From positions 1 to 29,510 of IMG/VR virus record IMGVR_UViG_3300033148_002827: a DNA stretch of 29,510 bases; one strand, written 5' to 3'. Every line of letters begins with the position of its first letter. The first letter of the stretch is position 1. Source of the DNA: a virus. Positions 1 through 29,510 of the stretch are shown here, in pieces. Made by a program: the position numbers and the translations under genes. The notes below the pieces were generated by a model. It had not been told where the DNA came from, did no database searches, and saw nothing but the letters and a program-made list of their open reading frames with translations.

Positions 1-1008
1 TATATGCCTATAAACCCAATGACAACCATATTTATTATTTGCAACATTTCCTAATCCACCAGCTCCATCATCATAATGAGCATAATCAATAACATTTGAA
101 AGGGCTTCTGTCCAACCTGCTCCACCATCTCCTCTAACTCCTGTAAATTGAGTTGAGGCACTATCATATTGTGCTATTGTAATTCTATTTATACCAGCAT
201 AAAAAACACCAGCTTCCATTGTAAAATTATTTGTACCCGAGTATTCAATAGCTGAACCACTTTGTAATTCGTGACTTCTTAACGAACCAGCTCTTTGATG
301 AAGTTTCATAACTCCATCTTGAAAATTAAATCCACCAGAAATATAATGAACATTATCAGAGCCATCTTTCATTACTTTTCCAATAGGTATTTGTGTTCTA
401 TCTGGCGAAGATGTTCTTGCATAAGGATTAGTTTCTGAAAGAACTATTTGAGGCGTTCCACCATTATAATCTAAACATACAAAATAAGTCGTATCAGCCG
501 CAGTAATTGTCTGGTTATCCTGTTCGGAAAGTGTCACATAAGTCAATTCTCCAGTTAAACTATCTGTTTTTCTTAATAAAGCAGTTAAATCAGCAACTTT
601 AAATGTTCCTGCATTTGTTCCTTCTGAAACCTCTCCACCAGAAACTATCATAGGACTATCTACATAATCTTTTATATCCTCTAAATCATTAACTGCGTCT
701 GTCATATCGTCAAAATGAGCCGCTATAACTCTTACCATCACTAAATCACCAGCGCTAAATGTCTGTTTACTTGACCCGTCCTGCGCTCTCGTCGCTGTTA
801 TCTGATCACCTGTAAGGTCTGTACAAAGCATTCTCTCATAAGTCGTATCGTCATTAATTACTTCTACGGTAATATAAAATGGCGCAACGGGGAACGCGGC
901 GGCGTCTGTAATATTAAAAGTTACAGGATCGTCCGTGTTGTTTATACTACTACCAACTTTTATAGTAGTTACAACTCTATTTTTAACCTTTTTGAAAGGT
1001 GTTGACAT
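1..1008 (-). CDS. Fibre/adhesin-like virion protein, partial (runs off left edge)
   Basis: The frame opens at ATG 1008 and stays open for 336 codons to base 1, so the C-terminus is outside the window. Residues 39-90 (FPVAPFYITVEV, then TATRAQDGSSKQTFSAGD) resemble a beta-rich module found near the N-terminus of many phage virion and fibre proteins, in which a binding face is followed by an R-x-QDG-type turn. A short helical stretch (AHFDDMTDAVNDLEDI) follows, then a long Gly/Ser/Thr-rich beta-type region with no catalytic motif that I recognise. The gene lies downstream of the capsid and 164-aa virion genes, and its first 26 bases overlap the end of the LAGLIDADG gene. The virion role is inferred from composition and position. 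Fibre, decoration or baseplate protein are all possible. Confidence 0.6.
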   Translation of the reverse strand, partial: MSTPFKKVKNRVVTTIKVGSSINNTDDPVTFNITDAAAFPVAPFYITVEVINDDTTYERMLCTDLTGDQITATRAQDGSSKQTFSAGDLVMVRVIAAHFDDMTDAVNDLEDIKDYVDSPMIVSGGEVSEGTNAGTFKVADLTALLRKTDSLTGELTYVTLSEQDNQTITAADTTYFVCLDYNGGTPQIVLSETNPYARTSSPDRTQIPIGKVMKDGSDNVHYISGGFNFQDGVMKLHQRAGSLRSHELQSGSAIEYSGTNNFTMEAGVFYAGINRITIAQYDSASTQFTGVRGDGGAGWTEALSNVIDYAHYDDGAGGLGNVANNKYGCHWVYRHI

Positions 1009-1531
1009 ATACTAATTTTTTAAACTCTTTATAATTCTTAATCTCTTTTACTGATTTTAAGTAACTTTCTTCTGGCTCAACAAATTGATGATTGGTTTGG
1101 TTTAATCCTCTACAATATCTATATAAGCATTCTTGAACAATTTTAGTTTTTTTATCTGTTATTCTACCACCGTGATGTTTTCCAGTTTTTCTATCTGCTA
1201 AATGTTTTTGGATAGGATAATTCAGGACAATCTCTGCTTGAATCTTTTTTATTATCAAATAAGGATAAACCAATTTCAATAATTTTCTTGTCATTATATT
1301 CTTATCAAAATTCAATTCATATACTTGCTTTTCCCCAAAATGTTCTTTACTTTCCTTTCTGGTTTTCAAGTATCCAAATCCTAACATTTCCTTTATCATC
1401 TCTAATACCTTTTTATTTGTATTAGTAATATGACAAAATGTTCTATATGTTTTATCACGACGAGATATACCAATACTTCCTTCGCCATCAATAAATCCAG
1501 CGAGATAAATTATAAACTCTTGCTTATTCAT
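983..1531 (-). CDS. LAGLIDADG homing endonuclease, free-standing
   Basis: The 182-residue protein carries one clear LAGLIDADG motif (LAGFIDGEG, residues 10-18) followed by the usual beta strand (SIGISRR). A single motif implies a protein that works as a homodimer, with the acidic residue of the motif binding the catalytic metal. The rest is Lys-rich and fits one alpha-beta-beta-alpha-beta-beta-alpha unit. It sits between two virion genes that both look complete, so it is free-standing rather than inside an intron or intein. Its last 26 bases overlap the start of the next gene. Family members make a double-strand break in uninvaded alleles and spread by repair; the target here is probably the neighbouring intergenic DNA (inference). 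Confidence 0.88.
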   Translation of the reverse strand: MNKQEFIIYLAGFIDGEGSIGISRRDKTYRTFCHITNTNKKVLEMIKEMLGFGYLKTRKESKEHFGEKQVYELNFDKNIMTRKLLKLVYPYLIIKKIQAEIVLNYPIQKHLADRKTGKHHGGRITDKKTKIVQECLYRYCRGLNQTNHQFVEPEESYLKSVKEIKNYKEFKKLVYVNTFQKG

Positions 1532-1543
1532 TTTTAAATAAGT

Positions 1544-2038
1544 TTAACTAAGAGTTATTGTGAAAGTGAGTTGCCACACCTGTCCCGCAGTTTTTGTTCC
1601 TTGATCTGATACCAAGCGATTGAGTAGTTTTCCACCACCATCTGCGTTTAACATTCCAAATTCTTGCCACGCTTGATTTGCATCTCCTGCTCCATAAAGC
1701 GCTCTCCAAGTTGCCTTTTGATTTGTGCCATAAGTTGGATAACCTGCTTCCATTCCTTTTCTAACTCCTGCTGTAAATGTGGCTTCTGTATCTCCTGCGG
1801 CGGCTGCACCTGATCCTGTTCCAGTAATTAAAAAAGCGTTAGTATTGTCATACTTAACTCCGCCTGCTGAACAGATATGCGTCCATAATTCGTTTATTCC
1901 TTCGTTAGCAAGACAATTATGATTTACTACACTTTTTTTGTAGCAATTTCCTGCCTCAAAATCTTTTTGAGAAGCAAATCTTTCAATAGTCCAATTTCTC
2001 TTTAAAATACCTTTTTCTTTTAGTTTTAAATTTTTCAT
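1544..2038 (-). CDS. Phage virion protein of the NEGIN/GTG type, 164 aa
   Basis: The protein begins with a charged stretch (KEKGILKRNWTIERF) and continues with ANEGINELWTHICSAGG, an NAFLITGTGSGAAAAGDTEA segment, GYPTYG, KATWRALYG, QEFGML, LLNRLVS and a terminal WQLTFTITL strand. This order of short beta motifs recurs in small phage structural proteins encoded near capsid or fibre genes. I recognise the pattern but no established name or function. It has no signal peptide, membrane segment or catalytic motif. It lies directly after the small gene that follows the capsid and before the homing endonuclease, which fits a head decoration, connector or baseplate component. The virion assignment is inference from context and composition. 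Confidence 0.6.
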   Translation of the reverse strand: MKNLKLKEKGILKRNWTIERFASQKDFEAGNCYKKSVVNHNCLANEGINELWTHICSAGGVKYDNTNAFLITGTGSGAAAAGDTEATFTAGVRKGMEAGYPTYGTNQKATWRALYGAGDANQAWQEFGMLNADGGGKLLNRLVSDQGTKTAGQVWQLTFTITLS

Positions 2039-2044
2039 ACAAAA

Positions 2045-2182
2045 TTATTTATTTTTAGTTAATTGTTTTTTAAGTTCCTCTAAATGTGCGATATGTTTTC
2101 TCGCTAAACTTTCCGGGATTTCCCGGTATGCATTAACAACTGGATCAAAGAAGTTAACTTTTTTTTCTTTTTTTTCTGGCAT
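2045..2182 (-). CDS. Small charged protein, 45 aa
   Basis: This short frame starts at ATG 2182 and ends at TAA 2045-2047, six bases before the start of the 164-aa virion gene. The product opens with a Lys/Glu-rich tail (MPEKKEKKVNFFDPV) and ends in a predicted amphipathic helix (ESLARKHIAHLEELKKQLTK). I do not recognise it. Its codons read as a normal protein, and its spacing to the next gene matches the compact style of the genome. It sits about 100 bases downstream of the capsid gene, beyond a strong hairpin, so its transcript level may differ from that of capsid. A minor virion or assembly role is possible but not shown. Confidence 0.55.
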   Translation of the reverse strand: MPEKKEKKVNFFDPVVNAYREIPESLARKHIAHLEELKKQLTKNK

Positions 2183-2250
2183 ATATTTTTATTATCGCCT
2201 GTTAATTGTTTATTATTATATTTTGTAATCATTATTTTTAAATTAAAGCG

Positions 2251-2290
2251 GATATAGGGGGTAATTTTATTTTACCCCCAATCCTATATC
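2251..2290. terminator. Strong hairpin at the end of the capsid gene
   Basis: Perfect arms GGGGGTAA/TTACCCCC (2257-2264 and 2272-2279, 7-base loop) are extended by gatata/tatatc (2251-2256 and 2285-2290) across a 5-base bulge. The outer arm touches the last base of the capsid stop region. No run of T follows on the minus strand, so this is not a textbook intrinsic terminator. It could be a partial terminator, a processing site or a 3' stabiliser that keeps capsid mRNA abundant relative to genes further on. Confidence 0.55.
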
Positions 2291-3579
2291 TAACTAATAG
2301 TTGCACTTGTTCTAAGAACGACAATTGCTGTTGGTAATGGTAAAACATAACCAACTCTTTGAACAAATCTGTAAGCAATAGCATCTTGTGTTGCAAGATT
2401 CAATGTGGTCTGTCCGTCTGTGTCAACAATAACTGCTTCGGTCAATAACTTAACTTTCATACCACCCTTGTCGCCAAGAATAGCATATTTTTTAAGATTT
2501 CCAAAGATTACAAACCCTTTGTTTGCAGCGTTATCATTTTTGTCAGGCATACCTTCAACCAGTTCAAATGGGTAGTCCCAAATCGTTGCAGGTATTTCTC
2601 CTTGTGGCCTTTGGTAAATATAAGCACCTTCTCTATCTCCTGCTACTAAAACAGTTTCTCTCAACTTTCTAACATAACTAAAGATAGTTCTGTGCATATA
2701 ATACTTAGCCCCTGCGTGTGCGCCGACTAATCCAGCGTCTTGCATATCTAATAAATCATCTGCATCAATATCAGAAAATCCTAATCCAGCGCCCATTGTT
2801 TGAAATGTAACGCTACCATTATTACAGATTCCTGTCCAAGGTGCGCCTGTTCCATTAAAGAATTGTTCATCTTCTTCTTGTGCTGTTTTCTCAGCAACTA
2901 ACTCGGCTATTAAACCGGGTAAGTTGATTGCTGTGTCCTCTAATATTTCCTCTGTCATTGGTACAATGGCAGTTAGTTTTTTCAAGATTTGTTGAACTCT
3001 ACCAAATCCTGGTTGACTTGAAGTCTTTGCAGCTTTTTCATCTGTCCAATACATTGTCACTGAACTAGCCAAGGTGGTAATATCTCTGGTATTTCCCGGG
3101 CCACTAAATGGTAAGTATCGCATTTCTTTACGAGCAATGCCATAAACAGGATCGCTTTGCATTAATCTTATAATCTCATTGTATAGTTCAGTTGGAACAG
3201 TGTATCCTGCTTTTGGAGTATCGTCGTCTGCGGTTGTCAATGCTTTCATTTTAACTAAATCTTGATCTCTTAATGCTATACACCAATCAATGGTTTTTTG
3301 TGACCATTTGCCATTTGCCGGTAATACTTTACTCGCACTTTTAAGTTCTCCTCTTTTAACAGCGACTAACTTTTTCATTGCTTCTTGAACTCCTTGTTGA
3401 ACTTCTAATTTAATCAACTCGCTAAGTCCATCTTTATCAAGTTCTGTATTAACTTCTTTTTCAATTCCAAACTCTTTGGCTTGTTCGTCAGTCAACTCAC
3501 TGGCGTGTTCAGCTAAAAATGTTTTTTCCTCGTCAGTTAGATCTTTTAACTTTTTCGCTAAAATTTCTTTTAAATTCAT
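2290..3579 (-). CDS. Major capsid protein, HK97 fold
   Basis: This 429-residue protein has the layout of an HK97-type capsid precursor. An acidic, Glu/Lys-rich helical segment (residues 1-80, with LTDEEKTFLAEHASELTDEQ) would act as the scaffolding delta domain removed by the protease. The mature shell protein follows, with GYTVPTELYNEIIRLMQSD, TEEILEDTAINLPGLIAELV, EEDEQFFNGTG and a C-terminal QDAIAYRFVQRVGYVL strand; these are common landmarks of the family. The gene starts inside the end of the S78 protease gene (ATGA overlap at 3576-3579), which couples their translation. Order and overlap match the portal-protease-capsid block of siphoviruses. The exact cleavage site cannot be fixed from sequence alone. 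Confidence 0.9.
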   Translation of the reverse strand: MNLKEILAKKLKDLTDEEKTFLAEHASELTDEQAKEFGIEKEVNTELDKDGLSELIKLEVQQGVQEAMKKLVAVKRGELKSASKVLPANGKWSQKTIDWCIALRDQDLVKMKALTTADDDTPKAGYTVPTELYNEIIRLMQSDPVYGIARKEMRYLPFSGPGNTRDITTLASSVTMYWTDEKAAKTSSQPGFGRVQQILKKLTAIVPMTEEILEDTAINLPGLIAELVAEKTAQEEDEQFFNGTGAPWTGICNNGSVTFQTMGAGLGFSDIDADDLLDMQDAGLVGAHAGAKYYMHRTIFSYVRKLRETVLVAGDREGAYIYQRPQGEIPATIWDYPFELVEGMPDKNDNAANKGFVIFGNLKKYAILGDKGGMKVKLLTEAVIVDTDGQTTLNLATQDAIAYRFVQRVGYVLPLPTAIVVLRTSATIS

Positions 3580-4400
3580 TTTGTTTCTGTATTACTTTTA
3601 ACTTTACGCTTCTCACTTAGAAGCGTTCGGATAATTTTATTGATATTTTTTGTCCCTTTATTAGAGGGCTTAACCTTTCGCTTATCCGAGCATTCGGTCA
3701 CGACCTTTTTTTGTTCTTTGATTTTAAATAATTTATCTCTAAATTGTTTTAAAATAATTCCTTTGCCAATTTCTTTTTCTCCGTCAAGGACTTTAATACT
3801 TTTTTCTTTCTTATCTACAAATAGAATAAACTCTTTTTCTTTAACTTCTTTCACATCTCCTTTTAGATTTTTATGGTCAGGCTTTAATACTTTTTCTATT
3901 ACTGACATATCAAGTCCCTTTTGTTTGGCCAAAGCATATGCATTAGCCGGAACAGGAACACAAGATATTTCTAATAGCTGATTATTAACCATTCTTGTAT
4001 TCTTTTTCTTATCAATTACAATCTCACCCATCATAAATCCAACTGAGAATGCATTCATAAACTTTTCTTTATAAAGATTGTAAATTGTTTTAATGAAATC
4101 TCCATAGATCCCCACTCCTTCGTCAACTGCAAATTTTATTTTGCCTGCAAGATTTCCTTTTTCGTCTAATCCTATTTTAACAACTTTCCCAACAACTATG
4201 TTCGGATCTGAACTAAACATATTGTTGTGAGCAAATAATACAACTGGGTTCTTTTTAAAGTTTTTTAAATCCCAAGTTTCTTGATCAATGGGCGGATCTC
4301 CTGATCTATCAATGTCAGAGGTTGAAAATATCCCCTCTATTGTTTGATCATTATCATTTGACTTTGTTATTTGAAATATTGTGTCTTTTTTCTTAAACAT
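3576..4400 (-). CDS. Prohead maturation protease, S78 family
   Basis: The 274-residue protein shows the catalytic signature of HK97 gp4-type proteases: His58 in VVLFAHN, Ser119 in MNAFSVGF and Glu144 in QLLEISCVPVPAN. It would cleave the delta domains of the capsid precursor inside the prohead. The core ends near residue 165. The remaining hundred or so residues are a Lys-rich, low-complexity tail (several KKEK and RKVK stretches) with no recognisable fold, and the DNA that encodes its end can form several hairpins. The gene follows the portal by 19 bases and overlaps capsid by 4 bases. The long basic tail might bind scaffold or DNA, or be read-through sequence that is tolerated (inference). 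Confidence 0.87.
   Translation of the reverse strand: MFKKKDTIFQITKSNDNDQTIEGIFSTSDIDRSGDPPIDQETWDLKNFKKNPVVLFAHNNMFSSDPNIVVGKVVKIGLDEKGNLAGKIKFAVDEGVGIYGDFIKTIYNLYKEKFMNAFSVGFMMGEIVIDKKKNTRMVNNQLLEISCVPVPANAYALAKQKGLDMSVIEKVLKPDHKNLKGDVKEVKEKEFILFVDKKEKSIKVLDGEKEIGKGIILKQFRDKLFKIKEQKKVVTECSDKRKVKPSNKGTKNINKIIRTLLSEKRKVKSNTETK
3606..3697 (-). other. Cluster of hairpins in the 3' end of the protease gene
   Basis: Within 92 bases lie a perfect 8-bp stem (acgcttct at 3606-3613, agaagcgt at 3619-3626), an enclosing pair cggataa/ttatccg (3628-3634, 3682-3688), a small ccct/aggg hairpin (3654-3668) and a ccga/tcgg hairpin (3686-3697). The last overlaps the enclosing arm, so they cannot all form together. 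The DNA also encodes the low-complexity protease tail. It may be a translational coupling structure ahead of the capsid start at 3579 or a small inserted element. Confidence 0.4.
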
Positions 4401-4419
4401 ATAACTATATTAAATTAAA

Positions 4420-6543
4420 TTAATTATCTCCAACGATTACAGGAGCAACAGCACAACGACAGTTGATATCGTCTGGGGCATCTTTCAAAGTGCCACCAAC
4501 TGAAAATGGTTTATCTTTATCAACTATTTGGCCGTCTGCTTCTGCGTGTTCTGGTCTTACTCTGTCGTCCATTGTGGCAATCCATTCTTTCCTATCAACA
4601 ACATCTGTTTGTTTGTAGGCCTCAACACTTGCTTGATTGATTACCCGGCCAGTTTGTGTTCTGGCTATTCTTATGGCCTCCTTATCTCCTCTAATTTTAT
4701 AAACTTCTTTTACTCTGTCTTTGATTTCATTTATTCCTTCTCCGGCTTCTAATCCTTGATATAATTGTTTAGATAATTTCTTTCTGGTTGTTTCATTAAT
4801 TAAACTTGCATCAACTTTGGCAAAGTTTTTTAACCAGACAGACATTTCGCCTTCTGTAATAAATGGTTGTTTAACTCCTATTCTTGTTAGCGCCGCTTTG
4901 CCTGATATTCTTGCTATTCTTAATACTTCTGGTTCTATTACTGCATACAGCTTTTCTGTTTCTTTTTCCCAATCGAAGTTATCTAATACTTTTTCAATAT
5001 ATTTTTTAAAATATGTTTTTGATTTATATTCTTTTTTTACAAGAGAGCTAATAACTCTTTTCTCTTGTTCTTTGAAAAACTTTCTTTCCTCTGATAACAA
5101 TAACTTTTTTCTGCGATCCCTGTCTGCTAAATATGTTCGCCAAATTGTTTTTCTTTTCTCATCTAATTCCTTTTTCTTTTTTTTATCTAAATTGGCCATT
5201 CTTTTTTTATGTTGATCGTTTAATTTAATTTCTAATTCTTTAATTCTAATGTTTCTTTTTATTTCTCCTCGTCCTTCAAAGATGTTAGCAATAATTGGTT
5301 GTCCTAATAATATTGTTTTCTTATGTGGCACAGCCATTCCTAATCCAACTACTGTGTTAAGTTTTTTATCTACAAGTGGCGTGTCTCCACCTTCTGTTAA
5401 TGGTAATAATCCCTCTTTGGCTCTAATTTCATTTTGTGTTAGCCAACCAGATTCTGTTCCATTTTTATAAATCTTTAATTTTAATTCTACATCCTCTGGG
5501 GAAGGATCAATACAATCAAGAACAAGATCCTTACCAAATTCTGGTACTAAGAATTGATTTAATGTTTCTACTAAACATCTATCTTTTGGTTTAATATTTT
5601 CTCTTAAAAAGTTTTCCATTCCTGCTTGTGCGTTGGCCCGATTAACATCATCTGTAATTGCTATTACTGATTTAGGGACTTGAAAGATTGTTAAGATATC
5701 GTCCCGGGTAGCTTTTAATCCACCAATATAATCCATATCTCTTTGATTGGTAGCTATTTGAACATATTTTAAACCACTTTCAAGTATTCCTATTTTTGAA
5801 CTCTTACCAACTCCTTTATATTTTTTGGCCCACTTATTTCTTAAATCGTCAATCTTTTCTTTTGTTAATGGTTGGTCTGACTGTAAAACGGCGTCAGGGC
5901 GCGCGTTATTTATAAAAAAATCTCTTTGAAACTTTGTTGCATAATCCTCTGTATCTACTCTTGCTTGTGCTGGTCTAATTGGGGATTGTCCTGTCCTGTC
6001 AATAAATTCTTTTATTGGCGACGGCTCGTTAAAATGAATTATCTCCTCTGGCTCAAATACTAATTCCTTTTGGTTAGGAACTTTATAAATATACTTTTTT
6101 ATATAATCTTGTGCGTCTGGCACAATTTTAACCCAGTCCGGACGCATAGGCCAAAGTTCCTGTGTCTTGTTTCCTACTTTTAATTTTAACCAATAAGCAT
6201 CACCAGTTAACGATTCATTGATTTGCTTTAATTTAATAAAACTGGTTTTACTATTATATGGATTTGGGTGGTGTAATAAATCTAACAATGGGTGAACTAA
6301 AATCTGTTCTAAATCTCCTTTTGAGTTTTTAATTCTATAAAGTTTAAAATCAATATCTCCAACCTTTTCTGCTATTTTTTTGACGCAAGAAAAGACATAG
6401 ACGGAAGTGTCATATGTCGTTAAAAGTTTTTCCTCTGACCATTCTTTACCTGATAGTCTGGGTAATCCTGACATACCAAAGAATGCTTTAGTAATAAACT
6501 TTGCGCCCATTTTATTGAAAATCCTTTGGAATATATTATTCAT
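4420..6543 (-). CDS. Portal protein fused to a MuF-like head protein
   Basis: The 707-residue product is longer than a usual HK97-type portal (about 400-500 residues). The first 400 residues or so are portal: VYVFSCVKKIAEKVGDIDFKL, HPLLDLLHHPNP, GDAYWLK, the FQRDFFINNARPDAVLQ segment and NRANAQAGMENFLRENIKP. A highly charged, Lys-rich stretch (about 425-500) links to a C-terminal MuF-type domain with RIARTQTGRVINQASVEAYK, WIATMDDRVRPEHAEADGQ and DDINCRCAVAPV. The portal forms the dodecameric DNA entry vertex; MuF proteins are minor head components that are often injected or help assembly. The gene is the first after a strong promoter at 6609-6637 and has no clear Shine-Dalgarno sequence. The fusion has precedents in other phages and may remove the need for a separate minor head gene. 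Confidence 0.9.
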   Translation of the reverse strand: MNNIFQRIFNKMGAKFITKAFFGMSGLPRLSGKEWSEEKLLTTYDTSVYVFSCVKKIAEKVGDIDFKLYRIKNSKGDLEQILVHPLLDLLHHPNPYNSKTSFIKLKQINESLTGDAYWLKLKVGNKTQELWPMRPDWVKIVPDAQDYIKKYIYKVPNQKELVFEPEEIIHFNEPSPIKEFIDRTGQSPIRPAQARVDTEDYATKFQRDFFINNARPDAVLQSDQPLTKEKIDDLRNKWAKKYKGVGKSSKIGILESGLKYVQIATNQRDMDYIGGLKATRDDILTIFQVPKSVIAITDDVNRANAQAGMENFLRENIKPKDRCLVETLNQFLVPEFGKDLVLDCIDPSPEDVELKLKIYKNGTESGWLTQNEIRAKEGLLPLTEGGDTPLVDKKLNTVVGLGMAVPHKKTILLGQPIIANIFEGRGEIKRNIRIKELEIKLNDQHKKRMANLDKKKKKELDEKRKTIWRTYLADRDRRKKLLLSEERKFFKEQEKRVISSLVKKEYKSKTYFKKYIEKVLDNFDWEKETEKLYAVIEPEVLRIARISGKAALTRIGVKQPFITEGEMSVWLKNFAKVDASLINETTRKKLSKQLYQGLEAGEGINEIKDRVKEVYKIRGDKEAIRIARTQTGRVINQASVEAYKQTDVVDRKEWIATMDDRVRPEHAEADGQIVDKDKPFSVGGTLKDAPDDINCRCAVAPVIVGDN

Positions 6544-6547
6544 AAAT

Positions 6548-6573
6548 AAAAATAATAGCTCTCTGCTGTTATT
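6548..6573 (-). promoter_or_regulatory. Hairpin in the portal 5' leader
   Basis: Just upstream of the portal start the minus strand reads AATAACAGC, a five-base loop AGAGA, then GCTATTATT, a nine-pair stem with one mismatch. It lies in the leader of the transcript from the promoter at 6609-6637. It may protect the 5' end of the head-gene mRNA or affect portal initiation. The boundaries are approximate. Confidence 0.35.
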
Positions 6574-6608
6574 TTCTTTTCTATTTTTTAAATTGTTATT
6601 TTCAACCT

Positions 6609-6637
6609 ATATTAACATATTTTTAATGTTTTGTCAA
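6609..6637 (-). promoter_or_regulatory. Sigma-70 type promoter for the head operon
   Basis: The minus strand has a consensus -35 box TTGACA (6637-6632), a 17-base spacer and a -10 box TAATAT (6614-6609). The start of transcription would fall near 6602, giving a leader of about 60 bases before the portal. The -35 box shares bases with the TGA stop of the upstream zinc-protein gene. It is one of the two best promoters in the window and implies independent expression of portal, protease and capsid. Confidence 0.8.
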
Positions 6638-6876
6638 TATGTTCTTTCAATTTCCATTTTATCTTTCTTATAAATATTTTGCATCTTATTATATTTTTCT
6701 TTTCTATCTCCATAATATTTTAAAATCTTTTTTCTGTTCTGCTTGTAATAATCTTTGTAATAATCCCTATGACTTTTATCCCAATATCTCCTGCAACAAT
6801 TCGGGCAACAAAACTTTTGTAGACCGTGTTTAACATTAAATATATTTGAACAATTAGGACAGGTTTTTGTAATCAT
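6634..6876 (-). CDS. Small Cys-rich (zinc ribbon) basic protein
   Basis: The product begins MITKTCPNCSNIF and continues with a second Cys cluster (FCCPNCCRRYWDKS), followed by a Tyr/Lys-rich helix. Two CPxC knuckles of this kind normally bind one zinc ion. I chose the ATG at 6876 because the ATG 36 bases further upstream (6912) lies deeper inside the glycosyltransferase gene and would add residues that look like out-of-frame sequence. From 6876 the overlap with the upstream gene is 23 bases. The layout of a short zinc ribbon then a basic tail recalls nucleic-acid-binding accessory proteins and small fragments of endonucleases. No catalytic residues are visible and the function is unknown. Its stop codon is embedded in the head-operon promoter. 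Confidence 0.6.
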   Translation of the reverse strand: MITKTCPNCSNIFNVKHGLQKFCCPNCCRRYWDKSHRDYYKDYYKQNRKKILKYYGDRKEKYNKMQNIYKKDKMEIERTY

Positions 6877-7681
6877 AGTTAAAATCCATTTTTGGGGACT
6901 GCTCTGTCCCATTACTAAAATCGTATAGCCAGTTTCTTGTGCCTTCTGGTGTTAAAATCTTTTCATCGTCTTCAATGTGGCCACACCATACACTCCAATC
7001 AATTAAAGTTTTCCAATTATTCTGGCCTATGTCATACCAAGTCCAAATATCCGGGCCACACCAACCATTTAATGACCACCTCAGCTTTATTTTCTTGATC
7101 GCCTCTTGTCTATATGCCCAACAATAATATCCACCACCATCTATTTGCTGTATTCCTGTTTTTTTTGCACCCAATCCGACTTTTGTCCTTATTTTTCCCC
7201 TTATACATAAATCTAATAACCAAGCACCACAAGGCCCGTGTTCTCCTGCCTTTCTTAATGCTTCTACTCCTTGAATACAACCTATCTCCTTATCACTCTT
7301 AATTCTCCTATAAAGTTTTTTAAATGCATTCTTAGGTATTATAGTATCGTCCTCAACCATAAAGACAATCTCGCTAAAATCTAAATGTGTATTAATCTTT
7401 TTCAGGTTCTCAATTATCCTTTCCCATTTTTCCGGGTAATCCTCAACTCTGTTTGTATAAACAGGTGTCCTGTTTGTCTTAATCATATTCGCTGATAACC
7501 ATTTTTGACCGTGATAATCAATCCAATTCTTACAATAGTCAATCAATAATCTATCTTGTGTATCTAAATATAAGAGTAAATATAAATCCTTGCGTGGTAT
7601 ATCCGCTTTAGCAATAGCTTTCAAGCACTTTGCTATTGGATATCGTCTGCTAATTACTATAACAAAACTATCTATATTCAT
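6854..7681 (-). CDS. Glycosyltransferase, GT-A-like, 275 aa
   Basis: The protein starts with a beta strand of nucleotide-sugar-enzyme type (SFVIVISRRYPIAKCLKAI) and has an acidic DxD-like motif, VEDDTIIP (residues 109-116), the usual metal and sugar-nucleotide site of GT-A enzymes. Conserved-looking aromatic segments follow (GYYCWAYRQEA, NGWCGPDIWTWYDIGQ, WSVWCGHIED). It would transfer a sugar from an activated donor to an unknown acceptor in the cytoplasm. The start ATG overlaps the stop of the larger glycosyltransferase gene (ATGA), so the two are translationally coupled and probably act in one pathway. No DNA-base hypermodification enzyme is visible nearby, which makes virion protein or host surface glycan more likely acceptors than phage DNA (inference). 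Confidence 0.75.
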   Translation of the reverse strand: MNIDSFVIVISRRYPIAKCLKAIAKADIPRKDLYLLLYLDTQDRLLIDYCKNWIDYHGQKWLSANMIKTNRTPVYTNRVEDYPEKWERIIENLKKINTHLDFSEIVFMVEDDTIIPKNAFKKLYRRIKSDKEIGCIQGVEALRKAGEHGPCGAWLLDLCIRGKIRTKVGLGAKKTGIQQIDGGGYYCWAYRQEAIKKIKLRWSLNGWCGPDIWTWYDIGQNNWKTLIDWSVWCGHIEDDEKILTPEGTRNWLYDFSNGTEQSPKMDFNYDYKNLS

Positions 7682-10155
7682 TTTAAATATTTTATAATCT
7701 CTTTAACTCTCTCTTGGTATGTGTGATACTTTAATGTTCTTTTCTGCCCGGCCCGGGCAATTTTCTCTCTCTCCTTATCGTGTTCTAAATAATAATCTAT
7801 TTTTTCAATCATTTCTCTCATCGTTGAATAAACTATTATTTCCTTGTCGGCCTCAAACAACTCGTCTAAATAAGGAACTTTCTGTGTTATCAATAATGCA
7901 CCACAAGCTGTCGCCTCAAACATTCTCATATTTATATCATTGCCTGCCGATTGGTTTGCCACTATTTTACATTTGTTATAGAACTCTGCCATTTGCTCAA
8001 AAAATATTCCTTCTTGTTTTGAAAATCTATCACCGTATTTATCTTTCAAGTATTTAACAAACTTTACTCGTGATGTGTATGCTTCCTTTCCAACAAATCC
8101 TATATCTATTTCTCTCTTTAATTTCATATCATTAAAGATTTCCTTATCTATCCCGGAAGGCAAATAAGATGATTTATCTGGATCAAAGTATTCTTCGCAA
8201 CTCTTTTGGCTATAAAATATATGATCTGCGCCACTTTCTATTGCCCTCCTGAATGTTGATCGGTTCTCTATAATTATTAAACTCCCATCTATTGGATCTA
8301 TTGTTCCTAAATCGTTCGCATAACAAATTCTCTTTCCGCCATATCCTATTTTAAATCCTTTTCTGATCAACTGCTTTTCTAATTGCTTTGCTATCCCATA
8401 TTCTGTTTTTGAACTGCCTACAAATAAAACTCTATCGTCCCGGTTTGTGTTTGCTAGGTCAAAATACTTATCTACTTGTTTTTTAATGTTAAAATGTTCT
8501 AATGCGTATTGTCTATTAAACTCTCCCATTGACTTATCATATTTTTTAAATTCCTCAACAATATCATCAATGCTCAAATCTAAATTATATCTCCGGCCTG
8601 AAAAATTGTTTTTTAATATCTCATTGATATTGCCCTCTGTTACTATTCCGTCACCCTTGCTCTCTTTCATATAATGCCGTTTATCAAATACTATAACTGC
8701 CCGGCCACAGGCCATTGCCTCATATGCTCCTCTGCCTAAACTAACAACTAAATCAACCTCATTCATTCTTTTTTCTAAATCCCAAACATCTCTGGCCTTC
8801 TTAAATTCTATTCCTAATTTATCACAAGCTATTTCTATTCTCTCGTTAGCGTCGTTAAAATCTTTGTCTAAATCTTTACATATTGAAAGAACGCTTTTTA
8901 GTTTCTTATGTATTGGTTTTGTTGGTTTAAATCTGTCACAATCAATTCCATTATGAATTATCTTTGCGTCAAATCCTTTGCTTAATAAATAATCCTTAAC
9001 TTCTTTTGATATTCCTACATAAAAATCTGCTCCCTCTTTTGGTTGTTCTAACTTTGGATATATCCCGTGTGAAGTAAAAACTTTTACCCCGTTTGTGTCT
9101 TTTAAATAATCCAAACAGGTATTGTGATTTATAAAAATATAATCGTATTCTTTGCGCAACTTGTTTTCGCTTTTTGGTGTTATTGTAAAAAATGGTTCTG
9201 ATAACCGGCCGGGTTCAAATGTAAAAATATCTACCTTATATCCTCTGCACTCTAATTCTTTTCCAAATGTATAAGTAAATGTTTCTGTTCCACTAAGGTT
9301 TTCAAGAAACTGGTTTGCCAAAAGAACTCTCTTTATTGGCTTGTCAAATCCTAATGCCTTTTTTAATCTTTTATCTGGCCATAACTTTTGAAAGTAATCT
9401 TTATTTTCTAATACTTTACTAAACCTGCCTTCTGATTGTGAATGGTAATGAACTATTGGTTCTCCTTTAATATAATCCATAGTCATTCCCATTTCTCTTG
9501 CTCTTAATCCTAAATCTAAATCCTCTGCGCCGTTCTCAAATGTTTCGTCAAATCCGCCTAACTTCTCCCAGGCCTTCTTTTTTGCTCTAAATAAAAATCC
9601 CGAGGGTATTTGAACATCTCTTTGATTTTCCATTAAGTTTGACAATAAATTTCTACTCCAACCAATACCCTTTACAATTCTTTTTCCTTCATTTGATAAT
9701 ACTTCTGAGAAGCCAACCAAATCTGCTTTATTCTCGCAGGCCTCAATAATCTGGCCTATATCCGGCTCTATGTCATCGTTCATAAAAATCAAATTATCTG
9801 TCTTTGCTAACTTTGCGCCCAGATTACAATTCCGAGCAAAACTGCCACCGGCTATAACAAAAACATTAAATATATCTAATGGTATTGCCTCTAATGTATT
9901 TTTTAAAAGATCGTGCCTATTGTGGTGTGGTATTATAATATCTGCTAATTTACCTTTAATCTCTGGCTTTATATATATTTTCTTTGTATTTTTTATTTGT
10001 GATTTTCTTTGTTTAGATTTTATATTAACTGACATTATTATCTCTGATCCAATTTCTTTTAATCCATCTATTTTTGTTTCACTGATGATAATCTCTCCGG
10101 GATTATAAGTTCTGCCATTAATATCTATTCTCTTTATTGCGTGGTATCTATACAT
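7678..10155 (-). CDS. Three-domain glycosyltransferase (GT2 + GT4-like + CgeB-like)
   Basis: This 825-residue protein joins three glycosyltransferase units. Residues 1-45 form a small beta module (INGRTYNPGEII). About 65-270 is a GT2 domain with ADIIIPHHNRHDLLKNTLEA, the DxD-like FMNDDIEPD and LGGFDETFENGAEDLDLGLR. About 275-590 is GT-B type (LSGTETFTYTFGKELECRGY, HNGIDCDRFKP, GRGAYEAMACGRAVIVFD). About 595-825 is a second GT-B unit of the CgeB/GT1_2 kind (VLFVGSSKTEYGIAKQLE, LPSGIDKEIF, MRMFEATACGALLIT). Such a chain could build a short oligosaccharide on one acceptor. The gene lies between TerL and portal, inside the virion cluster, and is coupled to a fourth transferase. Glycosylation of capsid or tail protein is a reasonable inference; host surface modification is the main alternative. 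Confidence 0.85.
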   Translation of the reverse strand: MYRYHAIKRIDINGRTYNPGEIIISETKIDGLKEIGSEIIMSVNIKSKQRKSQIKNTKKIYIKPEIKGKLADIIIPHHNRHDLLKNTLEAIPLDIFNVFVIAGGSFARNCNLGAKLAKTDNLIFMNDDIEPDIGQIIEACENKADLVGFSEVLSNEGKRIVKGIGWSRNLLSNLMENQRDVQIPSGFLFRAKKKAWEKLGGFDETFENGAEDLDLGLRAREMGMTMDYIKGEPIVHYHSQSEGRFSKVLENKDYFQKLWPDKRLKKALGFDKPIKRVLLANQFLENLSGTETFTYTFGKELECRGYKVDIFTFEPGRLSEPFFTITPKSENKLRKEYDYIFINHNTCLDYLKDTNGVKVFTSHGIYPKLEQPKEGADFYVGISKEVKDYLLSKGFDAKIIHNGIDCDRFKPTKPIHKKLKSVLSICKDLDKDFNDANERIEIACDKLGIEFKKARDVWDLEKRMNEVDLVVSLGRGAYEAMACGRAVIVFDKRHYMKESKGDGIVTEGNINEILKNNFSGRRYNLDLSIDDIVEEFKKYDKSMGEFNRQYALEHFNIKKQVDKYFDLANTNRDDRVLFVGSSKTEYGIAKQLEKQLIRKGFKIGYGGKRICYANDLGTIDPIDGSLIIIENRSTFRRAIESGADHIFYSQKSCEEYFDPDKSSYLPSGIDKEIFNDMKLKREIDIGFVGKEAYTSRVKFVKYLKDKYGDRFSKQEGIFFEQMAEFYNKCKIVANQSAGNDINMRMFEATACGALLITQKVPYLDELFEADKEIIVYSTMREMIEKIDYYLEHDKEREKIARAGQKRTLKYHTYQERVKEIIKYLK

Positions 10156-10294
10156 TTATTTTTCTTAATCTTTTTTTATCTTTTTTTTTAATTGAATTAT
10201 ACACATCTATCACTTTATCTTTAACTTTTCTTACTTTCCTGTGTTGTCTGTGCTGATAACCTGCTTTTGGTTTGAGTGATTTAACTCTTGTCAT
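10148..10294 (-). CDS. Small basic protein, 48 aa
   Basis: A 48-residue frame runs from ATG 10294 to TAG 10148-10150 and overlaps the glycosyltransferase start by 8 bases. The product is strongly basic (QHRQHRKVRKVKDKV, then IKKKDKKRLRKINV) with no hydrophobic segment. Its place between TerL and the glycosyltransferase and its tight spacing to both support a real gene. I do not recognise the family. A nucleic-acid-binding or assembly accessory role would fit the charge but is speculation. Confidence 0.6.
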   Translation of the reverse strand: MTRVKSLKPKAGYQHRQHRKVRKVKDKVIDVYNSIKKKDKKRLRKINV

Positions 10295-10305
10295 ATTTTA
10301 TATTT

Positions 10306-11844
10306 TTAAAGTTGTATAATACCGCCCTCACTATCGTCATCATCGTCGTCGCCAAATAGCCAAGTAATGTCTGGCTCTCCTACTTGTTGAATGCCTGCTA
10401 TTCCTATACAAAGCGCATCTGCCATATCGTCATACTTTCCTCTTGGTAATGATAATAATTCATTTATAAAGTCCTGTCTGTTCTCTATTCCATTTTTAAT
10501 AAAGACCTTTCTATTGGCAAACAAAGGTGGCAACATCTCATTAAACTTCTCAATTTTATTCTTTGTTGTTTGAACTCCCTTGATCGGCAAGCCGGTATTT
10601 GTTATTAATGTTTTAACACTATCATATTGAAATGCGTTTTGTTCTATTCCTATTCTTAATGCGTCCGGGTATAATTTGCTACCTGCTATAATCTCTTTTA
10701 ATCTGTCATCAAACTTAATACGCTTTCTAACTATTTTATCTATAAAGATATCTCCCTTGCGACTTCTATAAAAATGTATTCCACCAGTATAATCTCCTTT
10801 GTCAGGATCTTTGCCTACTGATAAATCCCAACCCCAATAATTTGGTATTATAATTTTCTTTGTCTTGTCCTCTTGTAATGACCAGCAATCATTTGGCAAT
10901 TCATCGTATCCCTGAATATCCTCTGTTTTAACTATCTCCCCACTTATATTTACAGGCATACAGCGGTATTCTTTATTAAACCATTTGTCACTTCCTGTTA
11001 AAATAATACTCTCTTGCTTTTTGGCCATTAACTTATTCCACGGCCATTTTTCAGGGTAAAGTGAAATCTGTTTTGCTTCATCTACAACTGCATCATATCT
11101 CTTATGAATCCAGTGCCTCTCTCCTGCCATTTCAATACTATTCCAATCTACACTATATAAATCTCCATCTCTTTGCAGTGTTCCCACAATAACTATTTTT
11201 GTGTCTGGTTCAGCCATAGGTATAATTTCGGTTGACATCCTTTCAAGTGTTTTTCTATTATAATCCTCACTATAAATAACCTGACTGTCAATAACATCAT
11301 CTAATATAATCTTTTTGGGATGACCACCCCTAACCTTACTGCCAAATCCTGCAACTTCTATTGTTGATCCATTGCTAAATCTAACCTCCCTCCTACTATC
11401 AATATCTGCACCCCTTAATAAATGTCTATATCTTGGTACTTTTGCCCACTTTTTAATAAAATCTAATCTTTTGATTGCTAATCCATCACTTGCGCTTAAA
11501 ATAATAATACTCATATCAGGATCACTCCTACAATCCTCTAATGGAGAACATTCACTAAAAAAGAAACTTTTTAAATGATCCCTTGGCGCTTCTATAACTA
11601 AATTACAATCTGTTCGCAAAAGCGCATTCCATTCCCTATGTAAATCCCCAAGTTCCCAGTTATTCTTTATTGCTAATCTGTTATGTGCATAAATTTCTTG
11701 ATCTATTAAATAACATAAATCTCTTTCATAAATAAATTCTTTACTATCCTGATTGTTTATCTCCTTGTTCTTTATTTGCTCTGTTATCTGGGAGAATTGT
11801 TTTAAGTAGTTCGGCAAATTGTTGCTTGGTTTTTTCGTCTGCAT
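10306..11844 (-). CDS. terL: Terminase large subunit
   Basis: The 512-residue protein is the DNA-packaging motor. The ATPase half has a degenerate Walker A (EAPRDHLKSF, residues 85-94), an SIIILSAS strand, Walker B with catalytic acid (KKIILDDVID, about 177-186) and a coupling motif strand (TKIVIVGTLQ). The C-terminal RNase H-like nuclease has its three acidic sites in YWGWDLSVGKDPDKGD, LRIGIEQNAFQ and GKYDDMADALCIG. A very acidic tail (GDDDDDDSEGG) ends the protein. The Walker A lacks the usual GKS/T and instead reads R-D-H-L-K-S, a variant seen in related phage terminases. The start at 11844 lies 101 bases inside the TerS gene, an unusually long overlap, so a later non-ATG start remains possible. 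Confidence 0.93.
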   Translation of the reverse strand: MQTKKPSNNLPNYLKQFSQITEQIKNKEINNQDSKEFIYERDLCYLIDQEIYAHNRLAIKNNWELGDLHREWNALLRTDCNLVIEAPRDHLKSFFFSECSPLEDCRSDPDMSIIILSASDGLAIKRLDFIKKWAKVPRYRHLLRGADIDSRREVRFSNGSTIEVAGFGSKVRGGHPKKIILDDVIDSQVIYSEDYNRKTLERMSTEIIPMAEPDTKIVIVGTLQRDGDLYSVDWNSIEMAGERHWIHKRYDAVVDEAKQISLYPEKWPWNKLMAKKQESIILTGSDKWFNKEYRCMPVNISGEIVKTEDIQGYDELPNDCWSLQEDKTKKIIIPNYWGWDLSVGKDPDKGDYTGGIHFYRSRKGDIFIDKIVRKRIKFDDRLKEIIAGSKLYPDALRIGIEQNAFQYDSVKTLITNTGLPIKGVQTTKNKIEKFNEMLPPLFANRKVFIKNGIENRQDFINELLSLPRGKYDDMADALCIGIAGIQQVGEPDITWLFGDDDDDDSEGGIIQL

Positions 11845-12286
11845 TTTCTAATAACTTATTTAATTTATTATCTCTCTCTAATGAAGGTTGCTCTAATATC
11901 ATTCCCTCTTTCCAGCGCTTAATATATTGAAGCCATAACTTTACTTCTGCCGCTTTTCCGTCTGTGAGTATTGTCCTGTATAGCGCGGCGATAACGTCCG
12001 GCGTCTTATCTGCTCCCCACTTTGCTAATTGAATATCTACATCTTTTTCAAACTCCTTTCTCTTTTTCCAATCTACTAATGTGTCTGGTGATAATTCAAA
12101 TTCTTTGGCAAAATCTTTTTCTGTCCTAAATCCATATTCCTCTTGCCTAAATACAGAAGGCATAGTATAAAACTTAACAAATGCTTTGTAATCTGCTTTC
12201 CTATATGGTTTTTCTGGCGGTTTTTTTATAGGTGTTTTATTGGACTTTACAGGACTTTCAGGTTTAATTGTTTTTGGTTCTGTCAT
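11744..12286 (-). CDS. terS: Terminase small subunit, HTH type
   Basis: The 180-residue protein has a disordered, Pro/Lys-rich N-terminus (residues 1-28), then YRKADYKAFVKFYTMPS and a helix-turn-helix (TEKDFAKEFELSPDTLVDWKKR, about 57-78) that would bind the packaging site. A helical oligomerisation region follows (VIAALYRTILTDGKAAEVKLWLQYIKRW), and the C-terminus is charged. The fold plan and its place directly before TerL match the phBC6A51-type small terminases. The gene overlaps the upstream NUMOD3-HNH gene by 23 bases and TerL by 101 bases. Terminase genes are frequent targets of homing endonucleases, and the HNH gene next door fits that. Confidence 0.8.
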   Translation of the reverse strand: MTEPKTIKPESPVKSNKTPIKKPPEKPYRKADYKAFVKFYTMPSVFRQEEYGFRTEKDFAKEFELSPDTLVDWKKRKEFEKDVDIQLAKWGADKTPDVIAALYRTILTDGKAAEVKLWLQYIKRWKEGMILEQPSLERDNKLNKLLENADEKTKQQFAELLKTILPDNRANKEQGDKQSG

Positions 12287-12857
12287 AATTATATTTTATT
12301 ATCTTAGTATATTTTTTAGAATTACAACTTTTACATAATGGCTGTATATTCTCTATATTGTCTGAACCACCTTTGCTTAATGGGATTATATGGTCTTCAG
12401 TAAGTTTAATCTTTGGTTCTGATTTTTTACAACAAGGACAAGTCCAATTATATTGTGCTTTTAGATTTTCCCATTCTCCTAAAGTATGTGATCCATCGGC
12501 ATTTTTCTTTAATGCCCTTCTTCTTTTAACAAGAAATCTAATTCTCTCACAATTTTCTTCTCTCCATTTATTACCTCTCCCTCTAAATGCATTTTTATTT
12601 CCCTTTAATGCTTTACTAACTTTCTTATTTCTTTCGGTAAAATCTTTTTCTTGCCATTCTTTTAACTTTCGTTTTCTTAAAATCTTTCTAACATCTAATC
12701 TTTTACAAGGATTTTTATCTCCCTTTTTCTGTTCACTTAATTTTTTTCTGACTTCTGGTCTTTTAGCTGGATTATTCTTTCCTTTCATTCTTTCACTCAT
12801 TTTTTCTTTTGTTTTATCTGAAAGTTTTCTGCCTAACATATGTTTGCCAGTCATCAT
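12264..12857 (-). CDS. HNH homing endonuclease with NUMOD3 repeats
   Basis: The 197-residue protein has two kinds of region. Residues 8-95 are basic and contain NUMOD3-type DNA-recognition repeats (GRKLSDKTKEKMSERMKGKNNP, then KKLSEQKKGDKNP and a weaker KALKGNKNAFRG). Residues 127-182 form an HNH nuclease with CPCC (140-143), the catalytic DH pair (155-156, in TEDHIIPLSKGG), an Asn in DNIENIQPLC and a second CKSC pair (175-178) that binds the structural zinc. It would nick or cut a specific site to promote its own spread. It sits immediately before TerS with a 23-base overlap and appears free-standing. I see no clear intron ends, though a short reading frame at about 12882-12850 upstream deserves a look as a displaced 5' exon. 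Confidence 0.88.
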   Translation of the reverse strand: MMTGKHMLGRKLSDKTKEKMSERMKGKNNPAKRPEVRKKLSEQKKGDKNPCKRLDVRKILRKRKLKEWQEKDFTERNKKVSKALKGNKNAFRGRGNKWREENCERIRFLVKRRRALKKNADGSHTLGEWENLKAQYNWTCPCCKKSEPKIKLTEDHIIPLSKGGSDNIENIQPLCKSCNSKKYTKIIKYNYDRTKNN

Positions 12858-12890
12858 TTTCTTTGTTCTTTAACTCCTGAAGACATAAAA

Positions 12891-13337
12891 TTATTTCTTA
12901 TTTGATTTATCAGCAGTTTGTCTATTAGTCACATTTAAAGCATCTCTAAACTCAAGATATCTCTCTGGGTTTGTAAATGCTTTCTTTCCTATCTTGCCAA
13001 ATAAATCAAATACAAAATTAAAATCTGCGTCCTCAAACTCTAACTCAACAACTTTTCCTTCATTTGCAAAATCTAATTTAGCAAACCTTGTATTATTTTC
13101 AATTTCTATTTTCTGAACTTCCATTGCGTTTAGTCCTTCTCTACTAACTCTCTTTTGTAATTCTAAACTCTCGGCCCATAACTTAACATATTCAGGCAAT
13201 AAGGCCTCAAAAACCGGTTTGATCTTGTCCCGGTATTGAACTAACTCATCGTCATTTTGAAATTGATCTGTTTTTAATTGTCTTATAAAGCCAAAAAATA
13301 TGGCCAATAAAACTTTTTTACTTTTTAATATTTTCAT
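12891..13337 (-). CDS. Unknown protein, 148 aa
   Basis: I do not recognise this protein. It begins with a basic, hydrophobic stretch (KSKKVLLAIFFGFIRQL), has a helical middle (KIKPVFEALLPEYVKLWAESLELQKRV) and an acidic segment near residue 100 (VVELEFEDADFNFVFDLFGKIG). It overlaps the upstream coiled-coil gene by 20 bases and lies just before the homing endonuclease and TerS. No catalytic motif or cysteine pair is visible. Its place at the head of the packaging block suggests an assembly or late regulatory job, but this is weak. Confidence 0.65.
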   Translation of the reverse strand: MKILKSKKVLLAIFFGFIRQLKTDQFQNDDELVQYRDKIKPVFEALLPEYVKLWAESLELQKRVSREGLNAMEVQKIEIENNTRFAKLDFANEGKVVELEFEDADFNFVFDLFGKIGKKAFTNPERYLEFRDALNVTNRQTADKSNKK

Positions 13338-13632
13338 TTTTTACCTCATTTTTAATTATTACTCCTAATGATTTTTCTAATTCTTGTTTAACTTTTTCTC
13401 TTTCGACTTTAAATCTCTCAATATCTTTTTCTAAGCTTACTATTTCCTCTTTCCCTTTAATAATTGCATTTTGCATCATATCAATCGCTTGATCCAATGA
13501 AGCCAGATTAACTTCGCGCGTCTTTGTTTCTGTTTCTATGATATTAACAATAACTTCCATTGCCTTACTTGGCTCTTTTTTTAATACATCTCCTTTTGGT
13601 TTGATTACTTTGTAGCTTGTTTTTTCAATCAT
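13318..13632 (-). CDS. Coiled-coil protein, 104 aa
   Basis: The second half of the protein (about residues 42-90) is a long heptad-like coiled coil (ASLDQAIDMMQNAIIKGKEE followed by Lys/Glu-rich repeats). The first part is a short beta-type region (SYKVIKPKGDVL, AMEVIVNIIETET). It is likely a small oligomer. The start overlaps the stop of the zinc-protein gene upstream by 4 bases and its own end overlaps the next gene, so all three are translationally linked. The function is unknown. Confidence 0.65.
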   Translation of the reverse strand: MIEKTSYKVIKPKGDVLKKEPSKAMEVIVNIIETETKTREVNLASLDQAIDMMQNAIIKGKEEIVSLEKDIERFKVEREKVKQELEKSLGVIIKNEVKNENIKK

Positions 13633-13943
13633 TTTTTTATTTTTAATTTATTAGGTTTACATTTTAAACAATAATATGGTGTATAAATAAACTTGTGTCC
13701 AAAAATACTTCCTCTCATTTCTTCTTCACCTTTAATAGCGTCTTCTTTTAAAAGTAAACATTTGCACTTATCGCACTTTATTACTATACCTTCTCCAATT
13801 CCACCTCTTATTTCAAGTTTTAAGGCCTCTGATTTTTTTACATAAAATTCAAGAACTTTACTAATTAAACCTTCTCCTCTTAAAAGGTTAAATGTTTTAT
13901 AGTTTTGGCCAAATAACCTTTTTCTTAATTTTTTGTCTTTCAT
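13629..13943 (-). CDS. Cys4 zinc protein, 104 aa
   Basis: The protein has two Cys pairs, CDKC (about residues 57-60, extended as CDKCKC) and YCLKC near the C-terminus, separated by about 30 residues. This is the spacing of a zinc ribbon. The N-terminal half is basic (DKKLRKRLFGQNYK) and includes GGIGEGIVIKC just before the first knuckle. It could bind nucleic acid or a host protein. It belongs to a run of small genes, several with Cys4 motifs, that look like early host-takeover proteins. I recognise no specific family. Confidence 0.65.
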   Translation of the reverse strand: MKDKKLRKRLFGQNYKTFNLLRGEGLISKVLEFYVKKSEALKLEIRGGIGEGIVIKCDKCKCLLLKEDAIKGEEEMRGSIFGHKFIYTPYYCLKCKPNKLKIKK

Positions 13944-13953
13944 TTTTTTAATA

Positions 13954-14103
13954 TTAATTGATTAACTTTTTTAATTTTTCTATCTCCCTTTTATAATTAA
14001 TAATTTTTTCTGTATCACTTTTAATTCTTGCTCTGTTTAAATTAATTAATTTTACTCTTCTGCTTATATCTTTTTTAATTTTGTCTATTTGTTCTTGTGT
14101 CAT
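13954..14103 (-). CDS. Small helical protein, 49 aa
   Basis: A 49-residue frame runs from ATG 14103 to TAA 13954-13956. The product is almost entirely predicted helix and rich in Lys and Ile (MTQEQIDKIKKDISRRV, then INYKREIEKLKKLIN), like a short coiled coil. It fills the gap between the zinc-protein gene and the structured intergenic region. Its leader is AT-rich without a Shine-Dalgarno sequence, like its neighbours. The function is unknown. Confidence 0.5.
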   Translation of the reverse strand: MTQEQIDKIKKDISRRVKLINLNRARIKSDTEKIINYKREIEKLKKLIN

Positions 14104-14137
14104 AAATTTTATATTAAATACTAATTAGTTAAAGGGT

Positions 14138-14205
14138 GGGGTGACAATTTGCTATATTTTATAGCAGTGGTCTACTTTGTGAGAACCCTTTTTATCTGCC
14201 ACCCC
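14138..14205 (-). ncRNA. Possible three-way-junction RNA element
   Basis: On the minus strand a closing stem of nine pairs (GGGGTGGCA at 14205-14197 with TGTCACCCC at 14146-14138, one G-U) encloses two hairpins. One is GGTtCT/AGACC (about 14187-14169); the other is a perfect seven-pair TGCTATA/TATAGCA stem with a three-base loop (14166-14150). The layout is a three-way junction of about 68 bases in an intergenic stretch that ends 35 bases before the start of the 49-aa gene. There is no T run after it, so it is not a terminator. I cannot match it to a known riboswitch. A cis-regulatory leader or phage sRNA are options. Confidence 0.45.
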
Positions 14206-14302
14206 TCTTTTCTTTTAAGAAATCTTTTAAGAAATCTTTTAAGACTTTTCTATACCAATCTTGTGATTTCTTAATAATAACTCTATTTTTAAAAATTCTC
14301 AA
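14192..14302 (-). CDS. Possible 36-aa protein with TTG start
   Basis: A short frame is open from a TTG at 14302 to TAA 14192-14194. The product is basic and amphipathic (RIFKNRVIIKKSQDWYRKV, then the repeated LKDFLKDFLKEK). The repeated part is encoded by three tandem 12-bp units. The frame overlaps the end of the Cys4 gene by 14 bases. No ATG is available and there is only a weak GGA upstream, so the gene is doubtful, but the sequence reads like protein. Confidence 0.3.
   Translation of the reverse strand: MRIFKNRVIIKKSQDWYRKVLKDFLKDFLKEKRGGR
14211..14246. repeat. 12-bp tandem repeat, three copies
   Basis: The unit tcttttaagaaa is repeated at 14211-14222 and 14223-14234, with a third copy at 14235-14246 that ends in ct in place of aa. 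The period is a multiple of three and, on the minus strand, encodes LKDF-type repeats in the possible 36-aa frame. It is too short and too close-packed to be CRISPR. Confidence 0.8.
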
Positions 14303-14447
14303 AGGTTTTCCAACAACGAGGACAATAAATCTTTTTGTTTATAATATCAAACACACACTCATCTTCTGTTGTGTGTCCATCACAAAAATCACAAGGGATT
14401 TTTTTAATCTCTTTGATTTTCCTTTGTAGTAAAATTTCTTTTTTCAT
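14289..14447 (-). CDS. Cys4 zinc-finger protein, 52 aa
   Basis: The frame runs from ATG 14447 to TAA 14289-14291. The product has a basic helix (MKKEILLQRKIKEIKKI) followed by CDFC and CPRC pairs (residues 19-22 and 42-45) separated by an acidic loop (DGHTTEDEC). This is a compact treble-clef or zinc-ribbon layout, common in phage early proteins that bind nucleic acid or host enzymes. It lies 5 bases downstream of the next gene's stop, with an A/T-rich leader. The specific function is unknown. Confidence 0.65.
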   Translation of the reverse strand: MKKEILLQRKIKEIKKIPCDFCDGHTTEDECVFDIINKKIYCPRCWKTFENF

Positions 14448-14452
14448 ATAAC

Positions 14453-14761
14453 TTATTTATTTAGTTTTTGGTTAAGTAAATTCTTAATATAATTGATACA
14501 GACATTCCACCCCCCTGCTTGTATGGTAGCTATTTTAACACTTACTGACGGCCTTGCTTTGCTTAAATCTGTCCTTAGTTGCCACTTTAAATAATCCATT
14601 TTTGGCAATTCTTTTAATATATCCATCACTGTTTCTTCTTTTTGTTTATCTAAAAGGTTCTGGATAAAATTTTTTAACCTGTTGTAGTCTTTTATATTTA
14701 CAATTTCACATAACTTAAAACTTCCATACTTTTTATCAAATTCTTTTTTCCAATTTTTCAT
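14453..14761 (-). CDS. Unknown protein, 102 aa
   Basis: I do not recognise this protein. It starts with a charged helix (MKNWKKEFDKKYGSFKL), has helical YNRLKNFIQNLLDKQKEETV, then a hydrophilic KARPSVSVKIATIQAGGWNV segment and a final helix (YIKNLLNQKLNK). No Cys pairs or membrane segment are visible. It is part of the tightly packed run of small early genes, with starts preceded by AT-rich leaders. It is probably expressed early with its neighbours (inference). Confidence 0.6.
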   Translation of the reverse strand: MKNWKKEFDKKYGSFKLCEIVNIKDYNRLKNFIQNLLDKQKEETVMDILKELPKMDYLKWQLRTDLSKARPSVSVKIATIQAGGWNVCINYIKNLLNQKLNK

Positions 14762-14772
14762 AATTTATTTGT

Positions 14773-14890
14773 TTAGTTTATTAACTTATTCTCAATTAAA
14801 TAGATTAACATTTTAGCACGAGCATCTGCTTCTGTTTTAGTTTCAATTATTTTATGATCGAAATGAACATACTTGTTTTTCTTTTTTCAT
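14773..14890 (-). pseudogene. Small gene broken by a +1 shift in an A run
   Basis: The upstream gene ends in an ATGA overlap at 14890-14887, the coupling used elsewhere here, so a gene should start at ATG 14890. In that frame it stops after 12 codons. Dropping one base from the run of six A after the ATG gives a 38-residue protein ending at TAA 14773-14775. Its sequence looks real (KYVHFDHKIIETKTEADARA, then KMLIYLIENKLIN). It may be a sequencing error, a recent frameshift mutation, or programmed frameshifting. Confidence 0.5.
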
Positions 14891-15087
14891 AAATTTTTAA
14901 AACATTTTTCTTGTGGCTCATTATAAATAATATACCAATCTTTTCCGCCCAATTTATTTAAAAGACAATGGGCGCATAAATATCCCTGATTTTTATTAAA
15001 CTTTTTTGAACCAATTGCCCTTTTCCAATACTTATCATTGATATAAAAACAATAGTTCATTATTCTGCCACAAATATCACATTTCAT
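14887..15087 (-). CDS. Cys4 zinc protein, 66 aa
   Basis: The protein starts MKCDICGRIMNYCFYINDKYW and has a second pair in YLCAHCLLNKLGG, giving CxxC-(32)-CxxC. This is a small zinc-binding fold. The C-terminal half is mixed (DWYIIYNEPQEKCF). Its stop overlaps the start of the broken small gene by an ATGA, which points to shared translation. It is one of at least five small Cys4 proteins encoded in this region; the roles of such phage proteins are mostly unknown. Confidence 0.65.
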   Translation of the reverse strand: MKCDICGRIMNYCFYINDKYWKRAIGSKKFNKNQGYLCAHCLLNKLGGKDWYIIYNEPQEKCFKNL

Positions 15088-15093
15088 AATAAC

Positions 15094-15294
15094 TTATTTA
15101 TTTAATTCTTTGTCAATAGAAAACTCTCTTAATTTTTTCATTTCTGTCATACCAATATGAATTTGTCCTTTTGGTAAAAATCTATTTTCAAAAACTCGTA
15201 AACCACCGAATAATTCTCCTATTGTTTTAGGAATATCCGATTTTTTAGTTTTATTATAAAGCCAAATAGCAAATTTATTTAATATTTTTTTCAT
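15094..15294 (-). CDS. Unknown protein, 66 aa
   Basis: I do not recognise this protein. It begins with a basic, aromatic helix (MKKILNKFAIWLYNKTKK) and contains PKTIGELFGGLRVFENRFLP and GQIHIGMTEMKKLREF. No motif or membrane span is clear. It lies 6 bases upstream of the Cys4 gene and downstream of a 62-aa gene in the same operon. Its reading frame and leader match the neighbours, so it is probably real. Confidence 0.55.
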   Translation of the reverse strand: MKKILNKFAIWLYNKTKKSDIPKTIGELFGGLRVFENRFLPKGQIHIGMTEMKKLREFSIDKELNK

Positions 15295-15315
15295 ATAATT
15301 ATTTATTTAATTCTT

Positions 15316-15504
15316 TTAAAATTCAGAAAATTCTCCCTCTACTAAATACAAAACACTATGTATGGCATCTAAAACATTTTTTTGAGGCTCTGATAATTTC
15401 TCATAATTATCCATAAAAATAATATCTTTAATCTTACTATGAGCTGTTCTAAGAATGTCATAGATTTCAGAATTATCTAATTCTCTATGTATTTCGTTTT
15501 CCAT
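15316..15504 (-). CDS. Unknown helical acidic protein, 62 aa
   Basis: The product is mostly predicted helix with acidic character (NEIHRELDNSEIYDILRTAH, DNYEKLSEPQKNVLDAIHSV, LYLVEGEFSEF). Small acidic proteins are common early phage products that bind host enzymes, but nothing here identifies a partner. It begins 2 bases after the stop of the upstream 53-aa gene, with leader TTAAATAAATAATT and no Shine-Dalgarno sequence. Confidence 0.55.
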   Translation of the reverse strand: MENEIHRELDNSEIYDILRTAHSKIKDIIFMDNYEKLSEPQKNVLDAIHSVLYLVEGEFSEF

Positions 15505-15506
15505 AA

Positions 15507-15668
15507 TTATTTATTTAAGTTATTTAAAATATCTTTTATTTTAGGTTTACTAGCATACTTTTTCTTACTTTGTATCCACGCCATTCTCATTATCATCCAA
15601 ACAGAAGCCCAAGAAGCCCAATTTTTGTGTATTTTATATTGATTTATAAATCTTTTTAATCGTGTCAT
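15507..15668 (-). CDS. Small Trp-rich basic protein, 53 aa
   Basis: The frame runs from ATG 15668 to TAA 15507-15509. The product has a basic start (MTRLKRFINQYKIHK), a Trp/Met-rich centre (NWASWASVWMIMRMAW) that could be a helix lying on a membrane, and a basic tail (IQSKKKYASKPKIKDIL). It begins 2 bases after the stop of the SLT lysozyme gene. The function is unknown; membrane contact near the lysozyme is a possibility. Confidence 0.5.
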   Translation of the reverse strand: MTRLKRFINQYKIHKNWASWASVWMIMRMAWIQSKKKYASKPKIKDILNNLNK

Positions 15669-15670
15669 TT

Positions 15671-16180
15671 TTATTTATTATTCCAACAACTCCAACTGCC
15701 CCATTCTGTTTCCGCTGTTCCCCAATGCCCAGTTCCCTCATTTCGTAAAAGCCATTTAGCACAATCAGTATTATCTTTGGCATTAAAGGGGTCTATATTT
15801 CTACCTAACTTTTTTTCACAATATTTCACAGTAGAGGGAATTAATTGAAATAATCCCATTCCAGCAGAACATCCAAACTCTTTATTACATACGTTAGCAT
15901 CCCCACCACTCTCACACATCATAATCCTATCCAATACTGATTTTTCTTTAAAAGCAACTGCGTGGACTTTTCTCTGTTCTTTTAATTTGGTTTCAAGCAT
16001 TTTATAAACTTCAAACTTTTGTTGTTGTTTTATTTCCTCTTGCCTAAAACCAAATTTTAATAATTCGCAAATCCCCATAAAAATTAAAAGGAATACTAAA
16101 AGAAAAATAGCCAAAGCTCCCCAGTGTGTTTTTGGTTTAATCTTTTTTGTTCCCCAATTTTTTATTTTATTATTTTCCAT
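15671..16180 (-). CDS. Membrane-anchored SLT-type lysozyme
   Basis: The 169-residue protein has a basic cytoplasmic start (KNWGTKKIKPKTHW), one transmembrane helix (residues 20-40, GALAIFLLVFLLIFMGICEL), a helical linker, and a C-terminal transglycosylase-like domain from about 82. That domain has the catalytic Glu90 in IMMCESGG, GMGLFQLIPST (107-117) and WGSWSCW at the end, with several cysteines that could form disulfides outside the membrane. It would cut peptidoglycan glycan strands from the outer face of the membrane. It sits in the early region, far from the lysis cassette, so entry-related, exclusion or accessory lysis roles are all possible. Its start overlaps the membrane lipoprotein-like gene by 11 bases. 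Confidence 0.78.
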   Translation of the reverse strand: MENNKIKNWGTKKIKPKTHWGALAIFLLVFLLIFMGICELLKFGFRQEEIKQQQKFEVYKMLETKLKEQRKVHAVAFKEKSVLDRIMMCESGGDANVCNKEFGCSAGMGLFQLIPSTVKYCEKKLGRNIDPFNAKDNTDCAKWLLRNEGTGHWGTAETEWGSWSCWNNK

Positions 16181-16370
16181 TTTTAATAAAAATTAAATCT
16201 AATAATTTAATATAAAATAAAACACCTAAAAACATTCCTAAAATATAAGTAAAACTACCAATATTACTTTGTCCAGTTATACATCCAGAAAGAAAAAGAC
16301 CTGTTAATAATAAATATCTAATTCTGTTTTTTTTCATTATTATTTTTATTTTATTGTTTTCGGTTTCCAT
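16170..16370 (-). CDS. Lipoprotein-like small membrane protein
   Basis: From ATG 16370 the product has 66 residues. It contains a basic stretch, then a hydrophobic segment with a lipobox (RYLLLTGLFLSGCITGQS), then a second hydrophobic helix (FTYILGMFLGVLFYIKLL). A start 11 codons further upstream (16403) exists but would overlap the tiny gene before it; a start at MKKNRIRYLL (16337) would give a classic lipoprotein signal. If lipidated at the Cys, the rest would be a single-span anchor. It overlaps and precedes the membrane-anchored lysozyme, so the two may act together at the envelope. Assignment as lipoprotein is from the motif only. Confidence 0.55.
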   Translation of the reverse strand: METENNKIKIIMKKNRIRYLLLTGLFLSGCITGQSNIGSFTYILGMFLGVLFYIKLLDLIFIKNGK

Positions 16371-16381
16371 ATAATTATACT

Positions 16382-16453
16382 TTAAATTAATATAATCATA
16401 CAAAATGCAATAACTAATAATATAATAAATCCAATTTGTTCTGCTTTACTCAT
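16382..16453 (-). CDS. Possible 23-aa membrane peptide
   Basis: A very short frame, ATG 16453 to TAA 16382-16384, encodes a peptide that is nearly all hydrophobic after six residues (GFIILLVIAFCMIILI). It fills the gap between two genes with normal spacing. Single-helix peptides of this size occur in phages, but a random AT-rich frame also gives hydrophobic residues. Confidence 0.3.
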   Translation of the reverse strand: MSKAEQIGFIILLVIAFCMIILI

Positions 16454-16462
16454 TTGTTTTAG

Positions 16463-16654
16463 TTAATTTTTTAATTTTTTTAAATATCTTTGATATGCAT
16501 TTTCAATTTCTTCACAAAAAGGTTCTTCTTCCCAACTACATCCCATTAAAACACGCCAATTATTAGCACCGCGCCGTTCATAAGTAGAAAAATCATCTTT
16601 ATTCGTTTCTACTATAATAGATTTTACTTCGTGTATATTTAATACTTCTATCAT
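16463..16654 (-). CDS. Unknown acidic protein, 63 aa
   Basis: I do not recognise this protein. It reads as a small alpha/beta domain (MIEVLNIHEVKSIIVETNKD, NNWRVLMGCSWEEEPFCEEI, then a helix ENAYQRYLKKL). Two Cys residues are present but not in a zinc spacing. It overlaps the end of the HNH gene by 4 bases, so it is coupled to it. It may help the nuclease or be an unrelated early protein. Confidence 0.55.
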   Translation of the reverse strand: MIEVLNIHEVKSIIVETNKDDFSTYERRGANNWRVLMGCSWEEEPFCEEIENAYQRYLKKLKN

Positions 16655-17121
16655 AATGTTTTAGTTAATAATAATTTTATATTTTCTAAATCTTGTATTG
16701 AATATTTTGTAATGGTGTTTGCCTTTTCTACTAATTTATTATACCACTTTTCTCCTCTTTTGTCTTTAAGTTTTTGGATTAAAATTGAAGCTGTTAATGT
16801 ATCCATATGGACTTTGAACCGATGACAACCCTTACATAAACAAGCACCATTTCCCAAATCCCACCGTGTTGATAAACTATTTCTGCTTTTAATATGGTGA
16901 GCATCAAAACTTTTTATATCTCCTTTCCTGCCACATAATTCACATTTGCATTTTTCCCTTACTTTTAAAGACCATAATATATCCAATTCTTTTTTAATAA
17001 TTTTTCTGGCCTTGTTGGCCGGGACTTTTTTGCCTGCTCTAAATACAACTTTCGGATATAATGTCCCGGCCTTTAATTTCGCCAAATTCTTTTTCCTTTG
17101 GTTTTCGGCCGACTTAATCAT
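16651..17121 (-). CDS. HNH nuclease, NinG-like
   Basis: From the chosen start the protein has 156 residues. A basic N-terminal arm (IKSAENQRKKNLAKLKAG, ANKARKIIKKELDILW) precedes a zinc-bound HNH fold: CELCGRKG, the catalytic HH pair in FDAHHIKSRN, then GNGACLCKGCHRF. The arm plus HNH arrangement resembles the lambda NinG family, which acts in recombination, and other phage HNH proteins. I chose ATG 17121 because AAAGGAG lies 4 bases upstream, one of the few Shine-Dalgarno sequences in the window; ATGs at 17145 and 17169 lack one. It overlaps the upstream zinc-protein gene by 8 bases. It lies downstream of the annealing and nuclease genes, which fits a recombination role. Confidence 0.75.
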   Translation of the reverse strand: MIKSAENQRKKNLAKLKAGTLYPKVVFRAGKKVPANKARKIIKKELDILWSLKVREKCKCELCGRKGDIKSFDAHHIKSRNSLSTRWDLGNGACLCKGCHRFKVHMDTLTASILIQKLKDKRGEKWYNKLVEKANTITKYSIQDLENIKLLLTKTL

Positions 17122-17272
17122 TGATCTCCTTTGCCACGCTATCATTTTTTTGTAATCTGTTTTTATCATTAATATTTTTTACATACTCTTTTCTATCGCA
17201 TAGAGAACAAATGTCGCCTAACCATTTTTCCTCTAATTTAGTTAAAGTTTGTTTGCACTTTCTACATCGCAT
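17114..17272 (-). CDS. Cys4 zinc protein, 52 aa
   Basis: The frame runs from ATG 17272 to TAA 17114-17116. It begins MRCRKCKQTLTKLEEKWLGD and has the second pair in ICSLCDRKEY, giving CxxC-(15)-CxxC. The C-terminal half is Lys/Asn-rich and its DNA carries the Shine-Dalgarno sequence and start of the HNH gene. The tight zinc knuckle resembles small phage proteins that bind DNA or RNA polymerase. Its role is unknown. Confidence 0.65.
   Translation of the reverse strand: MRCRKCKQTLTKLEEKWLGDICSLCDRKEYVKNINDKNRLQKNDSVAKEIND
17126..17132 (-). promoter_or_regulatory. Shine-Dalgarno sequence fixing the HNH start
   Basis: AAAGGAG lies 4 bases before ATG 17121. It is conspicuous because almost no other gene in the window has such a site. 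It favours 17121 over the two upstream ATGs as the HNH gene start. Confidence 0.7.
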
Positions 17273-17282
17273 AAGATTTTAT

Positions 17283-17654
17283 TTAATCCAATTTTTCTTT
17301 AGCCCAAGCAATAATCTTTTCCATTTGCTTTTTGTAAAAATCATCAAATTCTATTCCATTAGATTTATATTTCTGTTCCCATAAAACATATAAAACACCT
17401 CTTAACCTCTTACTTGGCGTCTTATCTGTTTTAAACTCAGGCGTCAATTCAGGTATATCAACTAAATCTGCTTGCTCTAATTGATTTTCTTTGAATATAA
17501 ACCAACCTAATTTACGATTTAATTTAACCATTGCTAATGCTTGATCCTCTGTTAGTTCTTGTGTCCCTACGGACATTTTATAAGTTCCGTCGGCCCGGCT
17601 CGCAATACCCTCTATTGTTGCCGGTAATTGTAATAATTCTTTTTGTTTTGTCAT
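17283..17654 (-). CDS. Phage recombination-cluster protein, 123 aa
   Basis: The protein has a beta-rich first half (LLQLPATIEGIASRADGTYK, MSVGTQELTEDQALAMVKLN, GWFIFKENQ) and a helical end (TPSKRLRGVLYVLWEQKYK, FDDFYKKQMEKIIAWAKEKL). Proteins with the pattern P-S-x-R-L-R-x-V-L-Y-V-L-W followed by this end are common in phages near single-strand annealing and nuclease genes, but I know no experimentally proven function. It lies a few genes downstream of the Rad52-like protein in the same direction, which supports a link to replication or recombination. Confidence 0.65.
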   Translation of the reverse strand: MTKQKELLQLPATIEGIASRADGTYKMSVGTQELTEDQALAMVKLNRKLGWFIFKENQLEQADLVDIPELTPEFKTDKTPSKRLRGVLYVLWEQKYKSNGIEFDDFYKKQMEKIIAWAKEKLD

Positions 17655-17658
17655 AATT

Positions 17659-17805
17659 TTATTTTTTATAACTATTTTCTAAATTCATTGCCCAACCAAA
17701 CAATAAAACCCCAATAGCAATTTTCCAACTCACACTCCACAATAATATCATCGCTATAATAAATATTATTGATTGTAAGATTTTTATTTTTGTTTTTAAT
17801 CTCAT
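17659..17805 (-). CDS. Small two-helix membrane protein, 48 aa
   Basis: The frame runs from ATG 17805 to TAA 17659-17661. The product has a basic start (MRLKTKIKIL) and two close hydrophobic segments (SIIFIIAMILLW and IAIGVLLFGWAM), ending in a short charged tail. It is likely a hairpin of two membrane helices. It is separated from the next gene by only 4 bases. Possible roles include host exclusion or membrane tethering of replication, but nothing in the sequence decides. Confidence 0.6.
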   Translation of the reverse strand: MRLKTKIKILQSIIFIIAMILLWSVSWKIAIGVLLFGWAMNLENSYKK

Positions 17806-17816
17806 AATTATTTTTA

Positions 17817-18206
17817 TTACTTATAAATCATTGCCTTTTGTACTAACTCGTCGGTTGGTTTTTCTTTTTTTATCTTATAACCTAACCTATTTTTCCATAA
17901 ACTCTCGCCACGGCCGTCTTTTTTTCTGAACTCTGCCACGCGTGGATCTGTCGGCAACCATAACCCGTCTTTATTTTGAATGTCGGCCCTGATCCTTTTA
18001 ATGTGGTCCTCTCGTTGAAGCCAGTGTAAATCCTCTAATGCTATATAATATTTCGTTTTTTCTGATCTATGTATTTTAATATCTTGTCCTGTATTCTCGT
18101 TATATGGTGGGAAGTGTTGCCAAACTTTAATCGTTAAATCAATATCATCATTTCTTGTGTCGGGATAATTTTCTAAAATATATAATACTTGTTTTCTCAA
18201 TGTCAT
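17817..18206 (-). CDS. Conserved phage protein, HTH-like, 129 aa
   Basis: The protein opens with a helix (TLRKQVLYILENYPDTRNDD) and contains DLTIKVWQHF, LEDLHWLQREDHIKRIRADI and the phrase NKDGLWLPTDPRVAEFRKKD. This combination (helical start, then IKRIRA-x-IQN-x-x-G-x-x-PT) recurs in phage early regions and suggests a DNA-binding domain, but I know no assigned function. It follows the SSB-like gene by 9 bases in the replication and recombination operon. Confidence 0.6.
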   Translation of the reverse strand: MTLRKQVLYILENYPDTRNDDIDLTIKVWQHFPPYNENTGQDIKIHRSEKTKYYIALEDLHWLQREDHIKRIRADIQNKDGLWLPTDPRVAEFRKKDGRGESLWKNRLGYKIKKEKPTDELVQKAMIYK

Positions 18207-18215
18207 ATAATTTAA

Positions 18216-18503
18216 TTAAAAGGGTATTTCCTCAACATTAACTTCGTCCTCTGTCTTTTCTTGCTCTACTGGTTTGCTCTCTTGATTTTTTTTGTAATTT
18301 GGATCTTGTAATAAAACATTGTAATAAGGTATGTTCGGATTTCCACCCTCTTTGTATCCTTTGCACTTAAATAGCGTCAATTTATATTCTTGGCCACCTA
18401 ACATTACTTGTCCTGAAAAATACTCATTCCCTTTTTTTGATATATGTTTCCAGAATAAACCTATCTCAAATGGATCTTTTTCGTATGTTTTTTTATTTTC
18501 CAT
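18216..18503 (-). CDS. Possible ssDNA-binding protein with SSB-type acidic tip
   Basis: The 95-residue protein has a short beta-rich domain (DPFEIGLFWKHISKKGNEYF, SGQVMLGGQEYKLTLFKCKG, NIPYYNVLL) that resembles DUF736-like small OB-type domains. A flexible Lys/Glu linker follows, and the last residues are EDEVNVEEIPF. Bacterial single-stranded DNA-binding proteins end in a D/E-rich tip followed by IPF, which recruits replication and repair enzymes. Its place between the PD-(D/E)XK nuclease and early genes, 1 base after the nuclease stop, fits an SSB-like job. The fold call is weak; the tip is plainly visible. Confidence 0.6.
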   Translation of the reverse strand: MENKKTYEKDPFEIGLFWKHISKKGNEYFSGQVMLGGQEYKLTLFKCKGYKEGGNPNIPYYNVLLQDPNYKKNQESKPVEQEKTEDEVNVEEIPF

Positions 18504-18504
18504 T

Positions 18505-19248
18505 TTATTTCTTTAATTTTTTTAATTCTTTTAATTCGTCCTCCCGGCGCTTAATGTCAAGCGCTCCCAAAAAGGCCTTGCGATCTTTTAGATATTCTTT
18601 TTTAGTAATAGTGTGAACCTCAAACTCGCCATCCTCTTTCCCAAATCTGATAATCATTCCGTAATCAATTTTCTCTCCCATTTCCTCAACAGCATTCCAG
18701 TATGCGGCCAATTGATAATAATGATCATTATAAATCCCCTTACTGCTCTTAAAATCTATTATCACTTTGTCTTTGCCTATCTTTGCAATCGCGTCAAGCG
18801 TCCCGCAATACTTATATTTCTTTGAATAAATCAATCTCTCGCTATCTGTAAATTTTGCCTTATGTTCTTTTTGCCATTTCAAAAATGCTGTTATCCCGTT
18901 AACAATATTCTCATCGTCTGGTAGTTCCGGCTTTTCTCCCTTGATCCAATACTCAATCCACTCGTGAATTGCTGTCCCAATATCTCGGGCCTTTTTTGAT
19001 ATACTACGATATTCTCTTTTAGCCTGTAAAATTGTTTCCTCTCCAACAACAAATCCGTCATCAACTTTTTCAATCAAATACTCTGCCATACATTTTACTG
19101 CCCAACCCATTAACTGCGGACTTTTATCTATAATCCCTGTGACTCCTGTTACACTATATTTTACTTTCTTTCCATTTACAAAATACTTATGTTTCTCTGG
19201 ATCAAATTCTAATATAATTTTTTTGTTATAAAGTTCTATTTTTCTCAT
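18505..19248 (-). CDS. PD-(D/E)XK nuclease, RecB/phage exonuclease type
   Basis: The 247-residue protein shows the motif order of the RecB-like branch: His95 in GTAIHEWIEYW, Asp152 in KYCGTLDAIA, the catalytic DxK pair Asp165-Lys167 in VIIDFKSSKG, and Gln179/Tyr183 in YYQLAAYWNA. The C-terminus is Lys-rich (DIKRREDELKELKKLKK). Such nucleases resect double-strand ends so that an annealing protein can load. It lies directly downstream of the Rad52-like gene, forming a two-component recombinase like lambda Exo/Beta or RecE/RecT. It probably acts in genome end processing, recombination or concatemer formation. Confidence 0.88.
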   Translation of the reverse strand: MRKIELYNKKIILEFDPEKHKYFVNGKKVKYSVTGVTGIIDKSPQLMGWAVKCMAEYLIEKVDDGFVVGEETILQAKREYRSISKKARDIGTAIHEWIEYWIKGEKPELPDDENIVNGITAFLKWQKEHKAKFTDSERLIYSKKYKYCGTLDAIAKIGKDKVIIDFKSSKGIYNDHYYQLAAYWNAVEEMGEKIDYGMIIRFGKEDGEFEVHTITKKEYLKDRKAFLGALDIKRREDELKELKKLKK

Positions 19249-19294
19249 AATCTATTTTTTAGAGGCAGTTTTTTGACATACCCGGGTCTATAAA

Positions 19295-20047
19295 TTATTT
19301 AACTTCTTTGTTTAGTAAAGCCATAATCAATACTCCGGCGTGTTTTTCTGTAATCTTATCTAAACTACCTCTTAATATTATTCCTGTCCTCTTTGCTAAA
19401 TCGGCGCGTTTCTGTGTATCTGTTTTTCCTTTTAACATTCCTTTTAATTCCTCAACTTTATTATTTGGCTCTGGCTCTTTGGTTTCTTTTACAACTTCGC
19501 CTTCAATAACTCCTTCATTCGTCGGTGGAATAAATGCCTTATCTGCTTTTTGAATATCTTTGAACTCGTTGCCTGCATATACATCACTTGCTATTCCTAA
19601 TTCGCTTGCGCATTTTTTAAGTGCATCAGTTGAGGCCGCTTTTAAATCGTTGCCATAATCTAATGCTTCTTTTGTATCTCTTTTAAATTTCATATCGGCC
19701 CGGCCAAATTGCTCTTTAACAATAATCGGTTTATTCTGTTTATCTTTGATTGTCAATCTACCTAATACCCAAACTAATTTACCCTCTTGTCCGTGTTCTT
19801 TAATCTCAAAATCCCAACGCCAGCCAAAACAATAATTCAAAACCTTTTTTACATATGCTCCTGTTACATAATTCCATTTGCCACCACCTTTTGCCGGCCT
19901 TTGATAAATATGGTTTGCCGGTGTCTTTTGAAGTATAAATAATAACTGATCTTGATTAAGTGGTGCAGGCACTTTTGTTTGAACTCTTACTATTGCCGTT
20001 GTCTTTTTCTTTGTTATTACCTTTTTTTTATTTGTTTTCTTTTTCAT
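19295..20047 (-). CDS. Single-strand annealing protein, Rad52-like
   Basis: The 250-residue protein has a basic start, then a core from about residue 30 to 165 that matches Rad52/Sak-type annealing proteins: YQRPAKGGGKWNYVTGAYVK, LNYCFGWRWDFEI, WVLGRLTI and the signature GNDLKAASTDALKKCASELG followed by IASDVY. An acidic linker (EGEVVKETKEPEPN) and a short helical C-terminal domain follow. It would coat resected single strands and anneal them to homologous DNA. The partner nuclease is the next gene. The start is preceded by AGAGGT, a rare weak Shine-Dalgarno sequence, and by a long imperfect hairpin in the leader that may control translation. Confidence 0.88.
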   Translation of the reverse strand: MKKKTNKKKVITKKKTTAIVRVQTKVPAPLNQDQLLFILQKTPANHIYQRPAKGGGKWNYVTGAYVKKVLNYCFGWRWDFEIKEHGQEGKLVWVLGRLTIKDKQNKPIIVKEQFGRADMKFKRDTKEALDYGNDLKAASTDALKKCASELGIASDVYAGNEFKDIQKADKAFIPPTNEGVIEGEVVKETKEPEPNNKVEELKGMLKGKTDTQKRADLAKRTGIILRGSLDKITEKHAGVLIMALLNKEVK

Positions 20048-20060
20048 TTTTTACCTCTAT

Positions 20061-20135
20061 CTTGTGAGAGGACAATATGGGACGTCCACAAATGGAGAAA
20101 ATAACAAAATCCCATTTATATTATCCTCTCGCAAG
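20061..20135 (-). promoter_or_regulatory. Long inverted repeat in the annealing-gene leader
   Basis: The arms cttgtgagaggacaatatgg (20061-20080, continuing ga) and tcccatttatattatcctct (20110-20129, continuing cgcaag) are complementary over some 20 pairs, with one G-U or mismatch at two places and a four-base insertion in the second arm. The loop holds the palindrome ggacgtcc (20080-20087). It ends 14 bases before the ATG of the Rad52-like gene and abuts the AGAGGT ribosome site. Autoregulation or an mRNA stability element are plausible. Confidence 0.55.
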
Positions 20136-20167
20136 AGTTATTTTCTTATTAAATCCGACCTTTTATT

Positions 20168-20452
20168 TTAACGATTTTCTTTTGACCATTCTCTTGCCCT
20201 TGCTATTGCTGTTTTCTTTTTAGCAAAACCTACTCTTTTAACAATTTTCCATTGTTTCTTTGTTTTGATATACCTGTAAATCCCTGCCACGTATCTTGGA
20301 CTTCCCTTATGGTTTATCTTTTTACAAGTATAGAAGTATCTATCTTTATTTTCGTTTTCAAAATACCTATAACTTGGGCTACTGAACATTTGGCCAAATA
20401 CTCTGTTGATTACATCTAATGCGTTTTTATGTGCTTGTTCATCAATAGTCAT
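20168..20452 (-). CDS. Unknown basic protein, 94 aa
   Basis: I do not recognise this protein. It has a helical start (TIDEQAHKNALDVINRVFGQ), then a beta-rich region with aromatic residues (YRYFENENKDRYFYTCKK, YVAGIYRYIKTKKQWKIV) and a basic C-terminal helix (KKKTAIARAREWSKEN). The middle resembles a small AP2- or Arc-like DNA-binding beta sheet, but this is only an impression. It is the first full gene downstream of the DnaA-box promoter at 20545-20573, so it leads the recombination operon. A regulatory or DNA-binding role would fit that place. Confidence 0.6.
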   Translation of the reverse strand: MTIDEQAHKNALDVINRVFGQMFSSPSYRYFENENKDRYFYTCKKINHKGSPRYVAGIYRYIKTKKQWKIVKRVGFAKKKTAIARAREWSKENR

Positions 20453-20465
20453 ATTTTTTAATTGA

Positions 20466-20537
20466 TTAAAAATAAAAAACCAAACCGACCAACTGCTTGG
20501 CTTGATTGTTGACTAAATTGTGTCTTGCTATTTTCAT
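20466..20537 (-). CDS. Possible leader peptide, 23 aa
   Basis: A 24-codon frame (MKIARHNLVNNQAKQLVGLV to FYF, stop TAA 20466-20468) starts within one or two bases of the predicted transcription start of the promoter upstream, so the mRNA would be leaderless. The same bases form CCAAGCAGTTGG and CAAGCC/GGTTTG stems followed by TTTTTT. It may be a chance frame over an attenuator rather than a gene. Confidence 0.25.
   Translation of the reverse strand: MKIARHNLVNNQAKQLVGLVFYF
20473..20508 (-). terminator. Weak terminator or attenuator in the operon leader
   Basis: The minus strand reads CAAGCC, a twelve-base segment with an inner CCAA/TTGG option, then GGTTTG followed directly by GTTTTTTATTTTT. 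The stem is short (six pairs, one G-U). It lies about 30-65 bases after the predicted start of transcription, before the 94-aa gene, so it could trim the transcript to a short RNA or act as an attenuator. Confidence 0.35.
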
Positions 20538-20544
20538 TGCTTTA

Positions 20545-20573
20545 ATTATACTTTATTTTTAATGACTTGGCAA
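20545..20573 (-). promoter_or_regulatory. Sigma-70 promoter of the recombination operon
   Basis: The minus strand has TTGCCA (20573-20568), a 17-base spacer and a perfect TATAAT (20550-20545). Transcription should start near 20538. The 17-bp extended DnaA box ends a few bases upstream of the -35 box, placing its core at about -53 to -45, a position typical of an activator site. It would drive the 94-aa gene, the annealing protein, the nuclease and the small early genes. Confidence 0.8.
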
Positions 20574-20577
20574 TGCG

Positions 20578-20594
20578 TAACCTGTGGATAACTT
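20578..20594 (-). promoter_or_regulatory. Extended DnaA box, copy 1
   Basis: The minus strand reads AAGTTATCCACAGGTTA. The core TTATCCACA is a perfect strong DnaA box, and the flanking bases are shared with two other copies. It lies just upstream of the promoter at 20545-20573. Confidence 0.85.
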
Positions 20595-20595
20595 T

Positions 20596-20781
20596 TTACT
20601 CAAAAACATTCTCAAAAATCTTTCTTTCTCCCGTATCCATATTGTCTTTCCATTCCTGATATTTTCTATCGTGTTCGTCTTGCTCTTGTGATTTATTTAT
20701 CATCTCCTCGTATTCAGGTTTTGATTTAATAATTCCTTTCTCTCTCAATGTTTTATATAAATTGAATACTGCTTTTTCCAT
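20596..20781 (-). CDS. Unknown charged protein, 61 aa
   Basis: The protein is short, charged and predicted helical (MEKAVFNLYKTLREKGIIKS, EYEEMINKSQEQDEHDRKYQ, then EWKDNMDTGERKIFENVFE). No motif is visible. It starts 2 bases after the stop of the 198-aa gene and ends just 2 bases from the DnaA-box element, so its end marks the boundary of that operon. The function is unknown. Confidence 0.55.
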   Translation of the reverse strand: MEKAVFNLYKTLREKGIIKSKPEYEEMINKSQEQDEHDRKYQEWKDNMDTGERKIFENVFE

Positions 20782-20783
20782 TT

Positions 20784-21380
20784 CTAATTCGTTGTCCCGG
20801 CTACGATCTGTTTTTCAATGACCTTTACTCCCTTAATTTTTACTCCTCTTAATGCGTCTGCCTTTATCTTTACTATATTTGGCGCAAGATATTTTCTTGT
20901 TAATTTTGTTTCGTCCTCAATTACAACCTCTCTAATCGTTCTAAATTGTATTGATCCTGATTTAGCCTCAACTTTATTTTTTGGTACTATTGTGTCAATT
21001 TTTTCAATGGCTAACTCCGGTTTCATTTTTCCACTCTCAACTTTTTTCTCAATTTTTTCCATTTTCTTTTCTGCTTTGATCCGTTCGGCGTTGTTAAACA
21101 TAACCATTTTCATTTTGACTGTCTTTTCTGCATCAGACCATTGATTTTCTAATGGAGTGAATAATGACCTCGCATTTCTTAATGCCTCGTTTAATGGTTT
21201 TGTGATACTCTCTTTTTTCTTGGCAATCATTTTGCCGACTATCTTAATCTTACTTAAAATATCTGTCGCATTTACCATATCGTCCGGGACTTTAATTTCT
21301 AATGAACCGGCAATTACCTCTGCTTTTGAAACTTGACTTTTTATTAACTCTAATTCTTTTGTTAAATTTTCTTTTTTCAT
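20784..21380 (-). CDS. Coiled-coil protein of phage recombination clusters, 198 aa
   Basis: The protein opens with LTKELELIKSQVSKAEVIAG, has a helical core (DILSKIKIVGKMIAKKKESI, TKPLNEALRNARSLFTPLEN, QWSDAEKTVKMKMVMFNNAE), then a long Lys/Glu coiled coil to about residue 125 and a beta-type end (IQFRTIREVVIEDETKLTRK, KIKADALRGVKIKGVKVIEK). The K-K-x-x-I-T-K-P-L-N-x-A motif is shared by proteins found beside annealing proteins in many phages, similar in plan to DUF1351. Its mechanism is not known; it may serve the recombinase as a scaffold. It lies upstream of the annealing gene in the same direction. Confidence 0.65.
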   Translation of the reverse strand: MKKENLTKELELIKSQVSKAEVIAGSLEIKVPDDMVNATDILSKIKIVGKMIAKKKESITKPLNEALRNARSLFTPLENQWSDAEKTVKMKMVMFNNAERIKAEKKMEKIEKKVESGKMKPELAIEKIDTIVPKNKVEAKSGSIQFRTIREVVIEDETKLTRKYLAPNIVKIKADALRGVKIKGVKVIEKQIVAGTTN

Positions 21381-21408
21381 AATAATAAGTTAATACAAGT
21401 TAATTAGT

Positions 21409-21543
21409 TTAGACCTTTAATTTAGAGATTTTACAATTAAAACATTCTTTAGGTTTTCTATATTTCCATTCTTTAGTATTAAAAATACAATTTTCTTTAA
21501 TTTTAGGACATAAATCAATTTTTTTCCCTTTAATGTTCTCCAT
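21409..21543 (-). CDS. Cys4 protein, 44 aa
   Basis: The frame runs from ATG 21543 to TAA 21409-21411. Four Cys residues (12, 19, 34 and 37) lie in LCPKIKENCIF and KECFNCKIS, a spacing that could bind one zinc. The rest is Lys-rich. Its sequence CP-x(5)-C and CxxC pattern resembles a tiny zinc knuckle. It lies between the initiator gene and the coiled-coil gene. The role is unknown. Confidence 0.5.
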   Translation of the reverse strand: MENIKGKKIDLCPKIKENCIFNTKEWKYRKPKECFNCKISKLKV

Positions 21544-21574
21544 AAAATTAGTTTAGTTTAATTAAACCGACCTT

Positions 21575-22393
21575 TTATTCAAATTTAATAACTAATTCTT
21601 TTTCGTCACCGACAAACTCTCGCCAATCTCCATTTTGAATTACCCATTGCTTGCCGTTCTTTTTTACAACTGGATCTCCATTAAAATAAACTTTGCGCTT
21701 CTTTGGTTTTTCAAATCCGTTTGATTTTTTCCACTTATCAATCGGGCTATCTACAAAGTCTGTTAATCCACGATGTAAAAATTTATCCAAAGACCATTGA
21801 TATGTCCAAAAATATTCCGGGCCAGCTAATACCATTTTATATTTTCTTATGGCCAAAAATATCTGATCCTTTTTATAATCTTTTAATGCTGATTTAATCT
21901 TTGTTTTTATTTTATCAGTCAATTTAGAATGAACTATTATTTTTTGTTTATTCCAATATTCAAAAATATACTCTATATTTTTAGTATAATTATTTATAGT
22001 ATTATTATTCGTTCGTTCTGGTGAACAGCTCTGTTCATTTTCGTGAACAGCTCTGTTTGTTTCTATGAATAGCTCGTCAATTTTACTATTCAATTTAATG
22101 AATAGTTTTTGATTTCCTTGTCTAAAAGTTTCAATATAACCCTCTTGTTCAATTTTTTTTATTCTTGGAGTTAAAGCACCTGAACTCTTAATTTTGATCA
22201 ATGGCATATCCCCTAAAAGTGTTTGATAGTTTATCCAAGTCCAAATACCTTTTTCATTCTTAATTCTTTGGCTTTCTATTTTTTCATTTTTGCTATTACA
22301 ATAATAATAAATATAATCAATAATAGCACAATCTATTAAATCAAGATTTGTTTTTGATAAAACTAATTGATTTATGTTAATATTATATTTCAT
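21575..22393 (-). CDS. Winged-helix replication initiator, DnaD/O-like
   Basis: The 272-residue protein has two parts. The first (about 1-105) reads as a winged-helix domain (KYNININQLVLSKTNLDLID, YQTLLGDMPLIKIKSSGALT, RIKKIEQEGYIETFRQGNQK). The second (about 140-215) has IFEYWNKQKIIVHSKLTDKI, IFLAIRKYKMVLAGPEYFWT and WSLDKFLHRGLTDFVD, the pattern of phage replisome organisers that combine an HTH with a DnaD-like helical domain. The linker (NRAVHENEQSCSPERTNNN) is encoded by iteron-like repeats, as in lambda O, which binds iterons inside its own gene. It probably opens the phage origin and loads helicase. No primase or helicase gene is visible, so the host's would be used. Confidence 0.7.
   Translation of the reverse strand: MKYNININQLVLSKTNLDLIDCAIIDYIYYYCNSKNEKIESQRIKNEKGIWTWINYQTLLGDMPLIKIKSSGALTPRIKKIEQEGYIETFRQGNQKLFIKLNSKIDELFIETNRAVHENEQSCSPERTNNNTINNYTKNIEYIFEYWNKQKIIVHSKLTDKIKTKIKSALKDYKKDQIFLAIRKYKMVLAGPEYFWTYQWSLDKFLHRGLTDFVDSPIDKWKKSNGFEKPKKRKVYFNGDPVVKKNGKQWVIQNGDWREFVGDEKELVIKFE
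21961..22010. other. AT-rich stretch beside the iterons (possible unwinding element)
   Basis: About 50 bases made almost wholly of A and T (atactctatatttttagtat and on to attattattc) lie directly next to the iteron-like repeats. Origins of the lambda O type have such an easily melted stretch next to the initiator sites. The region also encodes the linker of the initiator protein. Confidence 0.45.
22022..22106. repeat. Iteron-like repeats, probable phage origin
   Basis: Copies begin at 22022, 22044 and 22066, exactly 22 bp apart: TGAACAGctCTGTTCA (a perfect 7-2-7 palindrome), TGAACAGctCTGTTtg and TGAATAGctcgtcaat. An inverted pair actattca/tgaatagt (22085-22092, 22099-22106) adds further TGAATAG half-sites. 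A period of about two helix turns puts all copies on one face of the DNA. They lie inside the initiator gene next to an AT-rich stretch, as in lambda ori. Confidence 0.65.
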
Positions 22394-23033
22394 TTAAATA
22401 TTTTTTAATTCTATTAATATCATCTTTATTCAATTTAAACCATTCTCCTCTTATTTGTTTTTCATTAAACATTTTTAATAATTTTATTTCTATTCCAATA
22501 TAATCATTTACTTTTTTTTGAATTATAATTTTTATTCCAAAAGGATTTTCTGTCTTATAAGTTTTAATTCTACTTTGAATATTTTTTGCCCGTCCTATCT
22601 TATAAAGATTTTTACTTTTTAAAAGATAAATCCAACCATTTTCAATTTTTTTATTATTAATTTTTTTAGATTTTTCCCTACATTCTCTTTCTTCTTTATC
22701 TGATATTTTTTTTTGTTTATTTATATAAGCAACAAACCAATTATAAAAAGGTATTAAAAATTTTCTTTTCCCCGTATAAAGCCATTTAATAAATAAATTT
22801 TCTCCTTTTAATCCAAAAATTGATGGAAAACTCATTATTCCTTTTTTATATCTTTTATCATCGCTAAAACTTCCAGTCAAATTACACATTCCACTACAAT
22901 ATCCTTCCCACCAATCTTCCCATTTAAAACCATTTTTAATAAAAATCTCTTTCCATTGTGAATCGTGATGAGAAATACTTCCAATAGATTTTAATCTCCA
23001 TCTAAAATTTTTAATTTTATTTTCCGTTTCCAT
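22383..23033 (-). CDS. T5orf172/GIY-YIG-type nuclease, 216 aa
   Basis: The C-terminal 85 residues read GWIYLLKSKNLYKIGRAKNI, then QSRIKTYKTENPFGIKIIIQ, IGIEIKLLKMFNEKQIRGEW and FKLNKDDINRIKKYL. This is the T5orf172 (MUG113) branch of the GIY-YIG fold: a degenerate IY..Y-IG motif, a conserved Arg (SRIK), and the Glu that binds metal (GIEIKLL). The first 130 residues are unrelated, rich in Trp and basic (WKEDWWEGYCSG-like stretches, NLFIKWLYTGKRKFLIPFYN). It could be a homing or defence-type nuclease. The gene precedes the initiator with an 11-base overlap. Confidence 0.75.
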   Translation of the reverse strand: METENKIKNFRWRLKSIGSISHHDSQWKEIFIKNGFKWEDWWEGYCSGMCNLTGSFSDDKRYKKGIMSFPSIFGLKGENLFIKWLYTGKRKFLIPFYNWFVAYINKQKKISDKEERECREKSKKINNKKIENGWIYLLKSKNLYKIGRAKNIQSRIKTYKTENPFGIKIIIQKKVNDYIGIEIKLLKMFNEKQIRGEWFKLNKDDINRIKKYLNEI

Positions 23034-23160
23034 ATTTTATAAATAAAAAAGTCTTAACTGAAAGGACGAAGGACACAGCTACGAATAACTGCCAACCATT
23101 TCTGATTGTTTCGCCCTTTCGGTTAAGATTTCTATTCGTATTTTTGTCCTTATTTCCCAT
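23017..23160 (-). CDS. Possible small membrane protein, 47 aa
   Basis: A frame from ATG 23160 to TAA 23017-23019 encodes a basic start (MGNKDKNTNRNLNRKGETIR) followed by a hydrophobic segment (WQLFVAVSFVLSVKTFLFI). Its end overlaps the T5orf172 gene start by 17 bases. The start coincides with the predicted transcription start of the promoter at 23167-23172, so the message would be leaderless. The same DNA forms interleaved inverted repeats, so the real product may be an RNA, a protein, or both. Confidence 0.4.
   Translation of the reverse strand: MGNKDKNTNRNLNRKGETIRNGWQLFVAVSFVLSVKTFLFIKYGNGK
23053..23151 (-). ncRNA. Interleaved inverted repeats, possible pseudoknot RNA
   Basis: Stem A pairs cttaactgaaaggacgaa (23053-23070) with ttcgccctttcggttaag (23110-23127): 16 Watson-Crick pairs, one G-U and one mismatch. 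Stem B pairs aaggac and tacgaata (23069-23074, 23080-23087) with tattcgta and gtcctt (23133-23140, 23146-23151). The arms alternate A-B-A-B, a pseudoknot layout. On the minus strand stem A is followed by ACTTTTTTATTT, like an intrinsic terminator. This could be a short RNA of about 110 bases from the promoter upstream. Confidence 0.5.
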
Positions 23161-23166
23161 ACTTTT

Positions 23167-23172
23167 ATTATA
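23167..23172 (-). promoter_or_regulatory. -10 box of a DnaA-box promoter (copy 2)
   Basis: A perfect TATAAT lies 31 bases downstream of the second extended DnaA box. The -35 region (CTTTTT at a 17-base spacing) is poor, so the promoter would need an activator. Transcription would start near 23160, just before the interleaved repeats. Confidence 0.45.
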
Positions 23173-23197
23173 CGCTTTTTTAAAAATAAAAAAAGCC

Positions 23198-23434
23198 CTA
23201 ATCTGTGGATAACTTTTTCTGTCCTTTTTTCAATAATTTCCTTATTGTGGCGTGATCTCGTCTACCCAATAAAATTCCTGTTTCAGTTAAGGAAAGTCCT
23301 AAACTTTTTAATTCTAAAACTAAATCTACTCTGGCATCTATTATTTTTTTTCTACGGCCAGAACCTAATAATTCAAGAATACTAACTCCGTGTTTTTCAC
23401 AAATTGTTTGTATGATTGATAGTTCTTTTTTCAT
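23198..23434 (-). CDS. Stand-alone DnaA domain IV protein
   Basis: The 78-residue protein matches the C-terminal DNA-binding domain of DnaA (the replication initiator) without its ATPase. Residues 5-24 (LSIIQTICEKHGVSILELLG) are the first helices, SGRRKK resembles the basic loop, RVDLVLELKSLGLSLTETGI is the helix-turn-helix, and GRRDHATI (57-64) is the family signature that in DnaA reads GGRDHSTV and contacts the DnaA box. It would bind TTATCCACA sites. Such sites lie just upstream of this gene and across its stop codon (KKLSTD is encoded by one). It may regulate phage promoters or compete with host DnaA. TATAAT directly abuts the ATG, and the 12-base leader lacks a Shine-Dalgarno sequence. 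Confidence 0.85.
   Translation of the reverse strand: MKKELSIIQTICEKHGVSILELLGSGRRKKIIDARVDLVLELKSLGLSLTETGILLGRRDHATIRKLLKKGQKKLSTD
23199..23215 (-). promoter_or_regulatory. Extended DnaA box, copy 2
   Basis: The minus strand reads AAGTTATCCACAGATTA and overlaps the last codons and stop of the DnaA-domain gene. It matches copies 1 and 3 except for one A/G. The core is a perfect TTATCCACA, located 31 bases before a TATAAT. Confidence 0.85.
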
Positions 23435-23452
23435 ATTATAAGTATGCCTGAT

Positions 23453-23458
23453 ATAATA
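23453..23458 (-). promoter_or_regulatory. -10-like box of a DnaA-box promoter (copy 3)
   Basis: TATTAT lies 30 bases after the third extended DnaA box. The predicted start of transcription near 23446 gives a 12-base leader for the DnaA-domain gene. The -35 region is weak (TAGTTT at 17 bases). An alternative TATAAT at 23435-23440 touches the ATG and could not serve this gene. Confidence 0.35.
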
Positions 23459-23483
23459 AAAAAAGCAACCTCCAAAAACTACC

Positions 23484-23500
23484 TAACCTGTGGATAACTT
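23484..23500 (-). promoter_or_regulatory. Extended DnaA box, copy 3
   Basis: The minus strand reads AAGTTATCCACAGGTTA, identical to copy 1 across all 17 bases. It begins at the stop codon of the small membrane gene of the lysis cassette and precedes the DnaA-domain gene by 50 bases, suggesting autoregulation. Confidence 0.85.
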
Positions 23501-23669
23501 ATTCCTCTGGTTTGTAGAGATATTTTTTATAAAATCCTCTGCCTACAAAGATTAAAGCACCCAAAACTAATAAAGCAACTCCTCTCCAAACATTTTCTGC
23601 AATTTGAACAGCGCCAACTGAAACAAGTGTTGTCGCAACAAAAAGTAAAAGTTCTTTTGAATAATTCAT
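23499..23669 (-). CDS. Two-helix membrane protein, holin candidate
   Basis: The frame from ATG 23669 to TAA 23499-23501 encodes 56 residues with two hydrophobic segments (ELLLFVATTLVSVGAVQIA and WRGVALLVLGALIFVG) and a basic C-terminus (RGFYKKYLYKPEE). The start overlaps the stop of the M23 endolysin gene (ATGA), so the two are coupled. Size, topology and position next to an endolysin are typical of class II holins. The other membrane gene on the far side of the endolysin may then be a second holin or an antiholin. Confidence 0.65.
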   Translation of the reverse strand: MNYSKELLLFVATTLVSVGAVQIAENVWRGVALLVLGALIFVGRGFYKKYLYKPEE

Positions 23670-24451
23670 AAACCTAAATTATTTTTAATTCTATTTATAT
23701 ATTCGTCCTTTGTGTAATACAAAAAATGTTCTCCAACTTTATTTTTAAATACTTCTTCAAATGACCAATGTCCATAAACTAATGCGACGTGTTCTCTCTC
23801 TGTTAACTGCCTGCGTAATTTAATCCCTAACCAAATATAAGTCGGCCAAGGTAATCTTTTCTCCCCGGATATGTCGTATCTTTTATCTATCGGCGTGATT
23901 TCCCATTCTGGCACGGTTATTTTAGATATCTCTTTCCATTTTCTATAAGTCAACCAACTAATTTTATTTTCTAAAAGAGGATAGTGATCAAAATATCCTA
24001 AAAATCCGTTTTTGTAATTCTCAATATTGCCGTCGCTATTCATAATCCTAACTCCTAAATGTAAATGGTTGCCCATAGAGTATCCGGTGTTATCGGCCCA
24101 CCCAACAACTTGTCCTTTCATTATCCTATTTCCTTTGTGTAAATTAACTCTTTCCATATGGCCATAAACAATATCTAACCTAATTGTCTTTCCGTTCAAT
24201 TCTATATCGCCTGAGGCTTGCCTGACGTAGATTCCATAGCCCTCTTTGGTTGTTTTGACTCCTGAGCAATACCCGTCGCATACGGCCAATATGGGTGTCC
24301 CACGGGGTGCTAAATGATCTATTCCATTATGGCCCTTTAAACCATAACGCTTATAAAAACTACCATTAACTCCAAAATGTTGTGTGATTGTATTACATTT
24401 GAAGTCCTTAAATGGTAATCCTAGTTTAATTTTATCTCTTAATGTATTCAT
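23666..24451 (-). CDS. Endolysin, M23 peptidase
   Basis: The 261-residue protein has a complete M23 (LytM-type) zinc peptidase in its first 145 residues: the metal ligands His41 and Asp45 in HNGIDHLAP, the GYGIYVRQ strand, His98 in VYGHME, and the HxH pair His129/His131 in GNHLHLG. It would cut peptide cross-bridges of peptidoglycan. The C-terminal 110 residues (WLTYRKWKEI, DISGEKRLPWPTYIWLGIKL, VYGHWSFEEVFKN) match no domain I recognise and may target the cell wall. There is no signal peptide, so release depends on a holin. It lies between two small membrane-protein genes, with an ATGA overlap on the downstream side. Confidence 0.85.
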   Translation of the reverse strand: MNTLRDKIKLGLPFKDFKCNTITQHFGVNGSFYKRYGLKGHNGIDHLAPRGTPILAVCDGYCSGVKTTKEGYGIYVRQASGDIELNGKTIRLDIVYGHMERVNLHKGNRIMKGQVVGWADNTGYSMGNHLHLGVRIMNSDGNIENYKNGFLGYFDHYPLLENKISWLTYRKWKEISKITVPEWEITPIDKRYDISGEKRLPWPTYIWLGIKLRRQLTEREHVALVYGHWSFEEVFKNKVGEHFLYYTKDEYINRIKNNLGL

Positions 24452-24465
24452 ATACTTTTTTTAGT

Positions 24466-24487
24466 GCTATTATTCACACAGAATAGC
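24466..24487 (-). promoter_or_regulatory. Hairpin in the endolysin leader
   Basis: The minus strand has GCTATTC, a five-base loop TGTGT, and GAATA-A-TAGC, seven pairs with one bulged A. It begins 15 bases upstream of the endolysin ATG. It could lower endolysin translation until late in infection. Confidence 0.35.
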
Positions 24488-24517
24488 CCCTATTTGCAAT
24501 TTATATACAAAAGTTGG

Positions 24518-24757
24518 CTACTTATACTGTATTATTTGTTTTAGCTCTTTTGTCGTTTCTATATCTTGTTTAACAAGGCCATTTAATGTTGTCATCGCCT
24601 CTGTGTTTTTTTCTACTACACCTAGCACAGTGTCCATAGTTTCTTGATTTGATTTCTGCATATGTTTCTGGTGATTAAAAACATATTTAGCCCAAGCTCC
24701 AATAGTAAGAGCCGCCAAACCAAGCCCACCAAATTGTAATAAATTTCCTTCTAACAT
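24518..24757 (-). CDS. BhlA/UviB-like holin candidate
   Basis: The 79-residue protein has one transmembrane segment near the N-terminus (NLLQFGGLGLAALTIGAWAKYVF, about residues 5-27), then a charged helical tail (HMQKSNQETMDTVLGVVEKN, TTLNGLVKQDIETTKELKQI). This is the plan of BhlA/UviB-type phage proteins, which are linked to holin or bacteriocin-release function. It lies between the Tal-like tail gene and the endolysin. Whether it or the two-helix protein after the endolysin is the true holin cannot be told from sequence. Confidence 0.65.
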   Translation of the reverse strand: MLEGNLLQFGGLGLAALTIGAWAKYVFNHQKHMQKSNQETMDTVLGVVEKNTEAMTTLNGLVKQDIETTKELKQIIQYK

Positions 24758-24767
24758 ATAATAATTT

Positions 24768-25928
24768 TTAAACGCTGTATGGGGAAGGACTACCGTCGCC
24801 AGACCTGTCGTCCAACCTATTATTTAATAATCTTTGCCACTCTATTAAGGTTGATCTCTTTACCTCTACTGTTATCTCAACCTCGTTAAGTGTATAATAA
24901 ACTCTTGAAATGAGCATATTGTCTTTTAATATATCTGAAACTTCACTATCAAATCCATAAAAGGAACAGGTATCTCCGGGATTTATACTTTCAATATCAT
25001 AACCCCTATTATCACTTAAATTATTATCTAAAATTTTACAAACCAATTTTATTTCTGGGTCTTTATTCTCGGCCAAGAACTTCGCGCCGATCAAATCTGC
25101 CGTTGCTTCTGCGTCTGCGCCGTAGTCAAAATACTTCTGAACTCGTCTATCGTATAAAAGAATTGAGGTTGGATCTGAATAAAGTTTATAAATCTTTGTT
25201 ACTCCAGTTTCTCCATTCCAATATAACATTGCGTTTCTTATTTTTTCCATTGATTTCTGTATTTTGATCTCTGTAAAATCTTTTCCAAATATAAAACTAT
25301 GTGTTGGCTCTGTTGGCTTTGCTTTGAAATAAACTTTACCTTGCACGTCAATCCAATAAAACCAACCGGCTGGCGCTAAACTGAGAACTTTATCAAATGC
25401 TTCTCTATATGTGTTCATTTGAAAAGTATAATCCGCGTTGTCTCCTGTTTCCTCTATTGTTTCGTCGTTATAACTTAATTGAGGATTTGTCGTTTCGGCA
25501 ATATACCTATCCATTATATTTCTTAAAATTACACCGACGTCTGTTGCTACTTCTGCTATCGTTGTTGTCGTTCCGTTCTTATAAATATCCTGTGCTAATT
25601 TTGTATAATGGCCAAGACAATGAACAACAATACCTTCTTTTTTTCCAATTACTCTCGGCTCTATTAAAGAAATATATCCCTTATAAATTATCTCTGTGCT
25701 ATACATATCTCCAAGTTCAACTACGCTTTCGCCGTCTGATATCAAAATCTCTATATGATTTCCAAGAACTAAATCGTCCCCACCATAATCAAACTCTCTG
25801 CCTAAGTCAATTAGACATTCTCCAAGGCCACCATTTAATCTTTTTTCAAATCCCTTAAAGGTAGCATCTTTCCAAATATCTAAATAATCGCCATTAGAAT
25901 TATAAACTTTTATTAAAACTTTTTTCAT
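24768..25928 (-). CDS. Tail hub / Tal-like protein, 386 aa
   Basis: The N-terminal part (KKVLIKVYNSNGDYLDIWKD, then GFEKRLNGGLGECLIDLGRE) and later GYISLIEPRVIGKKEGIVVH, AFDKVLSLAPAGWFYWIDVQ, GKVYFKAKPTEPTHSFIFGK and INPGDTCSFYGF match the gp27-like hub domains of siphovirus tail-associated proteins that close the tail tip. There is no peptidase or lysozyme domain at the C-terminus, which ends soon after a long helix (STLIEWQRLLNNRLDD), so it is a short Tal. It begins 1 base inside the end of the distal tail gene. It probably forms the trimeric hub under the Dit ring. Confidence 0.75.
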   Translation of the reverse strand: MKKVLIKVYNSNGDYLDIWKDATFKGFEKRLNGGLGECLIDLGREFDYGGDDLVLGNHIEILISDGESVVELGDMYSTEIIYKGYISLIEPRVIGKKEGIVVHCLGHYTKLAQDIYKNGTTTTIAEVATDVGVILRNIMDRYIAETTNPQLSYNDETIEETGDNADYTFQMNTYREAFDKVLSLAPAGWFYWIDVQGKVYFKAKPTEPTHSFIFGKDFTEIKIQKSMEKIRNAMLYWNGETGVTKIYKLYSDPTSILLYDRRVQKYFDYGADAEATADLIGAKFLAENKDPEIKLVCKILDNNLSDNRGYDIESINPGDTCSFYGFDSEVSDILKDNMLISRVYYTLNEVEITVEVKRSTLIEWQRLLNNRLDDRSGDGSPSPYSV

Positions 25929-27238
25929 TATAAATATGTTTTATGATATTTTACCGTTAAATCAATCTGCGATCCTGCTTGTGGTTCTCCTCCAAATCTT
26001 AATTGAAAATAAAAATCTCTTGTTTTATTTGGTGTCCAAGTTGTTCCTGTATCATCACTTGCTGAATAAAATCCTTTTGAATATCCAGCACCAAAATCAT
26101 ATCCAAAACTATAATAATCAGCTCCTGAAGTTCCTGCTGTTCTTAATACTAACCAATATCTTGTGTTAGCACTTAATTCCCATAAGTTATTTGAATAACT
26201 TGTTAGCCAAGCTGTTGCTGCTCCAACATCACCGGCCGCAATAGTTCCATCTGAAGGCCCAGCCGGATCAGCAAATACTCCTGACGGCTCTCCATTATTA
26301 TCAGTTTCTATTCTCCAAGTTATATTTCCCGGCGTTCCTGTTTTTCTAACAGGTATACTAATTCCTTGAAAAGTATCATCTGCATATGGTATTTCAAAAC
26401 TTTGCGCTCTATATTTTGCAGGAGCATTTATATTAAAAAAACTTGATATTGAACCTGAAGCTAAATAATTTTGTTGACAAACTATTCCCCCTGCTGTTAT
26501 TTTATAATTATTTGTTCCTATTAAATGTGTTGGGAACATACCATAAAATCTTAAATCGTCCAAAGCTAATCCGCCAAGTGTTCCTTGAACTGATCTATCA
26601 TTACAATTTATTTTAACATAATTCCCATTATTCCAATTTACATCTTTTGTCACTATAATTTTTTCTTCTGTGTCAAGATTTTCCCATTGTATTCCTTTAA
26701 TGTCTGCCCAGTTTTGTTGTAATACCATTTTAATTTCTGTCGGCTTTGCTGGCTTGCTTCCTAACATAGAAAAGCTACCTGTATATGGGGTTGCTACTGC
26801 TGTTAAAACTTCATCAATCGCAGTTGTTTCATTTGTGTCTTTGCCTTCTCCACTTAATACTATAAATTCTGCTGTCCACGGAACAAATAATAAATGAAAA
26901 TGATCCCTGTTAAAATTATGTCTTGTGCAAGTGGCAACATATCGCCTTGTTGTTCCGCCGGCCGGTCGTAAAATATCAAGGTTTTTTTCTTGCCTGCTAA
27001 ACAATTCCTTGAAACTATCTATTTTAGTTTCTAAATCCGACTCACTTGTCCCGGCTAAATATCCCTGACAAGCTATAATCTTTTCTCCTCGTCTATCTGA
27101 CACCAAGACACTCCCGTCATCTCTGGCCAATTCTAATCTTGTCAATATACGCCTTGTTGCTGAATCGTGTTTAATAAATCTAGGCGTGTATGTTGTATTG
27201 ACTATTTCTGTTGAATCGTATTTTACTGATACTGACAT
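25928..27238 (-). CDS. Distal tail protein (Dit) with extra C-terminal domain
   Basis: The first 170 residues or so look like the Dit core: KYDSTEIVNTTYTPRFIKHD, SDRRGEKIIACQGYLAGTSE, SFKELFSRQEKNLDILRPAG, GTTRRYVATCTRHNFN and the belt-like VPWTAEFIVLSGEG. The rest (about 200-436) is a beta-rich region. Its end (TFQGISIPVRKTG, TWRIETDNNGEPSGVFADPA, WLVLRTAGTSGADYYSFGYD) resembles carbohydrate-binding or anchor-type beta-sandwich domains. Enlarged Dit proteins with added sugar-binding domains help phages bind host polysaccharide. It lies between tape measure and Tal, the standard order. Confidence 0.78.
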   Translation of the reverse strand: MSVSVKYDSTEIVNTTYTPRFIKHDSATRRILTRLELARDDGSVLVSDRRGEKIIACQGYLAGTSESDLETKIDSFKELFSRQEKNLDILRPAGGTTRRYVATCTRHNFNRDHFHLLFVPWTAEFIVLSGEGKDTNETTAIDEVLTAVATPYTGSFSMLGSKPAKPTEIKMVLQQNWADIKGIQWENLDTEEKIIVTKDVNWNNGNYVKINCNDRSVQGTLGGLALDDLRFYGMFPTHLIGTNNYKITAGGIVCQQNYLASGSISSFFNINAPAKYRAQSFEIPYADDTFQGISIPVRKTGTPGNITWRIETDNNGEPSGVFADPAGPSDGTIAAGDVGAATAWLTSYSNNLWELSANTRYWLVLRTAGTSGADYYSFGYDFGAGYSKGFYSASDDTGTTWTPNKTRDFYFQLRFGGEPQAGSQIDLTVKYHKTYL

Positions 27239-27239
27239 T

Positions 27240-28820
27240 TTATTCCCCGCTTATTTGATTAAGTTCTGAAGCGCGATTAATCGCTTCAATAATATCACTT
27301 GTTAATTTTTCTTTATCAGATATATTTGATCCACTAAAATCAAAATTATATGTATGGGCTATCTCCTTTAATTGAGTTGTTTGACCTGTTTCAAATGCTC
27401 TTTGGCCTGCTTCAATACTTTCTACTTCCCTGCCAAATTCTGTTAGTCCTGCTGATCGTCTTTCCTCTTGTATTTGTGAGTAATAAAGTTTTAATAAATG
27501 GCTTCTTTTATTTAATGCTTCTTGCTCTCTCGTAAGTTCTTTTGCCAATCTATCACTTTCTTCATTATCTGTTTCTTTACTTAATCTATCTCTTATATCT
27601 TTAATTTTATTTTCTTGCTCAACATACGCTTCCGCTATAGAAGTTCCATAATCTTTTTCCTGTTCAAATCTCTCTTTTTCAATATCTATAATATTTTGTA
27701 AATCATTTTCTAAACTATTTATTAAACTTTTTGTTTCATTTATTTCATCTTTTGTTCTTTCAGTTGCTTTTTCAATAGCTTCCATTGCATCACTACCTAT
27801 AATTCCCAATCCTTTAAATTCAGCATCTGTTCCATCTAATACTTGTTCTCTTAAAAATCTTATTTCCTCTGAAAAATCTTGGGCATTCGTTCCAATCTTT
27901 AATAATGAATCGTTAATTTCCTCTAATCTTTTTACAAAAACAGGATCTTTACCAAGTAATCCACCAAGAGAAGTCCAAAACATATTAAATTTTATACTCG
28001 CTTTTTCTACTTGTAATGCTATAACTCTCATTCCATTTATAACATCATATGTAAACTTACTCAATCCTAAAAATGATAAAGATAACTGATTAACCTCTTT
28101 TCCGCTTTCATTCATAGTCGTTGACATTTCTACTAATCTTGATAAAAGAGGTTTCCCGGCTATTGCTATTGCTTCTCCTAACTTTTCTGATAAATCTCCT
28201 ATATTATTTCTTAATGCTTTTAATCCACCCTCTGCTGTATCTCTCATTGCTTCATTTAGTCCACCATAGTTGCCCTCTAAAATCTCTGACAACATTGATA
28301 CTCTTTCCATTCTGTTTGCAGTTGAAAATAACTTTTTTTGTGTGTCTGTTAAACTAATTCCATATCTTGTTAATGCTCCTGCTCCACCGTCAATGGCCCG
28401 GCCAATAGCATTCGCTGTTGTCAACATATCCTCTTGTGTAACATTTGCGCCTTTCAATGCAACGGCCATATCTAATAAAGCCGGCGTTAACTTATTTATT
28501 TGATCTGTATTCAAGGCAAAAGTGGCTAATTGAGATTGTCCTACCATAGCCACTTCATCTCCTACAACCCCAACTTGTTGTAATGCTTTTGCTTGATTTT
28601 TTAATGAATCTATCTGCTCGTCTGTGGCGTCTGATATTTGCTTCGTCAAATGTTCTAATCTTGCCTCTGCTCTCTCTTGGGCCATATATGCTTTAACAGA
28701 TAAAGCGCTCGCAGCAGTAATAGCCGCGCTCATACCTATTATAGCCCGTTTGATATTCTTTATTTTTTTTGTTGATCTATCTTGGGCGTCTATTAAAATC
28801 TGTAATTTTTGAACTATCAT
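27240..28820 (-). CDS. Tape measure protein
   Basis: The 526-residue protein has a hydrophobic helix near the start (RAIIGMSAAITAASALSVKAY), then the TP901-type core with DEVAMVGQSQLATFALNTDQ, LDMAVALKGANVTQEDMLTT, ANAIGRAIDGGAGALTRYGI and ALRNNIGDLSEKLGEAIAIA. Long coiled-coil regions follow (about 320-470). It sets tail length, is injected during entry, and for a rule of about 1.5 Angstrom per residue would span a fairly short tail. It starts 44 bases inside the frameshifted end of the chaperone gene, the usual arrangement. Confidence 0.9.
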   Translation of the reverse strand: MIVQKLQILIDAQDRSTKKIKNIKRAIIGMSAAITAASALSVKAYMAQERAEARLEHLTKQISDATDEQIDSLKNQAKALQQVGVVGDEVAMVGQSQLATFALNTDQINKLTPALLDMAVALKGANVTQEDMLTTANAIGRAIDGGAGALTRYGISLTDTQKKLFSTANRMERVSMLSEILEGNYGGLNEAMRDTAEGGLKALRNNIGDLSEKLGEAIAIAGKPLLSRLVEMSTTMNESGKEVNQLSLSFLGLSKFTYDVINGMRVIALQVEKASIKFNMFWTSLGGLLGKDPVFVKRLEEINDSLLKIGTNAQDFSEEIRFLREQVLDGTDAEFKGLGIIGSDAMEAIEKATERTKDEINETKSLINSLENDLQNIIDIEKERFEQEKDYGTSIAEAYVEQENKIKDIRDRLSKETDNEESDRLAKELTREQEALNKRSHLLKLYYSQIQEERRSAGLTEFGREVESIEAGQRAFETGQTTQLKEIAHTYNFDFSGSNISDKEKLTSDIIEAINRASELNQISGE

Positions 28821-29261
28821 TCCTATTATTTAATATTAAATTAGAAACAAGTTTAATAAACCAAGTTGGTTGGTTCATATAAGTATGATAATCCCAACTC
28901 ATTTCGTGACAAACAACTGCTATATCTAATCGTTTTTTAAATCTTTTTTTTTTGTTTCAGGATCATCTGTTTTTCCACCAGTTATTTCTTGTAGTTTTTC
29001 TGTTATAAAAATATAGTCATCTGCTTTCATATCAAGAATGGTATCAAGTATTTTTTCTTTTTTTCCGTTAATAGAAACAACCATTATTTCTATTAGTTTA
29101 TGGGTTTGTCGTCTAAGAAATGTAAACTTAAATTTTCCGTCAGGATCTTTAACTCCTGAATACATAATATCCTCTATTGTTTCAATTTCCCGGCCTATAA
29201 TATAAGTTTTAATTTCAACACTATCTCCACTTGGAGTTTTAATTAATCTTGTTTCTCTCAT
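28777..29261 (-). CDS. Tail assembly chaperone, long form by -1 frameshift
   Basis: The 111-aa chaperone frame ends at TAG 28926, but a run of ten A (28953-28944) lies a few codons before. A -1 slip there continues into a frame that encodes RFKKRLDIAVVCHEMSWDYH, then TYMNQPTWFIKLVSNLILNN, and stops at TAG 28777-28779, for 161 residues in total. The extension looks like the T part of siphovirus G/GT chaperones, which binds the tape measure. It overlaps the tape measure start by 44 bases. The frame change was worked out by hand from the bases: 482 bases from ATG to the new stop, which is the -1 phase. Confidence 0.82.
28926..29261 (-). CDS. Tail assembly chaperone, short form
   Basis: The 111-residue protein has a beta-rich start (ETRLIKTPSGDSVEIKTYII), IETIEDIMYSGVKDPDGKFK, a helical middle (TFLRRQTHKLIEIMVVSING, DTILDMKADDYIFITEKLQE) and a charged, disordered tail encoded near the slippery A run. 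Position directly before the tape measure and the -1 frame extension identify it as the G-type chaperone that coats the tape measure with tube protein during tail assembly. It is itself not part of the finished virion in known systems. The start follows AT-rich TAAAATAAA, without a Shine-Dalgarno sequence. Confidence 0.78.
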   Translation of the reverse strand: MRETRLIKTPSGDSVEIKTYIIGREIETIEDIMYSGVKDPDGKFKFTFLRRQTHKLIEIMVVSINGKKEKILDTILDMKADDYIFITEKLQEITGGKTDDPETKKKDLKND

Positions 29262-29285
29262 TTTATTTTAAGTTATTTAATTAGT

Positions 29286-29510
29286 TCATCTATTTAGATA
29301 ACTATCTGTTTTTTTGTGGCATTCTTTACAAAGAGTTCTACCATTATCAATCGAAAATCTTAATTCGGGGTATTGAGCAAATGGTTTTATATGGTCTGCT
29401 TCTAAATTACCACCTCTCTTTCCACAAAATCTACAAGTATAATTATCTCTTTCAAATACTGCTTCACGCCATAATTTCATTTCAAGTGAATTTCTAATCT
29501 TAGCATTTAT
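29286..29510 (-). CDS. HNH endonuclease, N-terminus outside window
   Basis: The frame is open to the right edge: upstream of the ATG at 29480 it continues as [10 protein letters not shown], which fits the family, so the gene is probably partial. The visible 75 residues contain [20 protein letters not shown], the HNH histidine in EADHIKPF, an Asn in SIDNGRTLC and CKECHKK, the second zinc pair. It is a compact zinc-bound HNH nuclease of the mobile kind, frequent in phage tail and head operons. It stops 25 bases before the chaperone start. It is probably a homing nuclease, or a remnant. Confidence 0.82.

Follow-up and report, generated by a model that had tools for sequence, protein, structure and literature searches.

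The window, the whole stretch of DNA that was analysed, is a virus record of 29.5 kb (32% G+C) in which the minus strand holds nearly all plausible genes. One of these genes encodes a stand-alone DnaA domain IV protein, and it lies among DnaA boxes, promoters, a structured RNA and genes of replication and recombination, which are listed here in the direction of transcription.

23482..23500 (-): box 1, a copy of the 19-mer AAGTTATCCACAGGTTAGG upstream of the domain IV gene, with its DnaA box at 23489-23497
23453..23458 (-): -10 hexamer TATTAT of P1, the gene's own promoter, 30 nt past box 1; -35 poor (2/6)
23198..23434 (-): stand-alone DnaA domain IV protein gene (78 aa), characterized by PF08299, AlphaFold, Foldseek and dN/dS
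23197..23215 (-): box 2, AAGTTATCCACAGATTAGG, overlapping the gene's last codons and stop
23167..23172 (-): -10 hexamer TATAAT of P2, 31 nt past box 2; -35 poor (2/6)
23045..23160 (-): structured RNA that begins at P2 and is probably a small RNA or an attenuator, with a long stem and then a terminator-like T-run at 23050-23045
22383..23033 (-): GIY-YIG/T5orf172 nuclease gene (scores exceed the cut-offs of PF10544 and PF13455), lying after the RNA and before the replication gene
21575..22393 (-): probable replication initiation protein downstream of P2 (weak phrog_16167 match, E 0.0069)
20576..20594 (-): box 3, AAGTTATCCACAGGTTACG, the third 19-mer copy
20545..20573 (-): P3, TTGCCA-17-TATAAT, an 11/12 sigma-70 match with its -10 beginning 32 nt past box 3
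18505..20452 (-): genes behind P3, namely a 94-aa protein of unknown function, a Rad52-like annealing protein and an exonuclease
19295-20047 (-): Rad52-like annealing protein (PF04098 over cut-off)
18505-19248 (-): exonuclease (phrog_298)

The stand-alone domain IV protein

The 78-aa product carries the signature GRRDHATI and scores 36.7 bits against Pfam Bac_DnaA_C (PF08299), above the curated cut-off of 31.5, with a match that spans nearly the entire protein. No other DnaA domain (AAA+ domain III, domain I) was found in it, so that it does not qualify as a DnaA initiator, and full-length NCBIfam DnaA models touch it solely via the C-terminus (30.4 bits versus a cut-off of 343.9 bits). The AF2 model consists of five helices (mean pLDDT 91.4), and its top PDB matches in Foldseek, 3pvp and 1j1v (TMq 0.86-0.87, rmsd 1.3-1.4), are structures of DnaA domain IV in complex with box DNA; the predicted fold is that of DnaA domain IV. 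An earlier note on this DNA had described a lone DnaA domain IV without the ATPase, which is borne out, and had proposed comparing the predicted structure with DnaA domain IV, with which it agrees.

Residues of the protein were aligned with 32 Patescibacteria DnaA domain IVs. The equivalents of R399, R407, D433, H434 and T436 are retained (R399, D433, H434 and T436 being common to the window protein and the DnaA domain IV structures), whereas the T435 position is Ala and the Q408 position is Val, and domains I-III of DnaA are missing altogether. Thus, from the DnaA base-contact set R399/H434/T435 the window protein has the Arg and the His. In DnaA, the TTA part of the box is read by R399 through the minor groove and TnCACA by the helix from 434, and R399A and E. 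coli T435M show defective box binding (PMC5742627). The window protein appears equipped for DnaA-like DNA binding with an exact specificity that may differ; since two of the contact residues conserved in DnaA differ, its affinity for the consensus box should not be taken for granted.

No PHROG family matched the protein at E 0.1, no close relative was found among known phages, and a peptide-pattern search of GTDB genomes likewise gave no close relative. Relatives were located in two viral contigs only; the homologue in contig G006 has 58% protein identity and scores 39.6 bits against PF08299. Comparison of the two genes (dN 0.34, dS 1.17, dN/dS 0.29) indicates that the domain IV gene is maintained under purifying selection, and rules out a truncated dnaA pseudogene. 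The domain IV fold is already known to be common among predicted phage proteins, one group of which has a known role. It is frequent in the predicted phage proteins of BFVD, where those named 'Chromosomal replication initiator, DnaA C-terminal' share the fold and the small size (mostly 79-200 aa), but they are only 16-34% identical to the window protein and are given no roles or operators there. The earlier note was right that few phage regulators of this type have a described role, though the fold itself is common in predicted phage proteomes.

DnaA boxes, promoters and the genes behind them

The window contains three perfect copies of the DnaA box TTATCCACA (23489-23497, 23204-23212 and 20583-20591), every one on the minus (coding) strand, versus 0.29 expected; none of 300 first-order simulations reached three. 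No clear enrichment was seen for the looser TTWTNCACA (8 versus 4.5 expected, with 6 of 100 shuffles reaching 8), so the count was restricted to the three perfect boxes. Each of them is embedded in the 19-mer AAGTTATCCACAGGTTAGG, a repeat that exceeds the DnaA box in length and has three copies in the window at up to one mismatch, versus none in 300 simulated genomes. Box 1 lies 55 bp upstream of the domain IV gene, box 2 within its last codons (AAG TTA TCC ACA GAT TAG), and box 3 2.6 kb downstream. The earlier note had the gene flanked by boxes: the upstream box stands, but the supposed downstream box is inside the gene, and the third had been missed.

The three boxes are followed, after 30, 31 and 32 nt, by the hexamers TATTAT, TATAAT and TATAAT of P1, P2 and P3, respectively; by chance, 3.6% of positions have a -10 matching 5/6 or better in the 30-32 nt range. 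Because each 19-mer is placed in this way, the boxes are taken to be promoter elements, and the arrangement, with one box at the gene's own promoter, supports the control of phage promoters that had been suggested earlier. With start sites inferred from the -10 hexamers, the 19-bp putative operator would cover about -54 to -36.

The ~116-nt stretch from P2 has a folding z-score of -5.55 versus shuffles, and its structure has 34 pairs, 7 of them with compensatory changes (window versus G006 2159-2271); its 5' end is inferred from the P2 -10. The z-score and the compensatory pairs favour a structured RNA over a '47-aa ORF' behind P2, which was rejected as a gene. It may act as a small RNA, or else as an attenuator ahead of the replication gene. 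No Rfam family matched it at gathering score, and a covariance model recovered it only in G006 and a near-identical contig, apart from two weak matches. The stretches L334-L337 were rejected as relatives, for they have only a short RNA motif in common with it and a different structure. The RNA also contains invariant UACGAAUA/UAUUCGUA segments with a possible alternative pairing or pseudoknot. Elsewhere in the window, homing-endonuclease-like genes were recognized by eye at 983-1531, 12264-12857 and 29286-29480, besides the profile-matched gene at 22383-23033, and two glycosyltransferase-like genes, also by eye, at 6854-10155 in the portal-like to terminase interval.

Viral relatives and the proposed role of the protein

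The three-site layout of the window recurs in G006: one site (1835) is upstream of the gene, one (2098, AAGTTATCCGCAGGTTAGG, at the same position as box 2) overlaps the gene end and one (3675) is downstream, and a -10-like hexamer follows each box at about 31 nt (at 3675, TATAGT at 31 nt was read by eye, the script having picked another). As DnaA boxes, two of these three sites are poor, yet they keep AAGTTA....ACAG.TT.G. A strict protein-DNA covariation code, in which the His-to-Arg change of the G006 protein would go with A7 to G in the box, was rejected since the other two G006 sites have the A, and the two independent homologues found are too few to judge whether site and protein co-evolve. 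Contig G002 spans the same region without the domain IV gene and has box promoters at 10482, before the replication gene, and at 13385, before the Rad52-like gene; its apparent homologue of the window replication protein lies directly behind a box promoter. A weak or better match to the domain IV protein was found in one of 35 contigs with box promoters. Among the three contigs, the box promoter is more widespread than the domain IV gene, which looks like a later addition; host DnaA would accordingly have been the original reader (n = 3).

The interpretation that we favour, and hold to be fairly probable, is that the phage protein is a domain IV-only transcription regulator that binds the 19-bp DnaA-box operator at P1 (its own promoter), P2 (structured RNA and replication gene) and P3 (recombination genes). 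The anatomy on the DNA side is observed, and we infer the protein binding and the sign of regulation. The regulator is probably autoregulated and has its sites in common with host DnaA. Before the phage protein appears, host DnaA probably reads the same sites, as the gene-less relative retains box promoters; in early infection the phage protein would take over or modulate the DnaA-box promoters. Activation with positive feedback is, we think, likelier than repression, because the site adjoins the -35 element, so that sigma is within reach of a protein bound there, because P1 and P2 are almost without a -35 of their own, and because GafY, the published stand-alone domain IV protein, makes contact with RpoD and switches on its own operon.

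The window protein resembles Caulobacter GafY and the N-terminal half of Rhodobacter GafA in being a domain IV homologue without ATPase that belongs to a phage-like element. GafY and GafA activate the phage-like element and their own promoters, and GafY binds RpoD (PMC9632790, PMC11150451, PMC6363796); a candidate site is found by sequence at the window gene's own promoter. In contrast, GafY acts together with GafZ, its partner, and IHF, and its site is near -120 rather than at the -35 and is no DnaA box. A GafZ-like partner or fused sigma-like domain is absent from the 78 aa, and the next downstream gene is that of the GIY-YIG nuclease. Boxes also control promoters where host DnaA activates lambda replication transcription (PMC8203912) and at the dnaA and nrdAB promoters (PMC8203912, PMC11317965), but the reader there is full-length host DnaA, which in E. 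coli usually acts at double boxes with 2-3 bp between them, whereas the second half-site in the window is only TTA.

Repression is a tentative alternative of lower probability: the protein would fill the boxes, exclude host DnaA and shut the early promoters in a negative feedback. The operator geometry is the same for this reading, P3 with its 11/12 consensus needs no activator, boxes surround the -35 in host dnaA promoters, and DnaA is a known autorepressor elsewhere (PMC8203912); however, the 2/6 -35 hexamers at P1 and P2 would be odd targets for a repressor, and the precedents GafY and GafA are activators.

The loss of the contact residues T435 and Q408 (and of H434 also in G006) counts against a regulator that reads these boxes, and the box promoters of phages without the gene indicate that boxes need not be sites of the domain IV protein. 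Both observations, together with the occurrence of the same promoter class in host chromosomes, would suit boxes that only host DnaA uses, with a phage protein that has moved on to a different DNA site and whose gene lies between boxes by coincidence. This we regard as rather unlikely, since G006 keeps the three-site layout and conserves the longer motif where the box consensus is lost, as expected if the phage protein, not host DnaA, is the reader; the operator may then be read through other bases.

A block of oriC or of DnaA function that stops host replication, also suggested in the earlier note, is in principle within reach of a lone domain IV, which could cover boxes without initiating (established DnaA biology), but is highly improbable, as no sequence evidence for it was found here, G002 does without the gene, and HdaB, the one characterised example of a lone domain IV that was first linked to replication, was later shown to be GafY, the transcription activator of a prophage-like element (PMC9632790). 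A DnaA-type phage replication origin marked by the boxes and the protein is less probable still: a probable replication gene adjoins, but the boxes number just three, at intervals of 0.3 and 2.6 kb, with each at a promoter and no box cluster.

New with respect to known systems is the putative operator of the favoured regulator, a DnaA-box repeat fixed beside the -35 of early phage promoters and common with a host promoter class. If the proposal is true, the DNA-binding part of an initiator has been turned into an early phage gene switch whose sites host DnaA can also read, and the locus offers a small testable system for DnaA-type transcription control without ATP or oligomerisation; it would also point to a DnaA-box promoter class in Patescibacteria.

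Box promoters in Patescibacteria

A search for AGTTATCCRCAGGT-N5-7-TTGAC gave 36 viral and 67 genome stretches, many from Patescibacteria, and in 46 of the 67 genome stretches a -10 matching 4/6 or better follows at 16-18 nt, versus 8 of 80 in the control. The presence of a -10 and a control of the spacing between box and -35 were relied on instead of the CAGTT pattern because the latter is not a clean null, its inspected matches being tandem DnaA boxes. TTATCCACA-N8-10-TTGACA occurs in 39 of 287 Patescibacteria genomes, and the reversed control matched once. In G056, which was chosen for having a match and is not a random genome, 37 boxes lie 8-10 nt before TTGACA, versus 11 over 26 control spacings (15-40 nt). 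In four dnaA genes the gene's own promoter has the box/-35 design, and the -35 is followed by a second box. A literature search found no report of a DnaA-box promoter class in Patescibacteria.

The genome stretches with box promoters, together with matches of the window replication protein in two Patescibacteria genomes, give Patescibacteria as a lead to the host, unconfirmed by the window terminase, which had no match in 380 Patescibacteria genomes. A domain IV match is present in 179 of 192 Patescibacteria genomes, nearly always one, and almost all of those listed are full-length DnaA. It is conceivable, though doubtful, that a DnaA box beside the -35 is a general promoter element in some Patescibacteria and their phages, and that the phage domain IV mimic takes over this class, in its own promoters and possibly in those of the host.

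The box/-35 promoter design recurs in some Patescibacteria, such as G056 (L299-L318), G057 and L279-L282. Many Patescibacteria box promoters (L155, L171, L192, L201, L214 and others) have a palindrome, GTGAACGCTCGTTCAC, between the -35 and the -10, which probably adds a repressor operator to the DnaA box. The viral contigs L321 and L322 contain tandem AGTTATCCACAGGTTA repeats that resemble iteron or DnaA-box arrays.
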